A stretch of 64,000 nt of DNA from the NCBI RefSeq assembly GCF_001647085.1, contig NZ_CP015520.1, positions 1,446,219-1,510,218 of the forward strand, read 5' to 3'. The notes beneath the pieces were generated by a model. The model was not told where the DNA came from. It made no database searches and saw only the letters and a program-made list of their open reading frames with translations. This document shows, in pieces, positions 1-64,000 of the stretch. The position numbers and the translations under genes are program-made. Position 1 is the first letter of the stretch; every line of letters starts with the position of its first letter. Source of the DNA: Thermococcus piezophilus (GTDB lineage Archaea > Methanobacteriota_B > Thermococci > Thermococcales > Thermococcaceae).

Positions 1-1
1 T

Positions 2-103
2 GGAAAGGTGACTCCAGGGCAGGCACTTGAAGAGGCTGCCCAGAAGATATTTGACAGGGCGAGGGCCGTTCTCGAGGCCTGGAAAGAGGCCGTTGGCCAG
101 TAA
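2..103 (+). CDS. C-terminal end of a probable ABC transporter solute-binding protein (partial)
   Basis: The frame is open from the left edge to a TAA and gives 33 residues ending in a charged amphipathic helix ([13 protein letters not shown], then [13 protein letters not shown]). A last helix of the [12 protein letters not shown] type is common at the C-terminus of family 1 extracellular sugar-binding proteins, which deliver substrate to ABC importers. That is the only basis for the call. The gene's start lies outside the window and other helical proteins could end this way. A T-rich stretch follows the stop. Confidence 0.4.
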
Positions 104-113
104 GCCCTCCACC

Positions 114-119
114 CTTTTT
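114..119 (+). terminator. Poly-T transcription terminator
   Basis: A short T-run in a pyrimidine-rich context (CCCTTTTTGTT) lies about 10 bases after the stop of the first gene. Runs of T are the intrinsic termination signal of archaeal RNA polymerase. The next gene starts about 85 bases further on. Confidence 0.4.
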
Positions 120-203
120 GTTAACCCCGCTTCCAAAACCCTTAAATCCTGAACTCTTCTAACTTTAAGTTGAAACTTCCCGACCCTCCGTGAGGTGGAA
201 TGA

Positions 204-1523
204 TTGAAAAGTCCTCCCCCACTGCTTACTATACTAATCCTAACTGGACTCGCTGTGAGGCTGGTATTGGCCCCGTATTCAGCTGGCAGTGATTTGGCTC
301 AGTTTTACGGCTTTGCTGAGACAATGCTTGAACATGGAGCCTGCTTTTACTCCTACGCTGATGGAATCGGCCACATCAGGGAGGGCTGGCCGTATCCCTG
401 GCCCTACGTCTACGGCCCGGTTCTGGCTTATCTCTTGGCTTTAATCCGCCGTCTCGTCGGGGGTTCTGTAGAAGCCTTCTGGAGCGATGGAAATTACTAC
501 GTCTATGTTGACTCTACATGGGCATTGTCTGTGAAGCTTTTCTTCATCCTTGCAGATGCTCTCGTGGCGCTTCTGCTCTACCGCATGCTCATGTTAAGGG
601 GTGAGAAGAAAGCCCTCTTCCTGACCGCGCTCTATTATTTGAACCCGATGACGATTTACGTCTCCTCCATTTACGGCATGTTTGACGGGCTGGCACTCCT
701 CCTCTTTCTGCTGGGCCTCTACCTCTCGACCCTGAAGGAGAATCTCTCCCACGCGCTTTACGGGTTTACATTAGCCGTCAAGTACACCCTTCTCTTCCCT
801 GCTCTCGTCTCGGTGTGGGACGCCCTTCTAACTGGAAGAGGGGCTGTTAAGAAGCTCGCCCTCTTTCTTCTGGGTGTCTCGCTTCCGTTCCTTCCACTCC
901 TACTCCTCTGCCCTTCGAGCCTCCGCTCGGTACCGGAGCTCATGGGAGGGATATCTATAGGCTACGCGCTTCCGATCCCCTACAGCCTAAACGGGGTTTC
1001 AAGCCTGGCCACTTACTTCCACCAGACGAGGGGAGCCGAAACCCTTACCCTTCTGGAGCACTGGTACGTCCCAGCGGCCATTCTGCTCTCCCTTGTTTTT
1101 GTGAGGCACTCCTTTGAGGGAAACTTGCTCGTCTCAAGCTCCCTCGCATATGTCGTTTTCGTGGCGACATTCTGGAGGGTAAACCCCCAGTACCTTGCAC
1201 CCCTCGTGGCGTTCCTGGTTCTGATTGCTTCCTGCGGAAGGGGCTTCCCCTCAAGCCTTGCCCTTGGAACGGCAATCTACGCTGGGTTCTGGCCGATAAT
1301 GCAGCCGGCGAGCTTCTGGTTCCATGTGCATCTGAAAAACCCGAACTGGGAAATGGTGCACCTGGTAGACAGCTTAACCCTGAGGATTTTCGAAGACGAG
1401 CCGTACGTTGCCTACAGCCTTGGTCTGACGGTTCTTCTTTACCTCATAGTTTTGACCTCGACCATTCCCCACCTCAAAACCCTTAAAACCTGGCTCTCCA
1501 ACCGTCTTGGGGTGGGAGCTTGA
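204..1523 (+). CDS. Polytopic membrane protein, GT-C-type glycosyltransferase-like
   Basis: 439 residues with about ten hydrophobic segments. The first one is followed by an extracytoplasmic loop with acidic and aromatic residues ([15 protein letters not shown]). A D/E-containing first loop after TM1 is typical of GT-C enzymes, which move a sugar from a polyprenyl-phosphate donor on the outer face of the membrane. Residue 130 onward (Y-L-N-P-M-T-I-Y) resembles the YxxxPxxI region of mannosyltransferase and GT87/DUF2029 proteins. The start is TTG at 204, with GAGGTGG about seven bases upstream. The ATG at 200 is in another frame that does not carry the conserved-looking sequence. The stop overlaps the next gene's start, so the two are probably co-transcribed. 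The exact sugar and acceptor cannot be told. Confidence 0.6.
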
Positions 1524-1906
1524 GATACAAGAGGGACTTCAGGGACAAGGGGCTGTCGAAGTTTGGTGATTCTCTGGTGAACTTCGTCTTCTCGCTGGCG
1601 CTGAGCGAATATCTTGGGCGCCCCACCGGTGAGAGGGTTCCGAACGCCTCTCTAAGCACGGCCCTCGAGCTCTCTGGGCTGAAGCACGTGGTTCCACCGA
1701 GGACCGACAAGCACGGGAGGGGAGACATAGCCGAGGCCATATTCGCCTACGCCTGGCTTGAAGGAGTTGTGAGCATCGAAGAGGCCGTTGAAATCCTTAA
1801 GAAGAATTTCATGGAGGACGTTACCCACTTCTCAAGGAGAAAAGAGGCAATAGGAAAGGCCTTTGCAGAGGTTTTCAAGGTAATAAGGGAGAGACTGGAG
1901 CTTTAA
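1520..1906 (+). CDS. RNase III-like family protein (archaeal)
   Basis: 128 residues. The N-terminal part (residues 10-55: [20 protein letters not shown], later [14 protein letters not shown]) has the helix-GDS-helix pattern of the RNase III fold (compare the archaeal Ribonucleas_3_2 Pfam family). A second acidic segment, [18 protein letters not shown], matches the position of the second catalytic helix. It is shorter than bacterial RNase III and has no double-stranded RNA-binding domain. The TTG start overlaps the previous stop (TTGA). The 3' end overlaps the convergent gene by four bases. RNA cleavage is inferred from the fold only. Confidence 0.6.
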
Positions 1907-2709
1907 AGGCTCGTCAGAAGCTCAATAAGGCCCTGCTTGCTGGGAACCTTGGCGAACTTCTTGGGGTTCTTGACCTTTAGCAGGAGCGGGACATCACCGA
2001 AGAGCCTGAGCACCTTTCCGAAGGGTATGCTTCCCTCGCCGGGTATCAAATGGAGGTCACCGACGCCGTAAGCCAGGGCATCCTCTGGCTCGACCTGCGG
2101 GAAGAGCTTTCCGAAGTTGTCGTGTATCATCAGAATGATCGTCTTGTCGGTACCGAGCTTGACGTCCTTGAGGAGTTTGTCTGCATCGCCCTGGGCGCTC
2201 AGAAAGGCGTGGGCAACATCCAGGGCAAAGCCAACGTTCTCCCTGTCGACGTTGTCAACGACGTAGAGTGTATCCTTAACGCTGAAGGTGTTTTCGAGGG
2301 CTATCTTTATGCCGAATGGGTGCACCATATCGGCAAGCTGCTGTATGGCCTCTATCTCAAGGTCAAGCCTTCCGGTTCTGCCGCTCTGCATGACGATGAC
2401 CTTGGCACCGAGCTTTATGGCGACGTCGGCCACGGCCTTCGCGACGCGGAAGTGACGCGTGTAGTAGATGTGGTCGCGCAGGTTCACTGAGATCGGCATT
2501 CTGACGATGTAGTTGATGCCCACTCCGCGAAGCGTGGTCTCAACGTTTCTGAGCTTCTTCTCAATGACAATGCCGTTCATTATAAGGCCGAGGGTGTGCG
2601 GGAAGATTGACACGAAGTCGTAGTTCTTTATCTTGACGTCGGCGAGAATCGATGCGAGAGTCTTGTCCTTCGTGACGAAATGTGGATAAATCGTTACACC
2701 TATCTCCAT
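1903..2709 (-). CDS. Xylose isomerase-like TIM-barrel protein
   Basis: 268 residues. The sequence follows the sugar phosphate isomerase/AP endonuclease family 2 fold: a first strand with IGVTIYPHF, an internal [10 protein letters not shown] strand, the acidic IALENTF strand and FALDVAHA near the C-terminal half. In relatives these E, D and H residues bind a divalent metal. A substrate cannot be assigned. An open frame extends 23 codons further, but ATG at 2709 is chosen because GGTGAT lies just upstream and a TATA box (centre near 2741) sits at the right distance. It is divergent from sppA. Confidence 0.65.
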
Positions 2710-2735
2710 ACTATCACCTACACAAGAGTGGTGCG

Positions 2736-2771
2736 GAGGATATAAAAGCTTAGCGAGGGGCAGGTTTAAAA
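2736..2771. promoter_or_regulatory. Divergent promoter region (TIM-barrel gene / sppA)
   Basis: Two TATA-like elements lie between the divergent genes. GATATAAAAGC near 2741, read on the minus strand as CTTTTATATC, is 32 bases from the minus-strand start. GGTTTAAAAG near 2766 is 37 bases before ATG 2803. The second predicts transcription from about 2791, which excludes the upstream TTG at 2779 as the sppA start. Confidence 0.5.
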
Positions 2772-2802
2772 GTTCCACTTGGGAGTATATGTGGGTGAAA
2801 GG

Positions 2803-3810
2803 ATGAGGGAAAACATCTGGAAGTACGTCTCGGCGATTCTTATCCTCCTTCTCGCAACGTCGAGCGTAGCGGTTGTTTTGCTCTACATGCAGAACTCCGA
2901 GCTGAGGAGTTACACACCACCGAACGTCACAAGCACGGTCATCGTTGAGAGACCCCTCAACGCGAGCTGCAATTTGACGGCCTATGAGCTGCAGGTAGAG
3001 GAGCTCCGGAGGCAGCTGGAATTTTTGACGGCCCAGCTAAGGGAGCAGAACCTGCCTGAAGGCAACACGACCATAGCAATCGTTCCCATTTTTGGACTCA
3101 TCGATGAGTATACCTCCCTTAGTATAATCTCCATTCTGAGGGATATCGCTAAAAACGATTCCATAGGAGGGGTCGTTCTCTGGATAGAGAGCCCTGGCGG
3201 CTACGTGGGGCCAGTGAGGGAGATATACGCGACCGTGAAGAAGCTTAACATGATAAAGCCAGTCGTGGCTTATACTGGCGGAATAGCGGCCTCAGGCGGC
3301 TACTACATAGCGGTCGGTGCGGAGAAGATAATAGCCGACCCGCTCGCTGAAGTGGGAAGCATAGGCGTCATCTACGTCCACTACGACATGGAGCAGAACT
3401 ACCAGATGAATGGAATAAAGGTTGAGGTCTTCAAGACGGGCCCGTACAAGGACATGGGCGCCGAGTGGAGGGGTCTGACTGAGGAAGAGAAGAACATGAT
3501 AGCCGAGAGCATCAACACCTACTTCCAGGCCTTCCTGCAAGCGGTCAGCGGCGGCAGGAACATGAGCCTCAACGAGACCAGGGAGTACGCAATTGGAAGA
3601 ACCTGGTTTGCCATCAACGTGACGGGTACGCTCGTTGATGAGACCGGCGATCTCGACTACGCGGTTAAGGTTTTGGAAGACATGCTCAACGTTACAAACG
3701 CGAGGGTGGTGATATATAACAGCCACTCCTCCTCGGACTTCGGGATATTCGGAAGCATGGCTCTCCTTCTCGACCCCCGCTACGTTAGTTTCTATTTAAG
3801 GACGGGCTAA
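2803..3810 (+). CDS. sppA: Signal peptide peptidase SppA
   Basis: 335 residues. An N-terminal membrane anchor (residues 8-29) precedes an outward-facing serine protease domain of the S49/ClpP fold. The Ser-Lys dyad is readable: Ser164 in GIAASGGYY and Lys216 in FKTGPYKDMG. Each lies two residues from the S162/K214 pair I recall for the T. kodakarensis enzyme. SppA degrades signal peptides left in the membrane after secretion. ATG 2803 is chosen over the in-frame TTG at 2779 because GGTGA lies four bases before it and the TATA box near 2766 places the transcript start after 2779. The next gene follows within 12 bases. Confidence 0.92.
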   Translation: MRENIWKYVSAILILLLATSSVAVVLLYMQNSELRSYTPPNVTSTVIVERPLNASCNLTAYELQVEELRRQLEFLTAQLREQNLPEGNTTIAIVPIFGLIDEYTSLSIISILRDIAKNDSIGGVVLWIESPGGYVGPVREIYATVKKLNMIKPVVAYTGGIAASGGYYIAVGAEKIIADPLAEVGSIGVIYVHYDMEQNYQMNGIKVEVFKTGPYKDMGAEWRGLTEEEKNMIAESINTYFQAFLQAVSGGRNMSLNETREYAIGRTWFAINVTGTLVDETGDLDYAVKVLEDMLNVTNARVVIYNSHSSSDFGIFGSMALLLDPRYVSFYLRTG

Positions 3811-3822
3811 GGGGGTGAGAAC

Positions 3823-4305
3823 TTGCTGTGCGAAGAGAAGCTGGAAGTGTTTGAGAACGGCTTCGAGGATGGGAAGTTCAACCTTAGGATGGAGTTCTAC
3901 GGAAGCGACGCCAGGCGGGTTCTCCTGGCCATCATTAGGGAGCTGTACCTTCCCGATTACAAGGAGGACTACGTCTATCCATTCGAGTGCGCCAAGGAGT
4001 TTTGGGGCATCTACATGGATGCTGGAGAGATAATCGCCGAAGACTTCACGCCGAGTCCTGTAAAGTTCCTGAACAGGAGTGTGCTCAACAAGCTCGAAAA
4101 AGCCCTCGACGAGATAGATGCTCCCGAGGAAGTCAAAGAGGCCATCGACTTTGAGAGCGCGGAGGTTCACAAGCTCAAGAAAGGTTTATTAGCCCTCGGG
4201 AAGAACTTCATCCTTGACGAGGACGGAGGGGTGCTCTTCGTTTTCAACAAGCCCAGCGCCCGCGAGCTGGTACTCAAGTATCTGGGGATGGCAGATGGAG
4301 CTTGA
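3823..4305 (+). CDS. Conserved hypothetical protein, 160 aa
   Basis: I do not recognise a named family. It is a soluble, acidic alpha/beta protein with no signal peptide. Features: an N-terminal region with FENGFEDGKF, an aromatic-rich middle (DYKEDYVYPFECAKEFWGIYMDAGE), a charged helix near residues 90-120, and a C-terminal strand pair ending FVFNKPSARELVLKYLG. The TTG start at 3823 follows GGGGGTGA by five bases. The 3' end overlaps the next ATG by 11 bases, so it is very likely in one operon with sppA and the permease-like gene. A membrane quality-control or transport role would be guesswork from context. Confidence 0.6.
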   Translation: MLCEEKLEVFENGFEDGKFNLRMEFYGSDARRVLLAIIRELYLPDYKEDYVYPFECAKEFWGIYMDAGEIIAEDFTPSPVKFLNRSVLNKLEKALDEIDAPEEVKEAIDFESAEVHKLKKGLLALGKNFILDEDGGVLFVFNKPSARELVLKYLGMADGA

Positions 4306-5302
4306 GGCGGCCATATGGATTGCGATTTCCATCATAATCCTTTACCTCGTATGGGAAACGGTTAGCCCAATCCTTTCTCCCCTAATCATCGCAGTAACCC
4401 TTGCCTACATACTCTACCCCTTCCACGAAAGATTGTCCAAGAAGATGGGCAACAAACTTTCCGCCTTCACCATAACGGCCATCCTCACGGTTATAATGTT
4501 TCTCTTTATAATAGGCTTCGTCCTGTGGATGAACGACGTCAAGCGCTCCCTGGCTTACTACCTAGATAGCTTCTTCACGTGGCTGCTCACCTTCAATCTT
4601 TCGCCTTCGCTCTATGAACTCCTCCAGAAGCTTGCGGAGGACATTCCAAAGCGTTTTGAAGAATATGTCCTCGGATACACCTATTCCCTTCCCAAACTCT
4701 CGCTCCAGGCTATAGTGACGGTCTTTGCATTTTACGGCATTCTCGTCAATGTCAGAACCATCAGGCGTGAGGTCTACTCACTCCTCCCTCCGGAGAACAG
4801 GGAACTGGCAATAAAACTCCTTGACAAGGCGGGAGAAACCCTCCACACTCTCCTGCGTGGCTGGCTCTCCCTCAGCATCCTCAAGGGAATCTTCACCGCG
4901 GCGGGCTTTTTGCTCTTTGGAATGGCCGATATGGGCGGTGCCATAGCCGCTGGAATTTTCACCATAATCTTTGAGCTCCTCCCGGTCTTCGGCGGCTGGG
5001 TGGTTTGGCTCGCAGGGATGATCTACCTTATCAACAGAGGCCAGATTATTTCCGGACTGTTATTTGCGCTCTACGGTGTGGTGTTTATCTCGCCGCTCCC
5101 TGATATCGTCCTCAAGCCCAGAATAACCGTTAGGGAGCGGGGTGTCAACGCCCTCATCTCGCTCATTGGAATCTTCGGAGGACTGCTGGCTTTTGGATTA
5201 GTAGGAATCATAATCGGGCCCGTTGCCCTTGGTCTGTTCGCGACCCTTGTTGATGAGTGGAAAGAAACGAAGAAGAAAATTAAGGCGCAAACCGCCTTAT
5301 GA
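4295..5302 (+). CDS. AI-2E/PerM family membrane protein
   Basis: 335 residues with about seven to eight transmembrane segments in the PerM/AI-2E exporter arrangement (PF01594): paired N-terminal helices, a hydrophilic amphipathic region around residues 80-170, then the family's C-terminal block, with GAIAAGIFTIIFELLPVFGG near residue 210 and IGIFGGLLAFGLVGIIIGP near 285. Members export small molecules or Na+ in some organisms; the substrate here is unknown. ATG 4295 is the natural start inside a longer open frame and overlaps the previous gene by 11 bases. Its end overlaps the convergent folP by 23 bases. Confidence 0.8.
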   Translation: MELEAAIWIAISIIILYLVWETVSPILSPLIIAVTLAYILYPFHERLSKKMGNKLSAFTITAILTVIMFLFIIGFVLWMNDVKRSLAYYLDSFFTWLLTFNLSPSLYELLQKLAEDIPKRFEEYVLGYTYSLPKLSLQAIVTVFAFYGILVNVRTIRREVYSLLPPENRELAIKLLDKAGETLHTLLRGWLSLSILKGIFTAAGFLLFGMADMGGAIAAGIFTIIFELLPVFGGWVVWLAGMIYLINRGQIISGLLFALYGVVFISPLPDIVLKPRITVRERGVNALISLIGIFGGLLAFGLVGIIIGPVALGLFATLVDEWKETKKKIKAQTAL

Positions 5303-6098
5303 ATTCCGCCATCCTCACAGCGTCGAGGGTTTCCTTGACGTCGTGGGTTCTGATGATGTTTGCCCCATTGAAACCTGCTATGGCCGTGGCGCTTAGGCTC
5401 CCCGGGAGTCTCTCGTTTGGATCCTTTCTCCCCGTTATTGCGCCTATGAAGGACTTCCTGGATACGCCCACCAGAATGGGCTTTCCGAATATCTTGAGCA
5501 TATTGAGGTTGGCTATGACTTTAGAATCCCACTCGTACCAGGGGGGCCACTCCGGACGGAGGAAGCCAATGGCCGGATCGACTGCAACCTCCTCAATGCC
5601 GTGCTTTTCCGCTATTACGAGGCTTTCTTGGAGGAAGTCCATGACAGTGTGGATGGGGTCGCTCAGGTTTTTGACCTCGCCGTGGGCGCAGACTATCACC
5701 GGAGCGTTGTATTCACTGGCTATTTGAGCCATCTCGGGGTCTCCTTTAAGGCCGGTGACGTCGTTGATTATGTTCGCTCCCGCATTCAGGACTTCTTCTG
5801 CCACCCTGGCGCTGGTGGTGTCTATGCTTATCGGGACTTCAACGTGCTCGCGGATGGTCTTTATTGCCCAGACTGCCCGCCTTACCTCCTCCTCCAAAGG
5901 AATCTGTGTTTCAAGATACGGGGCAGTGGATTTTGCCCCAATGTCAATGAAGGAGGCGCCGTGCTTGACCATTTTCACGGCTGTTTCAATCAGTTTGTCC
6001 TCGTCGTTCCTGACGCTTCCCTTGTAGAAGCTCTCCGGCGAGACGTTGATGACGCCCATTATCTTTGGCTCTGAGAGGTCTATTCCTGCGAACTTCAT
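5280..6098 (-). CDS. folP: Dihydropteroate synthase-like protein
   Basis: 272 residues, a TIM barrel. Recognisable signatures: VINVSPESFYKG (family NxTPDSF), FIDIGAKSTAP (family GGESTRPG, changed here to GAKSTAP), SIDTTSARVAEEVLNAG, INDVTG, and near the C-terminus VGVSRKSFIG and IIRTHDVKET. In bacteria the enzyme joins pterin pyrophosphate and p-aminobenzoate. In Thermococcales the acceptor is probably a ribosylated aminobenzoate, because the divergent neighbour is RFA-P synthase. ATG 6098 has GGGGTGA five bases upstream; the GTG at 6107 lies inside that site. The altered GAKSTAP motif may reflect the different acceptor (inference). Confidence 0.85.
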   Translation of the reverse strand: MKFAGIDLSEPKIMGVINVSPESFYKGSVRNDEDKLIETAVKMVKHGASFIDIGAKSTAPYLETQIPLEEEVRRAVWAIKTIREHVEVPISIDTTSARVAEEVLNAGANIINDVTGLKGDPEMAQIASEYNAPVIVCAHGEVKNLSDPIHTVMDFLQESLVIAEKHGIEEVAVDPAIGFLRPEWPPWYEWDSKVIANLNMLKIFGKPILVGVSRKSFIGAITGRKDPNERLPGSLSATAIAGFNGANIIRTHDVKETLDAVRMAEFIRRFAP

Positions 6099-6130
6099 GG
6101 TACTCACCCCATGAAGAGTACAGCGCTGGG

Positions 6131-6139
6131 TATAAAAGG
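6131..6139. promoter_or_regulatory. Shared TATA element, folP / RFA-P synthase
   Basis: TATAAAAGG is the only clear TATA element in the 71-base divergent gap. Its centre (6135) is 35 bases before the plus-strand ATG (6170) and 37 bases before the minus-strand ATG (6098), so it could serve both directions. Confidence 0.5.
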
Positions 6140-6169
6140 ACTTTTGCCCTTTCAGTTTTGGTGGTATCC

Positions 6170-7139
6170 ATGATAATCCGTACTCCCAGGAGGCTCCACT
6201 TCGGCCTTATAGACCCATCCGCAACGCTCGGAAGACGATTCGGAAGCCTTGGCGTTGCCCTGGAAGGAGGCTACGAGATTAAAATCATCGAAAACGACAC
6301 TATGGAGATAGTAGCTGAAGGTGAGGATAGAGAGACGATAGAGTTCACAATAAAGAGGATGAACTCGCGCTACGAGGTCGGCGTGAACTACCTTGTCGAA
6401 GTCAGGAAATCGATTCCCAGACATGTGGGCTTGGGTTCAACCACACAGCTCAGTCTGGCCGTTGCAGTGGGGATAGCAAAGCTCAGGGGGTTGAACGTTT
6501 CGGTTGAAGAGCTTGCCAGGATTCTTGGCAGGGGGAGGAACGGAGGGGCCGGGATCTATGCTTTCAAGCATGGGGGATTTGTGATAGACGGCGGCGTGAA
6601 GGGGGACATACCTCCACTCATCTTCCGTGAGGACTTTCCAGAGAACTGGGCGTTTCTGCTGATAACGCGACCTCAGGCCGGGACTGGATGAGAAGGAGGA
6701 AAAGCCCATTATGACGGGAATGACTGGAAGGGTTGACGTTGCGATGGAGATATCTTACAGAATCCTGCTCGGTCTCCTGCCCGCGCTGAGAGAGAGGAAC
6801 ATAAAGGTCTTCGGCGAGCATTTGAGTGCCATCCAGAGACTCGTCGGGAAGCACTTTGAGGCATACCAGGGAGGAGAATTCAGGGAAGATGTAAAGCTCA
6901 TCTTGGACTTCCTCGCCCCAAAAACCTACGGCTATGGTCAGAGCTCGTGGGGACCAACCGTTTATGGACTGATACTCAAGGGAGAGTTCGCGAGACTCAG
7001 CGCGGAGGCTCACGACTACTTGAGGGAGCACGGGATAAAAGCGCAGATCGAGCTTGGCCTTCCGAGAAACAGGGGTGCCGAGGTAGTTGTGGAGAACGCC
7101 TTTCTCCAAAGGATTCTGCGGAACGTGGCAGGTGAGTGA
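6170..7139 (+). pseudogene. mptG: Beta-ribofuranosylaminobenzene 5'-phosphate synthase, frameshifted
   Basis: RFA-P synthase joins p-hydroxybenzoate or p-aminobenzoate to PRPP in tetrahydromethanopterin-type cofactor synthesis. Residues 1-170 are in frame: start IIRTPRRLHFGLID, GHMP-like motif PRHVGLGSTTQLSL, then RGRNGGAGIYAF. That frame ends at TGA 6689-6691. The rest continues in another frame: LDEKEEKPIMTGMTGRVD, then AIQRLVGKHF, YGYGQSSWGPTVYGL and LPRNRGAEVVVENAF, to the stop at 7137-7139. Removing one base from the GGG near 6679-6681 restores one frame. Both halves keep conserved residues, so this is a recent frameshift, a sequencing error, or programmed shifting. ATG 6170 follows GGTGG. 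Confidence 0.85.
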
Positions 7140-7140
7140 A

Positions 7141-7932
7141 GTGACGCTGGACAGGTTCTTCAGAGTAAAGTACAAGACCGACGAAGCAAAGATCTTCCGC
7201 TTAAAGGAAATCCTTAGTGAGCTTGGCATCGAATGTTCGAGGACCATCGAGGAAAAGGTTGACCTTCAGTTTCATGCGTTGGAGAATCTCCATAAAAACT
7301 TGAAGGACGGTGAACTCTTCATTAAACTGGTCATAGCGAATGCGATAGTGAGCTACCAGTTGACTGCGACAGGGGAAGAGTGGTGGTGGGAGTTTTCGAT
7401 GCATTTCTCCAGAAATCCACCACTGGGAGGCATAGACAATGCCTATTCAGAGTTCCTCCCAGCTTCGAAAACCAACAGGCGATTGGTCTCCGGGAAAGTA
7501 AGAAGACTGCAGAAGCTGGAGCCGTTTCTGGAAAAGCTGAGTCTGGAAGACCTTAAGGGGCATTACTTCGCTGGAATGAGCGCCCTGAGGGACGACCTCG
7601 CTCAGGTTCTCGGTTCGAAGAGGAGCGCCAAAACCGTAGTCTTTGCCGTCAAGATGTTCGGCTACGCTGGGAGAATAGCCTTTGGTGAGTTCGTCCCCTA
7701 TCCAACAGAGATAGAGATTCCCGATGACGTCAGGATAAACACCTACACGAAGCGCTTCACGAATGAGCCGCCGGTAAGGTTTTGGAGTAGAATAGCTGGG
7801 GAGGTTGGCATTCCCCCGCTCCACATTGACTCAATCCTGTGGCCGGTCTTGGGAAGACACAAGGAAGTGAGAGAGAGGCTCAAAAAATACTGCCAAAGGG
7901 CGGATCTCGTTTTTGAACTGGCGACTCTTTGA
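7141..7932 (+). CDS. Archaeal 8-oxoguanine DNA glycosylase/AP lyase (AGOG)
   Basis: 263 residues, the usual length for AGOG, a bifunctional repair enzyme that removes 8-oxoguanine and nicks the abasic site. Family signatures: WWWEFSMHF near residue 81, then LAQVLGSKRSAKTVVFAVKMFGYAGRI, where the Lys of VKMFGYA is the expected Schiff-base residue, and IEIPDDVRINTYTKR, which should hold the catalytic Asp. The variant helix-hairpin-helix region is near residue 150. The GTG start at 7141 has GGTGAG four bases before it and follows the RFA-P synthase stop directly. An open frame to 7087 adds only residues encoded inside the upstream gene. The residue assignment is from memory of the family. Confidence 0.88.
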   Translation: MTLDRFFRVKYKTDEAKIFRLKEILSELGIECSRTIEEKVDLQFHALENLHKNLKDGELFIKLVIANAIVSYQLTATGEEWWWEFSMHFSRNPPLGGIDNAYSEFLPASKTNRRLVSGKVRRLQKLEPFLEKLSLEDLKGHYFAGMSALRDDLAQVLGSKRSAKTVVFAVKMFGYAGRIAFGEFVPYPTEIEIPDDVRINTYTKRFTNEPPVRFWSRIAGEVGIPPLHIDSILWPVLGRHKEVRERLKKYCQRADLVFELATL

Positions 7933-7956
7933 TGTATAACTTCTTTTCGAGAAAAA

Positions 7957-7967
7957 TTTTTATACTC
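7957..7967 (+). promoter_or_regulatory. TATA box for the ABC exporter operon
   Basis: TTTTTATACT preceded by the purine-rich CGAGAAAA (BRE-like). The predicted transcript start is near 7988, leaving a leader of about 40 bases before ATG 8030. Confidence 0.55.
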
Positions 7968-8029
7968 TGATATTTAGTTGTAATTGAAAGCTGTTTGCGA
8001 TAATGCTCACGACTGGAGAGGTGATTCGT

Positions 8030-8911
8030 ATGTGGTGGGGATTTCAGCTTGAGTTTAAGCAGAGCCTTCGAACAAAGAAGCTCTGGGGGATACTCGGCAC
8101 AATGGCGCTTCTCTACATTCCCGTGTTCTACATCATGAAGAGTGCGGGTGTGCAGGATTTCACCACCGAGGAGGCCATGTCGTTTCTGATACAGTTCGTC
8201 ACAGGCATGGCAGGGTTCTTCATTGGGATACTCGCCCTGCTCATGGGCGCGACGGCAATAAACAGTGAGATAGAGAAAGGCACTCTTCGCGTTGCGATGA
8301 GCAAGCCCATAAAGAGGCTCAGCTACATAGGCGGCAAGTTTTTCGCCCACGCGTTGGTTCTCCTCATAGCCCTGCTCATATCAACTCTCATTGGGGTGCT
8401 GGGTGTTGTCTACCTTGGCGTGCCCCTGAGCGGCCAGCTCGTTACAGACGTTCTGCTTCTCAATATGCTCCTTCTCCTGGCAATGCTCCAGCTCGTTGCC
8501 CTCGGCTACATTCTTTCCACGGTGATAAAGTCCTCGAGCTCAGCCCTTGGGGCCGCGCTGGTTCTGGTCTTTGTGATGTTCCTCATAGTCCCCAACATTG
8601 TTGGATACATGGTGTTTAAGGAAGCCATGGACAACCCCGACATGAGCATGACTGAGCTCAAACAGCTGCAGAAGGACTACACCACCAAATACCTCTTCTA
8701 CGTCCCGACATCACAGGTTGGCGTCATCACTGGAGACGCTGGAACTGTTTCAGATGGAGGATTCGGGGATTACGGAGATGTTAAAACTGAATACAAGGGC
8801 ATGGCATACGCCATAAGCAACAACCTCGTGAACTTCGCGATAATTGTTGTGATGACACTTCTCTACCTGGGCATCGGATTCTACAGGTTCAGCAGGATGG
8901 ATCTGAGGTGA
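8030..8911 (+). CDS. ABC-2 type transporter permease
   Basis: 293 residues with six transmembrane segments: one near residues 15-35, two after the FTTEEAM loop, and three in the C-terminal half. The N-terminal block GFQLEFKQSLRTKKLWG and the motif INSEIEKGTLRVAMSKPIKR are hallmarks of ABC-2 (NatB/CcmB-like) permeases. A long outside loop lies between the last two helices. ATG 8030 has GAGGTGAT six bases upstream, so the longer frame to 8003 is not used. The ATPase gene follows five bases after the stop. The pair probably exports a lipid, peptide or drug-like substrate that cannot be named. Confidence 0.85.
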   Translation: MWWGFQLEFKQSLRTKKLWGILGTMALLYIPVFYIMKSAGVQDFTTEEAMSFLIQFVTGMAGFFIGILALLMGATAINSEIEKGTLRVAMSKPIKRLSYIGGKFFAHALVLLIALLISTLIGVLGVVYLGVPLSGQLVTDVLLLNMLLLLAMLQLVALGYILSTVIKSSSSALGAALVLVFVMFLIVPNIVGYMVFKEAMDNPDMSMTELKQLQKDYTTKYLFYVPTSQVGVITGDAGTVSDGGFGDYGDVKTEYKGMAYAISNNLVNFAIIVVMTLLYLGIGFYRFSRMDLR

Positions 8912-8916
8912 GGATA

Positions 8917-9837
8917 ATGGTACTGAAAATCGAGAACCTTGTTAAGGTTTATAAGGACATCAGGGCTCTGGACGGCCTCGATCTTGAAGTGAAGAAGAGT
9001 CAGATTTACGGTTTCCTTGGCCCGAACGGTGCTGGAAAGAGCACGACTATCCTGAGCGTTCTTGGTCTTATCTTTCCCCAGGAGGGTAGGATAGAACTTT
9101 TTGGAGAGGAAGTCTTCCGAAACGGGAAATACGATGAGAGCAAGCTCGTTGAGGCCAAGAGGAGAATCGGCTACATGCCTGAGCACGCTACTCTGTGGAA
9201 CTTCCTCACGCCGATGCAAACCCTTGACATAATAGGCGAGGCCTTTGGGATACCCAAGCCCGAGAGGGAAAAACAGGCGAGGGAACTTCTCGAGCTCCTC
9301 AACTTATGGGAGGTCAGGGACAAGAAGGTGGGCAAGTTCTCCAAGGGAATGCAGCAGAGACTCCTCCTCGCCCAGGCCCTAATGAACGATCCGGAGCTGC
9401 TCATCCTCGATGAGCCTATGACGGGCCTCGACCCAACCGGGATAGCGGAGTTTAAGGAGATAATCAGGGAGCAGAAGAAGGCTGGAAAGACAGTGTTCTT
9501 CTCCTCGCACATCCTCGCACACGTCGAGGAGATATGCGACACAGTGGGAGTAATCGTGAAGGGCAAGCTCCGCGTGGAGGACAAACTTGACAACATTAAG
9601 CGCGAGTTCCTCAAGAGGGCAGGATACACCATAGTCCTTGAGACCAACAGACCGGTTGACTTCAGTGGCGTTGAGTGGAAAGTCACATCCCTCGGGGAGA
9701 AGAAATACCGCATCGTCGCGCCGGGAGACATCAGGGAGGCAGTTCATGACTTCGTGGCGGCGCAGGGCGCTAAGATCCTCACGATGCAGGTCAAAGAGCC
9801 CAGCCTCGAGGAGATTTTCCTTAAGATGGTCGAATGA
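8917..9837 (+). CDS. ABC transporter ATP-binding protein
   Basis: 306 residues. Walker A is GPNGAGKST (residues 35-43); the signature is FSKGMQQRLLLAQAL; Walker B is LLILDEPMTGLDP; the switch His is in VFFSSHILAHVEE. The C-terminal extension of about 90 residues (from GKLRVEDKL on) is typical of exporters of the NatA/CcmA type. ATG 8917 follows GAGGTGAGG, which overlaps the permease stop, so translation is probably coupled. It powers the permease encoded just upstream. Confidence 0.93.
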   Translation: MVLKIENLVKVYKDIRALDGLDLEVKKSQIYGFLGPNGAGKSTTILSVLGLIFPQEGRIELFGEEVFRNGKYDESKLVEAKRRIGYMPEHATLWNFLTPMQTLDIIGEAFGIPKPEREKQARELLELLNLWEVRDKKVGKFSKGMQQRLLLAQALMNDPELLILDEPMTGLDPTGIAEFKEIIREQKKAGKTVFFSSHILAHVEEICDTVGVIVKGKLRVEDKLDNIKREFLKRAGYTIVLETNRPVDFSGVEWKVTSLGEKKYRIVAPGDIREAVHDFVAAQGAKILTMQVKEPSLEEIFLKMVE

Positions 9838-9863
9838 CTTGCATAAAAAGTGAAGTGGGAAGT

Positions 9864-11129
9864 CTAAATCTTAGCCCTCTCGAATTCATCTTTTCTATCG
9901 AGCGGCTTTGTGGCGTCGATGCCCCACTTGGCTGTAAGGCTCTTCTCAGCAGAGGGGTCGAGGGAGCTTCCCCTCGCGTTCGGGATTACTACGAGATCCC
10001 TATCGGCCTGGAAGCGAGTGGCTACCGCCCACTCCACTTCTCTATCGTCATAGATGTCGATGTCTTCATCAACGACGATGACGTGCTTGAGCGAGGGATG
10101 GCCAGTGAAGGCCGATAGGATGGCGTTTTTACCATCGCCATCGTGCTGCTTGGTTATGCTGACCACTGCATGGAGCCACATTGCTCCGCCTTCCGTCAAG
10201 CGGACCCCGTGAACCTTTGGAACGACCCGTTTTACGCTGGCATAGATTTGGGGCTCCTTGGGGAGTCCCATCAGCATGTAGTGCTCATAACCTCCCGGGA
10301 GGAGGGCGTGGAATATCGGCTCGTCAACGTGGTACATCCTCTCGAAGACCACCACAGGCTGCTTTCTAACATAGTCGTAGGTTCCGGTGATGTCCACAAA
10401 TGGACCCTCGTCTGTTAGTTCGGGAAGTATCTTTGCCTCGAAGACGAACTCGCTCTCCACTGGTACAGGAATCCCGTTGAGGTCAACGACCTCTAAGGGC
10501 TTTCCGAAGGTTCTTTGGCTTATGGCGGATGCTATCTCAAGCTCACTTATGCCGTAGGCGACGCTGGTTGCCCCAGCCAAAAGCAGGTGGATGGGGTTGC
10601 CTACGACTATTCTAACGTTCAGTGCTTCGCCATGTTCCATTTTGTCCTTCCACATCGAATAGAGGTGCCTAGGTACGAGCCTTATCGCAACGCGCTTATC
10701 ATCGAACACCATCATTCTGTGGAACGACATATTTACGAAACCGTTCTTGTCCTTTGCAATTACCATTGCGGAGGTAAAGTACTGGCCCCCATCCTTCGGG
10801 AAGTACTTGGGAATTGGGAGCTCCTTAAGGGAAAAGTCTTTCGTTGAGTTCTTCATAAAAGGAGCCTTCTCAGCCTTTTGGTATGGCATGGGATTCTCCA
10901 TGGCCTCTGCCATGAGATAGAGGCTTTCCCCCTTCTCCACACCGAGATAGTCTGCTATCCTTCCCCTCTTTGACCAGATGTTCCCGACAACTTGCCAGCC
11001 ATCAACGTCCTTAAAGAGCACTGGCCGATCTCTGTACTTCATCAGGTAACGGGTTACCTCGAGCTCTTTGCTAACCGGCCTCTCGATGATCACGGTATCA
11101 TCAAAATGTTCGATGATTTCTCTCAGCAT
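9864..11129 (-). CDS. UbiD family decarboxylase, probable anhydromevalonate phosphate decarboxylase
   Basis: 421 residues, full length for UbiD. It starts [20 protein letters not shown] and carries [16 protein letters not shown] near residue 40, [19 protein letters not shown] near 135, and [21 protein letters not shown] near 265; UbiD enzymes use prenylated FMN. In most archaea a UbiD homologue decarboxylates trans-anhydromevalonate 5-phosphate in the modified mevalonate pathway (shown for Aeropyrum). That role fits here because HMG-CoA reductase of the same pathway lies about 8 kb away. The specific substrate is inference; an aromatic acid is the alternative. It is divergent from the XPB-like helicase. 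Confidence 0.82.
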
Positions 11130-11160
11130 TTTACCACCTAAGACTACTGTTCCAAAAGGT

Positions 11161-11169
11161 CTATAAAGG
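11161..11169. promoter_or_regulatory. Shared TATA element, ubiD-like / XPB-like helicase
   Basis: CTATAAAGG reads CCTTTATAG on the other strand. Its centre (11165) is 34 bases before ATG 11199 and 36 bases before the minus-strand ATG 11129. No other TATA-like site is evident in the 69-base gap. Confidence 0.45.
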
Positions 11170-11198
11170 CTTTTTCCAGAACTCTTGTCTGATTGATC

Positions 11199-12578
11199 AT
11201 GCCCGTGGTTGTCCTTCGTATCCCTGATGGTTCTGCACTGGTGTACGTGGAGAAGGCAGATCCACAGGTTTACTTTAGAATATACGAGCTACTGACGTAT
11301 AGAAAGGATTTTGGCAAGTGGGAGAAGCCCGAGAGCCTCTACGATCCCTATGAGAAGACTTTCCCTGTTGGCGTGCTTCCAAGGGTGAAGAAGTTTCTTA
11401 ACTCCAAGGGCTACCGCATCAGAGTAAAGGACGAGCGAGAGGTTGGCGGTGTTAAGCTCAACTCGACTTGGAACGAGGGCTACATTATGAGACGGTATCA
11501 GCAGAGGGCCGTTAAAAAGGCTTTGAAGGAGAAAATGGGTGTTCTTTCACTTCCAGTTGGTAGCGGAAAGACTGTAGTTGGGCTGAGGATAATCCACGAG
11601 CTTGACCTTTCGGCTCTCATTGTCGTTCACACCAAAGAGCTCCTCTATCAGTGGGCGGATAAGGTGCACGAGATTCTCGGTGTCGAGCCGGGAATTGTTG
11701 GAGACAACAAGTGGGAAGAAAAAGCCGTAACCATAGCGATGATCCAGACACTCCTCTCAAGAGGCGCTGATAAGCTCCAGAACAACTACGCAATAGTAAT
11801 GTTCGATGAGTGCCACAGAACCTCTGCAGCTGAGAAGTTTTACAAGCTGGGTCTCTCTTTACCTCAGGTCTACCGTTTTGGACTCTCTGCTACTCCCTGG
11901 AGGCGCGTTAAAGGGGAGGAAATCAAGATCGAGGCAGTTGTTGGTCCGACGATATTCGAGGTTCGTGCTGAGGATCTCATCAAGGAAAGCTTTCTGGCAA
12001 AGCCGCGCTTCGAGATAATAACCTATGAGTCAACCGTGCCTTCATTCAGTGAGCGCTATAAGGAGCTCTACGAGGATATGATAATGAACAACGACGAGAG
12101 AAACAGGGCAATACTCAAGAAGGCTGTGGAGCTGGCCAAGAAGGGCCACAGAGTCCTCATAGACGTTAAAAGGATAGAGCACGGTAAGATACTAAAGGAG
12201 ATGCTCGCGAAGAAGGGCATAAAAGCGGAATTTCTCAGTTCCAAGAGCCCCGACCGCTGGGAGATTCTCGAGGGCTTCAAGGAAGGTAGCATACCTGTCC
12301 TCGTGTCAACCCTGCTGAAAGAGGGTATCGACATACCTGAAATCTCGGCGATAATTCTTGCTGGAGGTGGGAAGAGCGACATCATGACCATCCAGACCAT
12401 AGGCAGAGCTCTTAGACCGAAAAAGGGTATGAAAGCTGTCATTGTGGACGTTCAGGACGACGATCCCTTGCTCTTTACGCACTTCCTTGAGCGGCAGAAG
12501 GCCCTCAAGCAGTACTATGGCAGGTACTATGACAGGGAAATGGAGAGATCAAAGGCCAAGAAGAAGGTCACCAAATAG
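11199..12578 (+). CDS. XPB/Rad25-like superfamily 2 helicase
   Basis: 459 residues. An N-terminal damage-recognition-like region (about 1-95) precedes the helicase core. Walker A is LPVGSGKT (residues 118-125); motif II is DECH (203-206); motif III is SATPWRR; motif VI is [12 protein letters not shown]. The QQRAVKKAL segment just before Walker A fits the Q-motif region. XPB opens DNA in repair and transcription; archaeal forms often work with the nuclease Bax1, which is not seen in this window. ATG 11199 lies two codons after an in-frame TTG. The 3' end overlaps truA on the other strand by 30 bases. Confidence 0.88.
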
Positions 12579-13349
12579 GGCTGCCCTTGTTAGGGCCTCG
12601 GAATAGCGCTCAAAGAGGTCACGTTTCGCTTTTTTAATCCCCCTTTCATCTGCGGAAAATTTAACCCCCTCGTATTCTATTCTCCAGAGCATGAGGCCCT
12701 CTGGCCTCGCTGGTGGTATCTTCTTGGAGTACTCCCCCCTGAGCATGCTTTCGATTTCCCTCTCCCTTAGGACACCCAGTCCGCAAAATCGGAGTGCATT
12801 GACTATCCTCCTGGCCATTTCCCAGAGGAAGCTTTTTCCTTCAAGCTCGATGATGTAGTAGCCTTGGCGTTTAATCACTTCCACCCTCGTGAGTTCCCTC
12901 ACTGGGTCTCTGTGGGGTTCGAGCTTTGCGAATGCTGAAAAATCGTGGGTTCCGATGAATAGCCCCGCGCACTCCCGCATTGCTTCTACATCAAAGCCTT
13001 CATCGACGAGGTAGTACCTGTAGGTCTTGGACTTCGCCCAGAAACGTGGGTGGAAGTCCTCGGGAACCTCAGCAACCCCAAGAACCCAGACGTCCCTAAG
13101 ATGGTGATTTAGGATTTCAGGCCTTGCCAAGCGAGAATTTTCTGTGTCGAAAGAGACGACATTGAAGAAAGCCGAAACGCCCTTGTCAGTTCTCGAGGCA
13201 CCCTTGAAGTTGGAGCTTTCGGCATCCTCGATTATTCCAAGCTTGGTGAGAACCCTCATGAGGTCTCCCCCAACAGTTCTAAGATCCGGCTGCCTTTGGA
13301 ATCCGTAGAAAGCTGTTCCATCGTAGGCTATGCGAAGGGCCAGTCTCAT
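12549..13349 (-). CDS. truA: tRNA pseudouridine synthase A
   Basis: 266 residues. The N-terminal LRIAYDGTAFYGFQRQP and the catalytic motif SRTDKGVSAFFN (active-site Asp near residue 53) identify TruA. Further family blocks are HFHPRFWAKSKTYRYYL and FLWEMARRIVNAL. It makes pseudouridine at positions 38-40 of the tRNA anticodon stem. ATG 13349 is followed on the other side by an AT-rich gap. The end overlaps the convergent helicase gene. Confidence 0.93.
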   Translation of the reverse strand: MRLALRIAYDGTAFYGFQRQPDLRTVGGDLMRVLTKLGIIEDAESSNFKGASRTDKGVSAFFNVVSFDTENSRLARPEILNHHLRDVWVLGVAEVPEDFHPRFWAKSKTYRYYLVDEGFDVEAMRECAGLFIGTHDFSAFAKLEPHRDPVRELTRVEVIKRQGYYIIELEGKSFLWEMARRIVNALRFCGLGVLREREIESMLRGEYSKKIPPARPEGLMLWRIEYEGVKFSADERGIKKAKRDLFERYSEALTRAALFGDLLLGL

Positions 13350-13526
13350 GGTCTGGAGTTGTTAGGTAAAGTTAAATCCTTTTTGGTGCTTAATTTGTTG
13401 GCATTCTGACAATGATTGGTGTAAAAACTGGGCGAATTTTGACAAATATTTTCAAAATTTTTCGAAATGTTTAATAAAGCGACCTTGAAATTATTAATTT
13501 GAAAAGGTTATGGAGGTGATCACTAG

Positions 13527-13679
13527 GTGGAATCTGTGATTGAACCCGAAGTCTTCATAAACATCGTGAACTTTGATATTATGTGGCAGTTTCTTCTTAA
13601 GAAATTGAATGAAAACCCTGAGAATGTCAGAAAAGATGCTAATCCTGTATCTCCGTCTTCCTCTCTCCAAAGGAAATAG
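13527..13679 (+). CDS. Small hypothetical ORF, 50 aa
   Basis: The 343 bases between truA and pheT hold one short reading frame with good expression signals: a TATA-like TTTAATAAAG near 13472, a strong ribosome binding site GGAGGTGAT at 13512-13520, and GTG at 13527. The product is charged and hydrophobic (FINIVNFDIMWQFLLKKL in the middle) and matches nothing I know. After the TAG the same frame stays open for about 56 more codons into the 3' end of pheT, and its first 20 residues look protein-like (IVEKVRNTVLNRAVREKSQR). It may therefore be the broken start of a longer gene. The rest of the gap is AT-rich with nothing else visible. Confidence 0.35.
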   Translation: MESVIEPEVFINIVNFDIMWQFLLKKLNENPENVRKDANPVSPSSSLQRK

Positions 13680-13692
13680 ATAGTAGAGAAAG

Positions 13693-15372
13693 TCAGAAAT
13701 ACGGTTCTGAATAGAGCGGTCCGAGAAAAATCTCAAAGGCCGCCACTGGCATTTCTATTCCCCAGTTTTCGAGCACCTGCGGATGGATTTCTCCGATTAT
13801 ACCGATTTCCTGACCGTTCACTATTATCTTGCCAACCCTTCCAGGGATGAACGAGCCGTGTTCAGTTTCCTTTAGTTCGTACTTAAAGCCTAAATGGTAG
13901 ATAACACTCTCGAGTATCTCTTTGACCTCAGTGAATGTGACGCGCGGGTGGGCGATGGCAACGGCGAGCTTGCTCTCGCTTATCGTCTTCGTCTCCCTGC
14001 TTTCATCTATCATCGTGGCCTTCCCGACCTCAAAGATTTTCTGCGGGTACTCCTCGTGGGTGTTCTGGCTCAGGAACTCAAGAAGGGAAGGTATGAGCCA
14101 CTTCCTCAGAGCCGACCACTTTAGGCTTATCGGATTCTCTATCTCGACGATGTCCTCCTCTGTGATGTTCATCTTGGCGAACTGGGCCTCCTTGTTTGTC
14201 AGGTTGAAGGTCATAACTTCTTGCAAGCCGAAGCCGATCATCAGCTCCCTTACAGCATCCTCAAACCCCACGAATTTGTCTCCCCTGCCCTGGACGGCTA
14301 ACTTGGGCTCCTCGGGTTCGATCTCGTTGTAGCCGTAGGCTATGAGGACGTCCTCGAGCACATCACGGGCGTGCATTATGTCGTCGCGGAAGGCCGGATA
14401 CTTGAGCTTTGCCTTGCCCTCGACCAGCTCGACCTCGTAAAACATCCTCTCGAGGAGGTCTTTGATTTCAACATCGCTCAGCTCTATTCCGGCTAGCCTT
14501 TTGATATAGTCGAGCTCGACTTCAAAGGTCTTGGGGGTTAGATCTGGGGTTTCGATCTCGAAGTCCTTGTAAACTACCTTGACGCTATTTATCTTGCCGC
14601 CGCGCTCGGCTAAGGCAGTAACGACTACATTGAGGGCGAGCATTATCTTTTTCAGGTCCCAGCCAGTGACGTCAACAAAGACGTTCTTGGTCTCGGTGGT
14701 TACCCTTCCGGTGAGCTCGGAGTTAATAATAGGTGGCATGGAAAGAATGTTGCCCTGGCTGTCAACGAGAAGCGGATAGTATGGTTTGTCCTTTATGAGG
14801 TGGCCGTACTCCTTACCCTTCTCGTGCTTTTCGAGGATTTCCTCCAGAGTGAGCTCCTCGTCGAAGCCAAGGGGAATGAACTTCTCTGTTTTCTCCGCCG
14901 CACGATAATAGATAGGTGGCTTCACCTTGTCGAAGTCGAAGATGCCTATGGCAACCTCTCTTCTGCGCCTTCCGAAGGTTAAAGCGACTTTTTCCTGGAG
15001 GTTGATCATCTGCTTGAGAGCCTCTTCGTCGAGGCTGAGACCCTCAACGATGGCATAGACACCGTAGGGCCTGATATCTTTGAGCTTCTCGTCAACGTAA
15101 ACAGTGACGTCGCTCTTCTCAATTTCATACCTCGGGAGGCCTTTCTGGAATCCGAGCGCCCAGCGTATCTGCCTTGCTATACCCTCGGCGCTCCAGAGGT
15201 CCGGCCTGTTGGTGTCCTTGGAGTCTGCCTTGAAGTAGATTTGACCGTTCTCCTCCCAGACGTTGTCGAGCTCACATTTCGCGTAGAGGAAGAGGTCTTC
15301 CCACTCCTCTACGCTGAAGGTCTTCCCAACGAGCCTTTCCAAATCAGTCTTTGAAACGTCGAACTTCGGCAT
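13693..15372 (-). CDS. pheT: Phenylalanyl-tRNA synthetase beta subunit
   Basis: 559 residues, the length of the archaeal/eukaryotic-type beta subunit. It starts MPKFDVSKTDLERLVGK and contains DTNRPDLWSAEGIARQIR, the B5-domain segment with FEVELDYIKRLAGIELSD near residue 290, and catalytic-like core motifs VMTFNLTNKEAQF and WSALRKWLIPSLLEFL. It pairs with PheS as an alpha2-beta2 enzyme that charges tRNA-Phe. ATG 15372 follows GAGGTGAT by four bases; an open frame adds three codons upstream. The gene follows pheS with a 19-base gap. Confidence 0.95.
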   Translation of the reverse strand: MPKFDVSKTDLERLVGKTFSVEEWEDLFLYAKCELDNVWEENGQIYFKADSKDTNRPDLWSAEGIARQIRWALGFQKGLPRYEIEKSDVTVYVDEKLKDIRPYGVYAIVEGLSLDEEALKQMINLQEKVALTFGRRRREVAIGIFDFDKVKPPIYYRAAEKTEKFIPLGFDEELTLEEILEKHEKGKEYGHLIKDKPYYPLLVDSQGNILSMPPIINSELTGRVTTETKNVFVDVTGWDLKKIMLALNVVVTALAERGGKINSVKVVYKDFEIETPDLTPKTFEVELDYIKRLAGIELSDVEIKDLLERMFYEVELVEGKAKLKYPAFRDDIMHARDVLEDVLIAYGYNEIEPEEPKLAVQGRGDKFVGFEDAVRELMIGFGLQEVMTFNLTNKEAQFAKMNITEEDIVEIENPISLKWSALRKWLIPSLLEFLSQNTHEEYPQKIFEVGKATMIDESRETKTISESKLAVAIAHPRVTFTEVKEILESVIYHLGFKYELKETEHGSFIPGRVGKIIVNGQEIGIIGEIHPQVLENWGIEMPVAAFEIFLGPLYSEPYF

Positions 15373-15391
15373 GAGCATCACCTCTCGTTAA

Positions 15392-16894
15392 TCACCATAC
15401 CAGCCTCGCCTCTCTGAGCCACCTCAGGTCGTAGCTGAATAGGTAGCGGATGTCATCAATTCCAAGCTTGAACATGGCCAGCCTGTCTATTCCAATTCCC
15501 CAGGCTATGACAGGGACATCTATGCCCAGAGCCTTGGTCATCTCCTCACGGAATATTCCTGCTCCTCCAAACTCAACCCAACCGAGTTCTGGATGGTAGG
15601 CACTCATCTGAACGCTCGGCTCGGTGAACGGGTAGTAGTCAGGCAGGAACTTGACTTTCTTTGCTCCGGCAATTTCAACAGCGAAGCGCTTGAGTATACC
15701 CAAGAGATGCCTGAAGTTGAGGTCTTCGCCAACAACAAAACCGTCCACCTGGTTGAACTCTATGAGGTGCGTCCTGTCCAGGACGTCGGGCCTGAAAACG
15801 CGCTGTATCGTGAAGTATTTACCTGGAATCTTGACACCTTTAGCAAGCTGCCTGCCGCTCAGGGCGGTACCGTGGGCTCTCGGCATCAGCCGTATGGCCC
15901 TCTCCGGACTCCAGACATAGCCCCAGCCGCGTGAGCCAGCTATGCCTCTCTCGTGGGCAGTCTTAACCCTCTTGACGAGTTCTTCATTAGGTAGGTAGCC
16001 GCTCTTCGGGTATTTGAGCTGGTAGGTGTCTGTCCATTCCCTCGCGGGGTGGTTCTGGGGCTGGAAGAGGGCGTCGAAGTTCCAAAACTGAGTCTCGATG
16101 AGACTCTCGACCGTCATCTCGATGAAGCCCATCTCGATGAGCCTTCTCCTTATCTTGTCGAGGAACGCCCTGTAAGGCTGTTTTTTGCCCGGATAAACCC
16201 TTCTAACGGGTGCGGAGATGTTGAAGCGCTTGAACTCAACTTCCCTCCACTTGCCAGACTTTATCAGCTCGGGTGTGAGGGTAGAAACTTCCTCTTTGAG
16301 CTCAATACCTGCTTTGACCACATCCTCTCCCTCTGGTGTTATCTCAACCTCACGCTCTGTGACGGTGTCTTCTTCCGCTATCTTCCTCCTCTTGAGTTCG
16401 TTCACCTTAACGAGACCCTCGATTTCACTAACCGGAAGGGCTTTCCTCTCGGCGAGCAGTTTGAGGGCCCTGTCTATCGGTCTCTCCCCGGCTTTGAGGC
16501 CCTTCTCTGTTATCTCAAGGACGAGCTTTCCTTCTTTCTTCCTGACGCTTGCCCAGCCTTCTCTCCTGAGAAGGCCAACTATCGGCTTGAGCTCGTCCTC
16601 GCTGAGGACATCCTTAAGGTCGTCGAGCGTGATTTTTCCTTTCTCCCTCAAAACACTCAGGGCTCTCCACTCCGGTAATCCTATTTGGGCGTACTTTTTA
16701 CCCGTCTCGGTTAGCTTTACTACCCTCTCGCTCCTCTCGTGGAGCCTGGCCAGTCCCTTGCTCTGGAGCCAGAGAACGGCTCTCATCACAGCCACTTGAT
16801 CAAGACCCGTCTTCTCAACGAGTTCTTCGAACTTAGCGCGCTTTAAATCGTTAAGCTTTATGAGCGTCAGCTTTTCCTGGTAGCTCAGATCCAT
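15392..16894 (-). CDS. pheS: Phenylalanyl-tRNA synthetase alpha subunit
   Basis: 500 residues. The N-terminal half (1-200) contains winged-helix tRNA-binding repeats ([37 protein letters not shown]). The C-terminal half is the class II catalytic core: [19 protein letters not shown], the [20 protein letters not shown] motif 2 region and [20 protein letters not shown] motif 3. It activates phenylalanine and transfers it to tRNA-Phe together with PheT. The start ATG 16894 has GGAGGTG seven bases upstream. It is the first gene of the pheST operon. Confidence 0.96.
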
Positions 16895-16972
16895 AAGGCC
16901 ACCTCCTTGGGTTGAGTTTGAGGAGAGTTACTTAAGAATTGCGGTTGATGAAGGAAAAGGGAAGAAGAGGAC

Positions 16973-18025
16973 TCACTTCTTGTGGGGGAAGAAGACAACT
17001 TTTCCAGTCTTGCCCGCGCGCATGAGCTCGAAGGCTTCCTCGAACTTGTCGAAGCCATTGTACTTGTGGGTGATTATCGGGTCGAGGTTGAGCTTGCCGC
17101 TCTGGATGAGGCTTGAGACGGTATACCAGGTCTCCCAGAGGTGTCTTCCGGTTATGCCGTGAACTTCGAGGGCCTTGAAGATTACGAGGTTGTTGACGTC
17201 GAAGGTGACCTCCCTCGGGAAGAGGCCGAGCAGCGAAACCCTTCCTCCCGGGGTTACCGCCTGGAGTCCCTGCTCCAATGCCTTTGGTGCCCCGCTGAAC
17301 TCTAAGAACACCTCAACACCGGCTCCGTCAGTTATGTCCATTACGAACTTAACCGGATCCTCCTCGAATGGGTTGACGACGTAGTCGGCGCCGACCTTTT
17401 TCGCTAGTTTTCTCCTGAACTCGCTCGGCTCGCTGACGATGACTGGATAAGCGCCAGCAGCTTTTGCAACGGCGATTCCAAGCAGGCCGAGCGGACCGGC
17501 TCCGGTTATGAAGGTGCTTCTCCCGACTATCGGACCAGCTAAAACTGTATCGACCGCGTTTCCAAGGGGCTCCTGAAGGCTTGCATACTCGGGCGGCATG
17601 TTCTTCGGGTTCTTCCAGGCGTTCTGGGCTGGAACTATGGCGTATTCAGCGAAGACACCGTCCATGTCGACGCCGAATATCTTGGTGTTCTGGCAGACGT
17701 GGTAGCGGTTATGCTTACAGGCGTAACATTTTCCACAGACGATGTGGGTCTCAGCTGAAATGTAATCCCCAACCTGGATTGTATCGACGCCGGGGCCAAC
17801 CTCTACGACCTCTCCAGCGACCTCGTGTCCCATAATCTGAGGAGTTTTGATTCTGCTCTGGGCCCATTCGTTCCACTCGTATATGTGCAAATCGGTTCCA
17901 CAGATGCTCGTAGCGAGAACCTTGATGAGAACCTCTCCGGGACCGGGTTTGGGGATATCAACTTCAACGAGCTCCGCACCGTAAGCGGGCTTCGTTTTCA
18001 CGATGGCTGGCATCTTGCCTTCCAT
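16973..18025 (-). CDS. tdh: L-threonine 3-dehydrogenase
   Basis: 350 residues, a medium-chain zinc alcohol dehydrogenase family enzyme that oxidises threonine to 2-amino-3-ketobutyrate with NAD. Cys42 in SICGTDLH and the GHE motif bind catalytic zinc; the [15 protein letters not shown] loop binds structural zinc; [11 protein letters not shown] is the NAD-binding Rossmann loop. It looks nearly identical to T. kodakarensis and P. horikoshii TDH as I remember them. ATG 18025 ([13 protein letters not shown]) has GGAGATGG five bases upstream. The frame extends ten codons further, but the TATA element near 18071-18080 puts the transcript start close to 18050. Confidence 0.95.
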
Positions 18026-18068
18026 AGTTACCATCTCCAAAGCGTTTACACGCATATCTAAACGAGAG

Positions 18069-18082
18069 GCGATATAAACCTT
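18069..18082 (-). promoter_or_regulatory. tdh promoter
   Basis: Read on the minus strand, AAAAGGTTTATATCGCC holds a TATA box preceded by a purine-rich BRE. It lies about 50 bases before the chosen tdh start and predicts a leader of about 25 bases that carries the ribosome binding site. Confidence 0.6.
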
Positions 18083-18184
18083 TTGTGAGTATATATCGAT
18101 GTAAACAATAGTTTTCCTGATGGATCATCGGAAACCTTATATTCTCCTGCAAGTATTTCCCTAATGGACAAAGGGGGTTGGAAG

Positions 18185-18928
18185 ATGGCGTTGATCGTCG
18201 TGACTGGACGCGGGGGTACAGGAAAAACCACCACTACCGCAAATCTCAGCACTTTCCTGGCTATGAGAGAGTACCGCGTTCTGGCAGTTGATGGTGACCT
18301 CTATCTGCCGAATCTTGGTTTTCACTTTGCACTCGATACCGTAAAGTATACACTTCACTCACTCCTCAAAAACCCAGATATCGATCCAGAATGGACCATA
18401 TACAAACATCCCCAAACGGGAGTCCACGTGATGCCGGGAAGTACACAGCTCCAAGATGTCCTTGGTATTTCTCCGAAAAGATTGGTGGAGATTCTCGATA
18501 AAGTCAAGTACAAGTTCGGTGTCGTCTTTGTAGACTCACCTACGGGCATTCCATTCGACACGCTTCCCACTTTTGAGCTGGCCAACTACCAGCTTATAGT
18601 GGTTGAAATAGAGCGTTCTCCAATTTACTCCTTTGAGACGATGGTGAAGAACGAGATAGAGAAGCTGAAGGCCCTGGGTGAGAGGTACAAACTCAACATC
18701 GGCGTGATACTGAACAAGGTGAGGGAGTCTAAGGATGTGGTTGATGCGATAATAGATGCCGTTGAAAGTGACCTTGGTGTTCCTGTTCTGGGGTGGATAC
18801 CCTTTGATAACAACGTCCCTGAGTCAATTAACGTTGGTATTCCAATCCTTAAGTACATGCCCCGGAGTGATGCCGCCCTCGCGTTTCGTGAGGTGGGAGA
18901 AATTCTCGAAGAGTGGATATTCGGCTGA
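18185..18928 (+). CDS. MinD/ParA-like P-loop ATPase
   Basis: 247 residues. The deviant Walker A motif GRGGTGKTT (residues 8-16), the AVDGDLYLPNLGFHF switch I region and the VFVDSPTG Walker B define the MinD/ParA/Mrp group. A C-terminal helix (REVGEILEEWIF) may be a weak membrane-targeting helix. Archaeal members position proteins or assemble Fe-S clusters; which applies is unknown. ATG 18185 fits known relatives beginning MALIVV; an in-frame ATG at 18164 is possible. HMG-CoA reductase starts 17 bases after its stop, so the two are probably co-transcribed. Confidence 0.82.
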   Translation: MALIVVTGRGGTGKTTTTANLSTFLAMREYRVLAVDGDLYLPNLGFHFALDTVKYTLHSLLKNPDIDPEWTIYKHPQTGVHVMPGSTQLQDVLGISPKRLVEILDKVKYKFGVVFVDSPTGIPFDTLPTFELANYQLIVVEIERSPIYSFETMVKNEIEKLKALGERYKLNIGVILNKVRESKDVVDAIIDAVESDLGVPVLGWIPFDNNVPESINVGIPILKYMPRSDAALAFREVGEILEEWIFG

Positions 18929-18945
18929 TTTCTGGAGGTGTTGGG

Positions 18946-20172
18946 ATGAACGTGGAAGATCTCGTGGATAAGGTAGCCAGGGGAGAAATAAAGCTCCATC
19001 AGGTTGAGAAGTACACGGACGGCGACAAGAGACTCGCCACTGAAATAAGAAGGAATGCCCTCGAAAAGAGGCTTGGGATAAGCCTCGAGAATATAGGACA
19101 CTACTCCATTGACCCGAACCAGGTCATTGGAAGGAACATCGAGAACATGATAGGAGTTGTTCAGATTCCGATGGGAGTCGCGGGGCCGTTAAAGATCAAC
19201 GGAGAGTACGCCAAGGGAGAGTTCTACATCCCGCTCGCGACGACGGAAGGGGCACTGGTTGCCTCCGTGAACAGGGGCTGCTCTGCCTTGACGGAAGCTG
19301 GGGGAGTTAAGACGACCGTCGTAGGGGATAAAATGACCCGCGCGCCGCTCCTCAAGTGCCCTGACGCCAGGAGGGCGAGGGAAGTTGCTGAGTGGGTGAA
19401 GGCTAACCTCGACTATCTCCAGGAGAAGGCAGTCTCAAAGGTAACAAGGCACGGAAAGCTCCGGGATGTTAAGCCCTTCATAGTGGGCAACAATCTCTAC
19501 CTCCGCTTCGAGTTTGAGACGGGAGATGCCATGGGCATGAACATGGTGACCATATCGAGCGAGGAAATAATGAAGGTCCTTGAGGAGGAGTTTCCCGACG
19601 TTGGGTACCTAGCCCTATCCGGTAACCTCTGCGTTGATAAAAAGCCCAACGCCATGAACTTCATCAATGGCCGTGGAAAGACGGTCATAGCCGAGGCAAT
19701 AATCCCGCGCGAGATAGTCGAGAAGAAGCTCAAAACCACCCCCGAGCTTATCGCTGAGGTCAACTACCGCAAGAACCTTGTGGGTTCAGCCCAAGCTGGC
19801 TCCTACGGCTTCAACGCCCACTTCGCCAACATCGTTGGGGCCATATTCCTCGCCACTGGTCAGGACGAGGCGCAGATTACGGAAGGAGCTCATGGCATAA
19901 CTCTTGCAGAGGTTACACCAGAAGGCAACCTCTACATCAGCATAACAATGCCGAGTCTCGAGATAGGAACCGTCGGCGGAGGAACGAGGGTTCCAACTCA
20001 GAGGGAAGCGCTCAGCATAATGGGCGTCGCCGGCGGAGGTGACCCGCCGGGGACGAACGCCAAGAAGTTCGCAGAGATAATCGCCGGTGCAGTTCTCGCG
20101 GGCGAGCTCTCCTTGTTAGCGGCAATAGCGGCGAAGCACCTCGCCAAGGCTCACAAGGAGCTTGGTCGTTGA
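18946..20172 (+). CDS. hmgA: HMG-CoA reductase
   Basis: 408 residues, class I type. Motifs: ENMIGVVQIPMGVAGP (HMG-CoA binding), TTEGALVASVNRG (catalytic Glu), GDAMGMNMV (catalytic Asp region), the VDKKPNAMN lysine segment, TVGGGT, and a C-terminal AAIAAKHLAKAH with the catalytic His. It reduces HMG-CoA to mevalonate with NADPH, the committed step to archaeal ether-lipid isoprenoids. ATG 18946 has GGAGGTG six bases upstream. It follows the MinD-like gene closely and is followed by the C/D box sRNA. Confidence 0.96.
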   Translation: MNVEDLVDKVARGEIKLHQVEKYTDGDKRLATEIRRNALEKRLGISLENIGHYSIDPNQVIGRNIENMIGVVQIPMGVAGPLKINGEYAKGEFYIPLATTEGALVASVNRGCSALTEAGGVKTTVVGDKMTRAPLLKCPDARRAREVAEWVKANLDYLQEKAVSKVTRHGKLRDVKPFIVGNNLYLRFEFETGDAMGMNMVTISSEEIMKVLEEEFPDVGYLALSGNLCVDKKPNAMNFINGRGKTVIAEAIIPREIVEKKLKTTPELIAEVNYRKNLVGSAQAGSYGFNAHFANIVGAIFLATGQDEAQITEGAHGITLAEVTPEGNLYISITMPSLEIGTVGGGTRVPTQREALSIMGVAGGGDPPGTNAKKFAEIIAGAVLAGELSLLAAIAAKHLAKAHKELGR

Positions 20173-20221
20173 GCCTCTTTCCCTTCTTACTTGACGCTTA
20201 AAAATCCTCGAAGAAATGTGT

Positions 20222-20285
20222 TCTAGGGATGATGACCATTTCCCTCACTCTGACGAGTGATGAGGAGCCGATGCTCTGACCTATC
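20222..20285 (+). ncRNA. C/D box guide sRNA (candidate)
   Basis: All four boxes are present in order with archaeal spacing: C ATGATGA (20229-20235), 14-base guide, D' CTGA (20250-20253), 3-base gap, C' GTGATGA (20257-20263), 12-base guide, D CTGA (20276-20279). TAGG before C and CCTA after D can form the closing stem. Such RNAs guide 2'-O-methylation by fibrillarin-Nop5-L7Ae, at the target base paired with the fifth guide base before D or D'. The D' guide can pair with GUGAGGGAAA, which I recall as a conserved 23S rRNA stretch. A TATA-like CTTAAAAAT lies near 20203. It sits between hmgA and the convergent hypothetical pseudogene. Confidence 0.85.
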
Positions 20286-20796
20286 TTCTTTTCCTTTTGT
20301 AGCCCTTCCTCCGGCCCTCTATCGTTCCGGAGATGAGAAGGATAAGGGGCAGGTAGTTGGAGACCTTTTCGAGTTCTTCGTTTCTGTATCCGAGATAACT
20401 CATGAGGAAGAAGCTTCCCCATAATAGTCTCTGGAGAAGCCACGATATTCTGTCGAAGCTCCACTTTCCATTAAATTTCTCGTCTATGATTTTATTGAAA
20501 ACTACCTCAAGGCCCTTTCACTTTCCTACTTCATACTCGTAGGCGAGCGTGGGCTTTTCTATCCACTTGAACTCCTTATCCGTCAGGTAGGACCATCTGC
20601 TAACTCCGTTGCTTAACTTGATTACATATATTTTCTTGGACTCTTTGAGGAGTCTCCTCGTGTTTTCTAGCAGGGTGAAGTCATTAGGATTCACGAGCAG
20701 GAGGTAGCTTTCCAAATCTTCCTCAAATCTCTTTGCGCGGACGCTTATTGGTTCGTCCGTCAGTTTGTAGAGGTAGTAGATGATGAACTTTCCCAT
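20281..20796 (-). pseudogene. Conserved-looking hypothetical protein with in-frame TGA
   Basis: The first 92 codons (MGKFIIYYLYKLTDEPISVR, ending LAYEYEVGK) stop at TGA 20518-20520. The same frame then continues for 79 codons without interruption (starting KGLEVVFNKIIDEKFNG, with two hydrophobic stretches and a basic tail GYKRKRR) to TAG at 20281-20283. No usable start codon lies near the beginning of the second part, so the likeliest reading is one 171-residue protein cut by a nonsense change. TGA as selenocysteine is unlikely, since Thermococcales are not known to use it. The function is unknown. The 3' end just touches the sRNA on the other strand. Confidence 0.55.
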
Positions 20797-20834
20797 GTTC
20801 TCACGAGAAGAGGTAAGAAAAGGGAGTTAAAAGC

Positions 20835-22715
20835 TTAACTGAGCTCCTGAATCTTCTTCTTGACCAGAGTGCTGACGAGCTTTCCGTCAGCCCTGCCGCG
20901 GAGCTTTGCCATGGCTCTGCCCATCAGCATTCCCATCGCGCCTATACCCTTGGCCTTGATTACCTCGATGTTCTGCTGGACTATCTCGTCAATAATCCTC
21001 TCGACCTCTTCCTCGCTGAGCAGCGTTAGGCCCTTCTCTTCAGCCACTTGTTTTGCAGTCTTCTCCGGATTGAGGGCGAGCTCTTTGAATATATCCTCAA
21101 ATGCTTCTTTAGCTATCTTTCCAGCGAGGTAAAGCTCGAAGGCCTCCTTTATGTGCTCGTCGGTGATGTTCTCTATTGGGGCCTCCTTCTTGAGGCCCTT
21201 CAGAACGACAACAAGCGTCGAAGCTGCCAAAGAGGGCTTGACGCCCATCTCTATGAGCTCCTCGAAGAGCTCGTCGCGCTCGTCGTTTACCAGGGTCTCA
21301 GCTAAGCTCTTGTCTATCTTGTACTCCTTTACGTAGCGCTCAACCCTCTCCTGTGGGAGCTCTGGGAGGTTGGCGAGTATCTCCTCCTTCATCTCCTTCG
21401 TTATGAGTATCGGCGGGATGTCCGTCTCGGGGTACATCCTTGCCTTTCCTGGAAGCGGGCGCATGTACTGGGTGTTCCCGTCTGGCAGAGCCCTTCTCGT
21501 TTCCTCGGGAACTCCTTCTATAGCCTCCCTCGCACGCTGAATTACTTCTCTGAGGGCGTTCTTTGCGGTCTCCTCTTCGGCAGCAACGAGGACAAACGCG
21601 TCCTCCTCGCCGAGTCCAAGTTTTTCGATAACTGCATTAACTTCTAATTCTGTAATTCCATAATTCGGCAATTCGTCGATGTGGAAGATGCCCCTGACGT
21701 ACTTCTTGGCCCTGTCGGCCATCTCCGTTCCGAGCCTTCTGCCGGGCTGTATCTCCTTCCCGATGAGCCCACGGAACCTGGGAAGCTTTATCGCCAGAAC
21801 CTTTCCGCCAGTCTTAATCGTCCTCGCGATTATCTTTGACGGGGTGTTTTCGAATATTTCCATGACGTCGTAGAACTCCTCCTTTATGTCCTCCGGCCTA
21901 ACCCCGCGCTTCCTCAGCTCGTCCCTTATCTCCAAAAGCCTGAGCTGCCTTTCGATTTCCCTCTCGATAATGAGTGGTATCATATCAAGCTCTTGGACAC
22001 CTTTGATCTCGACCCTCGCTCCACCCTTGATGGAGATGTTGAGGTCCTGCCTTATCGTTCCCAGCCCGCGCTTGACCTTCCTGGTTGCCCTCAGCGCGTC
22101 GCCTATGAACTTGGCTACAACCTTGGCCTGCTCTGGGTGGTGGATGTCTGGCGTCGTTGAAATCTCGACGAGGGGGATTCCAAGCCTATCGAGGCGGTAG
22201 ATTACCTCCTTCTCCCTCCTCTCAACTATCCTGCACGCGTCCTCCTCAAGGCAGACGGTTGGGATGCCGACCGTTCCCCACGGCGTTTCCACCTTTCCGT
22301 TCATAGCTATTATCGCTGTCCTCTGGAAGCCTGAGACGTTGGAGCCGTCTATGACGATTTTACGCATGAAGTGGACCTCGTCAACAGGGGTGGCGTTGAG
22401 GAGGTAGCCTATCTGGAGCGCTACGCGAAGGGCCTCTTCGTCCGGCATGTGCGGCGGCTCTTCGTCTATGTAAACGAGGTCAGCGAGCTCGTAACTGCCC
22501 TCATAGATGTATGTTCTTCCCTTCTTGAACTCCTCTAGAGCAGCTAGATCAATCTCGCCGAGCTCGCTTATGGTTGGCCTTAGCCTTCTCTGGAAGGCGA
22601 ACTCCACCTCGTCGCTCAGCTCGCTCGGAACGGGTGAGAATAGTTTCTTGGTGTCGAGCTGCCTGTGAATCTCAAGACCCACCTTAAGCCCAAGCTTTTC
22701 GTAATCGTACGCCAT
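20835..22715 (-). CDS. gatE: Glutamyl-tRNA(Gln) amidotransferase subunit E
   Basis: 626 residues, full length. The cradle domain starts [19 protein letters not shown] and includes [38 protein letters not shown] and [18 protein letters not shown]. An AspRS-like insertion lies near residues 300-400, and a YqeY-like tail ends the protein ([20 protein letters not shown]). With GatD it converts Glu-tRNA(Gln) to Gln-tRNA(Gln), the archaea-specific route. ATG 22715 (MAYDYEK) follows GAGGTGAT; three extra in-frame codons upstream include the site itself. It is co-transcribed with gatD, five bases downstream of it. Confidence 0.96.
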
Positions 22716-22720
22716 TATTA

Positions 22721-24040
22721 TCACCTCAGGAACGTGTCAAACCTCGTATAGGGGGTTATCTCGCCCGCGTAGCTGGTTAGCATCATCTCCCTGACTTCCT
22801 TTGGATCGTTGGTGTGGCCGAGAACCCACATGAGCTTAACGTAAGCCGTCTCTGGAAGCATGTCCTCACACTGGATGACTCCAGCTTTGAGGAGCCTCCT
22901 TCCCGTGGAGTAGACGTTGAGGTTCACCCTTCCATAGAGGCACTGGCTTGTCATGCAAACGGTGACACCTTCCTCCGTGGCGCGCTGGATGGAATCAATG
23001 ACGTAGGTTGGCACGTGGCCGAGGCCTGTTCCCTCTATTACGATGCCCCTGTAGCCTTTATCAACAAAGAAGTCTATTATCTCCGTTGCCATTCCAGGAA
23101 ATGCTTTGACGAGGGCCACTTTCTCCTCCATCTTGTCATCTACCCATACCTCGCTCTCGGTTTTCCTCCTGTAGTCCTTCCGGAGGAACTCGATTTTTCC
23201 ATCGGCCATTATTTTGGCTATTGGGATGTCATTTATGCTCCTGAACGCATCTCTCCTGCTGGTGTGCATCTTCCTGACCTTCGTTCCGCGGTGGACGAGG
23301 CAGTAGCTGTCAGAAGTCTCGCCGTGCATGACCACGGCCACCTCGCCGAAGTCCTCGGTGGCCATTCTGACCGAGCAGATGAGGTTCATGGCAGCGTCGC
23401 TGCTCGGCCTGTCGCTGCTCCTTTGAGCACCTACGAGAATAACGGGCTTTCCAAGGTCGCGGAGCATGAAGCTCAACGCCGAGGCGGTGTAGGCCATCGT
23501 ATCTGTTCCATGGGCGATGACCACTCCATCTTCGCCGTTGTTCAGCATTCTTGCGACCTCGTGAGCTATCTTAATCCAGTACTTGGGCTTCATGTCCTCG
23601 CTGAGTATGTTCATGAGAAGCTTTGGCGTGATGTTGGCTACTTCGAAGATTTCCGGAACCGCCTTTGCGAGCTCCTCTGCTGTAAAAGCCGGGTGAACTG
23701 CACCAGTCTTGTAGTCTATCCTGCTCGCTATGGTTCCTCCCGTTCCGAGAATGGCAACGTTCGGCAGGTCTGGCTTTTTGGGAAACACTTCCTCGAACTG
23801 GATTTTCTCTTTGGGCTTGGCCTTCTCAATTATTTCGACGGAGACTATCTGGTCAACGAGAATTCCGATGTTGTAGCCGTTGTCGAGCTTGAGCGTAAGT
23901 GTCTCGCCGCTGGAGAGTTCGTAGGGACTCATCACCATGCCCTCATAGACGCTCTCGTTCCCGTTTTCCTTTTCAATTATTTTAACGTAATCCCCAACGG
24001 TGAGGCCTTTTTCGTTCATGAACCGCTCTACTTTGCGCAT
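22721..24040 (-). CDS. gatD: Glutamyl-tRNA(Gln) amidotransferase subunit D
   Basis: 439 residues. An N-terminal beta-barrel domain (about 1-80, [13 protein letters not shown]) precedes an L-asparaginase-like catalytic domain. Nucleophile loop: [13 protein letters not shown]; second catalytic block: [16 protein letters not shown]; plus [19 protein letters not shown]. It releases ammonia from glutamine for GatE. ATG 24040 ([12 protein letters not shown]) has GGAGGGAG five bases upstream; the frame is open a further 29 codons but these cross the promoter (TTTATATTAG read on the minus strand, near 24078). Confidence 0.96.
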
Positions 24041-24137
24041 AACTACTCCCTCCGCCCTATACTGGTGGGTGGCTAATATAAACCTTCGGGCTGAACGTAT
24101 GACAAAAATCGTGGAAAAACACTGCAAAAATCTATCA

Positions 24138-24440
24138 TTATGGCAAACATTTTGGGGCTATTTTAAACCTCGGCTCCTCTATCCACTCGGACTTGCAGCG
24201 CGGACAGCGCGATGGAATGTTTATCTCTGGCCTGAAAACGAAGCCGCACTTCCTGCACTCGGCGGGCTTTATGAGGAGAATCTTCCCCTCGCGCTTGAGG
24301 ACCTTTTGGATGGCTTTGAGGTCTTCGAGGATTAATTTCTTCGCCCCCCTTCCTCGGAGCTCCAAAGCCACGGCTAACTCACTCGGTGAGTAGTCCCGCT
24401 CATCCAAAAGTTTTATTATCCGTTGCCTGCGAGTCATCAT
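24138..24440 (-). CDS. HTH/zinc-ribbon transcriptional regulator (COG3357-like)
   Basis: 100 residues. A winged-helix-like N-terminal half (RRQRIIKLLDERDYSPSELA) is followed by a linker helix and a C-terminal zinc ribbon, CRKCGF (CxxC) and CPRCKSEW (CxxC). This matches a small archaeal family of predicted transcription regulators. Its targets are unknown. ATG 24440 (or the next ATG at 24437) lies about 26 bases from a TATA box at 24462-24471 and has no ribosome binding site, so the mRNA is probably leaderless. It is divergent from pus10. Confidence 0.72.
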   Translation of the reverse strand: MMTRRQRIIKLLDERDYSPSELAVALELRGRGAKKLILEDLKAIQKVLKREGKILLIKPAECRKCGFVFRPEINIPSRCPRCKSEWIEEPRFKIAPKCLP

Positions 24441-24461
24441 TACGAGATGCTTTGAAACAGG

Positions 24462-24471
24462 AGATATAAAG
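24462..24471 (-). promoter_or_regulatory. TATA box of leaderless regulator gene
   Basis: GATATAAAGC reads GCTTTATATC on the minus strand. It is centred 26 bases before ATG 24440, the normal distance to a transcription start, which implies that transcription begins at or next to the start codon. Confidence 0.5.
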
Positions 24472-24485
24472 CTTAGGGTGGGAGC

Positions 24486-25649
24486 ATGATAGTCAACAAG
24501 GCCGAAGAGGTTCTCGAGAATCACAGTCTCTGCAACCACTGCCTTGGCAGGCTCTTCGCCAAGCTCGGAAAGGGCACCAACGAGGAGCGTGGAGAGGCAA
24601 TAAGGTTCGTTCTCAACATGGAACGCTCCGAGAAAGAACTAGAACCCGTCGAAAAGCCTGAGAGATGTGAGCTTTGTAACCACGTTTTCGAGAGGCTTGA
24701 CCAGTTCGTTGAGCTGTGCTTTAAAGCATCCGAAGGGATTGAGTTCTCAACCTTCTGGGTCGGCTCGAGGTTTCCCGATGAGGTGCTTGAGAAGGAAAGG
24801 CGAATCTGGGAGGAGTTTGGTATAGAAACAGCCGAGCCGATAAAGGTCGAGTTCAACCGTGAGCTCGGAAAGGCCCTCGGAAAAAGACTGAGAAAGGAAA
24901 CTGAGAGAGACAACCCCGATGTGGTCTTCATCGTGGAGCCCTTTTCTGGGAAAGTGGAGCTTCAGATAAACCCGCTCTACGTTTATGGCCGCTACAGAAA
25001 GCTCGTCAGGAGAATCCCCCAGACGCCCCTGCCGGGCTTCGAGGACAGCGTTGCGTCGCTGATATGCAGGCCTTTCTCAAAGGTAACTGGGGGGAAGTGC
25101 GTCTTTAAGGGTGCAGGGAGGGAGGACGTTGACGTCAGAACCCTCGGCAACGGCAGGCCCTTCATCCTTGAGATAAAGAACCCCAAAGTGAGGAGCGTTG
25201 ACCTCAACGTTCTCACAGAGGAAATAAACGGGAGCGGAAAGGTTGAAGTGCTTAACCTTCGCTTCGTTACTCCTAAGGAGGCTGAGAAAGTTCTCACCAA
25301 GAACCACCGAAAGGAATATCTCGCGCTCGTTCTCGTTGAGGACGGCGTAACCCCCGAGGAAGCCGAGGAAGTCGTGAGAAAGCTTAGAGGACTTGAGATA
25401 CTCCAGAGGACGCCGCGGCGCGTGAGGAAGGCGCGGGCCGACAAGGTCAGGGTGAAGAGGGTTCACGATGCCGAGGCTGGATGGATAGACGAAAGGCACT
25501 TTGAACTGAGGCTCATAACTGACGGCGGTCTCTACATCAAGGAGTTAATCTCCGGGGATAAGGGAAGGACGAAACCGTCCGTGAGCGAGCTGCTCGGAAA
25601 GCCCGCTTGGTGCGAGAGGCTTGATGTGTTGAACATCCTCGATGACTGA
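24486..25649 (+). CDS. pus10: tRNA pseudouridine synthase Pus10
   Basis: 387 residues. The N-terminal zinc-binding half has CNHCLGRLF and CELCNHVF (two CxxC), then a THUMP-like region. The C-terminal catalytic domain has the Pus10 motif GAGREDVDVRTLGNGRPF with the catalytic Asp, and VSELLGKPAWCERLDVL at the end. Archaeal Pus10 makes pseudouridine 54 and 55 in the tRNA T-loop. ATG 24486 follows GGTGGGAG. It begins a conserved euryarchaeal translation cluster that continues with L21e. Confidence 0.93.
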   Translation: MIVNKAEEVLENHSLCNHCLGRLFAKLGKGTNEERGEAIRFVLNMERSEKELEPVEKPERCELCNHVFERLDQFVELCFKASEGIEFSTFWVGSRFPDEVLEKERRIWEEFGIETAEPIKVEFNRELGKALGKRLRKETERDNPDVVFIVEPFSGKVELQINPLYVYGRYRKLVRRIPQTPLPGFEDSVASLICRPFSKVTGGKCVFKGAGREDVDVRTLGNGRPFILEIKNPKVRSVDLNVLTEEINGSGKVEVLNLRFVTPKEAEKVLTKNHRKEYLALVLVEDGVTPEEAEEVVRKLRGLEILQRTPRRVRKARADKVRVKRVHDAEAGWIDERHFELRLITDGGLYIKELISGDKGRTKPSVSELLGKPAWCERLDVLNILDD

Positions 25650-25652
25650 AAA

Positions 25653-25796
25653 CTTTATAAACGCTTTTCGCTGATTGGGTAACGAAGCCATAACAGGCTT
25701 AGTCTATATGCCGAAAAGATTTGGAGAATTCGAAAAGTGGAGATAAACCTCTCCATGTCCGTTGCAGGATGAGTAAAAATTAGTGAGGTGATTGGT
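25653..25796 (+). promoter_or_regulatory. Internal promoter and long leader before rpl21e
   Basis: A TATA box CTTTATAAAC (25653-25662) just after pus10 predicts transcription from about 25684, leaving about 113 bases before ATG 25797, which is long for this group. The leader can form small stems (AAGCC...GGCTT near 25687-25702; GGAG...CTCC near 25739-25755). The strong site GAGGTGATT is just before the start. Whether the leader regulates L21e is inference. Confidence 0.45.
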
Positions 25797-26093
25797 ATGG
25801 TTCAGAAGGCCCACAGCTTTAGGAGGAAGACCAGAGGCAAGCTCAGCAAGAAGCCGAGGAGGAGGGGACTTCCCCCGCTCACCAGGTTCCTTCAGGAGTT
25901 TGAGGTCGGGCAGAGGGTTCACATCGTCATAGAGCCAAGCTACCACAAGGGAATGCCCGACCCAAGGTTCCACGGTAGAACTGGAACTGTCGTCGGCAAG
26001 CGCGGCGATGCTTACGTCGTCCAGATTGGGGACGGCAGCAAAATAAAGACATTCTTCATCCACCCGGTCCACTTGAGGGCTCAGAAGGGATGA
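25797..26093 (+). CDS. rpl21e: Ribosomal protein L21e
   Basis: 98 residues, the normal archaeal length. It begins [15 protein letters not shown], is very basic in the first 30 residues, then adopts the SH3-like barrel ([33 protein letters not shown]). It is a large-subunit protein found in archaea and eukaryotes. ATG 25797 has GAGGTGAT four bases upstream. The rpoF start lies two bases after its stop. Confidence 0.97.
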
Positions 26094-26095
26094 GC

Positions 26096-26458
26096 ATGAT
26101 AGGCAGGAAGAAGCTCGAGGAGCGCTATCTTACGATAGCCGAAACGAAGGAGTTCCTCGAGAGGCGCAAGGCTGAGGGCATCGGGGAGAAACCTGAGGAG
26201 CCGATGTTTTACGAGGCTAGGGTTAGCCTCGAGCATGCCGAGCGCTTCACCAGGCTCAATCCAGAACAGGCAGTTGAGCTCAAAGAGAAGCTCATGGAGC
26301 TCTTCGACTGGCTCGACGAGAGGTTGGCAGCTAAGCTCGTCGACCTGATGCCGGAGGACTACTTCGACATCCGTGTCATCTTTGCCAAGGAAGAGTACTT
26401 GCCAACGAAGGAAGAGGCTGAGGAGATAATAAAGCTCCTCGACGACTACAGGGAGTGA
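26096..26458 (+). CDS. rpoF: DNA-directed RNA polymerase subunit F (Rpb4 homologue)
   Basis: 120 residues, all helical, with IGRKKLEERYLTIAETKEFL at the start and an HRDC-like C-terminal half (LFDWLDERLAAKLVDLMPED). RpoF and RpoE form the stalk of archaeal RNA polymerase that binds emerging RNA. ATG 26096 fits relatives starting MIGRKK; ATG 26090 overlaps the L21e stop and is less likely. A T-rich stretch after the stop (26461-26477) may end the upstream transcript. Confidence 0.92.
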   Translation: MIGRKKLEERYLTIAETKEFLERRKAEGIGEKPEEPMFYEARVSLEHAERFTRLNPEQAVELKEKLMELFDWLDERLAAKLVDLMPEDYFDIRVIFAKEEYLPTKEEAEEIIKLLDDYRE

Positions 26459-26460
26459 CT

Positions 26461-26477
26461 CCCTTCTTTCCCTTTTC
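26461..26477 (+). terminator. Pyrimidine-rich terminator after rpoF
   Basis: CCCTTCTTTCCCTTTTC lies directly after the rpoF stop and before a new TATA box (AGTATAAAAAC near 26489), which suggests that one transcript ends and another begins here. Confidence 0.35.
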
Positions 26478-26527
26478 TCGACAAAGTATAAAAACTCCAA
26501 GTGGGTATAATTTCTGGGGGAGAGAAA

Positions 26528-27966
<1,439 letters not shown>

Positions 27967-27997
27967 GTGGAAGCAAAGAACTGGTGGCGGAATTATC

Positions 27998-28552
27998 TTA
28001 TTCCTTCTCCAGTTCATCCCCGAAGAGTGCCTCATAGATCTTCCTGAGCCTCTCGTAGTGTCCATTCTCAATGTCAGCCAGCCCTACGAGAGTTGCCTTT
28101 GTTTTTTCGTCGGTAGCGTGATCTGCCAGGTAACTGTAGACATCGCGCGCAAGCCTTTCGGTGCCCATCATGTACTCGATGATGTCCCCTAGGTTTCCCT
28201 TAAACACCATCTCCCTGAGGCGATCCCCGGGTAACTCCACCTCCAGAGGAGGGATGTCTACCTGAACGACATTTTCCCCGGGAAACATTGTGTGGTATAG
28301 CCTTAGCAATATCTCAGCGTGCCCCAAACTGTCCCTGTAGAGTTCAAAGAAAAGCTTTGGAACCCGTTCATCCCACATAATCTCTTTGCTCATCGTGTAG
28401 AGTCTGTGGTACATCTCGGCCTCCTTTACCTCTTGGTTTATCCAGTATGAGATAAGTTCCTTATGGTTGAGCTGGGAAAGTGTCTGGATGATTTTTTCAA
28501 ATTGAGCTTTTTTATTAGTTTTGTAACGGGAGGTAGTCATTTGAGTGGTCAT
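27998..28552 (-). CDS. Ferritin-like/rubrerythrin-like diiron protein
   Basis: 184 residues forming a four-helix bundle. Probable metal ligands sit in the usual pattern: EVKEAEMYHRLY (helix 1), DSLGHAEILLRLYHTMF (helix 2), MGTERLARDVYSYLADH (helix 3) and DIENGHYERLRKIYEALF (helix 4). There is no C-terminal rubredoxin domain, so it is not a complete rubrerythrin. A role in peroxide handling or iron storage is inferred from the fold. ATG 28552 is preceded by a TATA element (AGTATAAACGG read on the minus strand, near 28593). It is divergent from the radical SAM gene. Confidence 0.75.
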   Translation of the reverse strand: MTTQMTTSRYKTNKKAQFEKIIQTLSQLNHKELISYWINQEVKEAEMYHRLYTMSKEIMWDERVPKLFFELYRDSLGHAEILLRLYHTMFPGENVVQVDIPPLEVELPGDRLREMVFKGNLGDIIEYMMGTERLARDVYSYLADHATDEKTKATLVGLADIENGHYERLRKIYEALFGDELEKE

Positions 28553-28640
28553 GTTTATCCCAATTCTGTGCTACGGCGTCGAACCGTTTATACTTTTCGG
28601 TATCGATTGATTTTTAAGAGGCCCAGTTGATTCATCCAAC

Positions 28641-30386
28641 ATGATAGTTGCCATCATCGACGGTTACACAGACGAACCTGCCGGGCTGGGTGTTCCGCCT
28701 TATCTTGGCATATATCCAAGGTATGCCTACGGGGCAATTAAAAAGGCTAGAAATGATGCTGAAGTATTCTACCTAACCATAGATGACCTCAGAGCTACGT
28801 TCATCGGGGAAAACGGCATAGCAACCAAGAACAAAACTCCAAACTTCCAGAAGACTAGGCAAATCCTTGAAAAGGCTCAAGTTATGATATACCTCGGTGG
28901 CTTGCACACTCCTGGCAAATATCTTTCGGCAGTTCCATCCCGGGTTGAGGAAGTTGCAAAGTTTCTGAAGCCTTTCCAAGGGGTTAAAATCCTCGGTGGG
29001 CCTGCGTTCATGGGCTCCGCCCATCAAGGTGGGACGAAGATAACCTCGCGAGAACTGATGTTGGCCCAGGAGGTTTTTGACCACATCGTTTACGGTGACC
29101 TGGAAGCGTTCCTCCATGATTTTTTTAGAGACCCGAGAGAAGCTGACCTATTCAGGTTCAGAACCTATGACGAGCTTCGGGATTACGCGCTCCTTGGGGC
29201 TGAAGTTGTCAAACAGTTTCCTGACTTTCCGGATTTTGTAATAGTGGAAATCGAAACGCAGCGCGGCTGTCCAAAGGCTATGGGCATTGGGGGATGCTCC
29301 TTCTGCACGGAACCCGTTAGGTACAAAACCGTTGAGGACAGGCCAGTTAATGATATAGTAAAAGAAGTCGAGATTCTCTACAACTTTGGGGTAAGACACT
29401 TCCGCGTCGGCAGGCAGAGCTGTATCTTCTCCTATATGGCGAAACCGAACGGCCGCGTTCCCATACCAAACCCCGAGGCGGTAGAGAAGCTCTTCCGCGG
29501 AATCCGCTCGGTCGCTCCTGACCTGAAAACCCTCCATGTGGACAACGCCAACCCAGCTGTAATAGCCAACTATCCAGAAGAGAGCACGCGTATAGCGAAG
29601 GCCCTTGTTGAATACGGCACTCCGGGGAACGTTGTGGCCTTTGGGCTGGAGAACGCAGATCCCAGGGTGGCCAAGCTCAACAACCTGAACGCCACTCCCG
29701 AGGAAACCTATGAAGCTGTAAAGCTGCTCAACGAAATCGGTGGGAAGAGAGGATACAATGGGATGCCCTGGCTCCTGCCGGGTATAAATGTTATCTTCGG
29801 CCTTCCAGGAGAGACAAAGAAGAGCTACGAGCTGACGTTCCAATTCCTAAAGAGGCTTCTCGACGACGGTTTGATGGTTAGGAGGATAAACATCCGACAG
29901 GTGGTTGTCTTCCCCGGGACTCCGCTATGGCACATGAGAAACAAAGTCAAGACAGAGAAGCACAAGAAGCTCATCCAGCACTACAAGTATAAAATCCGTC
30001 ATGAGATAGACCTGCCTATGCTGAAGCGGGTTGTGCCCGTTGGAACGGTTCTCAGGGACGTTAGGGCTGAGGTTTATGATAACGGCCTTACCTACGGCAG
30101 GCAGATAGGGAGCTATCCCCTTATAGTCGGCATTCCAAAGGAGGTTGAGCTGAACCGCTTCTACGATGTGATGATAGTCGGACACGGCTTCAGGAGTATA
30201 ACGGGAATTCCAGTACCGATAAACGTCAACACTGAGAGTCCCAAGGTTCTTCAGCAGATTCCAGGGATAGGGAAAAAGAAGGTTGTGAAACTTCTTTCAA
30301 TGAGACCATTCAGAAGTAAGGATGAATTCTTTGAAGTGGTTGGAAAAGAAGAGAGAAACCTCCTGGATGATTTGATCACCCTGTAG
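28641..30386 (+). CDS. Radical SAM protein with TRAM-like and helix-hairpin-helix domains (COG1031-like)
   Basis: 581 residues. N-terminal alpha/beta region (1-180; cobalamin-binding-like fold, VAIIDGYTDEPAGLG) without an obvious DxHxxG. The radical SAM cysteines are RGCPKAMGIGGCSFCTEP (near residue 210), a CX8CX2C spacing instead of CX3CX2C. Then come VGRQSCIFSY and VIFGLPGETKKSYE of the barrel, a TRAM-like strand set (GLTYGRQIGSYPLIVGIP, near 475) and a C-terminal HhH (LQQIPGIGKKKVVKLLSMRP). TRAM plus HhH suggests a nucleic acid substrate, perhaps RNA modification (inference). A TATA-like TTTTTAAG centred 28 bases before the ATG implies a leaderless mRNA. Confidence 0.8.
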   Translation: MIVAIIDGYTDEPAGLGVPPYLGIYPRYAYGAIKKARNDAEVFYLTIDDLRATFIGENGIATKNKTPNFQKTRQILEKAQVMIYLGGLHTPGKYLSAVPSRVEEVAKFLKPFQGVKILGGPAFMGSAHQGGTKITSRELMLAQEVFDHIVYGDLEAFLHDFFRDPREADLFRFRTYDELRDYALLGAEVVKQFPDFPDFVIVEIETQRGCPKAMGIGGCSFCTEPVRYKTVEDRPVNDIVKEVEILYNFGVRHFRVGRQSCIFSYMAKPNGRVPIPNPEAVEKLFRGIRSVAPDLKTLHVDNANPAVIANYPEESTRIAKALVEYGTPGNVVAFGLENADPRVAKLNNLNATPEETYEAVKLLNEIGGKRGYNGMPWLLPGINVIFGLPGETKKSYELTFQFLKRLLDDGLMVRRINIRQVVVFPGTPLWHMRNKVKTEKHKKLIQHYKYKIRHEIDLPMLKRVVPVGTVLRDVRAEVYDNGLTYGRQIGSYPLIVGIPKEVELNRFYDVMIVGHGFRSITGIPVPINVNTESPKVLQQIPGIGKKKVVKLLSMRPFRSKDEFFEVVGKEERNLLDDLITL

Positions 30387-31158
30387 TATTCCCTTCCCCG
30401 CTTAGCCATGTGAACCCTATCAGCTTTTCTATCAGCGTGATTTCTGCCCTGAGGGTGTCGTCGGTCACTCCCTCTATCACAAGCACACCTCTGCGTGGGG
30501 CAAAGATTCGGTTCTCCTTTGCGCCCTCAGCCGGTCCAATGATGAGTATCACCAGGTGGTCTGGGTTTCCGATCTTACCACGGCCAATATCGAACTTGGT
30601 CATGAACGTTAGGTAGACCTTTCTGTACCTTAGCCAGGTCTGGTTGTAGGCGTACTGCTTGGCGGTGGTGTTGTCATAGCCCATCTCTAAGCCCTTAATA
30701 TAGTAGTTTATTGTGAAGATGTTGGACACTACCCCAGATATCTCAGAGACTGTGAGTGTTCTGTATCTGCAGTCCCCGACATACATCTGGGGGTTATCTT
30801 TACAGTTCTCTACGGAGGGGTCGCCGATAACTATCGTGAAGTACTCATAAAAGCTTCTAATCGTCAGATTCAGGTCAACTTCTGGACTGCCTGTAATGTA
30901 ACTGTCCACTGTGATGTTGTATATCCTCGAACCCGTAGGTGGCCTGGTTCCTTCTTTGAGGAGCTTCCTGTACTGCTCCTCAGTGAGGACATAGAACTGG
31001 GCTGAGGGAGTGTATATCACGATGTACTGACTCGATGCCTTTGGTGGTCCTGGATTGAGGACGTTAGAAAACTCATGATATGCATACATGAAGTAGCTTA
31101 TTGGAGCAACGATTATGAGGAGAACTATGAAAATGACTGCAAGCTTCTTTTGATTCAA
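30376..31158 (-). CDS. Membrane-anchored surface protein, unknown family
   Basis: 260 residues. One N-terminal transmembrane anchor (residues 5-26, LAVIFIVLLIIVAPISYFMY) is followed by a large extracytoplasmic domain with N-glycosylation sequons (NIT, NLT, NTT, NQT) and two cysteines that could pair (ENCKDNP, GDCRYR). I recognise no family. It starts with TTG at 31158, with GGGGG about eight bases upstream, 45 bases after the S-layer gene on the same strand, so it may be read through from the S-layer transcript. A role as an S-layer anchor or assembly factor is conceivable but rests only on location. Its end overlaps the radical SAM gene by 11 bases. Confidence 0.6.
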   Translation of the reverse strand: MNQKKLAVIFIVLLIIVAPISYFMYAYHEFSNVLNPGPPKASSQYIVIYTPSAQFYVLTEEQYRKLLKEGTRPPTGSRIYNITVDSYITGSPEVDLNLTIRSFYEYFTIVIGDPSVENCKDNPQMYVGDCRYRTLTVSEISGVVSNIFTINYYIKGLEMGYDNTTAKQYAYNQTWLRYRKVYLTFMTKFDIGRGKIGNPDHLVILIIGPAEGAKENRIFAPRRGVLVIEGVTDDTLRAEITLIEKLIGFTWLSGEGNTTG

Positions 31159-31203
31159 GGTTAAAACCCCCAGAAGAGAGAATTAAAAGAGAAGGAAAGG
31201 CTT

Positions 31204-33012
31204 TCAGAGGCCAGCGAGGTACTGCATGAGGGCCTCGGCGGCAGCCTTGGTCTCTGTCCTGGTGGCACCGGCGACGATGACGACGTCGTAGCCTCCAAGG
31301 GCGTCCTGGATGTACTCGATGCCGCCTGTGCTGTTGTACCAGTCGACCTGGCTGATGCCCTCATCGACGAGGTACTGGGTGACACTGTTGGCAACCGGGC
31401 CGCCAACGAGGATGAGGTTGCTTCCTGGGTCCTCAAGGTTGACCTCGTAGTCCATGACGGTTATCGGGCTGGCGACTGGCTTGGGGATGATGTTGTCGGC
31501 GGTAGCGTGGATCTCGCTGACGACGTAGTCGGTGCCAAGGACGCTGTCGCCGACCTTGAGCTCCTTCTCGATGATGGTGCCCTCCTTCTCCTTGAGGCAG
31601 ATGTAGGCGTAAGCAACGACGAGGGTATCGTCCTTGTCGCCATCGCCGTTGATGTCGTAGTCAACGTCCGCCTCATTCTTGGTCTTCATCTCAAATTTGT
31701 ACACGAGGTTGTAGGTGCCGAAGATGTCAACCGGGTTGCCCTCGAGGGTGTCGAGGTTGGTAAGGGTTATGTTGGTGATGTAGGTGCCGTCGGTCTTTAT
31801 GGTCATCTCCCAGTTCTTGCCATCGTAGGTGATGGTGCGACCGCTGGTGTAAGTATCGACGCCAACCTGGGCTGCGATGCTGGCTATAAGGTGACCGTCG
31901 ATACCGACGAAAGTGTCCTTGAGGGTAAGCACCACCCTACCATCGCCGAAGATGTTAACTGGGGTGTCTTTCTCGAGGATAATCTGGTCGCTCTCCTCGC
32001 CGGTGACGGCGTTCTTGACGACAACAAGAGCCCTCTGGTCGATGATGCTTATGTCGAGGACGGTAACAATCCAGTCAGTGCCCTCGATAGCCTGCGGCTG
32101 GCCGACCTGGTACCAGGAGGTACCCTTATCGAGACCGGCAGTGAAGGTGTCGTTTCCGACGCTGAGGACGTAGTAAGTCTCGCCGAAGACGGTGAAGGTG
32201 TCACCGGCAGCAACACCTGGGCTGTAGACGCCAACTTCGGTTCCACCGGCAGCAGCCATGTTCTCGGCGTCGCCGATGTACCAGTCAGTAACAGTTGCAC
32301 TCTCAGCCGGGACGCCCCACTCTGGGTAAGCTGGCCTGACCTCAGTGGTGTGTGAGACGGTGTAGTTGTAGAGGACGTAGTCAACGAAGACGGTGACGTT
32401 GCCTGGAGTGACTATAAGGTCAGCGTCCTTGGGTGGCATGGTACCGTTCCACTCAGCGGGGTCCTTGGAGCTGAGCTGGACGTTCTTGAGGGTGATGTGC
32501 CAGTCGATAAGCTGCTCGTCGCCGATCTTGTCCTTGTCGGCAATGGTGGTAGGGACCATGAAGTTGCCCACCCAGTCAGTGTAGTTACCAGTGTAGGCGC
32601 TGCCATTGTACCAGTAGTCTCCCGGAAGCTCGTCGTAGCTGGTGGCCCAACCAGTGAGGTTCGTAAGGTTGTGGTCGTTGGTCATGGTAGTGTAGTTGTA
32701 GGCGTAGATCAGCTCTGAGAGGACAGTCTCTGGTGGGTACTCAGCCTTGATCTTGACGTAGTCGCCCTGGACGTCAACCTGCTCGGTGGTGTAGAGCAGG
32801 CTTCCAAGGGCAACGGCTATGTCAGCGGCACTGGCAACGTCCATTGCAGCAGCGTTACTTCCAACGACGATTTTAACGTTCGGGGTTCCATCGGCGTTAA
32901 CGAAGAAGTCCTTCGGTATGTTCGGGACGGTCGGCTGGGCGCTGGCGAAGCCGACGGTTGCTCCAACCATTGCGGCACCAAGTGCAAGGGCCGCGATTTT
33001 CTTCACTTTCAT
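31204..33012 (-). CDS. S-layer glycoprotein
   Basis: 602 residues. A clear signal peptide (MKVKKIAALALGAAMVGATV, cleavage after FASA) precedes an acidic, Thr/Val/Asp-rich extracellular protein with many NxT/S sequons. The N-terminal VKIVVGSNAAAMDVASAADI and the C-terminal LILVGGPVANSVTQYLVDEG blocks correspond to the S_layer_N and S_layer_C halves of methanococcal and thermococcal surface proteins. An EF-hand-like DINGDGDKDD near residue 470 may bind calcium. Strong codon bias (GAC, GTC, ACC) leaves all other frames unusually open, a sign of very high expression. ATG 33012 has GGAGGTG seven bases upstream; the promoter at 33092-33110 gives a leader of about 60 bases. Confidence 0.92.
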   Translation of the reverse strand: MKVKKIAALALGAAMVGATVGFASAQPTVPNIPKDFFVNADGTPNVKIVVGSNAAAMDVASAADIAVALGSLLYTTEQVDVQGDYVKIKAEYPPETVLSELIYAYNYTTMTNDHNLTNLTGWATSYDELPGDYWYNGSAYTGNYTDWVGNFMVPTTIADKDKIGDEQLIDWHITLKNVQLSSKDPAEWNGTMPPKDADLIVTPGNVTVFVDYVLYNYTVSHTTEVRPAYPEWGVPAESATVTDWYIGDAENMAAAGGTEVGVYSPGVAAGDTFTVFGETYYVLSVGNDTFTAGLDKGTSWYQVGQPQAIEGTDWIVTVLDISIIDQRALVVVKNAVTGEESDQIILEKDTPVNIFGDGRVVLTLKDTFVGIDGHLIASIAAQVGVDTYTSGRTITYDGKNWEMTIKTDGTYITNITLTNLDTLEGNPVDIFGTYNLVYKFEMKTKNEADVDYDINGDGDKDDTLVVAYAYICLKEKEGTIIEKELKVGDSVLGTDYVVSEIHATADNIIPKPVASPITVMDYEVNLEDPGSNLILVGGPVANSVTQYLVDEGISQVDWYNSTGGIEYIQDALGGYDVVIVAGATRTETKAAAEALMQYLAGL

Positions 33013-33091
33013 TTCCCAACACCTCCATAAGTTTGGGGTTAACACCCTAAGGTGGTCTAATATGTGTTGTCAATGACTTTCTATCAGATAC

Positions 33092-33110
33092 GGGTATATA
33101 TACTTTTCGC
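33092..33110 (-). promoter_or_regulatory. Strong S-layer promoter
   Basis: Read on the minus strand, GCGAAAAGTATATATACCC combines a near-ideal BRE (CGAAAA) with the TATA box TATATATA. The expected start near 33072 gives a 60-base leader with the strong site GGAGGTG at 33020-33026, consistent with a highly expressed surface protein. Confidence 0.75.
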
Positions 33111-33212
33111 TTTCAGACCCTTTCTCTGTTCAAAAAGAGCACGCTGATTGCCGTAAAAATGAAAGGGAGCTTAATTAAATGCCTATAGAGTATTCGCCTT
33201 TTGCCGATAATC

Positions 33213-34043
33213 TCACGGGCTGAGCTTGAACTCGGTGTTCTTTTTCTCCATAATCTGCCTCTTTATGGGTCTGGTAACCAGTTCGTTCACGAATCCGGCC
33301 AGATCTGTGAGGACGTTTTGGAGCTCATTGGCAGTAATGTCGATGATTTCGGGCTCCAGCACAGAAATCGCCACAGGAGCATATTTTGCCGTGAGCTGCA
33401 TGAGGGACTCGAAAGACGAGAGGAGCTCAGCCGCTAAAAGTCCCTTAAATTGACTGTCCTCTTCTTGCCCCTGAACAGCGAGTTTGTTTATCCTGCACCC
33501 TTCGATGGTCAGGGCCTTTGCCATAGTCGTTTTTATGGCCTCCTCGCTTTCACCAAAGACCTCTATGACAAAACGATAAAGAATGTTCCTGTCCTCGACG
33601 ATTAACTCCTCGATTTCCTCTCGGGAATAGTCTATTCTCGGTTCTGGCAAATCGTCGAGTTTGGGGTAAACCGCCAGACCGCCGAACTTCTGCATGAGCT
33701 TACCCATGAAGAGAGAAACCTCTCCCAGGATCTTCATGAGCGTTTTGGACTCGACCTCGACCTTTCCGGGCCCAAGCACCTCTACAACTGCCGGTGAGTA
33801 TTTGAGGGTTAACCGTACTATGTTTCCCAGATCACCGGAGAACTGGGCTTCTATGACTCCGGAATACTTTAGAAAATCCTCATCTTCGTTTTTCAGCACG
33901 TCTTCAACGTTTATGTATTTGATCTTGACCCCCTTTTCATCTTTGAGGTTCTTGGCAGTCTCCTCTAAAGCCCTTTCTAAAACTTTCTTGTCGTTGCCTA
34001 AGGCTTCTATGTAAAAAATAACCTCGATCTCGGACAATTTCAT
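33213..34043 (-). CDS. Hypothetical protein with two tandem related domains
   Basis: 276 residues, soluble, no named family recognised. Two halves share a pattern. The first (about 1-120) runs IEVIFYIEALGNDKKVLERA, then IEAQFSGDLGNIVRLTLKYSPAVVEVLGP, then a helix ending FMGKLMQKFG. The second (about 150-265) runs YRFVIEVFGESEEAIKTTMA, then AELLSSFESLMQLTAKYAPVAISVLEP, then LTDLAGFVNELV. The repeated YSP/YAP-V-x-V-LxP core makes an internal duplication convincing. ATG 34043 overlaps the AmrS stop as TGATG, so translation is coupled to AmrS. A function tied to the AMMECR1/Memo/radical SAM system would be inference from this coupling. Confidence 0.65.
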   Translation of the reverse strand: MKLSEIEVIFYIEALGNDKKVLERALEETAKNLKDEKGVKIKYINVEDVLKNEDEDFLKYSGVIEAQFSGDLGNIVRLTLKYSPAVVEVLGPGKVEVESKTLMKILGEVSLFMGKLMQKFGGLAVYPKLDDLPEPRIDYSREEIEELIVEDRNILYRFVIEVFGESEEAIKTTMAKALTIEGCRINKLAVQGQEEDSQFKGLLAAELLSSFESLMQLTAKYAPVAISVLEPEIIDITANELQNVLTDLAGFVNELVTRPIKRQIMEKKNTEFKLSP

Positions 34044-35086
34044 CACCACATCCAGCTATATTGCTTTTTTAAGTACGTCCCAACTATTGGAATGGGTTCT
34101 CCACAATACTTGCACTTCCCGTCCTTCACGTGGTACTCGGTGATTTTGAATCCCCAGCGGACTATTAAAGGTTTGCTGCAACTTGGGCAGTAGGTATGCT
34201 CCCCTGTGTGCCCAGGCACGTTGCCGATGTACACGAACTTCAGGCCCTCTTCCTTGGCAATGCGGTATGCCATCTCGATAGTCTCAAGCGGTGTCGGCGG
34301 AAGGCTGGCGAGCTTGTAGTGTGGGAAGAAACGCGAGAAGTGGACGGGTGTGTCGTCCCCTAAATGCTCGACTACCCAGCGGGCGAAGGCTCTTATCTCC
34401 TCTTCTCTGTCATTGAGTGTTGGACTGATAAGATAAGTCAGCTCAACGTGAATTCCGAGCTCATTCTTAGCTATCTCCGCGATTCTCTTGCTCGGCTCTC
34501 CGGAGGGGACGCCCGCTATCTTCATATAGAAGACATCATCGAAGGCCTTGATGTCGATGTTCATGGCATCTATGTGTTTAGCCAGCTCTCTGAACGGCTC
34601 CTCGTTAATATATCCGTTTGTGACGAGGATGTTGTTCAAACCTTCTCTCCGCGCTATCTTTGCAGTATCCAGCACAAACTCGTACCAGATTACGGGATCA
34701 TTGTATGTGTACGCTATGCTCTCACAGCCGTAGCGCTTGGCCAATTCAACTACCTCAGGAGGAGAAACATCCCGTATATATGGGAGGCTCTCATCTGCCT
34801 GGCTTATCTCCCAGTTCTGGCAGTGCTTGCAGTGCATGTTGCAGCCGACGGTTCCGATCGAGAATGCGCAGGAACCGGGCCAGAAATGAAAGAGCGGTTT
34901 TTTCTCCACTGGATCCATAGCCATCGAAGAAACCTTGCCGTAGTTTAAGGTGTAGAGTTTCCCACCGATGTTCTTCCTTACCCTACACGAGCCGCGCTGC
35001 CCCTCATCGATGATGCAGTTGACTGGACAGAGCCTACAGCGAACGCGGTTACCGTCGAGCTTCTCCCAGAACATTGCCTCTCTCAT
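34043..35086 (-). CDS. amrS: AmmeMemoRadiSam system radical SAM enzyme AmrS
   Basis: 347 residues. The N-terminal CRLCPVNCIIDEGQRGSCR zinc or cluster motif precedes the radical SAM motif CNMHCKHC (CX3CX2C, near residue 90). The barrel contains YTYNDPVIWYEF and ILVTNGYINEEP, and the C-terminal region binds metal through CPSCSKPL and CKYCGEP. AmrS belongs with AMMECR1 and Memo family proteins, which are not in this window; its reaction is unsettled. ATG 35086 has GAGGTGAT four bases upstream. The downstream hypothetical gene overlaps its stop. Confidence 0.88.
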   Translation of the reverse strand: MREAMFWEKLDGNRVRCRLCPVNCIIDEGQRGSCRVRKNIGGKLYTLNYGKVSSMAMDPVEKKPLFHFWPGSCAFSIGTVGCNMHCKHCQNWEISQADESLPYIRDVSPPEVVELAKRYGCESIAYTYNDPVIWYEFVLDTAKIARREGLNNILVTNGYINEEPFRELAKHIDAMNIDIKAFDDVFYMKIAGVPSGEPSKRIAEIAKNELGIHVELTYLISPTLNDREEEIRAFARWVVEHLGDDTPVHFSRFFPHYKLASLPPTPLETIEMAYRIAKEEGLKFVYIGNVPGHTGEHTYCPSCSKPLIVRWGFKITEYHVKDGKCKYCGEPIPIVGTYLKKQYSWMW

Positions 35087-35133
35087 AACTATCACCTCCA
35101 TCTCACTTAGATATAATTGGAAAGGAAAGTTAA

Positions 35134-35847
35134 TTAGGCTTTCATATACCTCTCGTAGTAGTCTCTCACAAGGAGGAACTCTGCGTTCTGGCTTTTGTAG
35201 TAGTCTATAAGCCGGGCGAGGAGCTCAAGGGCTCTATCTCCAGTGTTGAACCTGCAGTCGAACCTTATGGGCTCCTTCTGCATCGGAACGAACTCCCAGG
35301 GGTGGGCGAAGTAAACGCGTGGCTCGCTCAGTCTTGGGTGAATGAGCTTCTGGATTCTCCATGGGAGCCTTATAACAGAAGATGTTGTTGACGCGGGAAC
35401 CTCAAGCACATTCCCAAAGAATCTAACTCCTTCGCGGTAACCCTTGTAAGTTGCCTTGGACGAGTCAACCAGTATACCATTCCTTTCCAGTATCTCATAA
35501 TAGTAGTTAGGGAACTGCAGGTTGGGGGCCCTGAACGAGACGACATCACCAAACTCCCTTAGGATTTTGAGGGATTTCTCTATCGCGTACCTTCCTTCGC
35601 CCTTTGAGAACTTGTCCAGTCTCTCGTGGTTGTAGTTGTGACTTCCAAGCTCATGGCCTTCGTCTATAACGCGCCGCACAAGGTGCGGAAAGCGCCTGGC
35701 CATTTCCGCGGTAAAGAAGAAGGTCGCCTTAACGTTCTTCTCGCTTAGAAGGTCGAGAAGCTTCGGCAGGCCTTCCTCCATTCCTTTTGTGGTCGTTAGA
35801 TAGGGCGGACAATCGTGTTCAACATCAAAGGTTATTGAAACTATCAT
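35134..35847 (-). CDS. Polysaccharide deacetylase family protein
   Basis: 237 residues, a NodB-like barrel. SITFDVEHDCPPY gives the metal-binding Asp pair, ELGSHNYNHERL the H-x3-H metal site, SFRAPNLQFPNYY the RxP motif and YFAHPWEF the C-terminal His. These enzymes remove N-acetyl groups from polysaccharides. Here it is the last gene of a cell-surface sugar operon: its ATG overlaps the stop of the GT4 glycosyltransferase (ATGA). A deacetylase acting on a GlcNAc-lipid, as in GPI precursor synthesis, is a plausible reading because the partner GT4 enzyme resembles PIG-A. Confidence 0.85.
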   Translation of the reverse strand: MIVSITFDVEHDCPPYLTTTKGMEEGLPKLLDLLSEKNVKATFFFTAEMARRFPHLVRRVIDEGHELGSHNYNHERLDKFSKGEGRYAIEKSLKILREFGDVVSFRAPNLQFPNYYYEILERNGILVDSSKATYKGYREGVRFFGNVLEVPASTTSSVIRLPWRIQKLIHPRLSEPRVYFAHPWEFVPMQKEPIRFDCRFNTGDRALELLARLIDYYKSQNAEFLLVRDYYERYMKA

Positions 35848-37070
35848 CCCCTGCTCCCCCGTAATATCCTGTAGAGTATATATCTCCTGTCGGCCCCATC
35901 TACAGCATCTAATGTGGTTTTGTAAACATCGAGGAGCTTTTCAAGGACTACCTTCCAGGAGAACTCTTTCTCTACACGTTTTCTGGCTTCTCTGCCTATT
36001 CTTTCTATGATATCTCCGTTGGAAATCACTTCAGCGAGCTTCTGGCTGAGCTCCTCCTCACTGTTGCCAAGGAACCCGGTGAGGCCATCTACTATCAGGT
36101 CAGAGAGTCCGCTTTCGTTCCGACCAACTATCGCCCGTCCCGTGGCCGAGGCCTCAAGACCCACTATTGGAAATGCCTCCAGCATTCCTGGCATTAAAAC
36201 AACATCCGCCGCCCAGTATAGTTCTCTAGCCTTCTCCCTTGGCAGGAAATCAAAGAGAACCGTGCGTTCGGCCAAACCGGTTATGTGGAGGTTCTCCTCA
36301 AGTTTAGGACGCATAGCTCCGTTCCCAACAGCAATCAGTCGTATCTTGTCCTTACTGAGGCCCGAAAGCTTCAGAGCAGAAGAGATAACGAAAGGAAGCC
36401 TGTGGGCCTGTTTCCTCTCGGTCATCCTCCCTATGTAGAGGAGTGCTATCTCATCGGAAAGTCCCAGCATTTCCCTGGTTTTCTCTCTTTCCTCCGGCTC
36501 TGGGGGCCGCCACTTTTCGACATCGATGCCATTGGGAACGACCACCACAGGACGCCCGTTCATACTTTTTCCGAGCAGTTTCCTGGTGTCCTCTGCCACG
36601 GGTGTGCTCACGGCGATAAAGGAGTCTACCCTCCTAAGGTAGTGCCTCAGCATGGGGCCGAGGATAAAGTCGACCTTGGGGTTTCCGTAGAATGAGTGGT
36701 TAGTCGCAACAACTGGAACACCGCGGATGCCCCGCGAGAGGTTGGCGACGGCAATTGAAAGGGGCGAATACATGCTGTGAACATGGGTAATGTCAAAGCC
36801 CACCTCTTTATAGAGCTCATTTATCTTCCAAAGCTGGTTTGGGCCGAAGCTGACGTGGTAGTTTTTCAGATACATGGACGCAGAAAACCTCCTGACTGTA
36901 TAGGGAAAGTTGTCCTTGTAGGGTTTCAGATATCTGTAATCGTGGGTGATCACATAGGGCTCGTGCCCAATTTCGAGGAGATTCCGGGCGAGATCGTCAA
37001 TGTGAGTCTCGATTCCACCGATTTTAGGAAAAAACCAGTCGGACACTATCGCGATTTTAAGGCTCTCCAT
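35844..37070 (-). CDS. GT4 family glycosyltransferase (PIG-A-like)
   Basis: 408 residues, GT-B fold. Acceptor domain: IAIVSDWFFPKIGGIETHI and THVHSMYSPL; donor domain: VVVPNGIDVEKWRPP, LLYIGRMTERKQAHRLP and the E-x7-E motif in LMPGMLEAFPIVGLEASATG. The sequence resembles archaeal homologues of PIG-A, which add GlcNAc to a phospholipid. No transmembrane helix is evident, so it acts at the inner membrane face. It overlaps the flippase-like gene upstream by 25 bases and the deacetylase downstream by four, forming one tight operon. Confidence 0.88.
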   Translation of the reverse strand: MESLKIAIVSDWFFPKIGGIETHIDDLARNLLEIGHEPYVITHDYRYLKPYKDNFPYTVRRFSASMYLKNYHVSFGPNQLWKINELYKEVGFDITHVHSMYSPLSIAVANLSRGIRGVPVVATNHSFYGNPKVDFILGPMLRHYLRRVDSFIAVSTPVAEDTRKLLGKSMNGRPVVVVPNGIDVEKWRPPEPEEREKTREMLGLSDEIALLYIGRMTERKQAHRLPFVISSALKLSGLSKDKIRLIAVGNGAMRPKLEENLHITGLAERTVLFDFLPREKARELYWAADVVLMPGMLEAFPIVGLEASATGRAIVGRNESGLSDLIVDGLTGFLGNSEEELSQKLAEVISNGDIIERIGREARKRVEKEFSWKVVLEKLLDVYKTTLDAVDGADRRYILYRILRGSRG

Positions 37071-37921
37071 ACCTCTTTCCCCCCCGACGTTAGAAGAACC
37101 ACTAGTCCCACGAGGGTGCTGAGCACGTAGGAGACAAAGCGCTCCAGCAGGGTTATGGAAACGGCAAATCCCAGTGGGATCCCGAAGTGAGTAAGAGTTC
37201 CAACGAGACCCCCCTCAATGATACCGATGCCTCCCGGAGTGAATGCCACCAGGCCGAGGAGCAGGTTTGCTATGGAAATGACTGCGATCAGGCTCAGACT
37301 TAAGTGGAGTCCAAAAGCGAGAGTTATCAGCTTGAGCCTTGCAACATCGAGTATCCAGACGGCCGAGCTCAGAAGAATGCCCATGAGGTTTATATTGTGC
37401 CTATTCCTAAGGGAGCGAATGTTTTCCAGCTCTTCCCCGCTTACAGAGGTCCTGAACAGCCTCAGGGAGAGCCTCACAAAGGCTTCCCATTTAATCCATA
37501 TCGCCGCCACGCCCGCGATCCCTATAATGAACAGCAGTTCGGGTGTTGAGGAGAAATAAAGCATCCCCACCAGGAACAGAACGAAAACTGGGATTGTCTC
37601 AAGGATACGCTCGTATACTATGCTCACCATGGATATGCCTGTGGGGATATTGTTCTTTTTACTTATCCACGCGATTCTCAGGAGTTCGCCGCCGCGGCTC
37701 ATCGGGGTCACGTTGTTCATGAAGATGGAGGCCAAAATTGCCTTCACCAGCTCGAAGAGGGGAGCATCACGCCCCATGCCTCTGAGAACGAGCTTCCAAC
37801 GGATGGCGTACAGCACGACGCTCACGTAGTAGGTGAGGAGCGCTAGGGTTAAGTAGTGTAGGGGAACTTTTTCTATGAGAGTCACGTACTGTTCTGTTGA
37901 TACCCCGACATTCTCGAACAT
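37046..37921 (-). CDS. Flippase-like membrane protein (UPF0104/LPG synthase TM family)
   Basis: 291 residues with about eight transmembrane segments. Family signatures: YAIRWKLVLRGMGRDAP, FMNNVTPMSRGGELLRIAWISKK near residue 68, and LVAFTPGGIGIIEGGLVGTL near 220. These proteins are related to the membrane part of lysyl-phosphatidylglycerol synthase and are proposed lipid or glycolipid flippases. Placed first in an operon with a GT4 enzyme and a deacetylase, it may move the resulting glycolipid across the membrane (inference). The ATG is at 37921. Confidence 0.83.
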   Translation of the reverse strand: MFENVGVSTEQYVTLIEKVPLHYLTLALLTYYVSVVLYAIRWKLVLRGMGRDAPLFELVKAILASIFMNNVTPMSRGGELLRIAWISKKNNIPTGISMVSIVYERILETIPVFVLFLVGMLYFSSTPELLFIIGIAGVAAIWIKWEAFVRLSLRLFRTSVSGEELENIRSLRNRHNINLMGILLSSAVWILDVARLKLITLAFGLHLSLSLIAVISIANLLLGLVAFTPGGIGIIEGGLVGTLTHFGIPLGFAVSITLLERFVSYVLSTLVGLVVLLTSGGKEVWRALKSR

Positions 37922-38012
37922 ACTCCCAACCAGCCTTTACTCACGATGATCGTTTATAAACCTTATCCGAGTTTGAAGGGTAAGGAAGGCGGACGTGGCA
38001 GAAGGCTGGTGT

Positions 38013-38948
38013 TCAGGGCCTCCTGAAGTGTTCCCACCCTAACAGGGGCATTTTCAGTCGTTTTCCGGAGGCAGTAATGAATACCCCAGCCCCTTTGTGT
38101 ACCGTGCCTATAACCGTAAAATCAGAGCTCAGTTCTTCCAGATTTTGGGGAGGAATAGTGAAGAGCAGCTCGAACTCTTCCCCAGAGGCCAGTGCAATTT
38201 CAATGGGATTGGCATTTATAATTGAGGCGACTTCATGAACTTCTTTCCATATCGGCAGGTTTTCCCCGTCGATCTCGATTCTTACGCCGCTCATCTCTGC
38301 AAGGAGATGCAACCCCTTGCTCAGTCCGTCGCTGATGTCTATCGCCGAGTTTGCGTACTTACTCAGCTCGATTCCTTCTTTTACCCTCGCTTTTGGTTCG
38401 AGCAGCTTTTCGTAGAGGATTTCTCTTGTTTTCCTGTCAATGTCGAGATCGTTCAAATAAATCATGAGGCCCGACAGTGCCCTTCCTATGTCTCCGGTAA
38501 CGCATACTAAATCGCCTGGCTTTGCTCCACTCCTCCTAAGGAGGCGCTTTGTCGTTCCGAGGGCGATGCCGTCGATTATCAAATCGTCTACCTCGTTGGT
38601 GTCTGCGCTCAACACCGGAACGCCGTAGAACTCAAGCGCTTCACCAATTCCTCTCGCAACACCTTCGATGTAGCCCCAATCAATGCCCATTGGCACTCCT
38701 AGAGAGAACAAGAATCCGATGGGCCTAGCTCCCATAGCTGCCACGTCGCTCACGTTCATAGTTACGGCTTTGAAGCCGACCTGTTCAGGGGTCATTATAT
38801 TGGGAACGTCGGTATTTTTCACGAGCATGTCGTTGGTTGCAACCAGCCACTCATCACCGAGCCTTAGTGCTCCTGCATCATCACCGAGTGGCAAATCGCC
38901 CTGCTTTCTGAGGTGTTTCATGAAGAGTTCGATGATTTCGCGCTCCAT
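38013..38948 (-). CDS. thiL: Thiamine-monophosphate kinase
   Basis: 311 residues from the chosen start, an AIR synthase-like fold. DLPLGDDAGALRL, NVSDVAAMGARPIGFLFSLG, DTNEVDDLIIDGIALGTTKR and AIDISDGLSKGLHLLAE are the ThiL blocks that bind ATP, Mg and thiamine phosphate. It phosphorylates TMP to the cofactor TPP. The start is uncertain: ATG 38948 (MEREIIELF) has GGTG eight bases upstream, but ATG 38954 and GTG 38999 are in frame, and the TATA element (TTTATAAG read on the minus strand, near 39033) is compatible with any of them. Confidence 0.9.
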   Translation of the reverse strand: MEREIIELFMKHLRKQGDLPLGDDAGALRLGDEWLVATNDMLVKNTDVPNIMTPEQVGFKAVTMNVSDVAAMGARPIGFLFSLGVPMGIDWGYIEGVARGIGEALEFYGVPVLSADTNEVDDLIIDGIALGTTKRLLRRSGAKPGDLVCVTGDIGRALSGLMIYLNDLDIDRKTREILYEKLLEPKARVKEGIELSKYANSAIDISDGLSKGLHLLAEMSGVRIEIDGENLPIWKEVHEVASIINANPIEIALASGEEFELLFTIPPQNLEELSSDFTVIGTVHKGAGVFITASGKRLKMPLLGWEHFRRP

Positions 38949-39088
38949 GGGCATCGCACCAAGGTTCGGAAGGGTGGTTATTAGGGTTGCCTTCGGCACC
39001 CGCCGAAAGTTGGCTAGACAAAACGAGAAACTTATAAATGAAACCGTGATAATTTGATTAATTTACCCAACTTAGAAGGGAGAATAAG

Positions 39089-39697
39089 ATGTTAAAATAT
39101 CTGCTGCTTGCGGTGTTTTTTCCAGTGCTGGCGATAGCGCTGACGAAGAAGCTGGGAGAAGACTATGTGTGGATAAACAGGAAGATAATCCACTTCAGCA
39201 GTGTTCCTGCAATCCTTATGTTCAGAGAAGGCCTTGTTTCTGGCGTTGAACTTGCTGGTGCCGTCATGGTCTTTGCTATCGCCCAGCTTATAACTCATAT
39301 AATGAAAAAGGAGCTTAGCTGGTACCAGATAAGGGACAACTACGGCGAGGTCTTTTACTGCATCATGTTCAGCGCCATGGCGGTCTTTATGGATGTCAAC
39401 TACGCCTCCGCGATAATGCTTGTGATGGCCATCAGCGATGGTATCACTGGTGTGTTCAGGTTCTACTATTTCAAAAAGAACGGCTTCAACGTCAAGCTCA
39501 GGAAGCACTGGATCGGCAGCGTGGGGTACATCCTCAGCGCTCTCATCATAGCCTTTGTAATGCTGCCTGATCTGAACGTTGTTATGAAGTTTGCTTGGTC
39601 CGGCATACTGATGCTCGCCGAGTATCAGAAAGTCATCGATGATAACATTGCCGTTCCAGTAGTTGCGGTTCTGATAAAGCCCCTCTTTGTGCTTTGA
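39089..39697 (+). CDS. CTP-dependent polyprenol/dolichol kinase-like membrane protein
   Basis: 202 residues, about six transmembrane segments. NRKIIHFSSVPAI near residue 30 and AISDGITGVFRFYYF...KHWIGSVGY near 110-150 match the conserved R-K-x-x-H and D-G-x-x-G/GS blocks of the Sec59/VTE5/DGK1 group. These use CTP to phosphorylate dolichol, phytol or diacylglycerol. In an archaeon the likely substrate is a polyprenol for glycan carriers or a salvaged geranylgeraniol (inference). ATG 39089 follows AGAAGGGAG by seven bases. It is divergent from thiL and ends four bases before the convergent endonuclease Q gene. Confidence 0.72.
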   Translation: MLKYLLLAVFFPVLAIALTKKLGEDYVWINRKIIHFSSVPAILMFREGLVSGVELAGAVMVFAIAQLITHIMKKELSWYQIRDNYGEVFYCIMFSAMAVFMDVNYASAIMLVMAISDGITGVFRFYYFKKNGFNVKLRKHWIGSVGYILSALIIAFVMLPDLNVVMKFAWSGILMLAEYQKVIDDNIAVPVVAVLIKPLFVL

Positions 39698-39701
39698 TTT
39701 C

Positions 39702-40961
39702 TTATTTATTCAAAAATTTCATCAGCGAAGTCTGCTTCGGCTTGTATTCTTCCTTCGGCACTTTCACCTCAACGCTCTCCAACTCGTCTATTCTAGCCTT
39801 TTTTATTTCCTCGGGCAGGTTTATCTCTCCGTACTTTCCGCCTCCGCCTGGAATCACTATCAGCTTGCCCTTCCTGTAGGCCCAGACCGCTTTTGCCACC
39901 TCCTCGTGAACCTCCGCGAGACTCTCGATAGGCACGTCAACAAGGACTTCAATCTCGCTTCCAAACTCCTTCAAAAAGCGCTCCCAGATGGCCTTCACGG
40001 CCTTTGTCTCAACACCTTTGCCGATTACCATCGCTATTATCTCAGCCAGAGGGGCAAGTCTCAGGTAGGGCGGCCTGTCTTTGGGCCTTTCTTTTGTATC
40101 TGCCAGCTCGAGAATTCTGTCGTGGACACCCTTCTTTATCCTCCCTCCGCACTTGGGGCACTTCCATTTGAAGGCCTTGGCTTCCTCTGGTGAATACTTA
40201 GCGTAGCAGCGGGAACAGGCGGTTAGATGGTACTTTCCGAGCCTCGGGTCAAGCCCTGCGTTGAGGACTATCCTCCTTCCTCCGCGCTTCAGAAGGGCTT
40301 TCCTGACCTCGTCAAAGGTCGCCTCGTTGATATCGAAGCGGTTGAACTCCCTTCCAAGGCGGTGGGGCATCGGCGAGTGGGCATCCGAATTGCTAAGGTA
40401 GGTGAGCCTGTGATGGGCTTTTATTCTATCTGCCATCTCAGAATCAGCGGAAAGGCCGAGCTCGAGGAAGTGGATTTTGGCCCCCTGATAAGCCTCCTTC
40501 AGGCTGTTGTACTCCTTGTAGAGTGCTGTCCAGGGTGTGAAGGCGTGGGCAGGACCGATCAGGACACCAAGATCGTTGGCAAGGTCCGCTATCTCCGCCG
40601 CCGAAAGGCTTACGTGGGGGCGACCTTCCGTATCTATATCGTTGGAATAAGGTTTAAGCAGCTCCCTCATCTCGTGGACGGCTCCAATGTTTGGAAAGAT
40701 AAGAGCGTGGTGGACTCTCTTATTGTCCTCGACCTCCGTCGTGAGCAGGAAACGTATCCCGTTCCTTTCGTAGGTTCCTTCATCAGCTTTCTCTGCGTAT
40801 CTGAGTAGCTCTTCCTCCCATTTCGGGTTGAGTATGTCGCCGGTTCCGACAATTCCAAGCCCCTTGAACTTCGCGTTCTCCGCGAGCATTGGAATCGTCA
40901 TAAGCTTTGAAACCGCCTTCGAGTAGCGGGAGTGGATGTGGAGGTCAGCGTCAACCAGCAT
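39702..40961 (-). CDS. endoQ: Endonuclease Q
   Basis: 419 residues. The PHP catalytic domain shows DADLHIHSRYS (HxH), VGTGDILNPKW, LTTEVED and LSNSDAHSPMPHRLG. A zinc finger follows (CSRCYAKYS...KWKCPKCGG, near residue 250), then a C-terminal helical domain. EndoQ of Thermococcales cuts 5' of deaminated bases such as deoxyuridine, hypoxanthine and xanthine. The C-terminal QTSLMKFL is a PCNA-interacting (PIP) motif of the QxxLxxFL type, consistent with replication-linked repair. The ATG is at 40961. It is followed on the same strand's upstream side by the ClC gene with a nine-base gap. Confidence 0.92.
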   Translation of the reverse strand: MLVDADLHIHSRYSKAVSKLMTIPMLAENAKFKGLGIVGTGDILNPKWEEELLRYAEKADEGTYERNGIRFLLTTEVEDNKRVHHALIFPNIGAVHEMRELLKPYSNDIDTEGRPHVSLSAAEIADLANDLGVLIGPAHAFTPWTALYKEYNSLKEAYQGAKIHFLELGLSADSEMADRIKAHHRLTYLSNSDAHSPMPHRLGREFNRFDINEATFDEVRKALLKRGGRRIVLNAGLDPRLGKYHLTACSRCYAKYSPEEAKAFKWKCPKCGGRIKKGVHDRILELADTKERPKDRPPYLRLAPLAEIIAMVIGKGVETKAVKAIWERFLKEFGSEIEVLVDVPIESLAEVHEEVAKAVWAYRKGKLIVIPGGGGKYGEINLPEEIKKARIDELESVEVKVPKEEYKPKQTSLMKFLNK

Positions 40962-40970
40962 GAAACCACC

Positions 40971-42692
40971 TCAGTCTATGTACATACCCTCCAGTCCGCG
41001 GTAGTAGGCGCGGTATATGTCCCTTTTGGTGACGACTCCGACGAGCTTCCGGTTCTGAGGACTCTCAACCACCGGCAAAAGGTTCCGATCGTGGGCCATC
41101 AGCTTCTCAAAGGCATCTTCCGCTGTTTCCGTTGGATATGTAACACCGTAGGCCCTGTTCGTGAAGCGCTTCACGCGCATTCTCTTGAGGGAAATCGGCT
41201 TCTTCAGAATGTCCTTTATCCCAATGACACCAACAACCTCGAGATTGTCATTAACGACGGGGAAGCAGTCGTGGCCGGTTTCACCTATCAGGTGCTCGAC
41301 GTAGAGGAGTGTCTGGTTCTCGTGGACGTAAACGGGCTCGCGCGTCATTATCTCGCTGACCGAGATGGTTTCGAGGATTATCGGCCTTCCTGTTCTGACG
41401 CGGTACCCTTTCCTGCGGAGCTTAAGTGTGTATATGGACTCTCCCCTGAGGAAGAACCTCGCGGTCAGGAAGCCTATCGTCGCGGAGGTCATTACAGGGG
41501 GCAGGACGGCGTAGCTCCTCGTTAGCTCGGTCACCATGAGTATCTGCGTCAGTGGCGCCTGCGTCATCCCACTGAAGAAGGCAGCCATTCCAGCGAGGGC
41601 GTAAACGGTGGGATTTGGCTCCAGCGCTGGCAGGATTAGTTTTACCAGCTGGCCGAAGGCGGCGCCGAACATCGTCCCAATGTAGAGACTCGGCGCGAAA
41701 ACACCGCCGCTCTGGCCAGAGCCTATGGTCAGTGCAGTTGCAAGCATCTTTGTGAGCCCGAGGACTATGAGGAGCCATGTCGCCAGCTCGCCGTAGAAGG
41801 CCATCCTCATGCCCCCGTAGCCTATGCCGAATATCCCGTGAGCTGGAAAGAGCATTCCAAGGAAGCCAACGCCAATGCCGCCGATGAGGGGCTTTGAGAG
41901 TTCGGGGAGCTTCGACTCACTGAACCTGTCAACAGCGGAGTAGAGGAAGCGGGCGTAGAATGCTGCAAGGAGGCCGAGGAGGAGCCCTAGGAAGAAGAAG
42001 AGCGGCAGTTCTGGGAGTGTGTAACCTATCTTGTCGGGAATGTCTATTTCAACCGCCCTGTTGAGCACCGCCAGAGTGACCGCGTTGCCTGTTACGGCCG
42101 CTATAAAGATTGGCACTAGGTTTATCGAGAACGCCCCCATGTAAACAACCTCAATGGCGAACATAGCTCCCGCAAGAGGCGTATTGAAGGCCCCTGCTAT
42201 TCCCGCGGCTAAGCCGCAGGTGATGAGGAGCTTCCTCATTTCCTTTGAGAGATGGAATCTGCGAGCGAGGACAGAGGTAAGCGAGGCCCCAATGAATCCT
42301 ATTGGGCCTTCCCTTCCTACGCTTCCGCCTGAGCCAATTGTTATCGCCGTTGCGACGGTCTTGATGACTGCAAAGGCTCCATGGATGTTGCCGCCCTTGA
42401 AGATCACAGCCTCTATGACTTCGGGAATACCGTTGCCTTTTATGTCGGGGTATTTAACGATGAAGAAGCTAACTACGAGGGCTCCCAGGGTTGGTAGGAG
42501 GATGTAGCCCAGGTTGAAGTCTCCCACCTGGTATGACACCTTCGGCAGCAACCAGACAAAGAAAAACTTGTGAACGAGCCCGATTAGAATCCTGAATGTA
42601 ATCGCTCCGATACCCCCAGCTAAGCCAGCGAGTATCGAGAATGTTATTATACCTCCCCACTTCTTGATGTAGCGCCCGTTTTCCGAGGCCAT
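40971..42692 (-). CDS. ClC chloride channel/antiporter with CBS pair
   Basis: 573 residues. The ClC membrane domain has all selectivity-filter elements: DIKGNGIPEVIEA (GSGIP-like, with Asn in place of Ser), GSGGSVGREGPIGFIG with the gating Glu, and GQSGGVFAPSLYIG. Two C-terminal CBS repeats follow (VSEIMTREPVYVHENQ, then YPTETAEDAFEKLMAH), which usually bind adenine nucleotides. The Glu of GREGP suits either fast channel gating or Cl/H exchange. ATG 42692 is preceded by an in-frame TTG. It ends nine bases before endoQ and may share its transcript. Confidence 0.93.
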   Translation of the reverse strand: MASENGRYIKKWGGIITFSILAGLAGGIGAITFRILIGLVHKFFFVWLLPKVSYQVGDFNLGYILLPTLGALVVSFFIVKYPDIKGNGIPEVIEAVIFKGGNIHGAFAVIKTVATAITIGSGGSVGREGPIGFIGASLTSVLARRFHLSKEMRKLLITCGLAAGIAGAFNTPLAGAMFAIEVVYMGAFSINLVPIFIAAVTGNAVTLAVLNRAVEIDIPDKIGYTLPELPLFFFLGLLLGLLAAFYARFLYSAVDRFSESKLPELSKPLIGGIGVGFLGMLFPAHGIFGIGYGGMRMAFYGELATWLLIVLGLTKMLATALTIGSGQSGGVFAPSLYIGTMFGAAFGQLVKLILPALEPNPTVYALAGMAAFFSGMTQAPLTQILMVTELTRSYAVLPPVMTSATIGFLTARFFLRGESIYTLKLRRKGYRVRTGRPIILETISVSEIMTREPVYVHENQTLLYVEHLIGETGHDCFPVVNDNLEVVGVIGIKDILKKPISLKRMRVKRFTNRAYGVTYPTETAEDAFEKLMAHDRNLLPVVESPQNRKLVGVVTKRDIYRAYYRGLEGMYID

Positions 42693-42713
42693 CAATGATA
42701 GTAAGTATCTCCA

Positions 42714-42737
42714 ATAAAAAGCTTAAGCTTTTATACC
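42714..42737. promoter_or_regulatory. Palindromic divergent promoter, ClC / hypothetical
   Basis: ATAAAAAGCTTAAGCTTTTAT is a near-perfect palindrome (one extra A in the left arm) with a TATA-like end in each direction. It lies 22 bases from the ClC ATG (42692) and 32 from the ATG at 42766, and is the only promoter-like element in the gap. It may be a two-way promoter or an operator. Confidence 0.5.
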
Positions 42738-42765
42738 TCCTCGAGAACTCTCTTCGGTGGAAACT

Positions 42766-43236
42766 ATGAAAGTTGAAGGATTTGTCGCTTCCCTCAGAAA
42801 CGCGGAAACCATATGTGAGCTGTTCAAGATACTCCAGGAGAAGGGAGCGCCAATAGTTGAGCTCGACGGCCAGAGATTTCTGATAGTCGTCGAAGGGGAC
42901 TTCGAGGGGAGAAAGTTCTGGACCGAGATAAACGGCGAAAAAGCTAATCAGGCTCTAGGAGATGCCATGCTCAACTCCTCGAGCTTCCCCTTCAAGTGCA
43001 AGCGCCCGTACACGGGCGGAAACGTCATCTTCGTGAACTTTGACGACATCGAGGTCGATGACTTCCTCGTCGCCTACCGTGAGGAGGAATACGGCGTCTT
43101 CTACCTCGTGAAAGGTGGAAAGGCCGAGGAGATAACCGCTGAGGAATATGGGAAGCTCAAGACCGAGACGCCTGAGTTCAAGATAAAGTCTATGAGCAAA
43201 GAGCAGATGGATATGATGGGAGCCTTCTTCGGCTGA
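42766..43236 (+). CDS. Conserved hypothetical protein, 156 aa
   Basis: A soluble, acidic alpha/beta protein that I do not recognise. Features: VEGFVASLRNAETICELFKI at the N-terminus, a central VEGDFEGRKFWTEING strand pair, a cysteine in FPFKCKRPYTGGNVIFVNFDD, and a helical tail SMSKEQMDMMGAFFG. There is no signal peptide or membrane segment. ATG 42766 has GGTGG five bases upstream and a TATA element (CTTTTATAC) at about 34 bases. It is divergent from the ClC gene, ends 13 bases before the convergent antiporter gene, and is probably monocistronic. Confidence 0.6.
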   Translation: MKVEGFVASLRNAETICELFKILQEKGAPIVELDGQRFLIVVEGDFEGRKFWTEINGEKANQALGDAMLNSSSFPFKCKRPYTGGNVIFVNFDDIEVDDFLVAYREEEYGVFYLVKGGKAEEITAEEYGKLKTETPEFKIKSMSKEQMDMMGAFFG

Positions 43237-43249
43237 AAAATTTGAAGGC

Positions 43250-44569
43250 TCAAGAAGAGCCTTTAATTTCCTTTATCTTTCTATGCGTCGTTTGTACCCT
43301 CTCGGCCTTTTGGGCTGCCTTGATGTTTCTGGCCTCTTCTATCTCTCTCTTGAAGGCCCACTTTAGGAGAGGCGGTGTTATGAGTACTGAGACGGTTATG
43401 AATATCAGCGTGGCCGCTATGAACTCTGGTGCATGCTGCTGGCTTATTGCCCCTCCATGTATCGCCACCATCAGGTCAACAAGCGCCACTTCGGTTCTGG
43501 GGACGGAGCCAATTCCCATCTGGAGGGACATCCAGAAGTTCTCTCTGGTAAGGAGGAACTTCCTTCCGCGGCCCCAGGCGGTAATCCATGCTCCGATGCC
43601 CCTACCGAAGATCTTTCCGAAGACTGCAACGGTAGTGAGAACAGCGGCGAGAACGAGGGCCCGGGTGTTTTCGAAGACTGTAAGATTTAGCATTGCTCCC
43701 GTGTGAACGAAGAAGAACGGTATGAGAAGGCCGTAGCCTATGGCCCTAACGTCCTCCATCAGGCGCTTTCCTTCTGGGAGCTTTGAGAGGACGAGTCCCA
43801 TCATAAAAGCTCCTTCGATTGCAGCTGCGAACCAGCCTTCTGCCAAAGCCGCGAAGAGGAACATCACGCCAAGAACCATTCCGAGAATGCCCTTCTCGAC
43901 GTGCAGCTTTTCCGCGAACTTGATGTAGTAGTCAACGAGGAACCACCAGATAACGCCTGTTATTATGAAGAAGGCCACAATCTTAGCGCTCAACTCAATA
44001 AGACCGCCCGTTCCGACTGCGAAGATTATCAGCGCTATGCCAAGGAAGTCGTCCATCACGCTCGCGCTCAGCGATGCCGCTCCGACTTCACTCTTCAGCA
44101 CGCCCAAGTCCATCATTACACGGACGGTGAGACCTACGCTCGTGGCCGTGAGCAGAACGCCGCCTGCGAAGGCCTCCCTGCTGTCGTAGCCCATCCCCAT
44201 GAGGGCAAACCAGCCAAGGACGAGCGGGATGAAGACGCCAAGAAGAGTCGAAACCGTGGCGGTGAGGCCCGTCTTCTTCAGCTGCTCGAGGTCTGCATCG
44301 AGGGCGCCGAGGAAGAGCAAAAATATTATACCCAGCTTGGCGAGGAAGTTGGAGACGACTGTCAGGTCTGTGGTGAATCCCTCGCCGCTGACTATTGGGA
44401 TGTACTGGGGGGCAACTATGCCGAAGTAGACGAGGTTTCCGAGAATCATTCCCATGAGCAGCTCTCCGAGGACTCCTGGTAGTTCATAACGCTCGATTAT
44501 GCTGTCTCCTATCTTCGCCAAGATGAGCGAGAGACCTACCGCGAACAGCAGCCATGTCACTGTTTCCAT
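43250..44569 (-). CDS. CPA2 family cation/proton antiporter
   Basis: 439 residues with about twelve transmembrane segments and a basic C-terminal tail. PGVLGELLMGMILGNL (TM2), FLLFLGALDADLEQL (the usual GLEMD-type motif) and SASVMDDFLGIALIIF, with the acidic ion-binding pair region, place it in the KefB/NapA-type CPA2 group. It exchanges Na+ or K+ for H+. The ATG overlaps the upstream CBS-domain gene by 13 bases, so the CBS protein is its likely regulator. Confidence 0.88.
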   Translation of the reverse strand: METVTWLLFAVGLSLILAKIGDSIIERYELPGVLGELLMGMILGNLVYFGIVAPQYIPIVSGEGFTTDLTVVSNFLAKLGIIFLLFLGALDADLEQLKKTGLTATVSTLLGVFIPLVLGWFALMGMGYDSREAFAGGVLLTATSVGLTVRVMMDLGVLKSEVGAASLSASVMDDFLGIALIIFAVGTGGLIELSAKIVAFFIITGVIWWFLVDYYIKFAEKLHVEKGILGMVLGVMFLFAALAEGWFAAAIEGAFMMGLVLSKLPEGKRLMEDVRAIGYGLLIPFFFVHTGAMLNLTVFENTRALVLAAVLTTVAVFGKIFGRGIGAWITAWGRGRKFLLTRENFWMSLQMGIGSVPRTEVALVDLMVAIHGGAISQQHAPEFIAATLIFITVSVLITPPLLKWAFKREIEEARNIKAAQKAERVQTTHRKIKEIKGSS

Positions 44570-45051
44570 TGGGCACCACCTACCCTGAGCAGTCTAAGTA
44601 GCTCGTCAATCAGTATGCGAATGCTCACTTCCCCGACCAGCTTTCCGTCCTTTACTACAGCCAGCACCTGAATCCTGTACTTGCGCATCTTCATGAGAGC
44701 TTCAAGTACCGTCGTGTCTTCCTCTATAGTGAGCACGTGCCTCTCGGCTATATCCTCTGCCTTCGCCGCCCCGCCCAGCATAGAGCGCATCGTCCTGCTG
44801 GTCATTCCGAGCTTGAACTTATGGGCTTCTGGCGGCAGGAGTACATCTATCACATCGATGTAGCGGATGACACCTACTAGTTTCATGCTCTCCTTGTTCT
44901 CGACGACCCAGACGTGGTGCCTTGTCCTCAGTATCTTGAGTACGCTTATCAGATCAGCATCAGCGGTAACGACTGGCATGGTTTCAGACGTGGGCATTAT
45001 ATCGGTCAGCTTGAGTGAGTGAAACTTCTCGAGGGCTGACTCTACGCTCAT
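44557..45051 (-). CDS. CBS-domain protein, probable antiporter regulator
   Basis: 164 residues made of two CBS repeats: TDIMPTSETMPVVTADADLISVLKIL (near residues 17-42) and IAERHVLTIEEDTTVLEALMKMRK (near 100-125). CBS pairs sense adenine nucleotides or S-adenosylmethionine. Its 3' end overlaps the CPA2 antiporter start, so the two products are made together and may interact. ATG 45051 has GGTGGT five bases upstream; the frame extends three codons further. The 223 bases upstream (45052-45274) show only AT-rich sequence and no gene. Confidence 0.82.
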   Translation of the reverse strand: MSVESALEKFHSLKLTDIMPTSETMPVVTADADLISVLKILRTRHHVWVVENKESMKLVGVIRYIDVIDVLLPPEAHKFKLGMTSRTMRSMLGGAAKAEDIAERHVLTIEEDTTVLEALMKMRKYRIQVLAVVKDGKLVGEVSIRILIDELLRLLRVGGAQWKQ

Positions 45052-45274
45052 GACCACCACCCATTCTGAAAGATGAAAAAGTTCTATTTAAGGCTTTGTG
45101 AGTCTGGGAGGGCATTGGAGAAACGTTTAGGACATTGTACCAAAAACAACTAAAGTTTCACCGCTTCCTCAACCAGCAGGAACTGGCAGGAGAGCCTTTT
45201 GGCACCATATTCGACATGCTTATTAATTTCAACGGTAAACAAACAGGCTGGAGGAATCAAAATGACAGTAACAG

Positions 45275-45610
45275 ATGCCGAGACCGTTAATCGTAACTGA
45301 GTCCATTTTCAACGATTCGCTTGGCATAATCTTCACTTCCGTCGACGGGGCTCTGTTCGTTCCTGAGGCATCGCTACGTTGGCATTTTACCCCGCCGCGG
45401 TGCTTTTCTTCCTATGGGATGTTCATAGTCATTGGCGTGGCACTTAGAATAGTCTGCTACAAAATCCTCAAACGGGCGAGGGTAATGAACTTCCCGGAGG
45501 TCGTTATATTCTCCCTCGCGCTGGCCTTCGGGGGTTTCCTTCTTAGCGAGTTTGTCCAGGCCGTGGGCTATCTCGTGGCGACTGTTACAGGTATATCCCG
45601 GGGCACTGTT
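45275..45610 (+). pseudogene. Remnant of an NhaP/CPA1-type Na+/H+ antiporter
   Basis: An open frame of about 110 codons resembles the middle of CPA1 antiporters: IVTESIFNDSLGIIFTSV (family ESxFNDxxGIV, with the ion-binding Asp), LFVPEASL, then VVIFSLALAFGGFLLSEF and AVGYLVATVTGI. The N-terminal 120 or so residues and the C-terminal third are missing. A ribosome binding site and ATG (GGAGG then ATG 45262) remain just upstream in another frame and lead into a 12-codon dead end, which fits an internal deletion joining the gene start to its middle. The frame later runs antisense into agmatinase. Confidence 0.6.
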
Positions 45611-45640
45611 GGCAGCTTGGCTTGTTCTCAAAAAAAGAAA

Positions 45641-46504
45641 TCAAATGTCTCTCCCCATTGCCCCGATGAAGTAAAAAAGCAGCTTTGCTGCGGTGAGGGC
45701 AGTCACATCTCCCAGTTCCGTTCCTGCAACCTCTGTTATGTCGAAGCCGGTTATCTTCTTGTTCTCGACGAGCCATTCGAGGGCCTCGATAACCTCCCAG
45801 AACCTCAGGCCACCAGCCTCGGGCGTGCCAGTGCTCGGAACCATCGAGAGGTCAAATACATCGATGTCCACCGAGAGATAAACCGGCTCCGGGAGGGGTT
45901 TAACCAGCTCCACGAAGGCATCGAAGGAGTAATCCCTCGCGTGAACCCAGGTGATGCTTTTCTCCTCGGCGTATTCCACCTCTTCTCTTGTTCCGCTCCT
46001 CACTCCGAAGATGGCCTCTCTAATCCCGAGCTCGGAAATCCTTCTCGCCACACACGCGTGGTTGTAGAGGTTGTCTTCATACTGGTCACGGAGGTCGAGA
46101 TGTGCATCGAACACGACGTAGCTGGCAGGCTTGAGGGCCTCGACAGGACCGAGGGTTATCGAGTGCTCGCCGCCAAGGGTTATTGGTATTGCGTCGGGGT
46201 TAGTCCTCTTTAGCTCTTCGATGATTTCTCTCACCCTTTTCGCTGTGCCCTTGGCATCGCCGGCAATGACTGCTATGTCTCCAATATCCGCTATGGGGAG
46301 CTCGGCTATGTCTATGCCGTAGTCTAGAATGTAGCTCTCGAGGTTGAGCGTTGCCTGCCTGATGAGCGTTGGGCCGAATCTGGTTCCAGGCTTGTAGGAG
46401 GTTGTTCCATCGAAGGGGACTCCAAGAATTACGAACTTGGCATTTTCCGGCCCGACGAGGGGAAACTCGAGTTTGAGGGTGTCGTAGGTGTGGAGGAATT
46501 CCAC
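45641..46504 (-). CDS. speB: Agmatinase/ureohydrolase, spermidine synthesis
   Basis: 287 residues, arginase fold. The binuclear Mn site is complete: GGEHSITLG, FDAHLDLRD (DAHxD) and SVDIDVFDLSMVPSTGTPE (SxDxDxxDPxxxPGTGTPE, with Ser and Leu changes). It splits urea from agmatine; in T. kodakarensis the homologue acts mainly on N1-aminopropylagmatine to give spermidine. GTG 46504 has GGTGAG four bases upstream. It lies just downstream of aif5A on the same strand, 74 bases apart, which links spermidine supply with hypusine formation. Confidence 0.93.
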   Translation of the reverse strand: MEFLHTYDTLKLEFPLVGPENAKFVILGVPFDGTTSYKPGTRFGPTLIRQATLNLESYILDYGIDIAELPIADIGDIAVIAGDAKGTAKRVREIIEELKRTNPDAIPITLGGEHSITLGPVEALKPASYVVFDAHLDLRDQYEDNLYNHACVARRISELGIREAIFGVRSGTREEVEYAEEKSITWVHARDYSFDAFVELVKPLPEPVYLSVDIDVFDLSMVPSTGTPEAGGLRFWEVIEALEWLVENKKITGFDITEVAGTELGDVTALTAAKLLFYFIGAMGRDI

Positions 46505-46578
46505 GGTCTCACCTCTGGAGAAAATTGAGCGACCCGTTTAAAAGGTTGTGCAGAAGGGAAGTAGAGGCGAAAGAAAAA

Positions 46579-46989
46579 TCACTCGCCCTTTAGCTTCATT
46601 ATCTTGATCCTGCCTAGGGTCTCCCAGTACTCGACGTTGATGCCCTCCTTGAGATGGTCCTTGACCTCGTCAGCGACGCCGGTCTCTATTGGGACATCGT
46701 AGAGCGCGTAGGTCTCCATATCCATGATCTGGACGGTGTCTGGGGTCATGGCGATGATCTGGGCGGTCCTCTTGTCGATTATCGGAACGTCAACCTCTGC
46801 GCTGGTGGGCTTGACGATGCTCCTGACCTTGCCGTCGAAGATGCCAACAGCTTCAATCCTCGCCTTGGCGGAGCCGTGCTTACCTGGGGAGGAAACGGTT
46901 ATGTTCGCTATTCTGCAGGGCTCACCGTCGAGGAGGATGTACCTTCCAGGCTTGAGCTTGCTAACCTGAACCTTAGTCTTGTCTCCCAT
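46579..46989 (-). CDS. aif5A: Translation factor aIF5A
   Basis: 136 residues. The N-terminal SH3-like domain carries the hypusination loop [12 protein letters not shown] with Lys37, and the C-terminal OB domain ends [11 protein letters not shown]. The lysine is modified to deoxyhypusine or hypusine using spermidine, and the factor rescues ribosomes stalled at poorly reactive residues such as polyproline. ATG 46989 follows GGAGGTC. A TATA-like TTTTTTAAAG (minus strand, near 47040) is its probable promoter. It may be co-transcribed with speB. Confidence 0.97.
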
Positions 46990-47072
46990 TTTTCAGACCT
47001 CCATAAGCGTTCTAAAGGGGATTAGGAAGGGACTTTAAAAAATTTTTGAATAGGAAAGAAAACGGAGAAACA

Positions 47073-48452
47073 TCAACGCCTGCCTTTTATCAGCATGCCA
47101 TTCATAAGCATCGGCACAAAGAGAACGAGGCTGAGCAGTGCGCCTATCTTCACCGTAGTCAAAGATGTCCTGAAGGTGTAGTAGAGGGTCACCAGACCAC
47201 CTAATAAGAGCAGGAGTATCACTGCCGCCACGGCTCCTTTGTTGTGGGCCAACTCGGAGGACAGGAGTGGATAAGCCTCTGCTGCAGCTATGAGGGCACC
47301 AACACTGAAGGGCACAACTACGAACATCATTCTGATATCACTGACCATCATGAGGCTGGCTATTATCATGCCAATTAATGAAACAATGGCAAGGCTCCTG
47401 CTCCTGTCGAGCTGTATGACCTCTGAAAGTATCTGGCTGCCCATCTCGATAAGGAGTATGATGGTTGTTAGGCCTGCGAAGTACAGTGAAAGCATGAGCA
47501 GGTAGATTAACCTGTCAGCATTTGCTATGTTGCCCTTGAGGACCTCGGGGATCGAGTAGAAGACCTCAATCGAGTCTATCGGGCTCCTGGTGCTGTCGGT
47601 GGCATACTCCTTGAGGTCTGTGAACTTGAGGAAGAGATTCATGGACTCCTCTGATGGGATATTGGGATTGTGGAAACTCCTATCGAATCCCTGATAGGCT
47701 GCACCGAGGGAGTAAGCAACGGTGAATGCTGCGGCAAAACTGAGTACTATTTGGAGTATGAACACTATGCCCAGAACCTTCCTCAGGTCAAGCTCCTCGG
47801 GAGTAAAGCTGCCCACCACGTAGTAGACTCCCGCGCCAAGGCCGAAGGAGATGAGCACTGAAACAAGCATGTAAAGAACTCCTTTGAACGTCAGGGGTTG
47901 GTCAAAGGAAGTTATTGATGAAACTGCTCTCTCCATGTACTGAACAGCATGTGGGGTGGTAACAGTGCTCAGGGCCTGGTTCCTAATAAGAACCGCTGAG
48001 ATTATGGCGAAGAGCAAGAAGATTATGGATATAACAGAAATGAACTCAAGGGTCCTGCCCTTGGCCATGAGTAAAAGTACTGCGGAGATTAGAACCGTTA
48101 CAACCCCCAAGATGGGAACGTAGCTCGCGTCAAGTCCGAAGATGTATATGAGGCTGTAGGAGGTGTAGTATGTTGTTAAACCGAGCATTATCAGCAGGAA
48201 CATTATCAGGGTGAATATCAGAGCGGGTGTCCTCGCTATCTTAAAGAACAGCTCATAGATTAGATACCTTGTCCTTTTAGTGCTCTCGGCTTCACTGTAG
48301 ATCAGGAACAGGGCTATCAGCATTGGAATCAGCGAAACCAAAAAGCCCTTCAGTCCGAAGGTTATGTAATACTTCGGCAGAACCAGGAAGTTCCAGATTC
48401 CAAGAATGTACCCGGTTATTAAGAACGCCATAAGGACGCTTATTTTTCTCAT
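47073..48452 (-). CDS. LeuT-fold transporter (NSS-like) membrane protein
   Basis: 459 residues with about twelve transmembrane helices. TM1 (ITGYILGIWNFLVLPKYYIT) resembles the unwound Na+/substrate site GxGxGNxWRFPY of neurotransmitter:sodium symporters, but strongly altered, and TM6-8 (LYFAGLTTIILLIEMGSQIL) fit the later helices. A long loop sits between the TM7- and TM8-like helices near residues 260-320. The family call is moderate; it could be another LeuT-fold member. ATG 48452 has GGAGGTG seven bases upstream. It is a single gene between aif5A and nep1. Confidence 0.6.
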   Translation of the reverse strand: MRKISVLMAFLITGYILGIWNFLVLPKYYITFGLKGFLVSLIPMLIALFLIYSEAESTKRTRYLIYELFFKIARTPALIFTLIMFLLIMLGLTTYYTSYSLIYIFGLDASYVPILGVVTVLISAVLLLMAKGRTLEFISVISIIFLLFAIISAVLIRNQALSTVTTPHAVQYMERAVSSITSFDQPLTFKGVLYMLVSVLISFGLGAGVYYVVGSFTPEELDLRKVLGIVFILQIVLSFAAAFTVAYSLGAAYQGFDRSFHNPNIPSEESMNLFLKFTDLKEYATDSTRSPIDSIEVFYSIPEVLKGNIANADRLIYLLMLSLYFAGLTTIILLIEMGSQILSEVIQLDRSRSLAIVSLIGMIIASLMMVSDIRMMFVVVPFSVGALIAAAEAYPLLSSELAHNKGAVAAVILLLLLGGLVTLYYTFRTSLTTVKIGALLSLVLFVPMLMNGMLIKGRR

Positions 48453-48538
48453 TGAGATACACCTCCACAAAGGCTGTTTCTAAGAATGAGCTAAGAGGAA
48501 AGAAATATAAAAACATTGTGCTGTTTTCTTATCTGAAT

Positions 48539-50263
<1,725 letters not shown>

Positions 50264-50290
50264 GATAACACCCATAAGAAACTTGAGAGC

Positions 50291-50303
50291 AAGATATATA
50301 AGG
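50291..50303. promoter_or_regulatory. Shared TATA element, dehydrogenase / phosphoesterase
   Basis: AGATATATAAGG reads CCTTATATATCT on the other strand. Centred near 50297, it is 26 bases before ATG 50323 (implying a leaderless mRNA) and 34 bases before GTG 50263 (a leader of about ten bases with GGGTG). Confidence 0.55.
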
Positions 50304-50322
50304 TCTGCTCCTACTTCATTCA

Positions 50323-50901
50323 ATGCAGATTAAACTGCCCCTGTTCAGAAAGAGAGTCCTGGAACTATTGGCCTCCTCTGACGAGACAAAAGTCATGCAC
50401 ATAAGCGATACTCCAGAGAGCTCCTACCGCTTCATAGAGGGACTCATTGAGAAGGTTAGACTTGACTATGTAATCCATACTGGGGATTTGGCCGACAATA
50501 TAAAACTCGAGAGGAAGCCGCATCTTAGGCGTCGCTACAAGGGGGCCCTGAGAAAGCTCGCGAGGATGTTCGGCGGGTTCAATGCGCGAATATACATTGT
50601 TCCTGGTAACGAGGACGACTTGGAGATGTTGCGGGAGTTCTTTGGTGAGAACCTCGTCGAACCCGGGAGCGTTGTGGATATAGAGGGTACCCGCTTTGCT
50701 CTCGGGCACACGTGGAAGGACGTTGTCGATCTCGATGCGGACTTCAAGCTCTACGGCCACAACTTCAAGCTCATTGAGAGGGGCCTGAACGGTGTTCTTG
50801 GGGTAAACTTCGTCCTCCTTCCGAGCAGGAGAACCTATAGGGTCAAGTATCCTCCCGGGACCGACTTTGAGAGGGGATACAAGATGTGGAGGGGTATGTA
50901 A
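50323..50901 (+). CDS. Calcineurin-like metallophosphoesterase
   Basis: 192 residues. The family's five motifs are readable in order: HISDTPES (D-x-H-like), HTGDLADN (GDxxD), VPGNEDD (GNHE, here GNED), ALGHTW and LYGHNF (GHTH-like, here GHNF). Two metals would be bound. The GNED and GHNF changes put it outside the best-known MJ0936/YfcE phosphodiesterases, so the substrate is open. The start is probably leaderless. Its stop overlaps the ATG of the next gene (TAATG), so the two are translated together. Confidence 0.8.
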   Translation: MQIKLPLFRKRVLELLASSDETKVMHISDTPESSYRFIEGLIEKVRLDYVIHTGDLADNIKLERKPHLRRRYKGALRKLARMFGGFNARIYIVPGNEDDLEMLREFFGENLVEPGSVVDIEGTRFALGHTWKDVVDLDADFKLYGHNFKLIERGLNGVLGVNFVLLPSRRTYRVKYPPGTDFERGYKMWRGM

Positions 50902-51863
50902 TGCGCGTTCTGAGGTTTGGGCCATCTATAGTGTTCTTGAGAACTAAAGAGGTGGAAACCGTCAAGGCCAAGCTGATGGAGATTTTTGGCGTTCATGAGA
51001 TACCTGCCAACGATGCCATACGCGAAAGTAATGAGTTTGAGACGATAGTCTTCGTCACTGATGAGTGGGAGAAAGAAACTATTCCACTGGAGATGGCCTT
51101 CTTGATCAACAAACACGCTCCCATAGTACTGAGCGAAATTATCAACGAGAGGATGCCGATTGAGAAGGTCCATATCAAGGGCACCATGATAATGATACGA
51201 ATCCCTACAAGGGTCGATGAGGGGATTAAGCTTCTCGCCGAGAAGTATAGTGGGGAAGTGATGGACATAAGGACGGCTCTCGATGAGAGCGAGGCAGCTG
51301 ATACTATAATAGCAATTACCGAGAAGAAGCTCAACTGTCCCATCGGGCCAGAGGACATAAAAGGGGCTGTGCTTCTCCACAGGGACTTTCTCGACGTTTA
51401 CAGAGAACTCAGTACAGACGCCCCCATACTCCTCACAAAGCTGATGCCGGAGTGGAAGGAGCTGACCATAAAGGTATACGACACCGATAAGCGCTACGAC
51501 GAAAACATAGAGAGGCTCATGATGGTTATAGAAGACCTGGATCTCGGTTTCATAGTTGGTGAGGGCTGGGACTGGGACTATCCGAGGCCATTTATGCGCG
51601 TTCCGGTTTACAAGCTGAAGCTTCTGACGTGGGAAGACCCAATGAGGGTCAAGTTCTTCCTTAAGGGTCTCGAGTACGTGGGCTACAAGAGGCTGTGCGA
51701 CATAGACGTCTTCGTTGAAGGCAAAAGGATAAGCTGGGTAAGTGTTTCAAAGGGCTTGGAGAAGTTCGAACTCGCAAAAAAAGCAAGGGAAGAACTTGAA
51801 TCTTTGCTTAGCGAGGAATCCAGAGAGAGACTTAAGAACCTTGATGAGATGCTGTCTCGGTAA
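50901..51863 (+). CDS. Conserved hypothetical protein, 320 aa
   Basis: I recognise no domain. It is soluble and rich in charged residues: an N-terminal alpha/beta region with VETVKAKLMEIFGVHEIPAN, a middle section with LDLGFIVGEGWDWDYPRPFMR, and a C-terminal helix LAKKAREELESLLSEESRERL that may be coiled. The start ATG 50901 shares a base with the phosphoesterase stop, so it probably acts with that enzyme, for example as a partner or substrate-binding protein (inference). The 3' end overlaps the convergent DUF257 pseudogene by about 32 bases. Confidence 0.65.
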   Translation: MRVLRFGPSIVFLRTKEVETVKAKLMEIFGVHEIPANDAIRESNEFETIVFVTDEWEKETIPLEMAFLINKHAPIVLSEIINERMPIEKVHIKGTMIMIRIPTRVDEGIKLLAEKYSGEVMDIRTALDESEAADTIIAITEKKLNCPIGPEDIKGAVLLHRDFLDVYRELSTDAPILLTKLMPEWKELTIKVYDTDKRYDENIERLMMVIEDLDLGFIVGEGWDWDYPRPFMRVPVYKLKLLTWEDPMRVKFFLKGLEYVGYKRLCDIDVFVEGKRISWVSVSKGLEKFELAKKAREELESLLSEESRERLKNLDEMLSR

Positions 51864-52501
51864 CGTAGTCCGGGGGCACAAGTATCTCGGCTCCCTGTTC
51901 TTCTGGATTTATGCTCTTCTTGATTCTTATCAGTAAGCCCCTGGAACACTCCACCGGGACAATCCTTATGGATAGCTCCCATAGCTGAGCCCTAGCACGC
52001 TCGCTGATTAGACTGGGGTTGATGAAGTAAATCGCAATTCTTTGTGGGATGTTGAGGAAGGATCTAAGCAGATCCATAAAAACATCTCATCCCTGCTCCC
52101 TGTGCTACTCTTCACGATGAGTTTCTCCAAGCCAAGGACAAGCAGCACAGTTTCCGGATGAGAGTTAAGGTATCTGTAGAATGTGTCCTGGTACTTTCTA
52201 ATATAAAACCCTCTCGTCGTGAGACACGTCAATGTGTGCTATCAGATTCCCTATCCGTATCATCCCCCACCCTTTATGACGTCTAACTTGTCTAGGTCAA
52301 GGTCAATGCCGACACTCTTGAGATCCTGGACAACGATGGCCAGTCTGTCAAAGCCGTCCAGAACCAGGACGTTCATACCCCTCTCTCGCGCTGACTTGAG
52401 GGCCCCATAAAAGACAGGATAAAGGGGAGAACGCGATGATATCTCGACGGTTACTGTTTCCCCAGTCTGAACGACTTCACGAAGTCGTTGAAATCTTTCA
52501 T
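51832..52501 (-). pseudogene. DUF257-type gene broken by several frameshifts
   Basis: Pieces in three frames read in order as one protein: MKDFNDFVKSFRLG, then TVTVEISSRSPLYPVFYGAL and NVLVLDGFDRLAIVVQDL, then IRIGNLIAHIDVSHDER, then KYQDTFYRYLNSHPETVLLV, and finally LLRSFLNIPQRIAIYFINPS to the end. This is the pattern of Thermococcales DUF257 proteins (RecA-like fold, unknown role). At least four small indels separate the pieces; the first is a missing G in GGGG near 52460. It follows a second broken gene of similar type by four bases. Several independent lesions make true decay likely. Confidence 0.7.
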
Positions 52502-52505
52502 GGAA

Positions 52506-53125
52506 CTACTCCAAACCAACGAACCTTGGGTGGACATGCTTGAGAATCTCGGCCTTATTTCCTCCATCCTTGAGCTCAACGATGATTGGAATATAGAACT
52601 CCAACTTCTCGAAAGTCTCAGGCTTCAGTACTCCGGCGTTGGCGAAGACAACGCTGCGGAATTCCTTTGTAATGCGGTTTTTCATAATAATCTCAATGAA
52701 GAACCTGCTCAGGTAATAGGGATTGCTCTCCTAGATTGAGAGGAATTTTCCAGCTCCAAGGAAGAAAATCATGGTTCTTGGCGTTGCGATATCTTTTATT
52801 TTCCTGGACAACTCTTGAGTAAGGATGGACACATCATTAAATGGGCTGATAGTTGCTACGACCTTTCCTTCTTGGGCGAGCCTCCGATCCATACAGTTGG
52901 TAAATTCTTCAGGAAAGTGACGTCTCTGCCGCTGAATTTGAGCATTGTCGTGAAAACGTGAAACGTGCTGAACGCGTCTACAATAATCCCGTTCACTCCC
53001 TCGTCAAGGACATGCTTGACGGCACTGTAAAACAAGAGCTCGGATGGTCGGTTAGGAAATACCTGATTTAGAACCATGTCTCCCATAGTAAAGGTTTCCA
53101 GAAACTGGTCCATTCCCAATTCCAT
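52506..53125 (-). pseudogene. Second DUF257/RecA-like hypothetical gene, frameshifted
   Basis: Three pieces read in order: MDQFLETFTMGDMVLNQVFP, then ELLFYSAVKHVLDEGVNGII and FLKNLPTVWIGG; after a shift near 52870, EGKVVATISPFNDVSILTQE to NSSQSRRAIPIT; after a second shift near 52738, YLSRFFIEIIMKNRITKEF to HPRFVGLE and TAG at 52506. A complete protein would have about 205 residues. The first part matches the DUF257 opening (GDxVLxxxPxxxPxELLF...VKxxxxxGVxxIIVD). With the gene downstream it forms a two-gene unit in which both members are damaged. Confidence 0.68.
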
Positions 53126-53175
53126 GGGTAACCCTTCCCCGACTTTATCTTAGGATCTGCAGATAAAAACTTTCC

Positions 53176-54105
53176 TTAGAGTTTTCTAATTTTGGCCACA
53201 AAGAAGCCGCTCGTTCTGTGTCTATCAGGATAGAAACGCCTCGCGTTTCTTATCTCATCGCTCAGCTCGACGCCGAAGGGAGCGGTTAAAGCCGGCTCCC
53301 CGTATCTAAGGGGTAGAAGCTCGACGTCAAAGTTGTCGAGAACCCACTGGATTACGAACTCGTTCTCCTCGGGCTCAAGGGAGCAGGTAGAATAGACCAG
53401 AATTCCCCCAGGCTTTAGGTTCTCCAAGGCCACCTTCAGCATCTTTATTTGCAGTCCTTGGCAGAACTTCACATCCTCCATCGTGCGGCTGGTCTTCCGC
53501 TCTGGGTTCTTGTGTATCGTCCCCGAGCCAGTGCAGGGAGCATCGAGGAGGATTTTGTTGAACTCTATCCCAAGCTCCCCCATGTGGAGCGAGGACTTAT
53601 GGATTAAAACCGTGTTGATAACGCCCAAACGTGAGAGGTTCAGGCGAGTCTCCTTCAGGCGTTCCTCGCCGACGTCAAAGGCGTAGATGATGCCTTCGTT
53701 TTTCATGAGCTGGGTCATGTAGGAGGTTTTTCCTCCGGGAGCGGCGGCCATGTCAGCTATGACATCCCCTGGCTGTGGCTCCAGAGCAACGGGAGGATAC
53801 ATTGACGAGGCCTCTTGGATGTAGAGCAGCCCGCTCAGGTATTCGGGTGTTGAAGTCATCGAGAATGGTTCTCTGGTTAGGCAGAAGCCTTCCCTCGCCC
53901 AGGGCACTCGCCTGAATTGGAAGCCCTTCTTGTTGAGCAGCTTTGTGAGCTGGGACACTTCAATGCGAAGCGTGTTAATCCTAAAGCACCTCGGCAGGGG
54001 CTTTTCCATAGCCTCAGCTATTGCCAGAGCTCTCTTGCCCCAGAGCTCGTAATAGCGCTCCGCGAAGGTCTTCGAGTAGCCGAGGCTGAAGAGTTTCTGG
54101 AGCAT
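53176..54105 (-). CDS. RNA cytosine-5 methyltransferase (NSUN/RsmB family)
   Basis: 309 residues. The S-adenosylmethionine loop is ADMAAAPGGKTSYMTQL; motif IV is LLDAPCTGSGTIHKNPE with the releasing Cys; motif VI is LVYSTCSLEPEENEFV with the nucleophile Cys. The N-terminal RNA-binding part has PRCFRINTLR and YIQEASSMYPPVAL. Homologues in Pyrococcus methylate tRNA at several cytosines, so a tRNA m5C enzyme is the best guess, though rRNA is possible. The ATG is at 54105. It is followed, downstream on the same strand, by the damaged DUF257 pair. Confidence 0.9.
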   Translation of the reverse strand: MLQKLFSLGYSKTFAERYYELWGKRALAIAEAMEKPLPRCFRINTLRIEVSQLTKLLNKKGFQFRRVPWAREGFCLTREPFSMTSTPEYLSGLLYIQEASSMYPPVALEPQPGDVIADMAAAPGGKTSYMTQLMKNEGIIYAFDVGEERLKETRLNLSRLGVINTVLIHKSSLHMGELGIEFNKILLDAPCTGSGTIHKNPERKTSRTMEDVKFCQGLQIKMLKVALENLKPGGILVYSTCSLEPEENEFVIQWVLDNFDVELLPLRYGEPALTAPFGVELSDEIRNARRFYPDRHRTSGFFVAKIRKL

Positions 54106-54176
54106 AACTAAAGTTGGAATGGGGATTTTAAACCTTAACCCCTAGAAACAAAGGAAGAAACGGTCAAAAATAGGGG

Positions 54177-55124
54177 TCACACCTTAATCCCGCCCATAAC
54201 CAGGGCCATCGCGGACTTCTGGGCGTGTAAGCGGTTCTCGGCCTGGTCGAAGACGACGCTGTTGGGGCTGTCGATGACGTCGTCGGTGACTTCCTCTCCC
54301 CTGTGGGCTGGGAGGCAGTGCATGAATATGTAATCCGGCTTGGCGTGCTTGACAAGGTCCTTGTTGACCTGGAATGGCTTGAATCTCCTTCTTCTCTCCT
54401 CTGCCTCAGCCTCCTGGCCCATACTGGCCCAGACATCTGTGTAGATGACGTCAGCATCCTTGACGGCCTTGACCGGGTCGTGGAGGAGCTCAAAGGAGCC
54501 ACCGCTCTCAGCCGCGTTCTGTTCGGCCCACTTGATGACCCTCTCGTCTGGCTCGTAGCCCTCTGGAGTTGCAACGACGACGTGAGCGCCAAGCTTGGTT
54601 CCGGCAATCATGAGGGAGTGGGCCACGTTGTTACCATCGCCGACGTAGACAATCTTGAGGCCCGCTATGCGGCCTTTCTTCTCGAGAATGGTCTGGTAAT
54701 CGGCCAGAGCCTGGCAGGGGTGGGAAAAGTCGCTCAGGCCGTTGATGACCGGAACATCCGCGTACTTGGCGAGGTCGACGACGTCCTGGTGGTCAAAAAC
54801 ACGGGCCATTATTCCGTCGACGTACTTGCTCAGAACGCGGGCGGTATCGGCTATCGTCTCACCGCGCCTGAGTTGCAAATCATTGGCGTTAAGGTAGAGA
54901 CCGTAACCGCCGAGCTGGTAGATTCCAACCTCAAAGCTTATCCTCGTCCTGGTCGAGGGCTTCTGGAATATCATAGCGAGAGTTTTGCCCTCGAGAACGC
55001 GGTGCGGCTTGCCGATCTTGTTCCATATCTTCATCATTTCGGCCGTTTTGAGAATGGTCTCAATCTCCTCCCTCGTAAAGTCCTGGAGGCAGAGAAGGTC
55101 TCTTCCGGCTAGGCTAACCACCAT
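54177..55124 (-). CDS. argF: Ornithine carbamoyltransferase
   Basis: 315 residues. Carbamoyl phosphate loop: QKPSTRTRISFE (STRT at 57-60); then ALYLN-like GLYLNANDLQLRRGETIADT, the ornithine-side FSHPCQALADY, DVWASMGQE and FMHCLPAHRGEEV with the catalytic Cys. It makes citrulline from ornithine and carbamoyl phosphate. It is very like P. furiosus OTC in my memory. ATG 55124 (MVVSLAGRD) has GGTGATG four bases upstream; the frame is open for three more codons. Confidence 0.96.
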   Translation of the reverse strand: MVVSLAGRDLLCLQDFTREEIETILKTAEMMKIWNKIGKPHRVLEGKTLAMIFQKPSTRTRISFEVGIYQLGGYGLYLNANDLQLRRGETIADTARVLSKYVDGIMARVFDHQDVVDLAKYADVPVINGLSDFSHPCQALADYQTILEKKGRIAGLKIVYVGDGNNVAHSLMIAGTKLGAHVVVATPEGYEPDERVIKWAEQNAAESGGSFELLHDPVKAVKDADVIYTDVWASMGQEAEAEERRRRFKPFQVNKDLVKHAKPDYIFMHCLPAHRGEEVTDDVIDSPNSVVFDQAENRLHAQKSAMALVMGGIKV

Positions 55125-55200
55125 GTGCATCACCGCTTAAAGCTGGCGCTCGGTTTTAATAACCCTTTCGTCGAATAAATCTGCTTCCAGCTGAAATCTT

Positions 55201-55782
55201 TTGAGCATTAACGCTTGGGAGCTTTCTAAACGTAATGGACATCAATGGATTACTTATGCCATCAATGTCTTTCTGATGGAAGTGTATCCAAAAATTTTCG
55301 GGGCCATCCTTACCCTGATACCGGGTATCGCCATTGTGGGGTTCGTCTTGAAGATTTTCGCCGTTAAGAACATCTCCGAGGTGACCGGAAGGAAGAAAAT
55401 CTTCACTAAGTACCTCTGGGGCCATACTCGCGATACTTGACATCATTGTTGCAATGTGGAGCTTCTGGGGAAACACGTTCAGAGCCGGCGGGATGGGTAT
55501 TCTATGATGAGTTTCGGTGCGATTAGCATAGGCACCATTCTAGCAGCAGGTCTAATGATACTAGGCGTCTGGTTCATGAAGCAGAGCCACGACATGATAG
55601 CAGAGGAAACCGGTGTTGGCATGTTCCACACGGTTGCGTTGCTTTACTTCGTTGGCGCCATACTAATGATAGTCATGATTGGGATGCTGCTTATACTGAT
55701 AGCCGCAATCCTCGAGATAGTGGCCTTCTTCTCCCTCCCGGACGAAGTTCCAGGAAGGGGCGAGGCTTCCCTGGCCATTTAA
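55201..55782 (+). pseudogene. DUF996-like membrane protein, frameshifted
   Basis: Three pieces in different frames form one membrane protein: VYPKIFGAILTLIPGIAIVG to GRKKIFTKYLW; after a shift at the GGGG near 55409-55412, AILAILDIIVAMWSFWGNTF to GMGIL; after a second shift near 55500, MSFGAISIGTILAAGLMILG to FFSLPDEVPGRGEAS. Four to five transmembrane helices and the spacing fit DUF996, a family of unknown function in Thermococcales and bacteria. A good ribosome binding site is not evident before the candidate ATG at 55276. T-rich sequence after the end could be a terminator. Confidence 0.62.
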
Positions 55783-55877
55783 ATTTCCCTTTTATTTTGA
55801 TATGCAGAGTATTTGGTTCTCTGTTCCCATCGGGTAAACCTAATAAACCTGAAACGGTTTTACCTTCGGTGGCGCTG

Positions 55878-56615
55878 ATGGGGGATGGAATCAAAGTCAA
55901 GCTTGTCAATTATACGAAAAAACCTCTGGAAACCGTCACTTGGGCAGCTCTTATAAGCTACTGGGATGAATGGGAGACAGAAGCCTTCGAGCGAATGGGC
56001 GAACAGGACGTCACGATGCACCTTCCGAAGATTCTCGGCTATGGCCATGAGTCCATTCTGGAGCATGCGGTTCTAACGTTTTCCATTGAGGGTATATCCA
56101 GGATTACCTCGCACCAGCTCGTTCGTCACAGAATAGCAAGCTATACGCAGCAGTCACAGCGCTACATAAAGCTCAACCCCGAGGACGTCGAGGAGACCTT
56201 CGTAATCCCCGAGAGCGTTAAGGAAAGGCCAGAGCTCTATGAAAAGTGGAAGGAATTCATGAAAAGGGCGATTGAGCTATACGAGGAGAGTTACAGCGAA
56301 GGTGTCCACCAAGAAAATGCTCGCTTCATCCTTCCCCAGGCAGTGAGGACCAAAATCGTCGTAACCATGAACCTTCGCGAGCTAAAGCACTTCCTTGGCC
56401 TTAGAGCCTGTGAGCGGGCCCAGTGGGAGATAAGGGATGTCGCCTGGAAGATGCTGGGAGAAATCGCCAAGAACGAAGAGCTGAGGCCGATAATCAGGTG
56501 GGCCAAGCTCGGGCCGAGGTGCGTTCAGCTTGGTTACTGTCCTGAAGGAGAGCTCATGCCGCCAGGCTGCTGGAAGAGGACGAGGGAGAAGTGGAAAGAA
56601 GTGGCTCTGGGGTGA
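55878..56615 (+). CDS. thyX: FAD-dependent thymidylate synthase
   Basis: 245 residues. The ThyX motif RHRIASYTQQSQR (residues 83-95) is complete. GYGHESILEHAVLTFSIEGIS supplies flavin and substrate residues, FILPQAVRTKIVVTMNLREL the nucleotide site, and LGLRACERAQWEIR the C-terminal block. It methylates dUMP to dTMP with a reduced folate-type carbon donor and NADPH. ATG 55878 follows GGTGG by five bases; an upstream open frame of 27 codons crosses the probable promoter. It depends on the pterin cofactor whose synthesis genes lie near 6 kb. Confidence 0.95.
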   Translation: MGDGIKVKLVNYTKKPLETVTWAALISYWDEWETEAFERMGEQDVTMHLPKILGYGHESILEHAVLTFSIEGISRITSHQLVRHRIASYTQQSQRYIKLNPEDVEETFVIPESVKERPELYEKWKEFMKRAIELYEESYSEGVHQENARFILPQAVRTKIVVTMNLRELKHFLGLRACERAQWEIRDVAWKMLGEIAKNEELRPIIRWAKLGPRCVQLGYCPEGELMPPGCWKRTREKWKEVALG

Positions 56616-56664
56616 AATCCCCGTTAAATTTCTTTTACAAGGTCAGCTCTTGGTGGGGGAGCTT

Positions 56665-57320
56665 ATGAGTGATGGGAGGAGGAGTATAACCGACGTTATA
56701 CGGGAAGAGATAATGAGGGAGCCCTTTGTGGGGAATGCATGAGCTTGGGAATTGTTAACTATAGCGCCCTTGCGAGACTTCTTGCTGAGGAGCTTGATCT
56801 GGACTCTTCGATTCCTGCCATTAAAATGGCACTGATAAGGCTCGGCGAAGAGCTCAAAAAAGAAAAATCCCTCCTAGAAGGCAGGGTTAGGGAGGTTATC
56901 GGGAACAGCATTATAGAGTTGCAGTCCGATGTGAGCGTGATAACGGTTTCAAAGGAGCGCATTACTGGAGTTATAAAAGATATCTCCGAGATAATGAGTG
57001 AGTCACGATTCCTCTAACTGACCCAATGGAGAGAAACATTTACAATCGTTATTGCAAGTGAAGATGAGGAAAAAGTGTGTCAATTGGTAGGAGAAACCGT
57101 CAGCATACTGAGGGATCAAACGGCACTCACCATAATAAGCCCAGGGAGAATAATTGAAACTCCTGGTGTAGTGGCCTTCATGACATCGGCACTCTCATCA
57201 AACGGGATAAATATAACTCAAGTGATTTCCTGCTACAAAGACACGATCTTTGTAATTGACCGAAAAGACACCCCAAAGGCATACCAAATTCTAGAAGAGC
57301 TGATAAGAAGGATGCAGTAA
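56665..57320 (+). pseudogene. HTH-ACT-type regulatory protein, frameshift plus nonsense
   Basis: The start MSDGRRSITDVIREEIMREP (ATG 56665, with GGTGGGGGAG upstream) stops after 25 codons. One G added to the GGGG at 56730-56733 joins it to VGECMSLGIVNYSALARLLA and the helix-turn-helix-like part (DSSIPAIKMALIRLGEEL; QSDVSVITVSKERI). An in-frame TAA at 57015 interrupts before the ACT domain (FTIVIASEDEEKV, LTIISPGRIIETPGVVAFMT, GINITQVISCYKDTIFVI). The whole resembles archaeal ACT-domain regulators of about 220 residues. It lies just before the decayed NhaC gene, and both may be one inactivated unit. Confidence 0.7.
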
Positions 57321-57477
57321 ATCGTTCTAAATAAACTGTTTCAAATATAACAAAACTTGACTATTTTAAAATATTTGTTACAGAAAACATAAAAACGTTT
57401 CGATTATTCCTCGAGTGCTCCAGTTTCGGGACTTGCAGGATAGCGGACGGTTGCTGGAACTGTAAGGAGGGATGACC

Positions 57478-59112
57478 ATGTCAGACTTTGGAGTGCTTTC
57501 ACTCTTGCTGCCTCTGGTGGCTATAGGCTTGGCAATACTCACCAAAAGGGTCTTATTCGCTTTGTTTTTTAGAGTGTGGGTTGGTGGATTTCTGGTTGCA
57601 GGTGGAGATCAAGTAGGTGCAACCACTGAGACATTGAAGTGGATAATCTTTAACATAGCTTCAGCATGGGAAGAAGACGGCCAGATCATGACAGATCTGT
57701 GGAACACTAGAAGAATACTATTGTTCGACGCACTCATTGGTGCCGGTGTTGCACGTATATACAAAGCGGGTGGAATGAACGCCATCGCCAAAGCCGTAAC
57801 TCGGAAGGTCAAGACCAGCAGGGCCGCTTCATTGATGGCGGCTATCTTTGGTACCATAATATTCTTCGACGACTACACGAACACAATCATTGTCGGAAAC
57901 ACCATGAGGCCCATCACCGACAGGGGCAAGAGTTTCGAGGGAGTTTCTGGCTTACGCTGACGATTCCACCGCCGCCCCGGTGGCAGTTCTGGCCGTGGTT
58001 TCAACGTGAATAGGCTACGAGCTTGGACTCCTAAAGGACGCCATAGCAAGTGTGGGCGAAAACATAAGCGCTTACTCGGCTTGGTTTGCGAGCTGGCCTT
58101 ACAGGTTTTATCCAATCCTCGCGGTCATCCTTGTCTACCTCGTAGCAGCTACTCACAGGCACTACGGTCTGATGTTGAAGGCCGAGTACAGGACCAGAAA
58201 GGAGGGTAAAGTGCTCCGCGACGGCGCCCAGCCGATGATGACCACCGAGGTCGATGTTGGAATGTCTATAAGGGGCAAGGAAAGCGTCTGGGTATTCATA
58301 CTACCCGTCCTGGCACTGGTTCTTATGACTTCCTCGGCCTGTGGATCACTGGAAGTGGAAGTGCTGCCTATGCAGAGGGAGGATTCCAGGAGTTTCTGTC
58401 GAATGCAGACTCGACGTGGGCCCTCGTATGGGGGTTCGCTCTCAATGGTCATAGTTGCAATGGCGCTCGTCTTGGCCATGAAGAGAATGACCCTTGAGGA
58501 TGTCGAGCACACCTTGGTCACGGGAATGAAGCAGATGCATTTTGCCATGATGATACTCATCCTCTCGTGGAGCATCAAGAGCGCCTGCGACGCCGTTGGA
58601 ACTGCTGACTACATAGTCGGGGTGGCCTCAAACGTGCTCTCCCCTGGACTGATTCCCTTAGTCGTCTTTGTGGTGGTGGCGTTCATATCGTTCACGACAG
58701 GAACGAGCTGGGGAACCTTCTCGATAATGATGCCTATAGCGGTTCCGCTCTCCTACCAGCTCAGCGGAAGCTTTGGCCGATTGTTTACGCCAGCATTGCC
58801 TCAGTCTTTGCAGGGGGAGTATTTGGCGACCACGGCTCCCCCATCAGTGACACAACCATCATGAGCTCGATGTTCTCTGGCTGCGACCATATCGACCATG
58901 TGAACACTCAGATACCCTACGCCTTCACTTTGGGTGTTGTTGGTGCAGTGATGCTTCTGCTCTTCGCCGCCGGACTAAGGAACGGCTGGGTGCTACTGGC
59001 GATAGCGGTGCTCCTTCTTGGGGTGCTTCACCTTGTCCTCAGCGAGTGGTACGGCAGACAGGCGGGTATCCCACACGGCAAAGTTCCCATCTACATCGTA
59101 GAGGAAAGCTGA
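57478..59112 (+). pseudogene. nhaC: NhaC family Na+/H+ antiporter, multiply disrupted
   Basis: The region equals about 545 codons, a full NhaC. The pieces read in order: SDFGVLSLLLPLVAIGLAIL to GTIIFFDDYTNTIIVGNTMR; shift near 57931; SREFLAYADDSTAAPVAVLA, TGA at 58007 in place of an expected Trp, IGYELGLLKDAI onward; shift near 58328; FLGLWITGSGSAAYAEGG; shift at GGGGG near 58428; MVIVAMALVLAMKRM to TTGTSWGTFSIMMPIAVPL; shift near 58770; VFGDHGSPISDTTIMSSMFS to the end. Family residues FFDDYTN and GDHGSPISD are kept. ATG 57478 has GGAGGG upstream and a TATA-like ACATAAAAAC near 57392. Five lesions argue for real decay. Confidence 0.85.
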
Positions 59113-59151
59113 TTTTCCATTTCTTTTTGTGTATGCAGTTGTTGACGGGTT

Positions 59152-59168
59152 CTAAACCGACGGTTTAA
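59152..59168. repeat. Inverted repeat between nhaC pseudogene and DUF3211 gene
   Basis: TAAACC-GAC-GGTTTA is a perfect six-base inverted repeat with a three-base loop, followed about ten bases later by a T7 run. It could end the upstream transcript, or be an operator for the gene starting at 59217. Confidence 0.4.
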
Positions 59169-59216
59169 GAAATCCTTTTTTTGGGCCTTAATCAATAAAA
59201 TGGTGGGTGAGTCATC

Positions 59217-59912
59217 GTGAAAACAAAGAGCTGGGAAGTTGAACTCATCCATCCATGGGAGAGCCTTGAAGTAATCTTGAGTGAGCCGGAGAAAACACTT
59301 CCGTTCTTCCCTTACTTTGAAAGCATTGAGGGAGACACCGTTCGGTTCAAGGTGCCGCGCTTCATCTTTGACTTTGGCTATGAGTTTAAGCTCGCGGTCG
59401 GCTTCCAGAAGAGAAAAGCGATATACACTTTCACTGGGGACAGGGGCATACTCACCGTCACGTTCGAGATGACAGGGAGCAGGCTTAGGGTGACGGCCAG
59501 CTGGTCCGGATTTGGAGAGGTGTTTATGGGTAAGCCCCTCGAAACTTTTGCCAAAGGCATAGCCAAGGCAATACAGGACTTTTGCAGTGCCCAGGCGGCC
59601 TGTCCAGTGATGACGATAACCGAGGAAAAAGGAATCGTGGAACACGTAACCCCTGAGACAGCCCCGGCTCTTATAAAAAGGATTTCATGGGAGCTGAAAG
59701 GGAAGGACTTCATCTTGGAGGGTATCTCAGGGGATGGGACGGTCCTATCGGCCATGGTGAGGGATGAACACCTCGTTGAACTCAAGGTTAAAGAGAAGGA
59801 AGGAAGGGAGACGATCATACAGGCGGAAGTGCCGGTTTTGGAGCTTACACCTGAGCTCTTTGAGGGCTTACCACTGAAAGAAAAGTTTGAGATAAAAGTA
59901 AAGCGGATTTAA
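59217..59912 (+). CDS. DUF3211-like protein
   Basis: 231 residues. The N-terminal 130 residues (HPWESLEVILSEPEKTLPFF, FKVPRFIFDFGYEFKL, then VTASWSGFGEVFMGKPLETF) fit an SRPBCC/START-like cavity fold, as assigned to the archaeal DUF3211 family. A second part (about 140-231, LIKRISWELKGKDFILEGIS) is made of alternating strands. SRPBCC proteins bind hydrophobic ligands; no ligand is known here. The GTG start at 59217 has GGTGGGTGAG about five bases upstream. The end overlaps the HIT gene by four bases, convergent. Confidence 0.62.
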   Translation: MKTKSWEVELIHPWESLEVILSEPEKTLPFFPYFESIEGDTVRFKVPRFIFDFGYEFKLAVGFQKRKAIYTFTGDRGILTVTFEMTGSRLRVTASWSGFGEVFMGKPLETFAKGIAKAIQDFCSAQAACPVMTITEEKGIVEHVTPETAPALIKRISWELKGKDFILEGISGDGTVLSAMVRDEHLVELKVKEKEGRETIIQAEVPVLELTPELFEGLPLKEKFEIKVKRI

Positions 59913-60409
59913 ACTTTCTCTTCTTTTAGGACTTCTTCAAGTGCCCTCTTCAGCTCGTCGTAGGCCTCTTCCAGTGATTCAGGGATGACCTTCGTATTGG
60001 CTATAACCGGCATGAAATTTGTGTCGCCGTTCCACCTCGGCACGATGTGGAAGTGCACGTGGTCATCTATGCCTGCCCCTGCAACGCGGCCAATGTTCAC
60101 GCCCATGTTGAACCCATCGGGGCTCATAGCCTTCCTCAGGGCTCTTATCATGAGCTGGGAGAGCTTCATGATCTCAAGGAGTTCTTCGTCCGTTAGTTCC
60201 TCCCACTTTCCGACGTGACGGTAGGGGGCTATCATAACGTGACCGGGGTTGTAAGGGTAGTTGTTCATTATTATGAAGCTGTGCTTTCCGCGGTAGAGTA
60301 TGAGCCTCTCCCTGTCGCGTTTCTCCTTCGGGAAGTCGCAGAATATGCATCCGTCGTATTTAGATGAGCGTATGTACTCTATCCTCCAAGGTGCCCAGAG
60401 CACTTTCAT
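59909..60409 (-). CDS. HIT family nucleotide hydrolase/transferase
   Basis: 166 residues. The histidine triad is DDHVHFHIVPRWNGD (HxHxH), preceded by LILYRGKHSFIIMNNYPYNPGHVMIAPYRHV and a zinc-type CIFCDFP near residue 21. The length and the RWNGDTNF ending resemble Ap4A phosphorylase/hydrolase-like archaeal HIT proteins, which split dinucleoside polyphosphates or adenylylated compounds. ATG 60409 has GGGGGTGAGAG upstream and its own TATA element (GCTTTTAAC on the minus strand, near 60445). Confidence 0.9.
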   Translation of the reverse strand: MKVLWAPWRIEYIRSSKYDGCIFCDFPKEKRDRERLILYRGKHSFIIMNNYPYNPGHVMIAPYRHVGKWEELTDEELLEIMKLSQLMIRALRKAMSPDGFNMGVNIGRVAGAGIDDHVHFHIVPRWNGDTNFMPVIANTKVIPESLEEAYDELKRALEEVLKEEKV

Positions 60410-60499
60410 TCTCTCACCCCCAGTGGGAGAAACGGGGCGGAGTTAAAAGCTTTTTTGAACAATCTGAAATACCTTTCGAGGTTCAGAAACATCTGACAA

Positions 60500-60511
60500 A
60501 GCTTTTAACGG
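60500..60511 (+). promoter_or_regulatory. apgM promoter
   Basis: AAAGCTTTTAACGG carries a TATA-like CTTTTAAC about 35 bases before GTG 60541. The predicted leader of about ten bases includes GGTGAT. No full TATCAC-N5-GTGATA glycolytic operator is seen. Confidence 0.45.
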
Positions 60512-60540
60512 TTGGCCACCAACCACCTCTGGTGATAGAC

Positions 60541-61773
60541 GTGAAGAGGAAGGGACTTCTGATAATCCTCGATGGCCTCGGAGACAGGCCGATCAAAGAG
60601 TTCGGCGGAAAGACCCCGCTTGAGTACGCTGATACACCGAACATGGACAGGCTCGCCAAGATGGGAATCCTTGGCCAGCAGGACCCGATAAAGCCGGGCC
60701 AGCCAGCCGGCAGCGACACCGCTCACCTCTCGATATTCGGCTACGATCCATACAAGGTCTACCGCGGCAGGGGCTTCCTCGAGGCGCTGGGAGTCGGCCT
60801 CGACCTTGATGAGGACGACCTCGCCTTCAGGGTTAACTTCGCCACTATCGAGAACGGCATCATCACCGACAGGAGGGCCGGAAGAATAAGCACGGAGGAA
60901 GCCCACGAGCTCGCCAAGGCCATTCAGGAGAACGTCAAACTGCCTGTTGAATTCATCTTCGTTGGGGCGACCGGCCACAGGGCCGTTCTGGTGCTCAGGG
61001 GCATGGCCGCCGGCTATAGAGTCGGCGAGAACGACCCCCACGAGGCCGGAAAGCCGCCTCATGAGTTCACCTACGAGGACGATGCGAGCAAGAAGGTGGC
61101 AGAAATCCTCGAGGAGTTCGTGAGGCAGGCCCACGAGGTTCTCGAAAAGCACCCGATAAACGAGAAGAGGAAGAAGGAGGGCAAGCCGGTAGCGAACTAC
61201 CTCCTTGTCAGGGGCGCGGGAACTTATCCGGACATACCGATGAAGTTCACCGAGCAGTGGAAGGTTAAGGCTGCTGCAGTCGTCGCCGTTTCCCTCGTCA
61301 AGGGCGTCGCAAGGGCGATAGGCTTTGACATATACACGCCCGAAGGGGCGACCGGGGAATACAATACCGATGCGATGGCCAAAGCCAAGAAGGTCGTTGA
61401 ACTCCTCAAGGACTACGACTTCGTGTTCCTCCACTTCAAACCTACCGATGCTGCCGGCCACGATAACAACCCGAAGCTCAAGGCTCAAATGGTAGAGAAG
61501 GCCGACGAGATGATAGGATACATTATTGACAACATCGACTTCGAGGAGGTTGTTATAGCAATAACCGGCGACCACTCAACTCCATGCGAGGTTATGAATC
61601 ATAGCGGCGACCCGGTTCCGCTCCTCATCGCCGGCGGTGGCGTCAGGGCCGACCATACTGAGGCCTTCGGTGAGCGCGAGTGCATGCGCGGTGGAATAGG
61701 CAGGGTGAAGGGTCACGACATAGTGTCTATGATGATGGATCTCATGAACCGCTCCGAGAAGTTCGGAGCCTGA
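60541..61773 (+). CDS. apgM: 2,3-bisphosphoglycerate-independent phosphoglycerate mutase (archaeal)
   Basis: 410 residues, alkaline phosphatase fold. Metal and nucleophile sites: LLIILDGLGDRP at the start, PAGSDTAHLSIFGYDP with the phosphorylated Ser, LHFKPTDAAGHDNN, ITGDHSTP and MNHSGDPVP. It interconverts 3- and 2-phosphoglycerate in glycolysis and gluconeogenesis. GTG 60541 (MKRKGLL) has GGTGAT four bases upstream and gives the known length; the open frame to 60364 runs through the HIT gene's promoter and is not used. In P. furiosus the same neighbours follow, as I recall (PF1959-PF1961). Confidence 0.96.
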   Translation: MKRKGLLIILDGLGDRPIKEFGGKTPLEYADTPNMDRLAKMGILGQQDPIKPGQPAGSDTAHLSIFGYDPYKVYRGRGFLEALGVGLDLDEDDLAFRVNFATIENGIITDRRAGRISTEEAHELAKAIQENVKLPVEFIFVGATGHRAVLVLRGMAAGYRVGENDPHEAGKPPHEFTYEDDASKKVAEILEEFVRQAHEVLEKHPINEKRKKEGKPVANYLLVRGAGTYPDIPMKFTEQWKVKAAAVVAVSLVKGVARAIGFDIYTPEGATGEYNTDAMAKAKKVVELLKDYDFVFLHFKPTDAAGHDNNPKLKAQMVEKADEMIGYIIDNIDFEEVVIAITGDHSTPCEVMNHSGDPVPLLIAGGGVRADHTEAFGERECMRGGIGRVKGHDIVSMMMDLMNRSEKFGA

Positions 61774-61781
61774 ACTCTTCT

Positions 61782-61794
61782 CCCCTTTTTCTTC
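61782..61794 (+). terminator. Poly-T terminator after apgM
   Basis: CCCCTTTTTCTTCC begins about nine bases after the apgM stop and precedes the operator-like repeat and TATA box of the next operon. Confidence 0.45.
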
Positions 61795-61803
61795 CGTATC
61801 GCT

Positions 61804-61847
61804 TGAAATGAATTTCATTTTAACGTTCAAATGAAAAACTTAATAAG
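61804..61847 (+). promoter_or_regulatory. Promoter and nested inverted repeats before the AKR-WOR4 operon
   Basis: A TATA box CTTAATAAG (61839-61847) lies 34-42 bases before GTG 61881. Upstream are two inverted repeats: TGAAAT-GA-ATTTCA (61804-61817) and TTTCATTT-N8-AAATGAAA (61813-61820 and 61829-61836). The second ends against the BRE, where a regulator could block or recruit TFB. This looks like an operator for the tungsten-enzyme operon. Confidence 0.5.
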
Positions 61848-61880
61848 ATTCCAGGACGAATACCCAAAATAGGTGATGGT

Positions 61881-62717
61881 GTGAAGAGAGTTCCGGTTTT
61901 TAACGACCTCAAAAGGATCGGAAGTGACAGGGTCACTGCTATAGGCATAGGTACGTGGGGCATCGGCGGCTACGAGAGCCCTGATTACTCGCGAGATAAG
62001 GAGAGCATCGAAGCCCTCAAGCATGGTCTCGAGCTGGGTATCAATCTCATTGACACGGCGGAGTTCTACGGTGCCGGCCACAGCGAGGAGCTAGTGAGAG
62101 AAGCGATAAGGGAGTTTGAGCGGGACGATATGTTTATCATCAGCAAAGTATGGCCGACGCACTTCGGATACGAAAGCGCGAAGAAGGCCGCCAGAGCGAG
62201 CGCCAAGAGACTCGGCACCCACATAGACCTCTACCTCCTCCACTGGCCAAGCAGCAGCTTTGAGAAAATCAGGGAGACGCTTCACGCCTTGGAGGAGCTC
62301 GTTGATGAAGGATTAATTTGCTACATAGGAGTGAGCAACTTCGACCTTGAACTTCTCAAGCACTCCCAGGAAGTCATGAAAAAGTACGAGATAGTTGCTA
62401 ACGAGGTGAAGTACTCCCTCAGAGACCGCTGGCCAGAGACAAGCGGCCTTCTCGACTATATGAAGAAAGAAACGATTGCCCTGATAGCATATACGCCACT
62501 CGAGAAGGGTTCCCTCGCGAGGAACGAGTGCCTGGCAAAAATCGGTGAGAGATACGGCAAAACCGCCGCTCAGGTCGCACTGAACTACCTCGTCGGGGAG
62601 GATAACGTCGTAGCCATCCCGAAGGCCGGGAGTAAAGACCACCTTGAAGAGAACTTTGGAGCCATGGGCTGGAGGCTCTCGAAAGAAGACCGTGAAAAGG
62701 TCCGGAGGTGCGTCTGA
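61881..62717 (+). CDS. Aldo/keto reductase
   Basis: 278 residues, TIM barrel. The catalytic tetrad is readable: Asp and Tyr in LIDTAEFYGAGHSEE, Lys in FIISKVWPTHFG, His in YLLHWPSSS. The NADP(H) site is near the end (VAIPKAGSKDHLEENFGAMG). It reduces aldehydes or oxidises alcohols; the substrate is unknown. GTG 61881 has AGGTGATG a few bases upstream. Its stop overlaps the start of the tungsten aldehyde oxidoreductase (TGATG), so the pair may interconvert an alcohol, an aldehyde and an acid (inference). Confidence 0.92.
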   Translation: MKRVPVFNDLKRIGSDRVTAIGIGTWGIGGYESPDYSRDKESIEALKHGLELGINLIDTAEFYGAGHSEELVREAIREFERDDMFIISKVWPTHFGYESAKKAARASAKRLGTHIDLYLLHWPSSSFEKIRETLHALEELVDEGLICYIGVSNFDLELLKHSQEVMKKYEIVANEVKYSLRDRWPETSGLLDYMKKETIALIAYTPLEKGSLARNECLAKIGERYGKTAAQVALNYLVGEDNVVAIPKAGSKDHLEENFGAMGWRLSKEDREKVRRCV

Positions 62718-64000
62718 TGTATGGCTACCACAACAGGATAGCACGGGTGAACCTGAGCAGAGGTAAGGTAACCTACGAGAAGCTTGACGACGAGACGATC
62801 AGGAGGTTCATAGGAGGAAAGGGGCTTGGCTACTACATCATCTACCGTGAGGTTCCGCCGGGAACCGATCCGCTCAGCCCGGCGAACAAGCTTGTCTTCG
62901 CTCCAGGAGGAATGACGGGCTTAGTTCCGGGCTCGAGTAAGGTCATAGCCATGAGCAAGAGCCCAGAGACTGGGTTAATAAGCGACTCCAGCGGTGGAGA
63001 CGCCTTCGGGCCCAAGCTCAAGGGCCACTTCGACGCCCTGATAATCGAGGGGAAGGCAGAGAAGCCAGTATATCTCTATATCCATGATGGTGAGGTCGAG
63101 ATAATAGACGCCGAAGACCTGTGGGGCAGAGGGACTTACGAAGTTGCTAAGGAAATCTGGAAGGAGCACCCAAAGGCCAGCATGGCCATGATAGGGCCCG
63201 CTGGAGAAAAAACTGCCAGGATAGCGAACATAATCTATGACACCGAGAGGGCCAGTGGAAGGGGCGGTCTTGGCGCGGTTCTTGGAAGCAAGAAGGTTAA
63301 GGCAGTCGTTGTGGAGCCGGGCCAGAAACCGAATGTTGCTCATCCGGAAGAGTTTCAGCGGCTCTGGAAGGAGTTCTACAGTGAGTTCGCCACTAATCCG
63401 AAGTACGGGCACACGAGGAACTACGGAACCACCGATGCCCTCAGGAGCTCGGCGAGCCTCGGCATGAGTCCTGCCTACAACTTCTCGAGGCCTTACATCC
63501 CGGACGAGCTGGCGAGCAAATTAGCGGGCGACGAGGTCAAGAAGTATGAGATAGAGCCGGAATGGTTCGTGCACGGCAAGAGTTGTCCGATAAAGTGCGC
63601 TCGCTACGTCGAGGTAGAATACAAAGGAAGGAAGATACGCGTCAAGCCCGAATACGAGAGCATAGCCATGCTCGGAGCAGCAACGGGAGTCTTCAACTTC
63701 CAGGCTGTTGCGTACTTCAACTGGCTTGCCAACAATCTCGGGCTGGACAGTATAGCGGCCGGAGCTACAATAGCGTGGCTTTTCGAGATGGTCGAGAGGG
63801 GCCTAATCGGCGAGAACGAGATAGGCTTCCCCGTTAAAGGCTGGGGTGACGAAGAGGCCGAAGAGAAGATCCTCAAGCTCATGGCCGAGAGGAAGGGCAT
63901 CGGTGCGATCCTTGCCGATGGAGTAAAGCGTGCCTGCGAAAGGCTCGGAAGGGGCTGCGAGTTTGCAGTCCACGTCAAGGGCATGGAGTCACCGGCCTGG
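62717..64000 (+). CDS. wor4: Tungsten-containing aldehyde:ferredoxin oxidoreductase family, WOR4-like (partial)
   Basis: The first 428 codons are in the window; the gene runs off the right edge. It begins MYGYHNRIARVNLSRGKVTY; FIGGKGLGYYII, PGGMTGLVPGSSKVIAMSKS, GDAFGPKLKGHFDALIIEGK, ERASGRGGLGAVLGSKKVKA and SCPIKCARY (a cluster-binding CxxxC, to be joined by later cysteines outside the window) are AOR family blocks that bind tungstopterin. Order after apgM and an aldo/keto reductase matches P. furiosus WOR4 (PF1961), an enzyme linked to growth on sulfur whose substrate is unknown. ATG 62717 has GGAGGTG seven bases upstream. Confidence 0.9.
   Translation, partial: MYGYHNRIARVNLSRGKVTYEKLDDETIRRFIGGKGLGYYIIYREVPPGTDPLSPANKLVFAPGGMTGLVPGSSKVIAMSKSPETGLISDSSGGDAFGPKLKGHFDALIIEGKAEKPVYLYIHDGEVEIIDAEDLWGRGTYEVAKEIWKEHPKASMAMIGPAGEKTARIANIIYDTERASGRGGLGAVLGSKKVKAVVVEPGQKPNVAHPEEFQRLWKEFYSEFATNPKYGHTRNYGTTDALRSSASLGMSPAYNFSRPYIPDELASKLAGDEVKKYEIEPEWFVHGKSCPIKCARYVEVEYKGRKIRVKPEYESIAMLGAATGVFNFQAVAYFNWLANNLGLDSIAAGATIAWLFEMVERGLIGENEIGFPVKGWGDEEAEEKILKLMAERKGIGAILADGVKRACERLGRGCEFAVHVKGMESPAW

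Follow-up and report, generated by a model that had tools for sequence, protein, structure and literature searches.

Downstream of hmgA, Thermococcus piezophilus carries a real, conserved and ordinary member of the known archaeal class of C/D box small RNAs (sRNAs). Judged from its two guides, it is almost certainly a double-guide RNA that would direct two 2'-O-methylations in 23S rRNA. The gene lies on the forward strand of the 64,000-nt stretch of DNA that was analyzed, hereafter called the window (assembly GCF_001647085.1, contig NZ_CP015520.1, positions 1,446,219 to 1,510,218), within a genome of 1.93 Mb that forms a single contig. An initial annotation of the window, made from the sequence alone, had proposed an unannotated C/D box sRNA at this place. 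That identity is upheld by an Rfam family match, by boxes and guides kept in 48 copies, by concerted changes in box C'/D' and by two guides that can both pair with the organism's own 23S rRNA.

Box anatomy and family membership

Boxes C (RUGAUGA), D' (CUGA), C' (RUGAUGA) and D (CUGA) follow one another in order and at guide-length spacing. The guides of 14 and 12 bases, the 3-base D'-C' gap and the TAGG/CCTA closing stem can all be read directly from the letters, as the initial annotation had claimed (Table 1). It had also judged a chance origin to be very unlikely, and the shuffling controls agree: a search of both strands of the window met the strict four-box pattern a single time, and none of 200 dinucleotide shuffles of the window contains it. 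A looser box pattern has one occurrence in the window and one in all 200 shuffles combined.

Table 1 Features of the C/D box sRNA and its presumed promoter, numbered from the first base of the window
Feature	Position	Strand	Remarks
TATA-like element CTTAAAAAT	20197-20205	+	32 bases upstream of box C; presumed own promoter
C/D box sRNA, stem to stem	20224-20283	+	RF00095 match, strict box pattern
Closing stem, 5' strand TAGG	20224-20227	+	pairs with CCTA at 20280-20283; one unpaired base, then box C
Box C ATGATGA	20229-20235	+	read from sequence
D' guide CCATTTCCCTCACT, 14 nt	20236-20249	+	bases 20239-20248 can pair with own 23S 495-504
Box D' CTGA	20250-20253	+	read from sequence
D'-C' spacer CGA	20254-20256	+	3 bases
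Box C' GTGATGA	20257-20263	+	read from sequence
D guide GGAGCCGATGCT, 12 nt	20264-20275	+	can pair with own 23S 442-453
Box D CTGA	20276-20279	+	read from sequence
Closing stem, 3' strand CCTA	20280-20283	+	overlaps stop codon (20281-20283) of 40-aa antisense remnant

An Rfam search of the segment, proposed beforehand as a check, returned family RF00095 (snoPyro_CD) at 20225-20282, with all 58 model positions covered. The match scores 46.3 bits (gathering score, 45) and is the sole Rfam match in the window to reach its gathering score; that the score is barely above the cut-off was counted against the double-guide reading. Because the RNA belongs to a described family, it is also less remarkable than it had first been rated. 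Sixteen matches to RF00095 at E ≤0.001 in the T. piezophilus genome indicate that the C/D class is in use there, and a fibrillarin gene is present (PF01269, 333.9 bits).

By its sequence, the RNA has what is needed for a C/D k-turn with a closing stem and for a C'/D' k-loop with a short spacer. When the sRNA was folded alone, other helices were preferred (z of -1.08 and -1.95); a free guide RNA is expected to need L7Ae for its fold.

Predicted targets of the two guides

One 23S and one 16S gene were found in the genome. Both guides were compared with the rRNAs, turned to their own strand, and with 30 of the 44 tRNA matches; 23S positions take the start of the RF02540 match as base 1. Under the N+5 rule, the methylated base is the one paired five bases upstream of box D or D'. 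The alignment of the guides to the organism's own rRNAs and tRNAs, suggested together with the initial annotation, placed both guides in 23S rRNA, each complementary next to its box, and the shuffle controls support the D guide.

The D target, which the initial annotation could not place, is by complementarity 23S 442-453, making the RNA a putative double guide. Eleven Watson-Crick pairs and one G-U pair would form there, and U446 is the predicted methylation site. The whole-guide score of 11.25 was reached by none of 300 shuffled guides and the 11-base run by 13 of 5,000.

For the D' guide, the annotation had named the stretch GUGAGGGAAA as the 23S target. The stretch is indeed present in the organism's own 23S rRNA, at 495-504, where 10 consecutive Watson-Crick pairs can form. 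Methylation on the A of GUGAG, as first proposed, agrees with the N+5 rule, which predicts A498. Taken alone, the D' site is not beyond chance: its 10-base run was reached by 276 of 5,000 shuffled guides. Over the whole guide length, the 23S site scores 6 and two other places in rRNA score 6.5, a value reached by all 300 shuffled guides; the best whole-length match (9.25) lies in flanking DNA about 1.2 kb upstream of the 16S gene, outside the rRNA. What gives the D' match weight is its distance of 52 bases from the D site, together with the evolutionary retention of the pairing end of the guide. In 46 of 48 copies the guide ends in the same 11 bases, among them all ten that pair; its beginning is variable in both sequence and length.

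The ease with which shuffled guides reach the D' run, together with a whole-length site that does not stand out, would suit a C/D sRNA in which the D guide alone guides methylation and the D' match is incidental or a mere anchoring contact. Such an RNA is improbable, however, given the contrast between the constant end of the D' guide and its variable beginning, the short distance between the two 23S sites and the concerted changes in box C'/D' described below. Considerably less probable again is that the D guide targets, instead of 23S rRNA or in addition to it, the tRNA encoded between the 16S and 23S genes (L118). This tRNA offers nine Watson-Crick and three G-U pairs and, with a score of 9.75, the second-best site among the rRNAs and the 30 of 44 tRNA matches. 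The site is nevertheless weaker than the one in 23S rRNA (9.75 versus 11.25) and needs three G-U pairs, and the partner D' guide points to 23S rRNA near the D site.

The double-guide reading favors two positions in what we take to be domain I of 23S rRNA. Both target sites are identical in all 30 of the 23S loci read (of 39 genomes matched); in G022, a single base in the interval separating the sites is different. When aligned with the Escherichia coli 23S rRNA, A498 corresponds approximately to A466 and U446 approximately to U416, the latter being uncertain because of alignment gaps there.

By analogy with its class, the RNA would either have a promoter of its own or be processed out of a longer transcript. 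L7Ae would impose a k-turn on box C/D and a k-loop on box C'/D', after which Nop5 and fibrillarin would bind. With the D guide paired to 23S 442-453 and the D' guide to 495-504, fibrillarin would then methylate the 2'-OH of U446 and A498. The simultaneous hold on both sites may also help this part of the rRNA to fold.

Conservation, linked box changes and loss among relatives

A blastn search with the 64 bases gave a match at E ≤0.01 in 33 of the 61 genomes of the genus, and the strict pattern was found in 31 of them. A sequence model made from 24 copies was run against 115 genomes of the class and reached E ≤0.001 in 53, in some through weak partial matches alone. Intact copies that could be parsed number 48 and come from 47 of the 115 genomes, Pyrococcus-like ones included, G024 having two. 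This set (loci L088, L105, L204-L233 and L279-L294) excludes the degenerate copies of G033, G030 and G076 as well as weak partial matches (E of 8.8e-6 and worse). Lack of box conservation at this locus in close relatives had been named as a refuting observation; the nearest relatives, G068, G067 and G063, all keep it just past hmgA.

The boxes and pairing bases are nearly fixed, and the flanks and neighbors change between copies. Box C reads ATGATGA in 47 of the 48 copies and ATGACGA in the remaining one, box D is CTGA in all 48, and box D' is CTGA in 34 and CCGA in 14. The D' guide has 14 bases in 23 copies, 15 in 20 and 16 in 5. Its D counterpart ends in T (38 copies), A (9) or C (1); its first 11 letters were fixed by the parse, so their constancy here is by construction. 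A model search in which the D guide was left free returned 51 matches at E <1e-8, namely the 48 copies and three degenerate ones. The D'-C' spacer measures 3 bases in all 32 copies for which 0 to 9 were allowed, and 21 different spacer sequences occur among the 48 copies, where the parse required 3 bases. A closing stem of at least 2 bp (G-U allowed) is present in 47 of 48, compared with 4 bp here.

Upstream of the RNA, a TATA-like word occurs between -50 and -22 relative to box C in 36 of the 47 copies whose flank is long enough; most of these words begin at -30 to -33. A control band of the same size (-120 to -92) contains one in a single copy of the 47. A transcript start near the closing stem would fit this distance.

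Two positions in the internal box pair change together. Position 2 of box D' and position 5 of box C' are T/T in 33 copies, C/C in 10, C/G in 4 and T/A in 1, and no other combination is seen among the 48. None of 10,000 random dealings of the C' letters avoided other combinations, in a control that ignores kinship. On an hmgA tree with 31 rows, the pair changed at least seven times. Three independent pairs fall on supported branches (five on all branches), and all three changed in concert (sign test, P = 0.25), a test that cannot reach significance with only three supported pairs. The terminal C/D pair, for comparison, is T/T in 47 copies and T/C in one.

The pair that follows the two G·A pairs is designated 3b·3n in the text available from PMC4382518, and its mapping onto the box positions is our own. 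According to the same text, C at 3b without G at 3n permits k-turn folding in metal ions. It is conceivable, if doubtful, that one orthologous RNA switched its C'/D' 3b·3n pair more than once and always in concert, and that the C·C lineages may fold C'/D' without L7Ae.

Several genomes do without the RNA. An hmgA tree was built for 46 of the 60 genomes that have hmgA. Of its rows, 15 are without an intact copy, among them G033 with its ruined one, and this amounts to four changes on the tree. The 23S target sites are unchanged in the ten RNA-less genomes whose 23S was read. Because several Thermococcus genomes lack the RNA and keep these sites, the two predicted methyl marks cannot be indispensable. 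A search for a replacement RNA carrying the D' guide (pattern TGATGA, 3-10 bases, TTCCCTCAC; G000 and G011 as positive controls) found none in 18 RNA-less genomes; only G007 matched the pattern, without boxes D', C' and D after it.

Copies with damaged boxes were observed in G033 (L153), G030 (L296) and G076 (L295). Such degenerate copies suggest that the guide RNA was lost in several lineages. The one in G033 (G033:C85:4163-4213) lies about 675 bases past hmgA, and its ruined boxes point to loss of the RNA there.

Genomic context and relation to known guide RNAs

In the window, hmgA ends at 20172 and the RNA follows 51 bases past it. Its hmgA has its best relatives, as far as contigs with names are concerned, in Thermococcus and in Thermococcaceae MAGs. 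The gene on the opposite strand (20281-20796, minus strand) is split into two pieces of 92 and 40 aa, and its remnants extend into the closing stem, as far as 20281. G068, the nearest relative (98% hmgA identity), has the antisense frame in a single piece of 172 aa. The location between hmgA and a decayed gene was described correctly from the start. No Pfam match was found for the 92-aa piece or for the 172-aa frame of G068.

Among the loci listed, the RNA lies just past hmgA in G068, G067, G063 and G079, and about 670 to 760 bases past it in many other genomes. In G005, G003, G028 and the second copy of G024, it comes after a different gene. Often it faces an antisense frame of the same kind, followed by a gene that we take to be gatE. 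Exceptions among these loci are G067 and G063, with a frame on the other strand there, and G066, where gatE follows the RNA directly. Eight of the nine Pyrococcus-like (g12) loci showed neither an hmgA nor a gatE motif within about 2 kb.

Two further arrangements were observed. Of the two intact copies in G024 (L235 and L252), one has the hmgA surroundings and the other, as in G005, adjoins a 355-aa antisense frame. At L280 1816-1942 and L282 1825-1950 (minus strand), the RNA stands head to head with Rfam snoR9 (RF00065), at distances of 57 and 49 bases. In these genomes, which we take to be P. abyssi- and P. horikoshii-like, the two RNAs may share a promoter region.

In 27 of the 48 copies, the core from box C to box D contains the end of an antisense frame of 80 aa or more, with the common tail V(R/S)ASAPxHxSE; 11 more copies have such a frame ending at most 30 bases before the RNA. 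The overlapping frames measure 166 to 195 aa in 19 Thermococcus copies (among L204-L233, L088 and L105) and 639 to 677 aa in eight Pyrococcus-like ones (among L280-L288), and the residues before the shared tail differ in the latter eight. Two proteins of different size can share a tail in this way because only one antisense frame meets its stop in the core, so that any gene reading in acquires it. The idea that the conserved stretch is merely the 3' end of an antisense protein gene, with no RNA gene at all, draws on this overlap but was rejected: the 21 copies without it, that of the window included, also keep boxes and guides, the frames differ in length and in the residues before the tail, and, by the codons, the T-to-C change in box C' replaces H by R whereas its partner change in D' is synonymous, which leaves the linkage unexplained by coding. 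For the window itself, this idea is excluded, as the frame stops at 20281-20283, before box D. Archaeal sRNAs that overlap gene ends have been described (PMC7994747), and the available part of PMC4247193 reports 16 sRNAs antisense to 3' ends in T. kodakarensis.

The putative double-guide RNA resembles RF00095 in its full-length match and in the scores of the copies in three Pyrococcus-like genomes, which range from 54.9 (L280 and L288) to 55.4 (L282); we take the L288 genome to be P. yayanosii-like. The T. kodakarensis-like copy (L247) falls below the family cut-off. RF00095 differs in matching many C/D RNAs with apparently different guides, judging by the different places of the 16 genomic matches, so the family name does not identify this guide pair.

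In PMC4644070, archaeal double guides are characterized by two targets no more than 100 bases apart, and a nine-pair criterion is mentioned. As portrayed in the accessible parts of PMC4644070 and PMC7994747, they share with the present RNA 23S targets less than 100 bases apart, the N+5 geometry, a short D'-C' spacer and, in many species, an overlap with a neighboring gene end. The present RNA differs from them in its predicted targets in domain I, a large part of which is low in targets (PMC4644070), and in the TATA-like word of most copies, described in PMC7994747 as an arrangement of the minority.

In T. kodakarensis, 54 C/D RNAs were verified by dRNA-seq (PMC4247193) and 61 putative C/D sRNAs are counted in PMC9014305. 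The RF00095 match of G011 at 1371729 has the same start as sR46 in Table 1 of PMC9014305, and for this reason G011 was identified with T. kodakarensis. The G011 copy of the RNA, at 795506-795566, is absent from that table, which covers circular RNAs. In P. abyssi, 59 C/D guide RNA genes are known (PMC3124441); since the C/D RNAs of this species have been catalogued, the orthologue is very probably already listed among them. RiboMeth-seq data for P. furiosus have been deposited (PMC7758197). In the article texts searched, we found no published number for the RNA and no report of its two sites.

The analysis assigns a probable double guide to 23S domain I and predicts its methylation sites in T. 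piezophilus to the base, as U446 and A498. The linked C'/D' changes are comparative evidence for a functional internal box pair and, if the suggested switching of the 3b·3n pair and the L7Ae-independent folding of C·C lineages are true, would supply natural variants for testing the asymmetric assembly of the guide particle. Finally, the genomes without the RNA but with the same rRNA sites are a natural test of the role of the two predicted methyl groups at high temperature.
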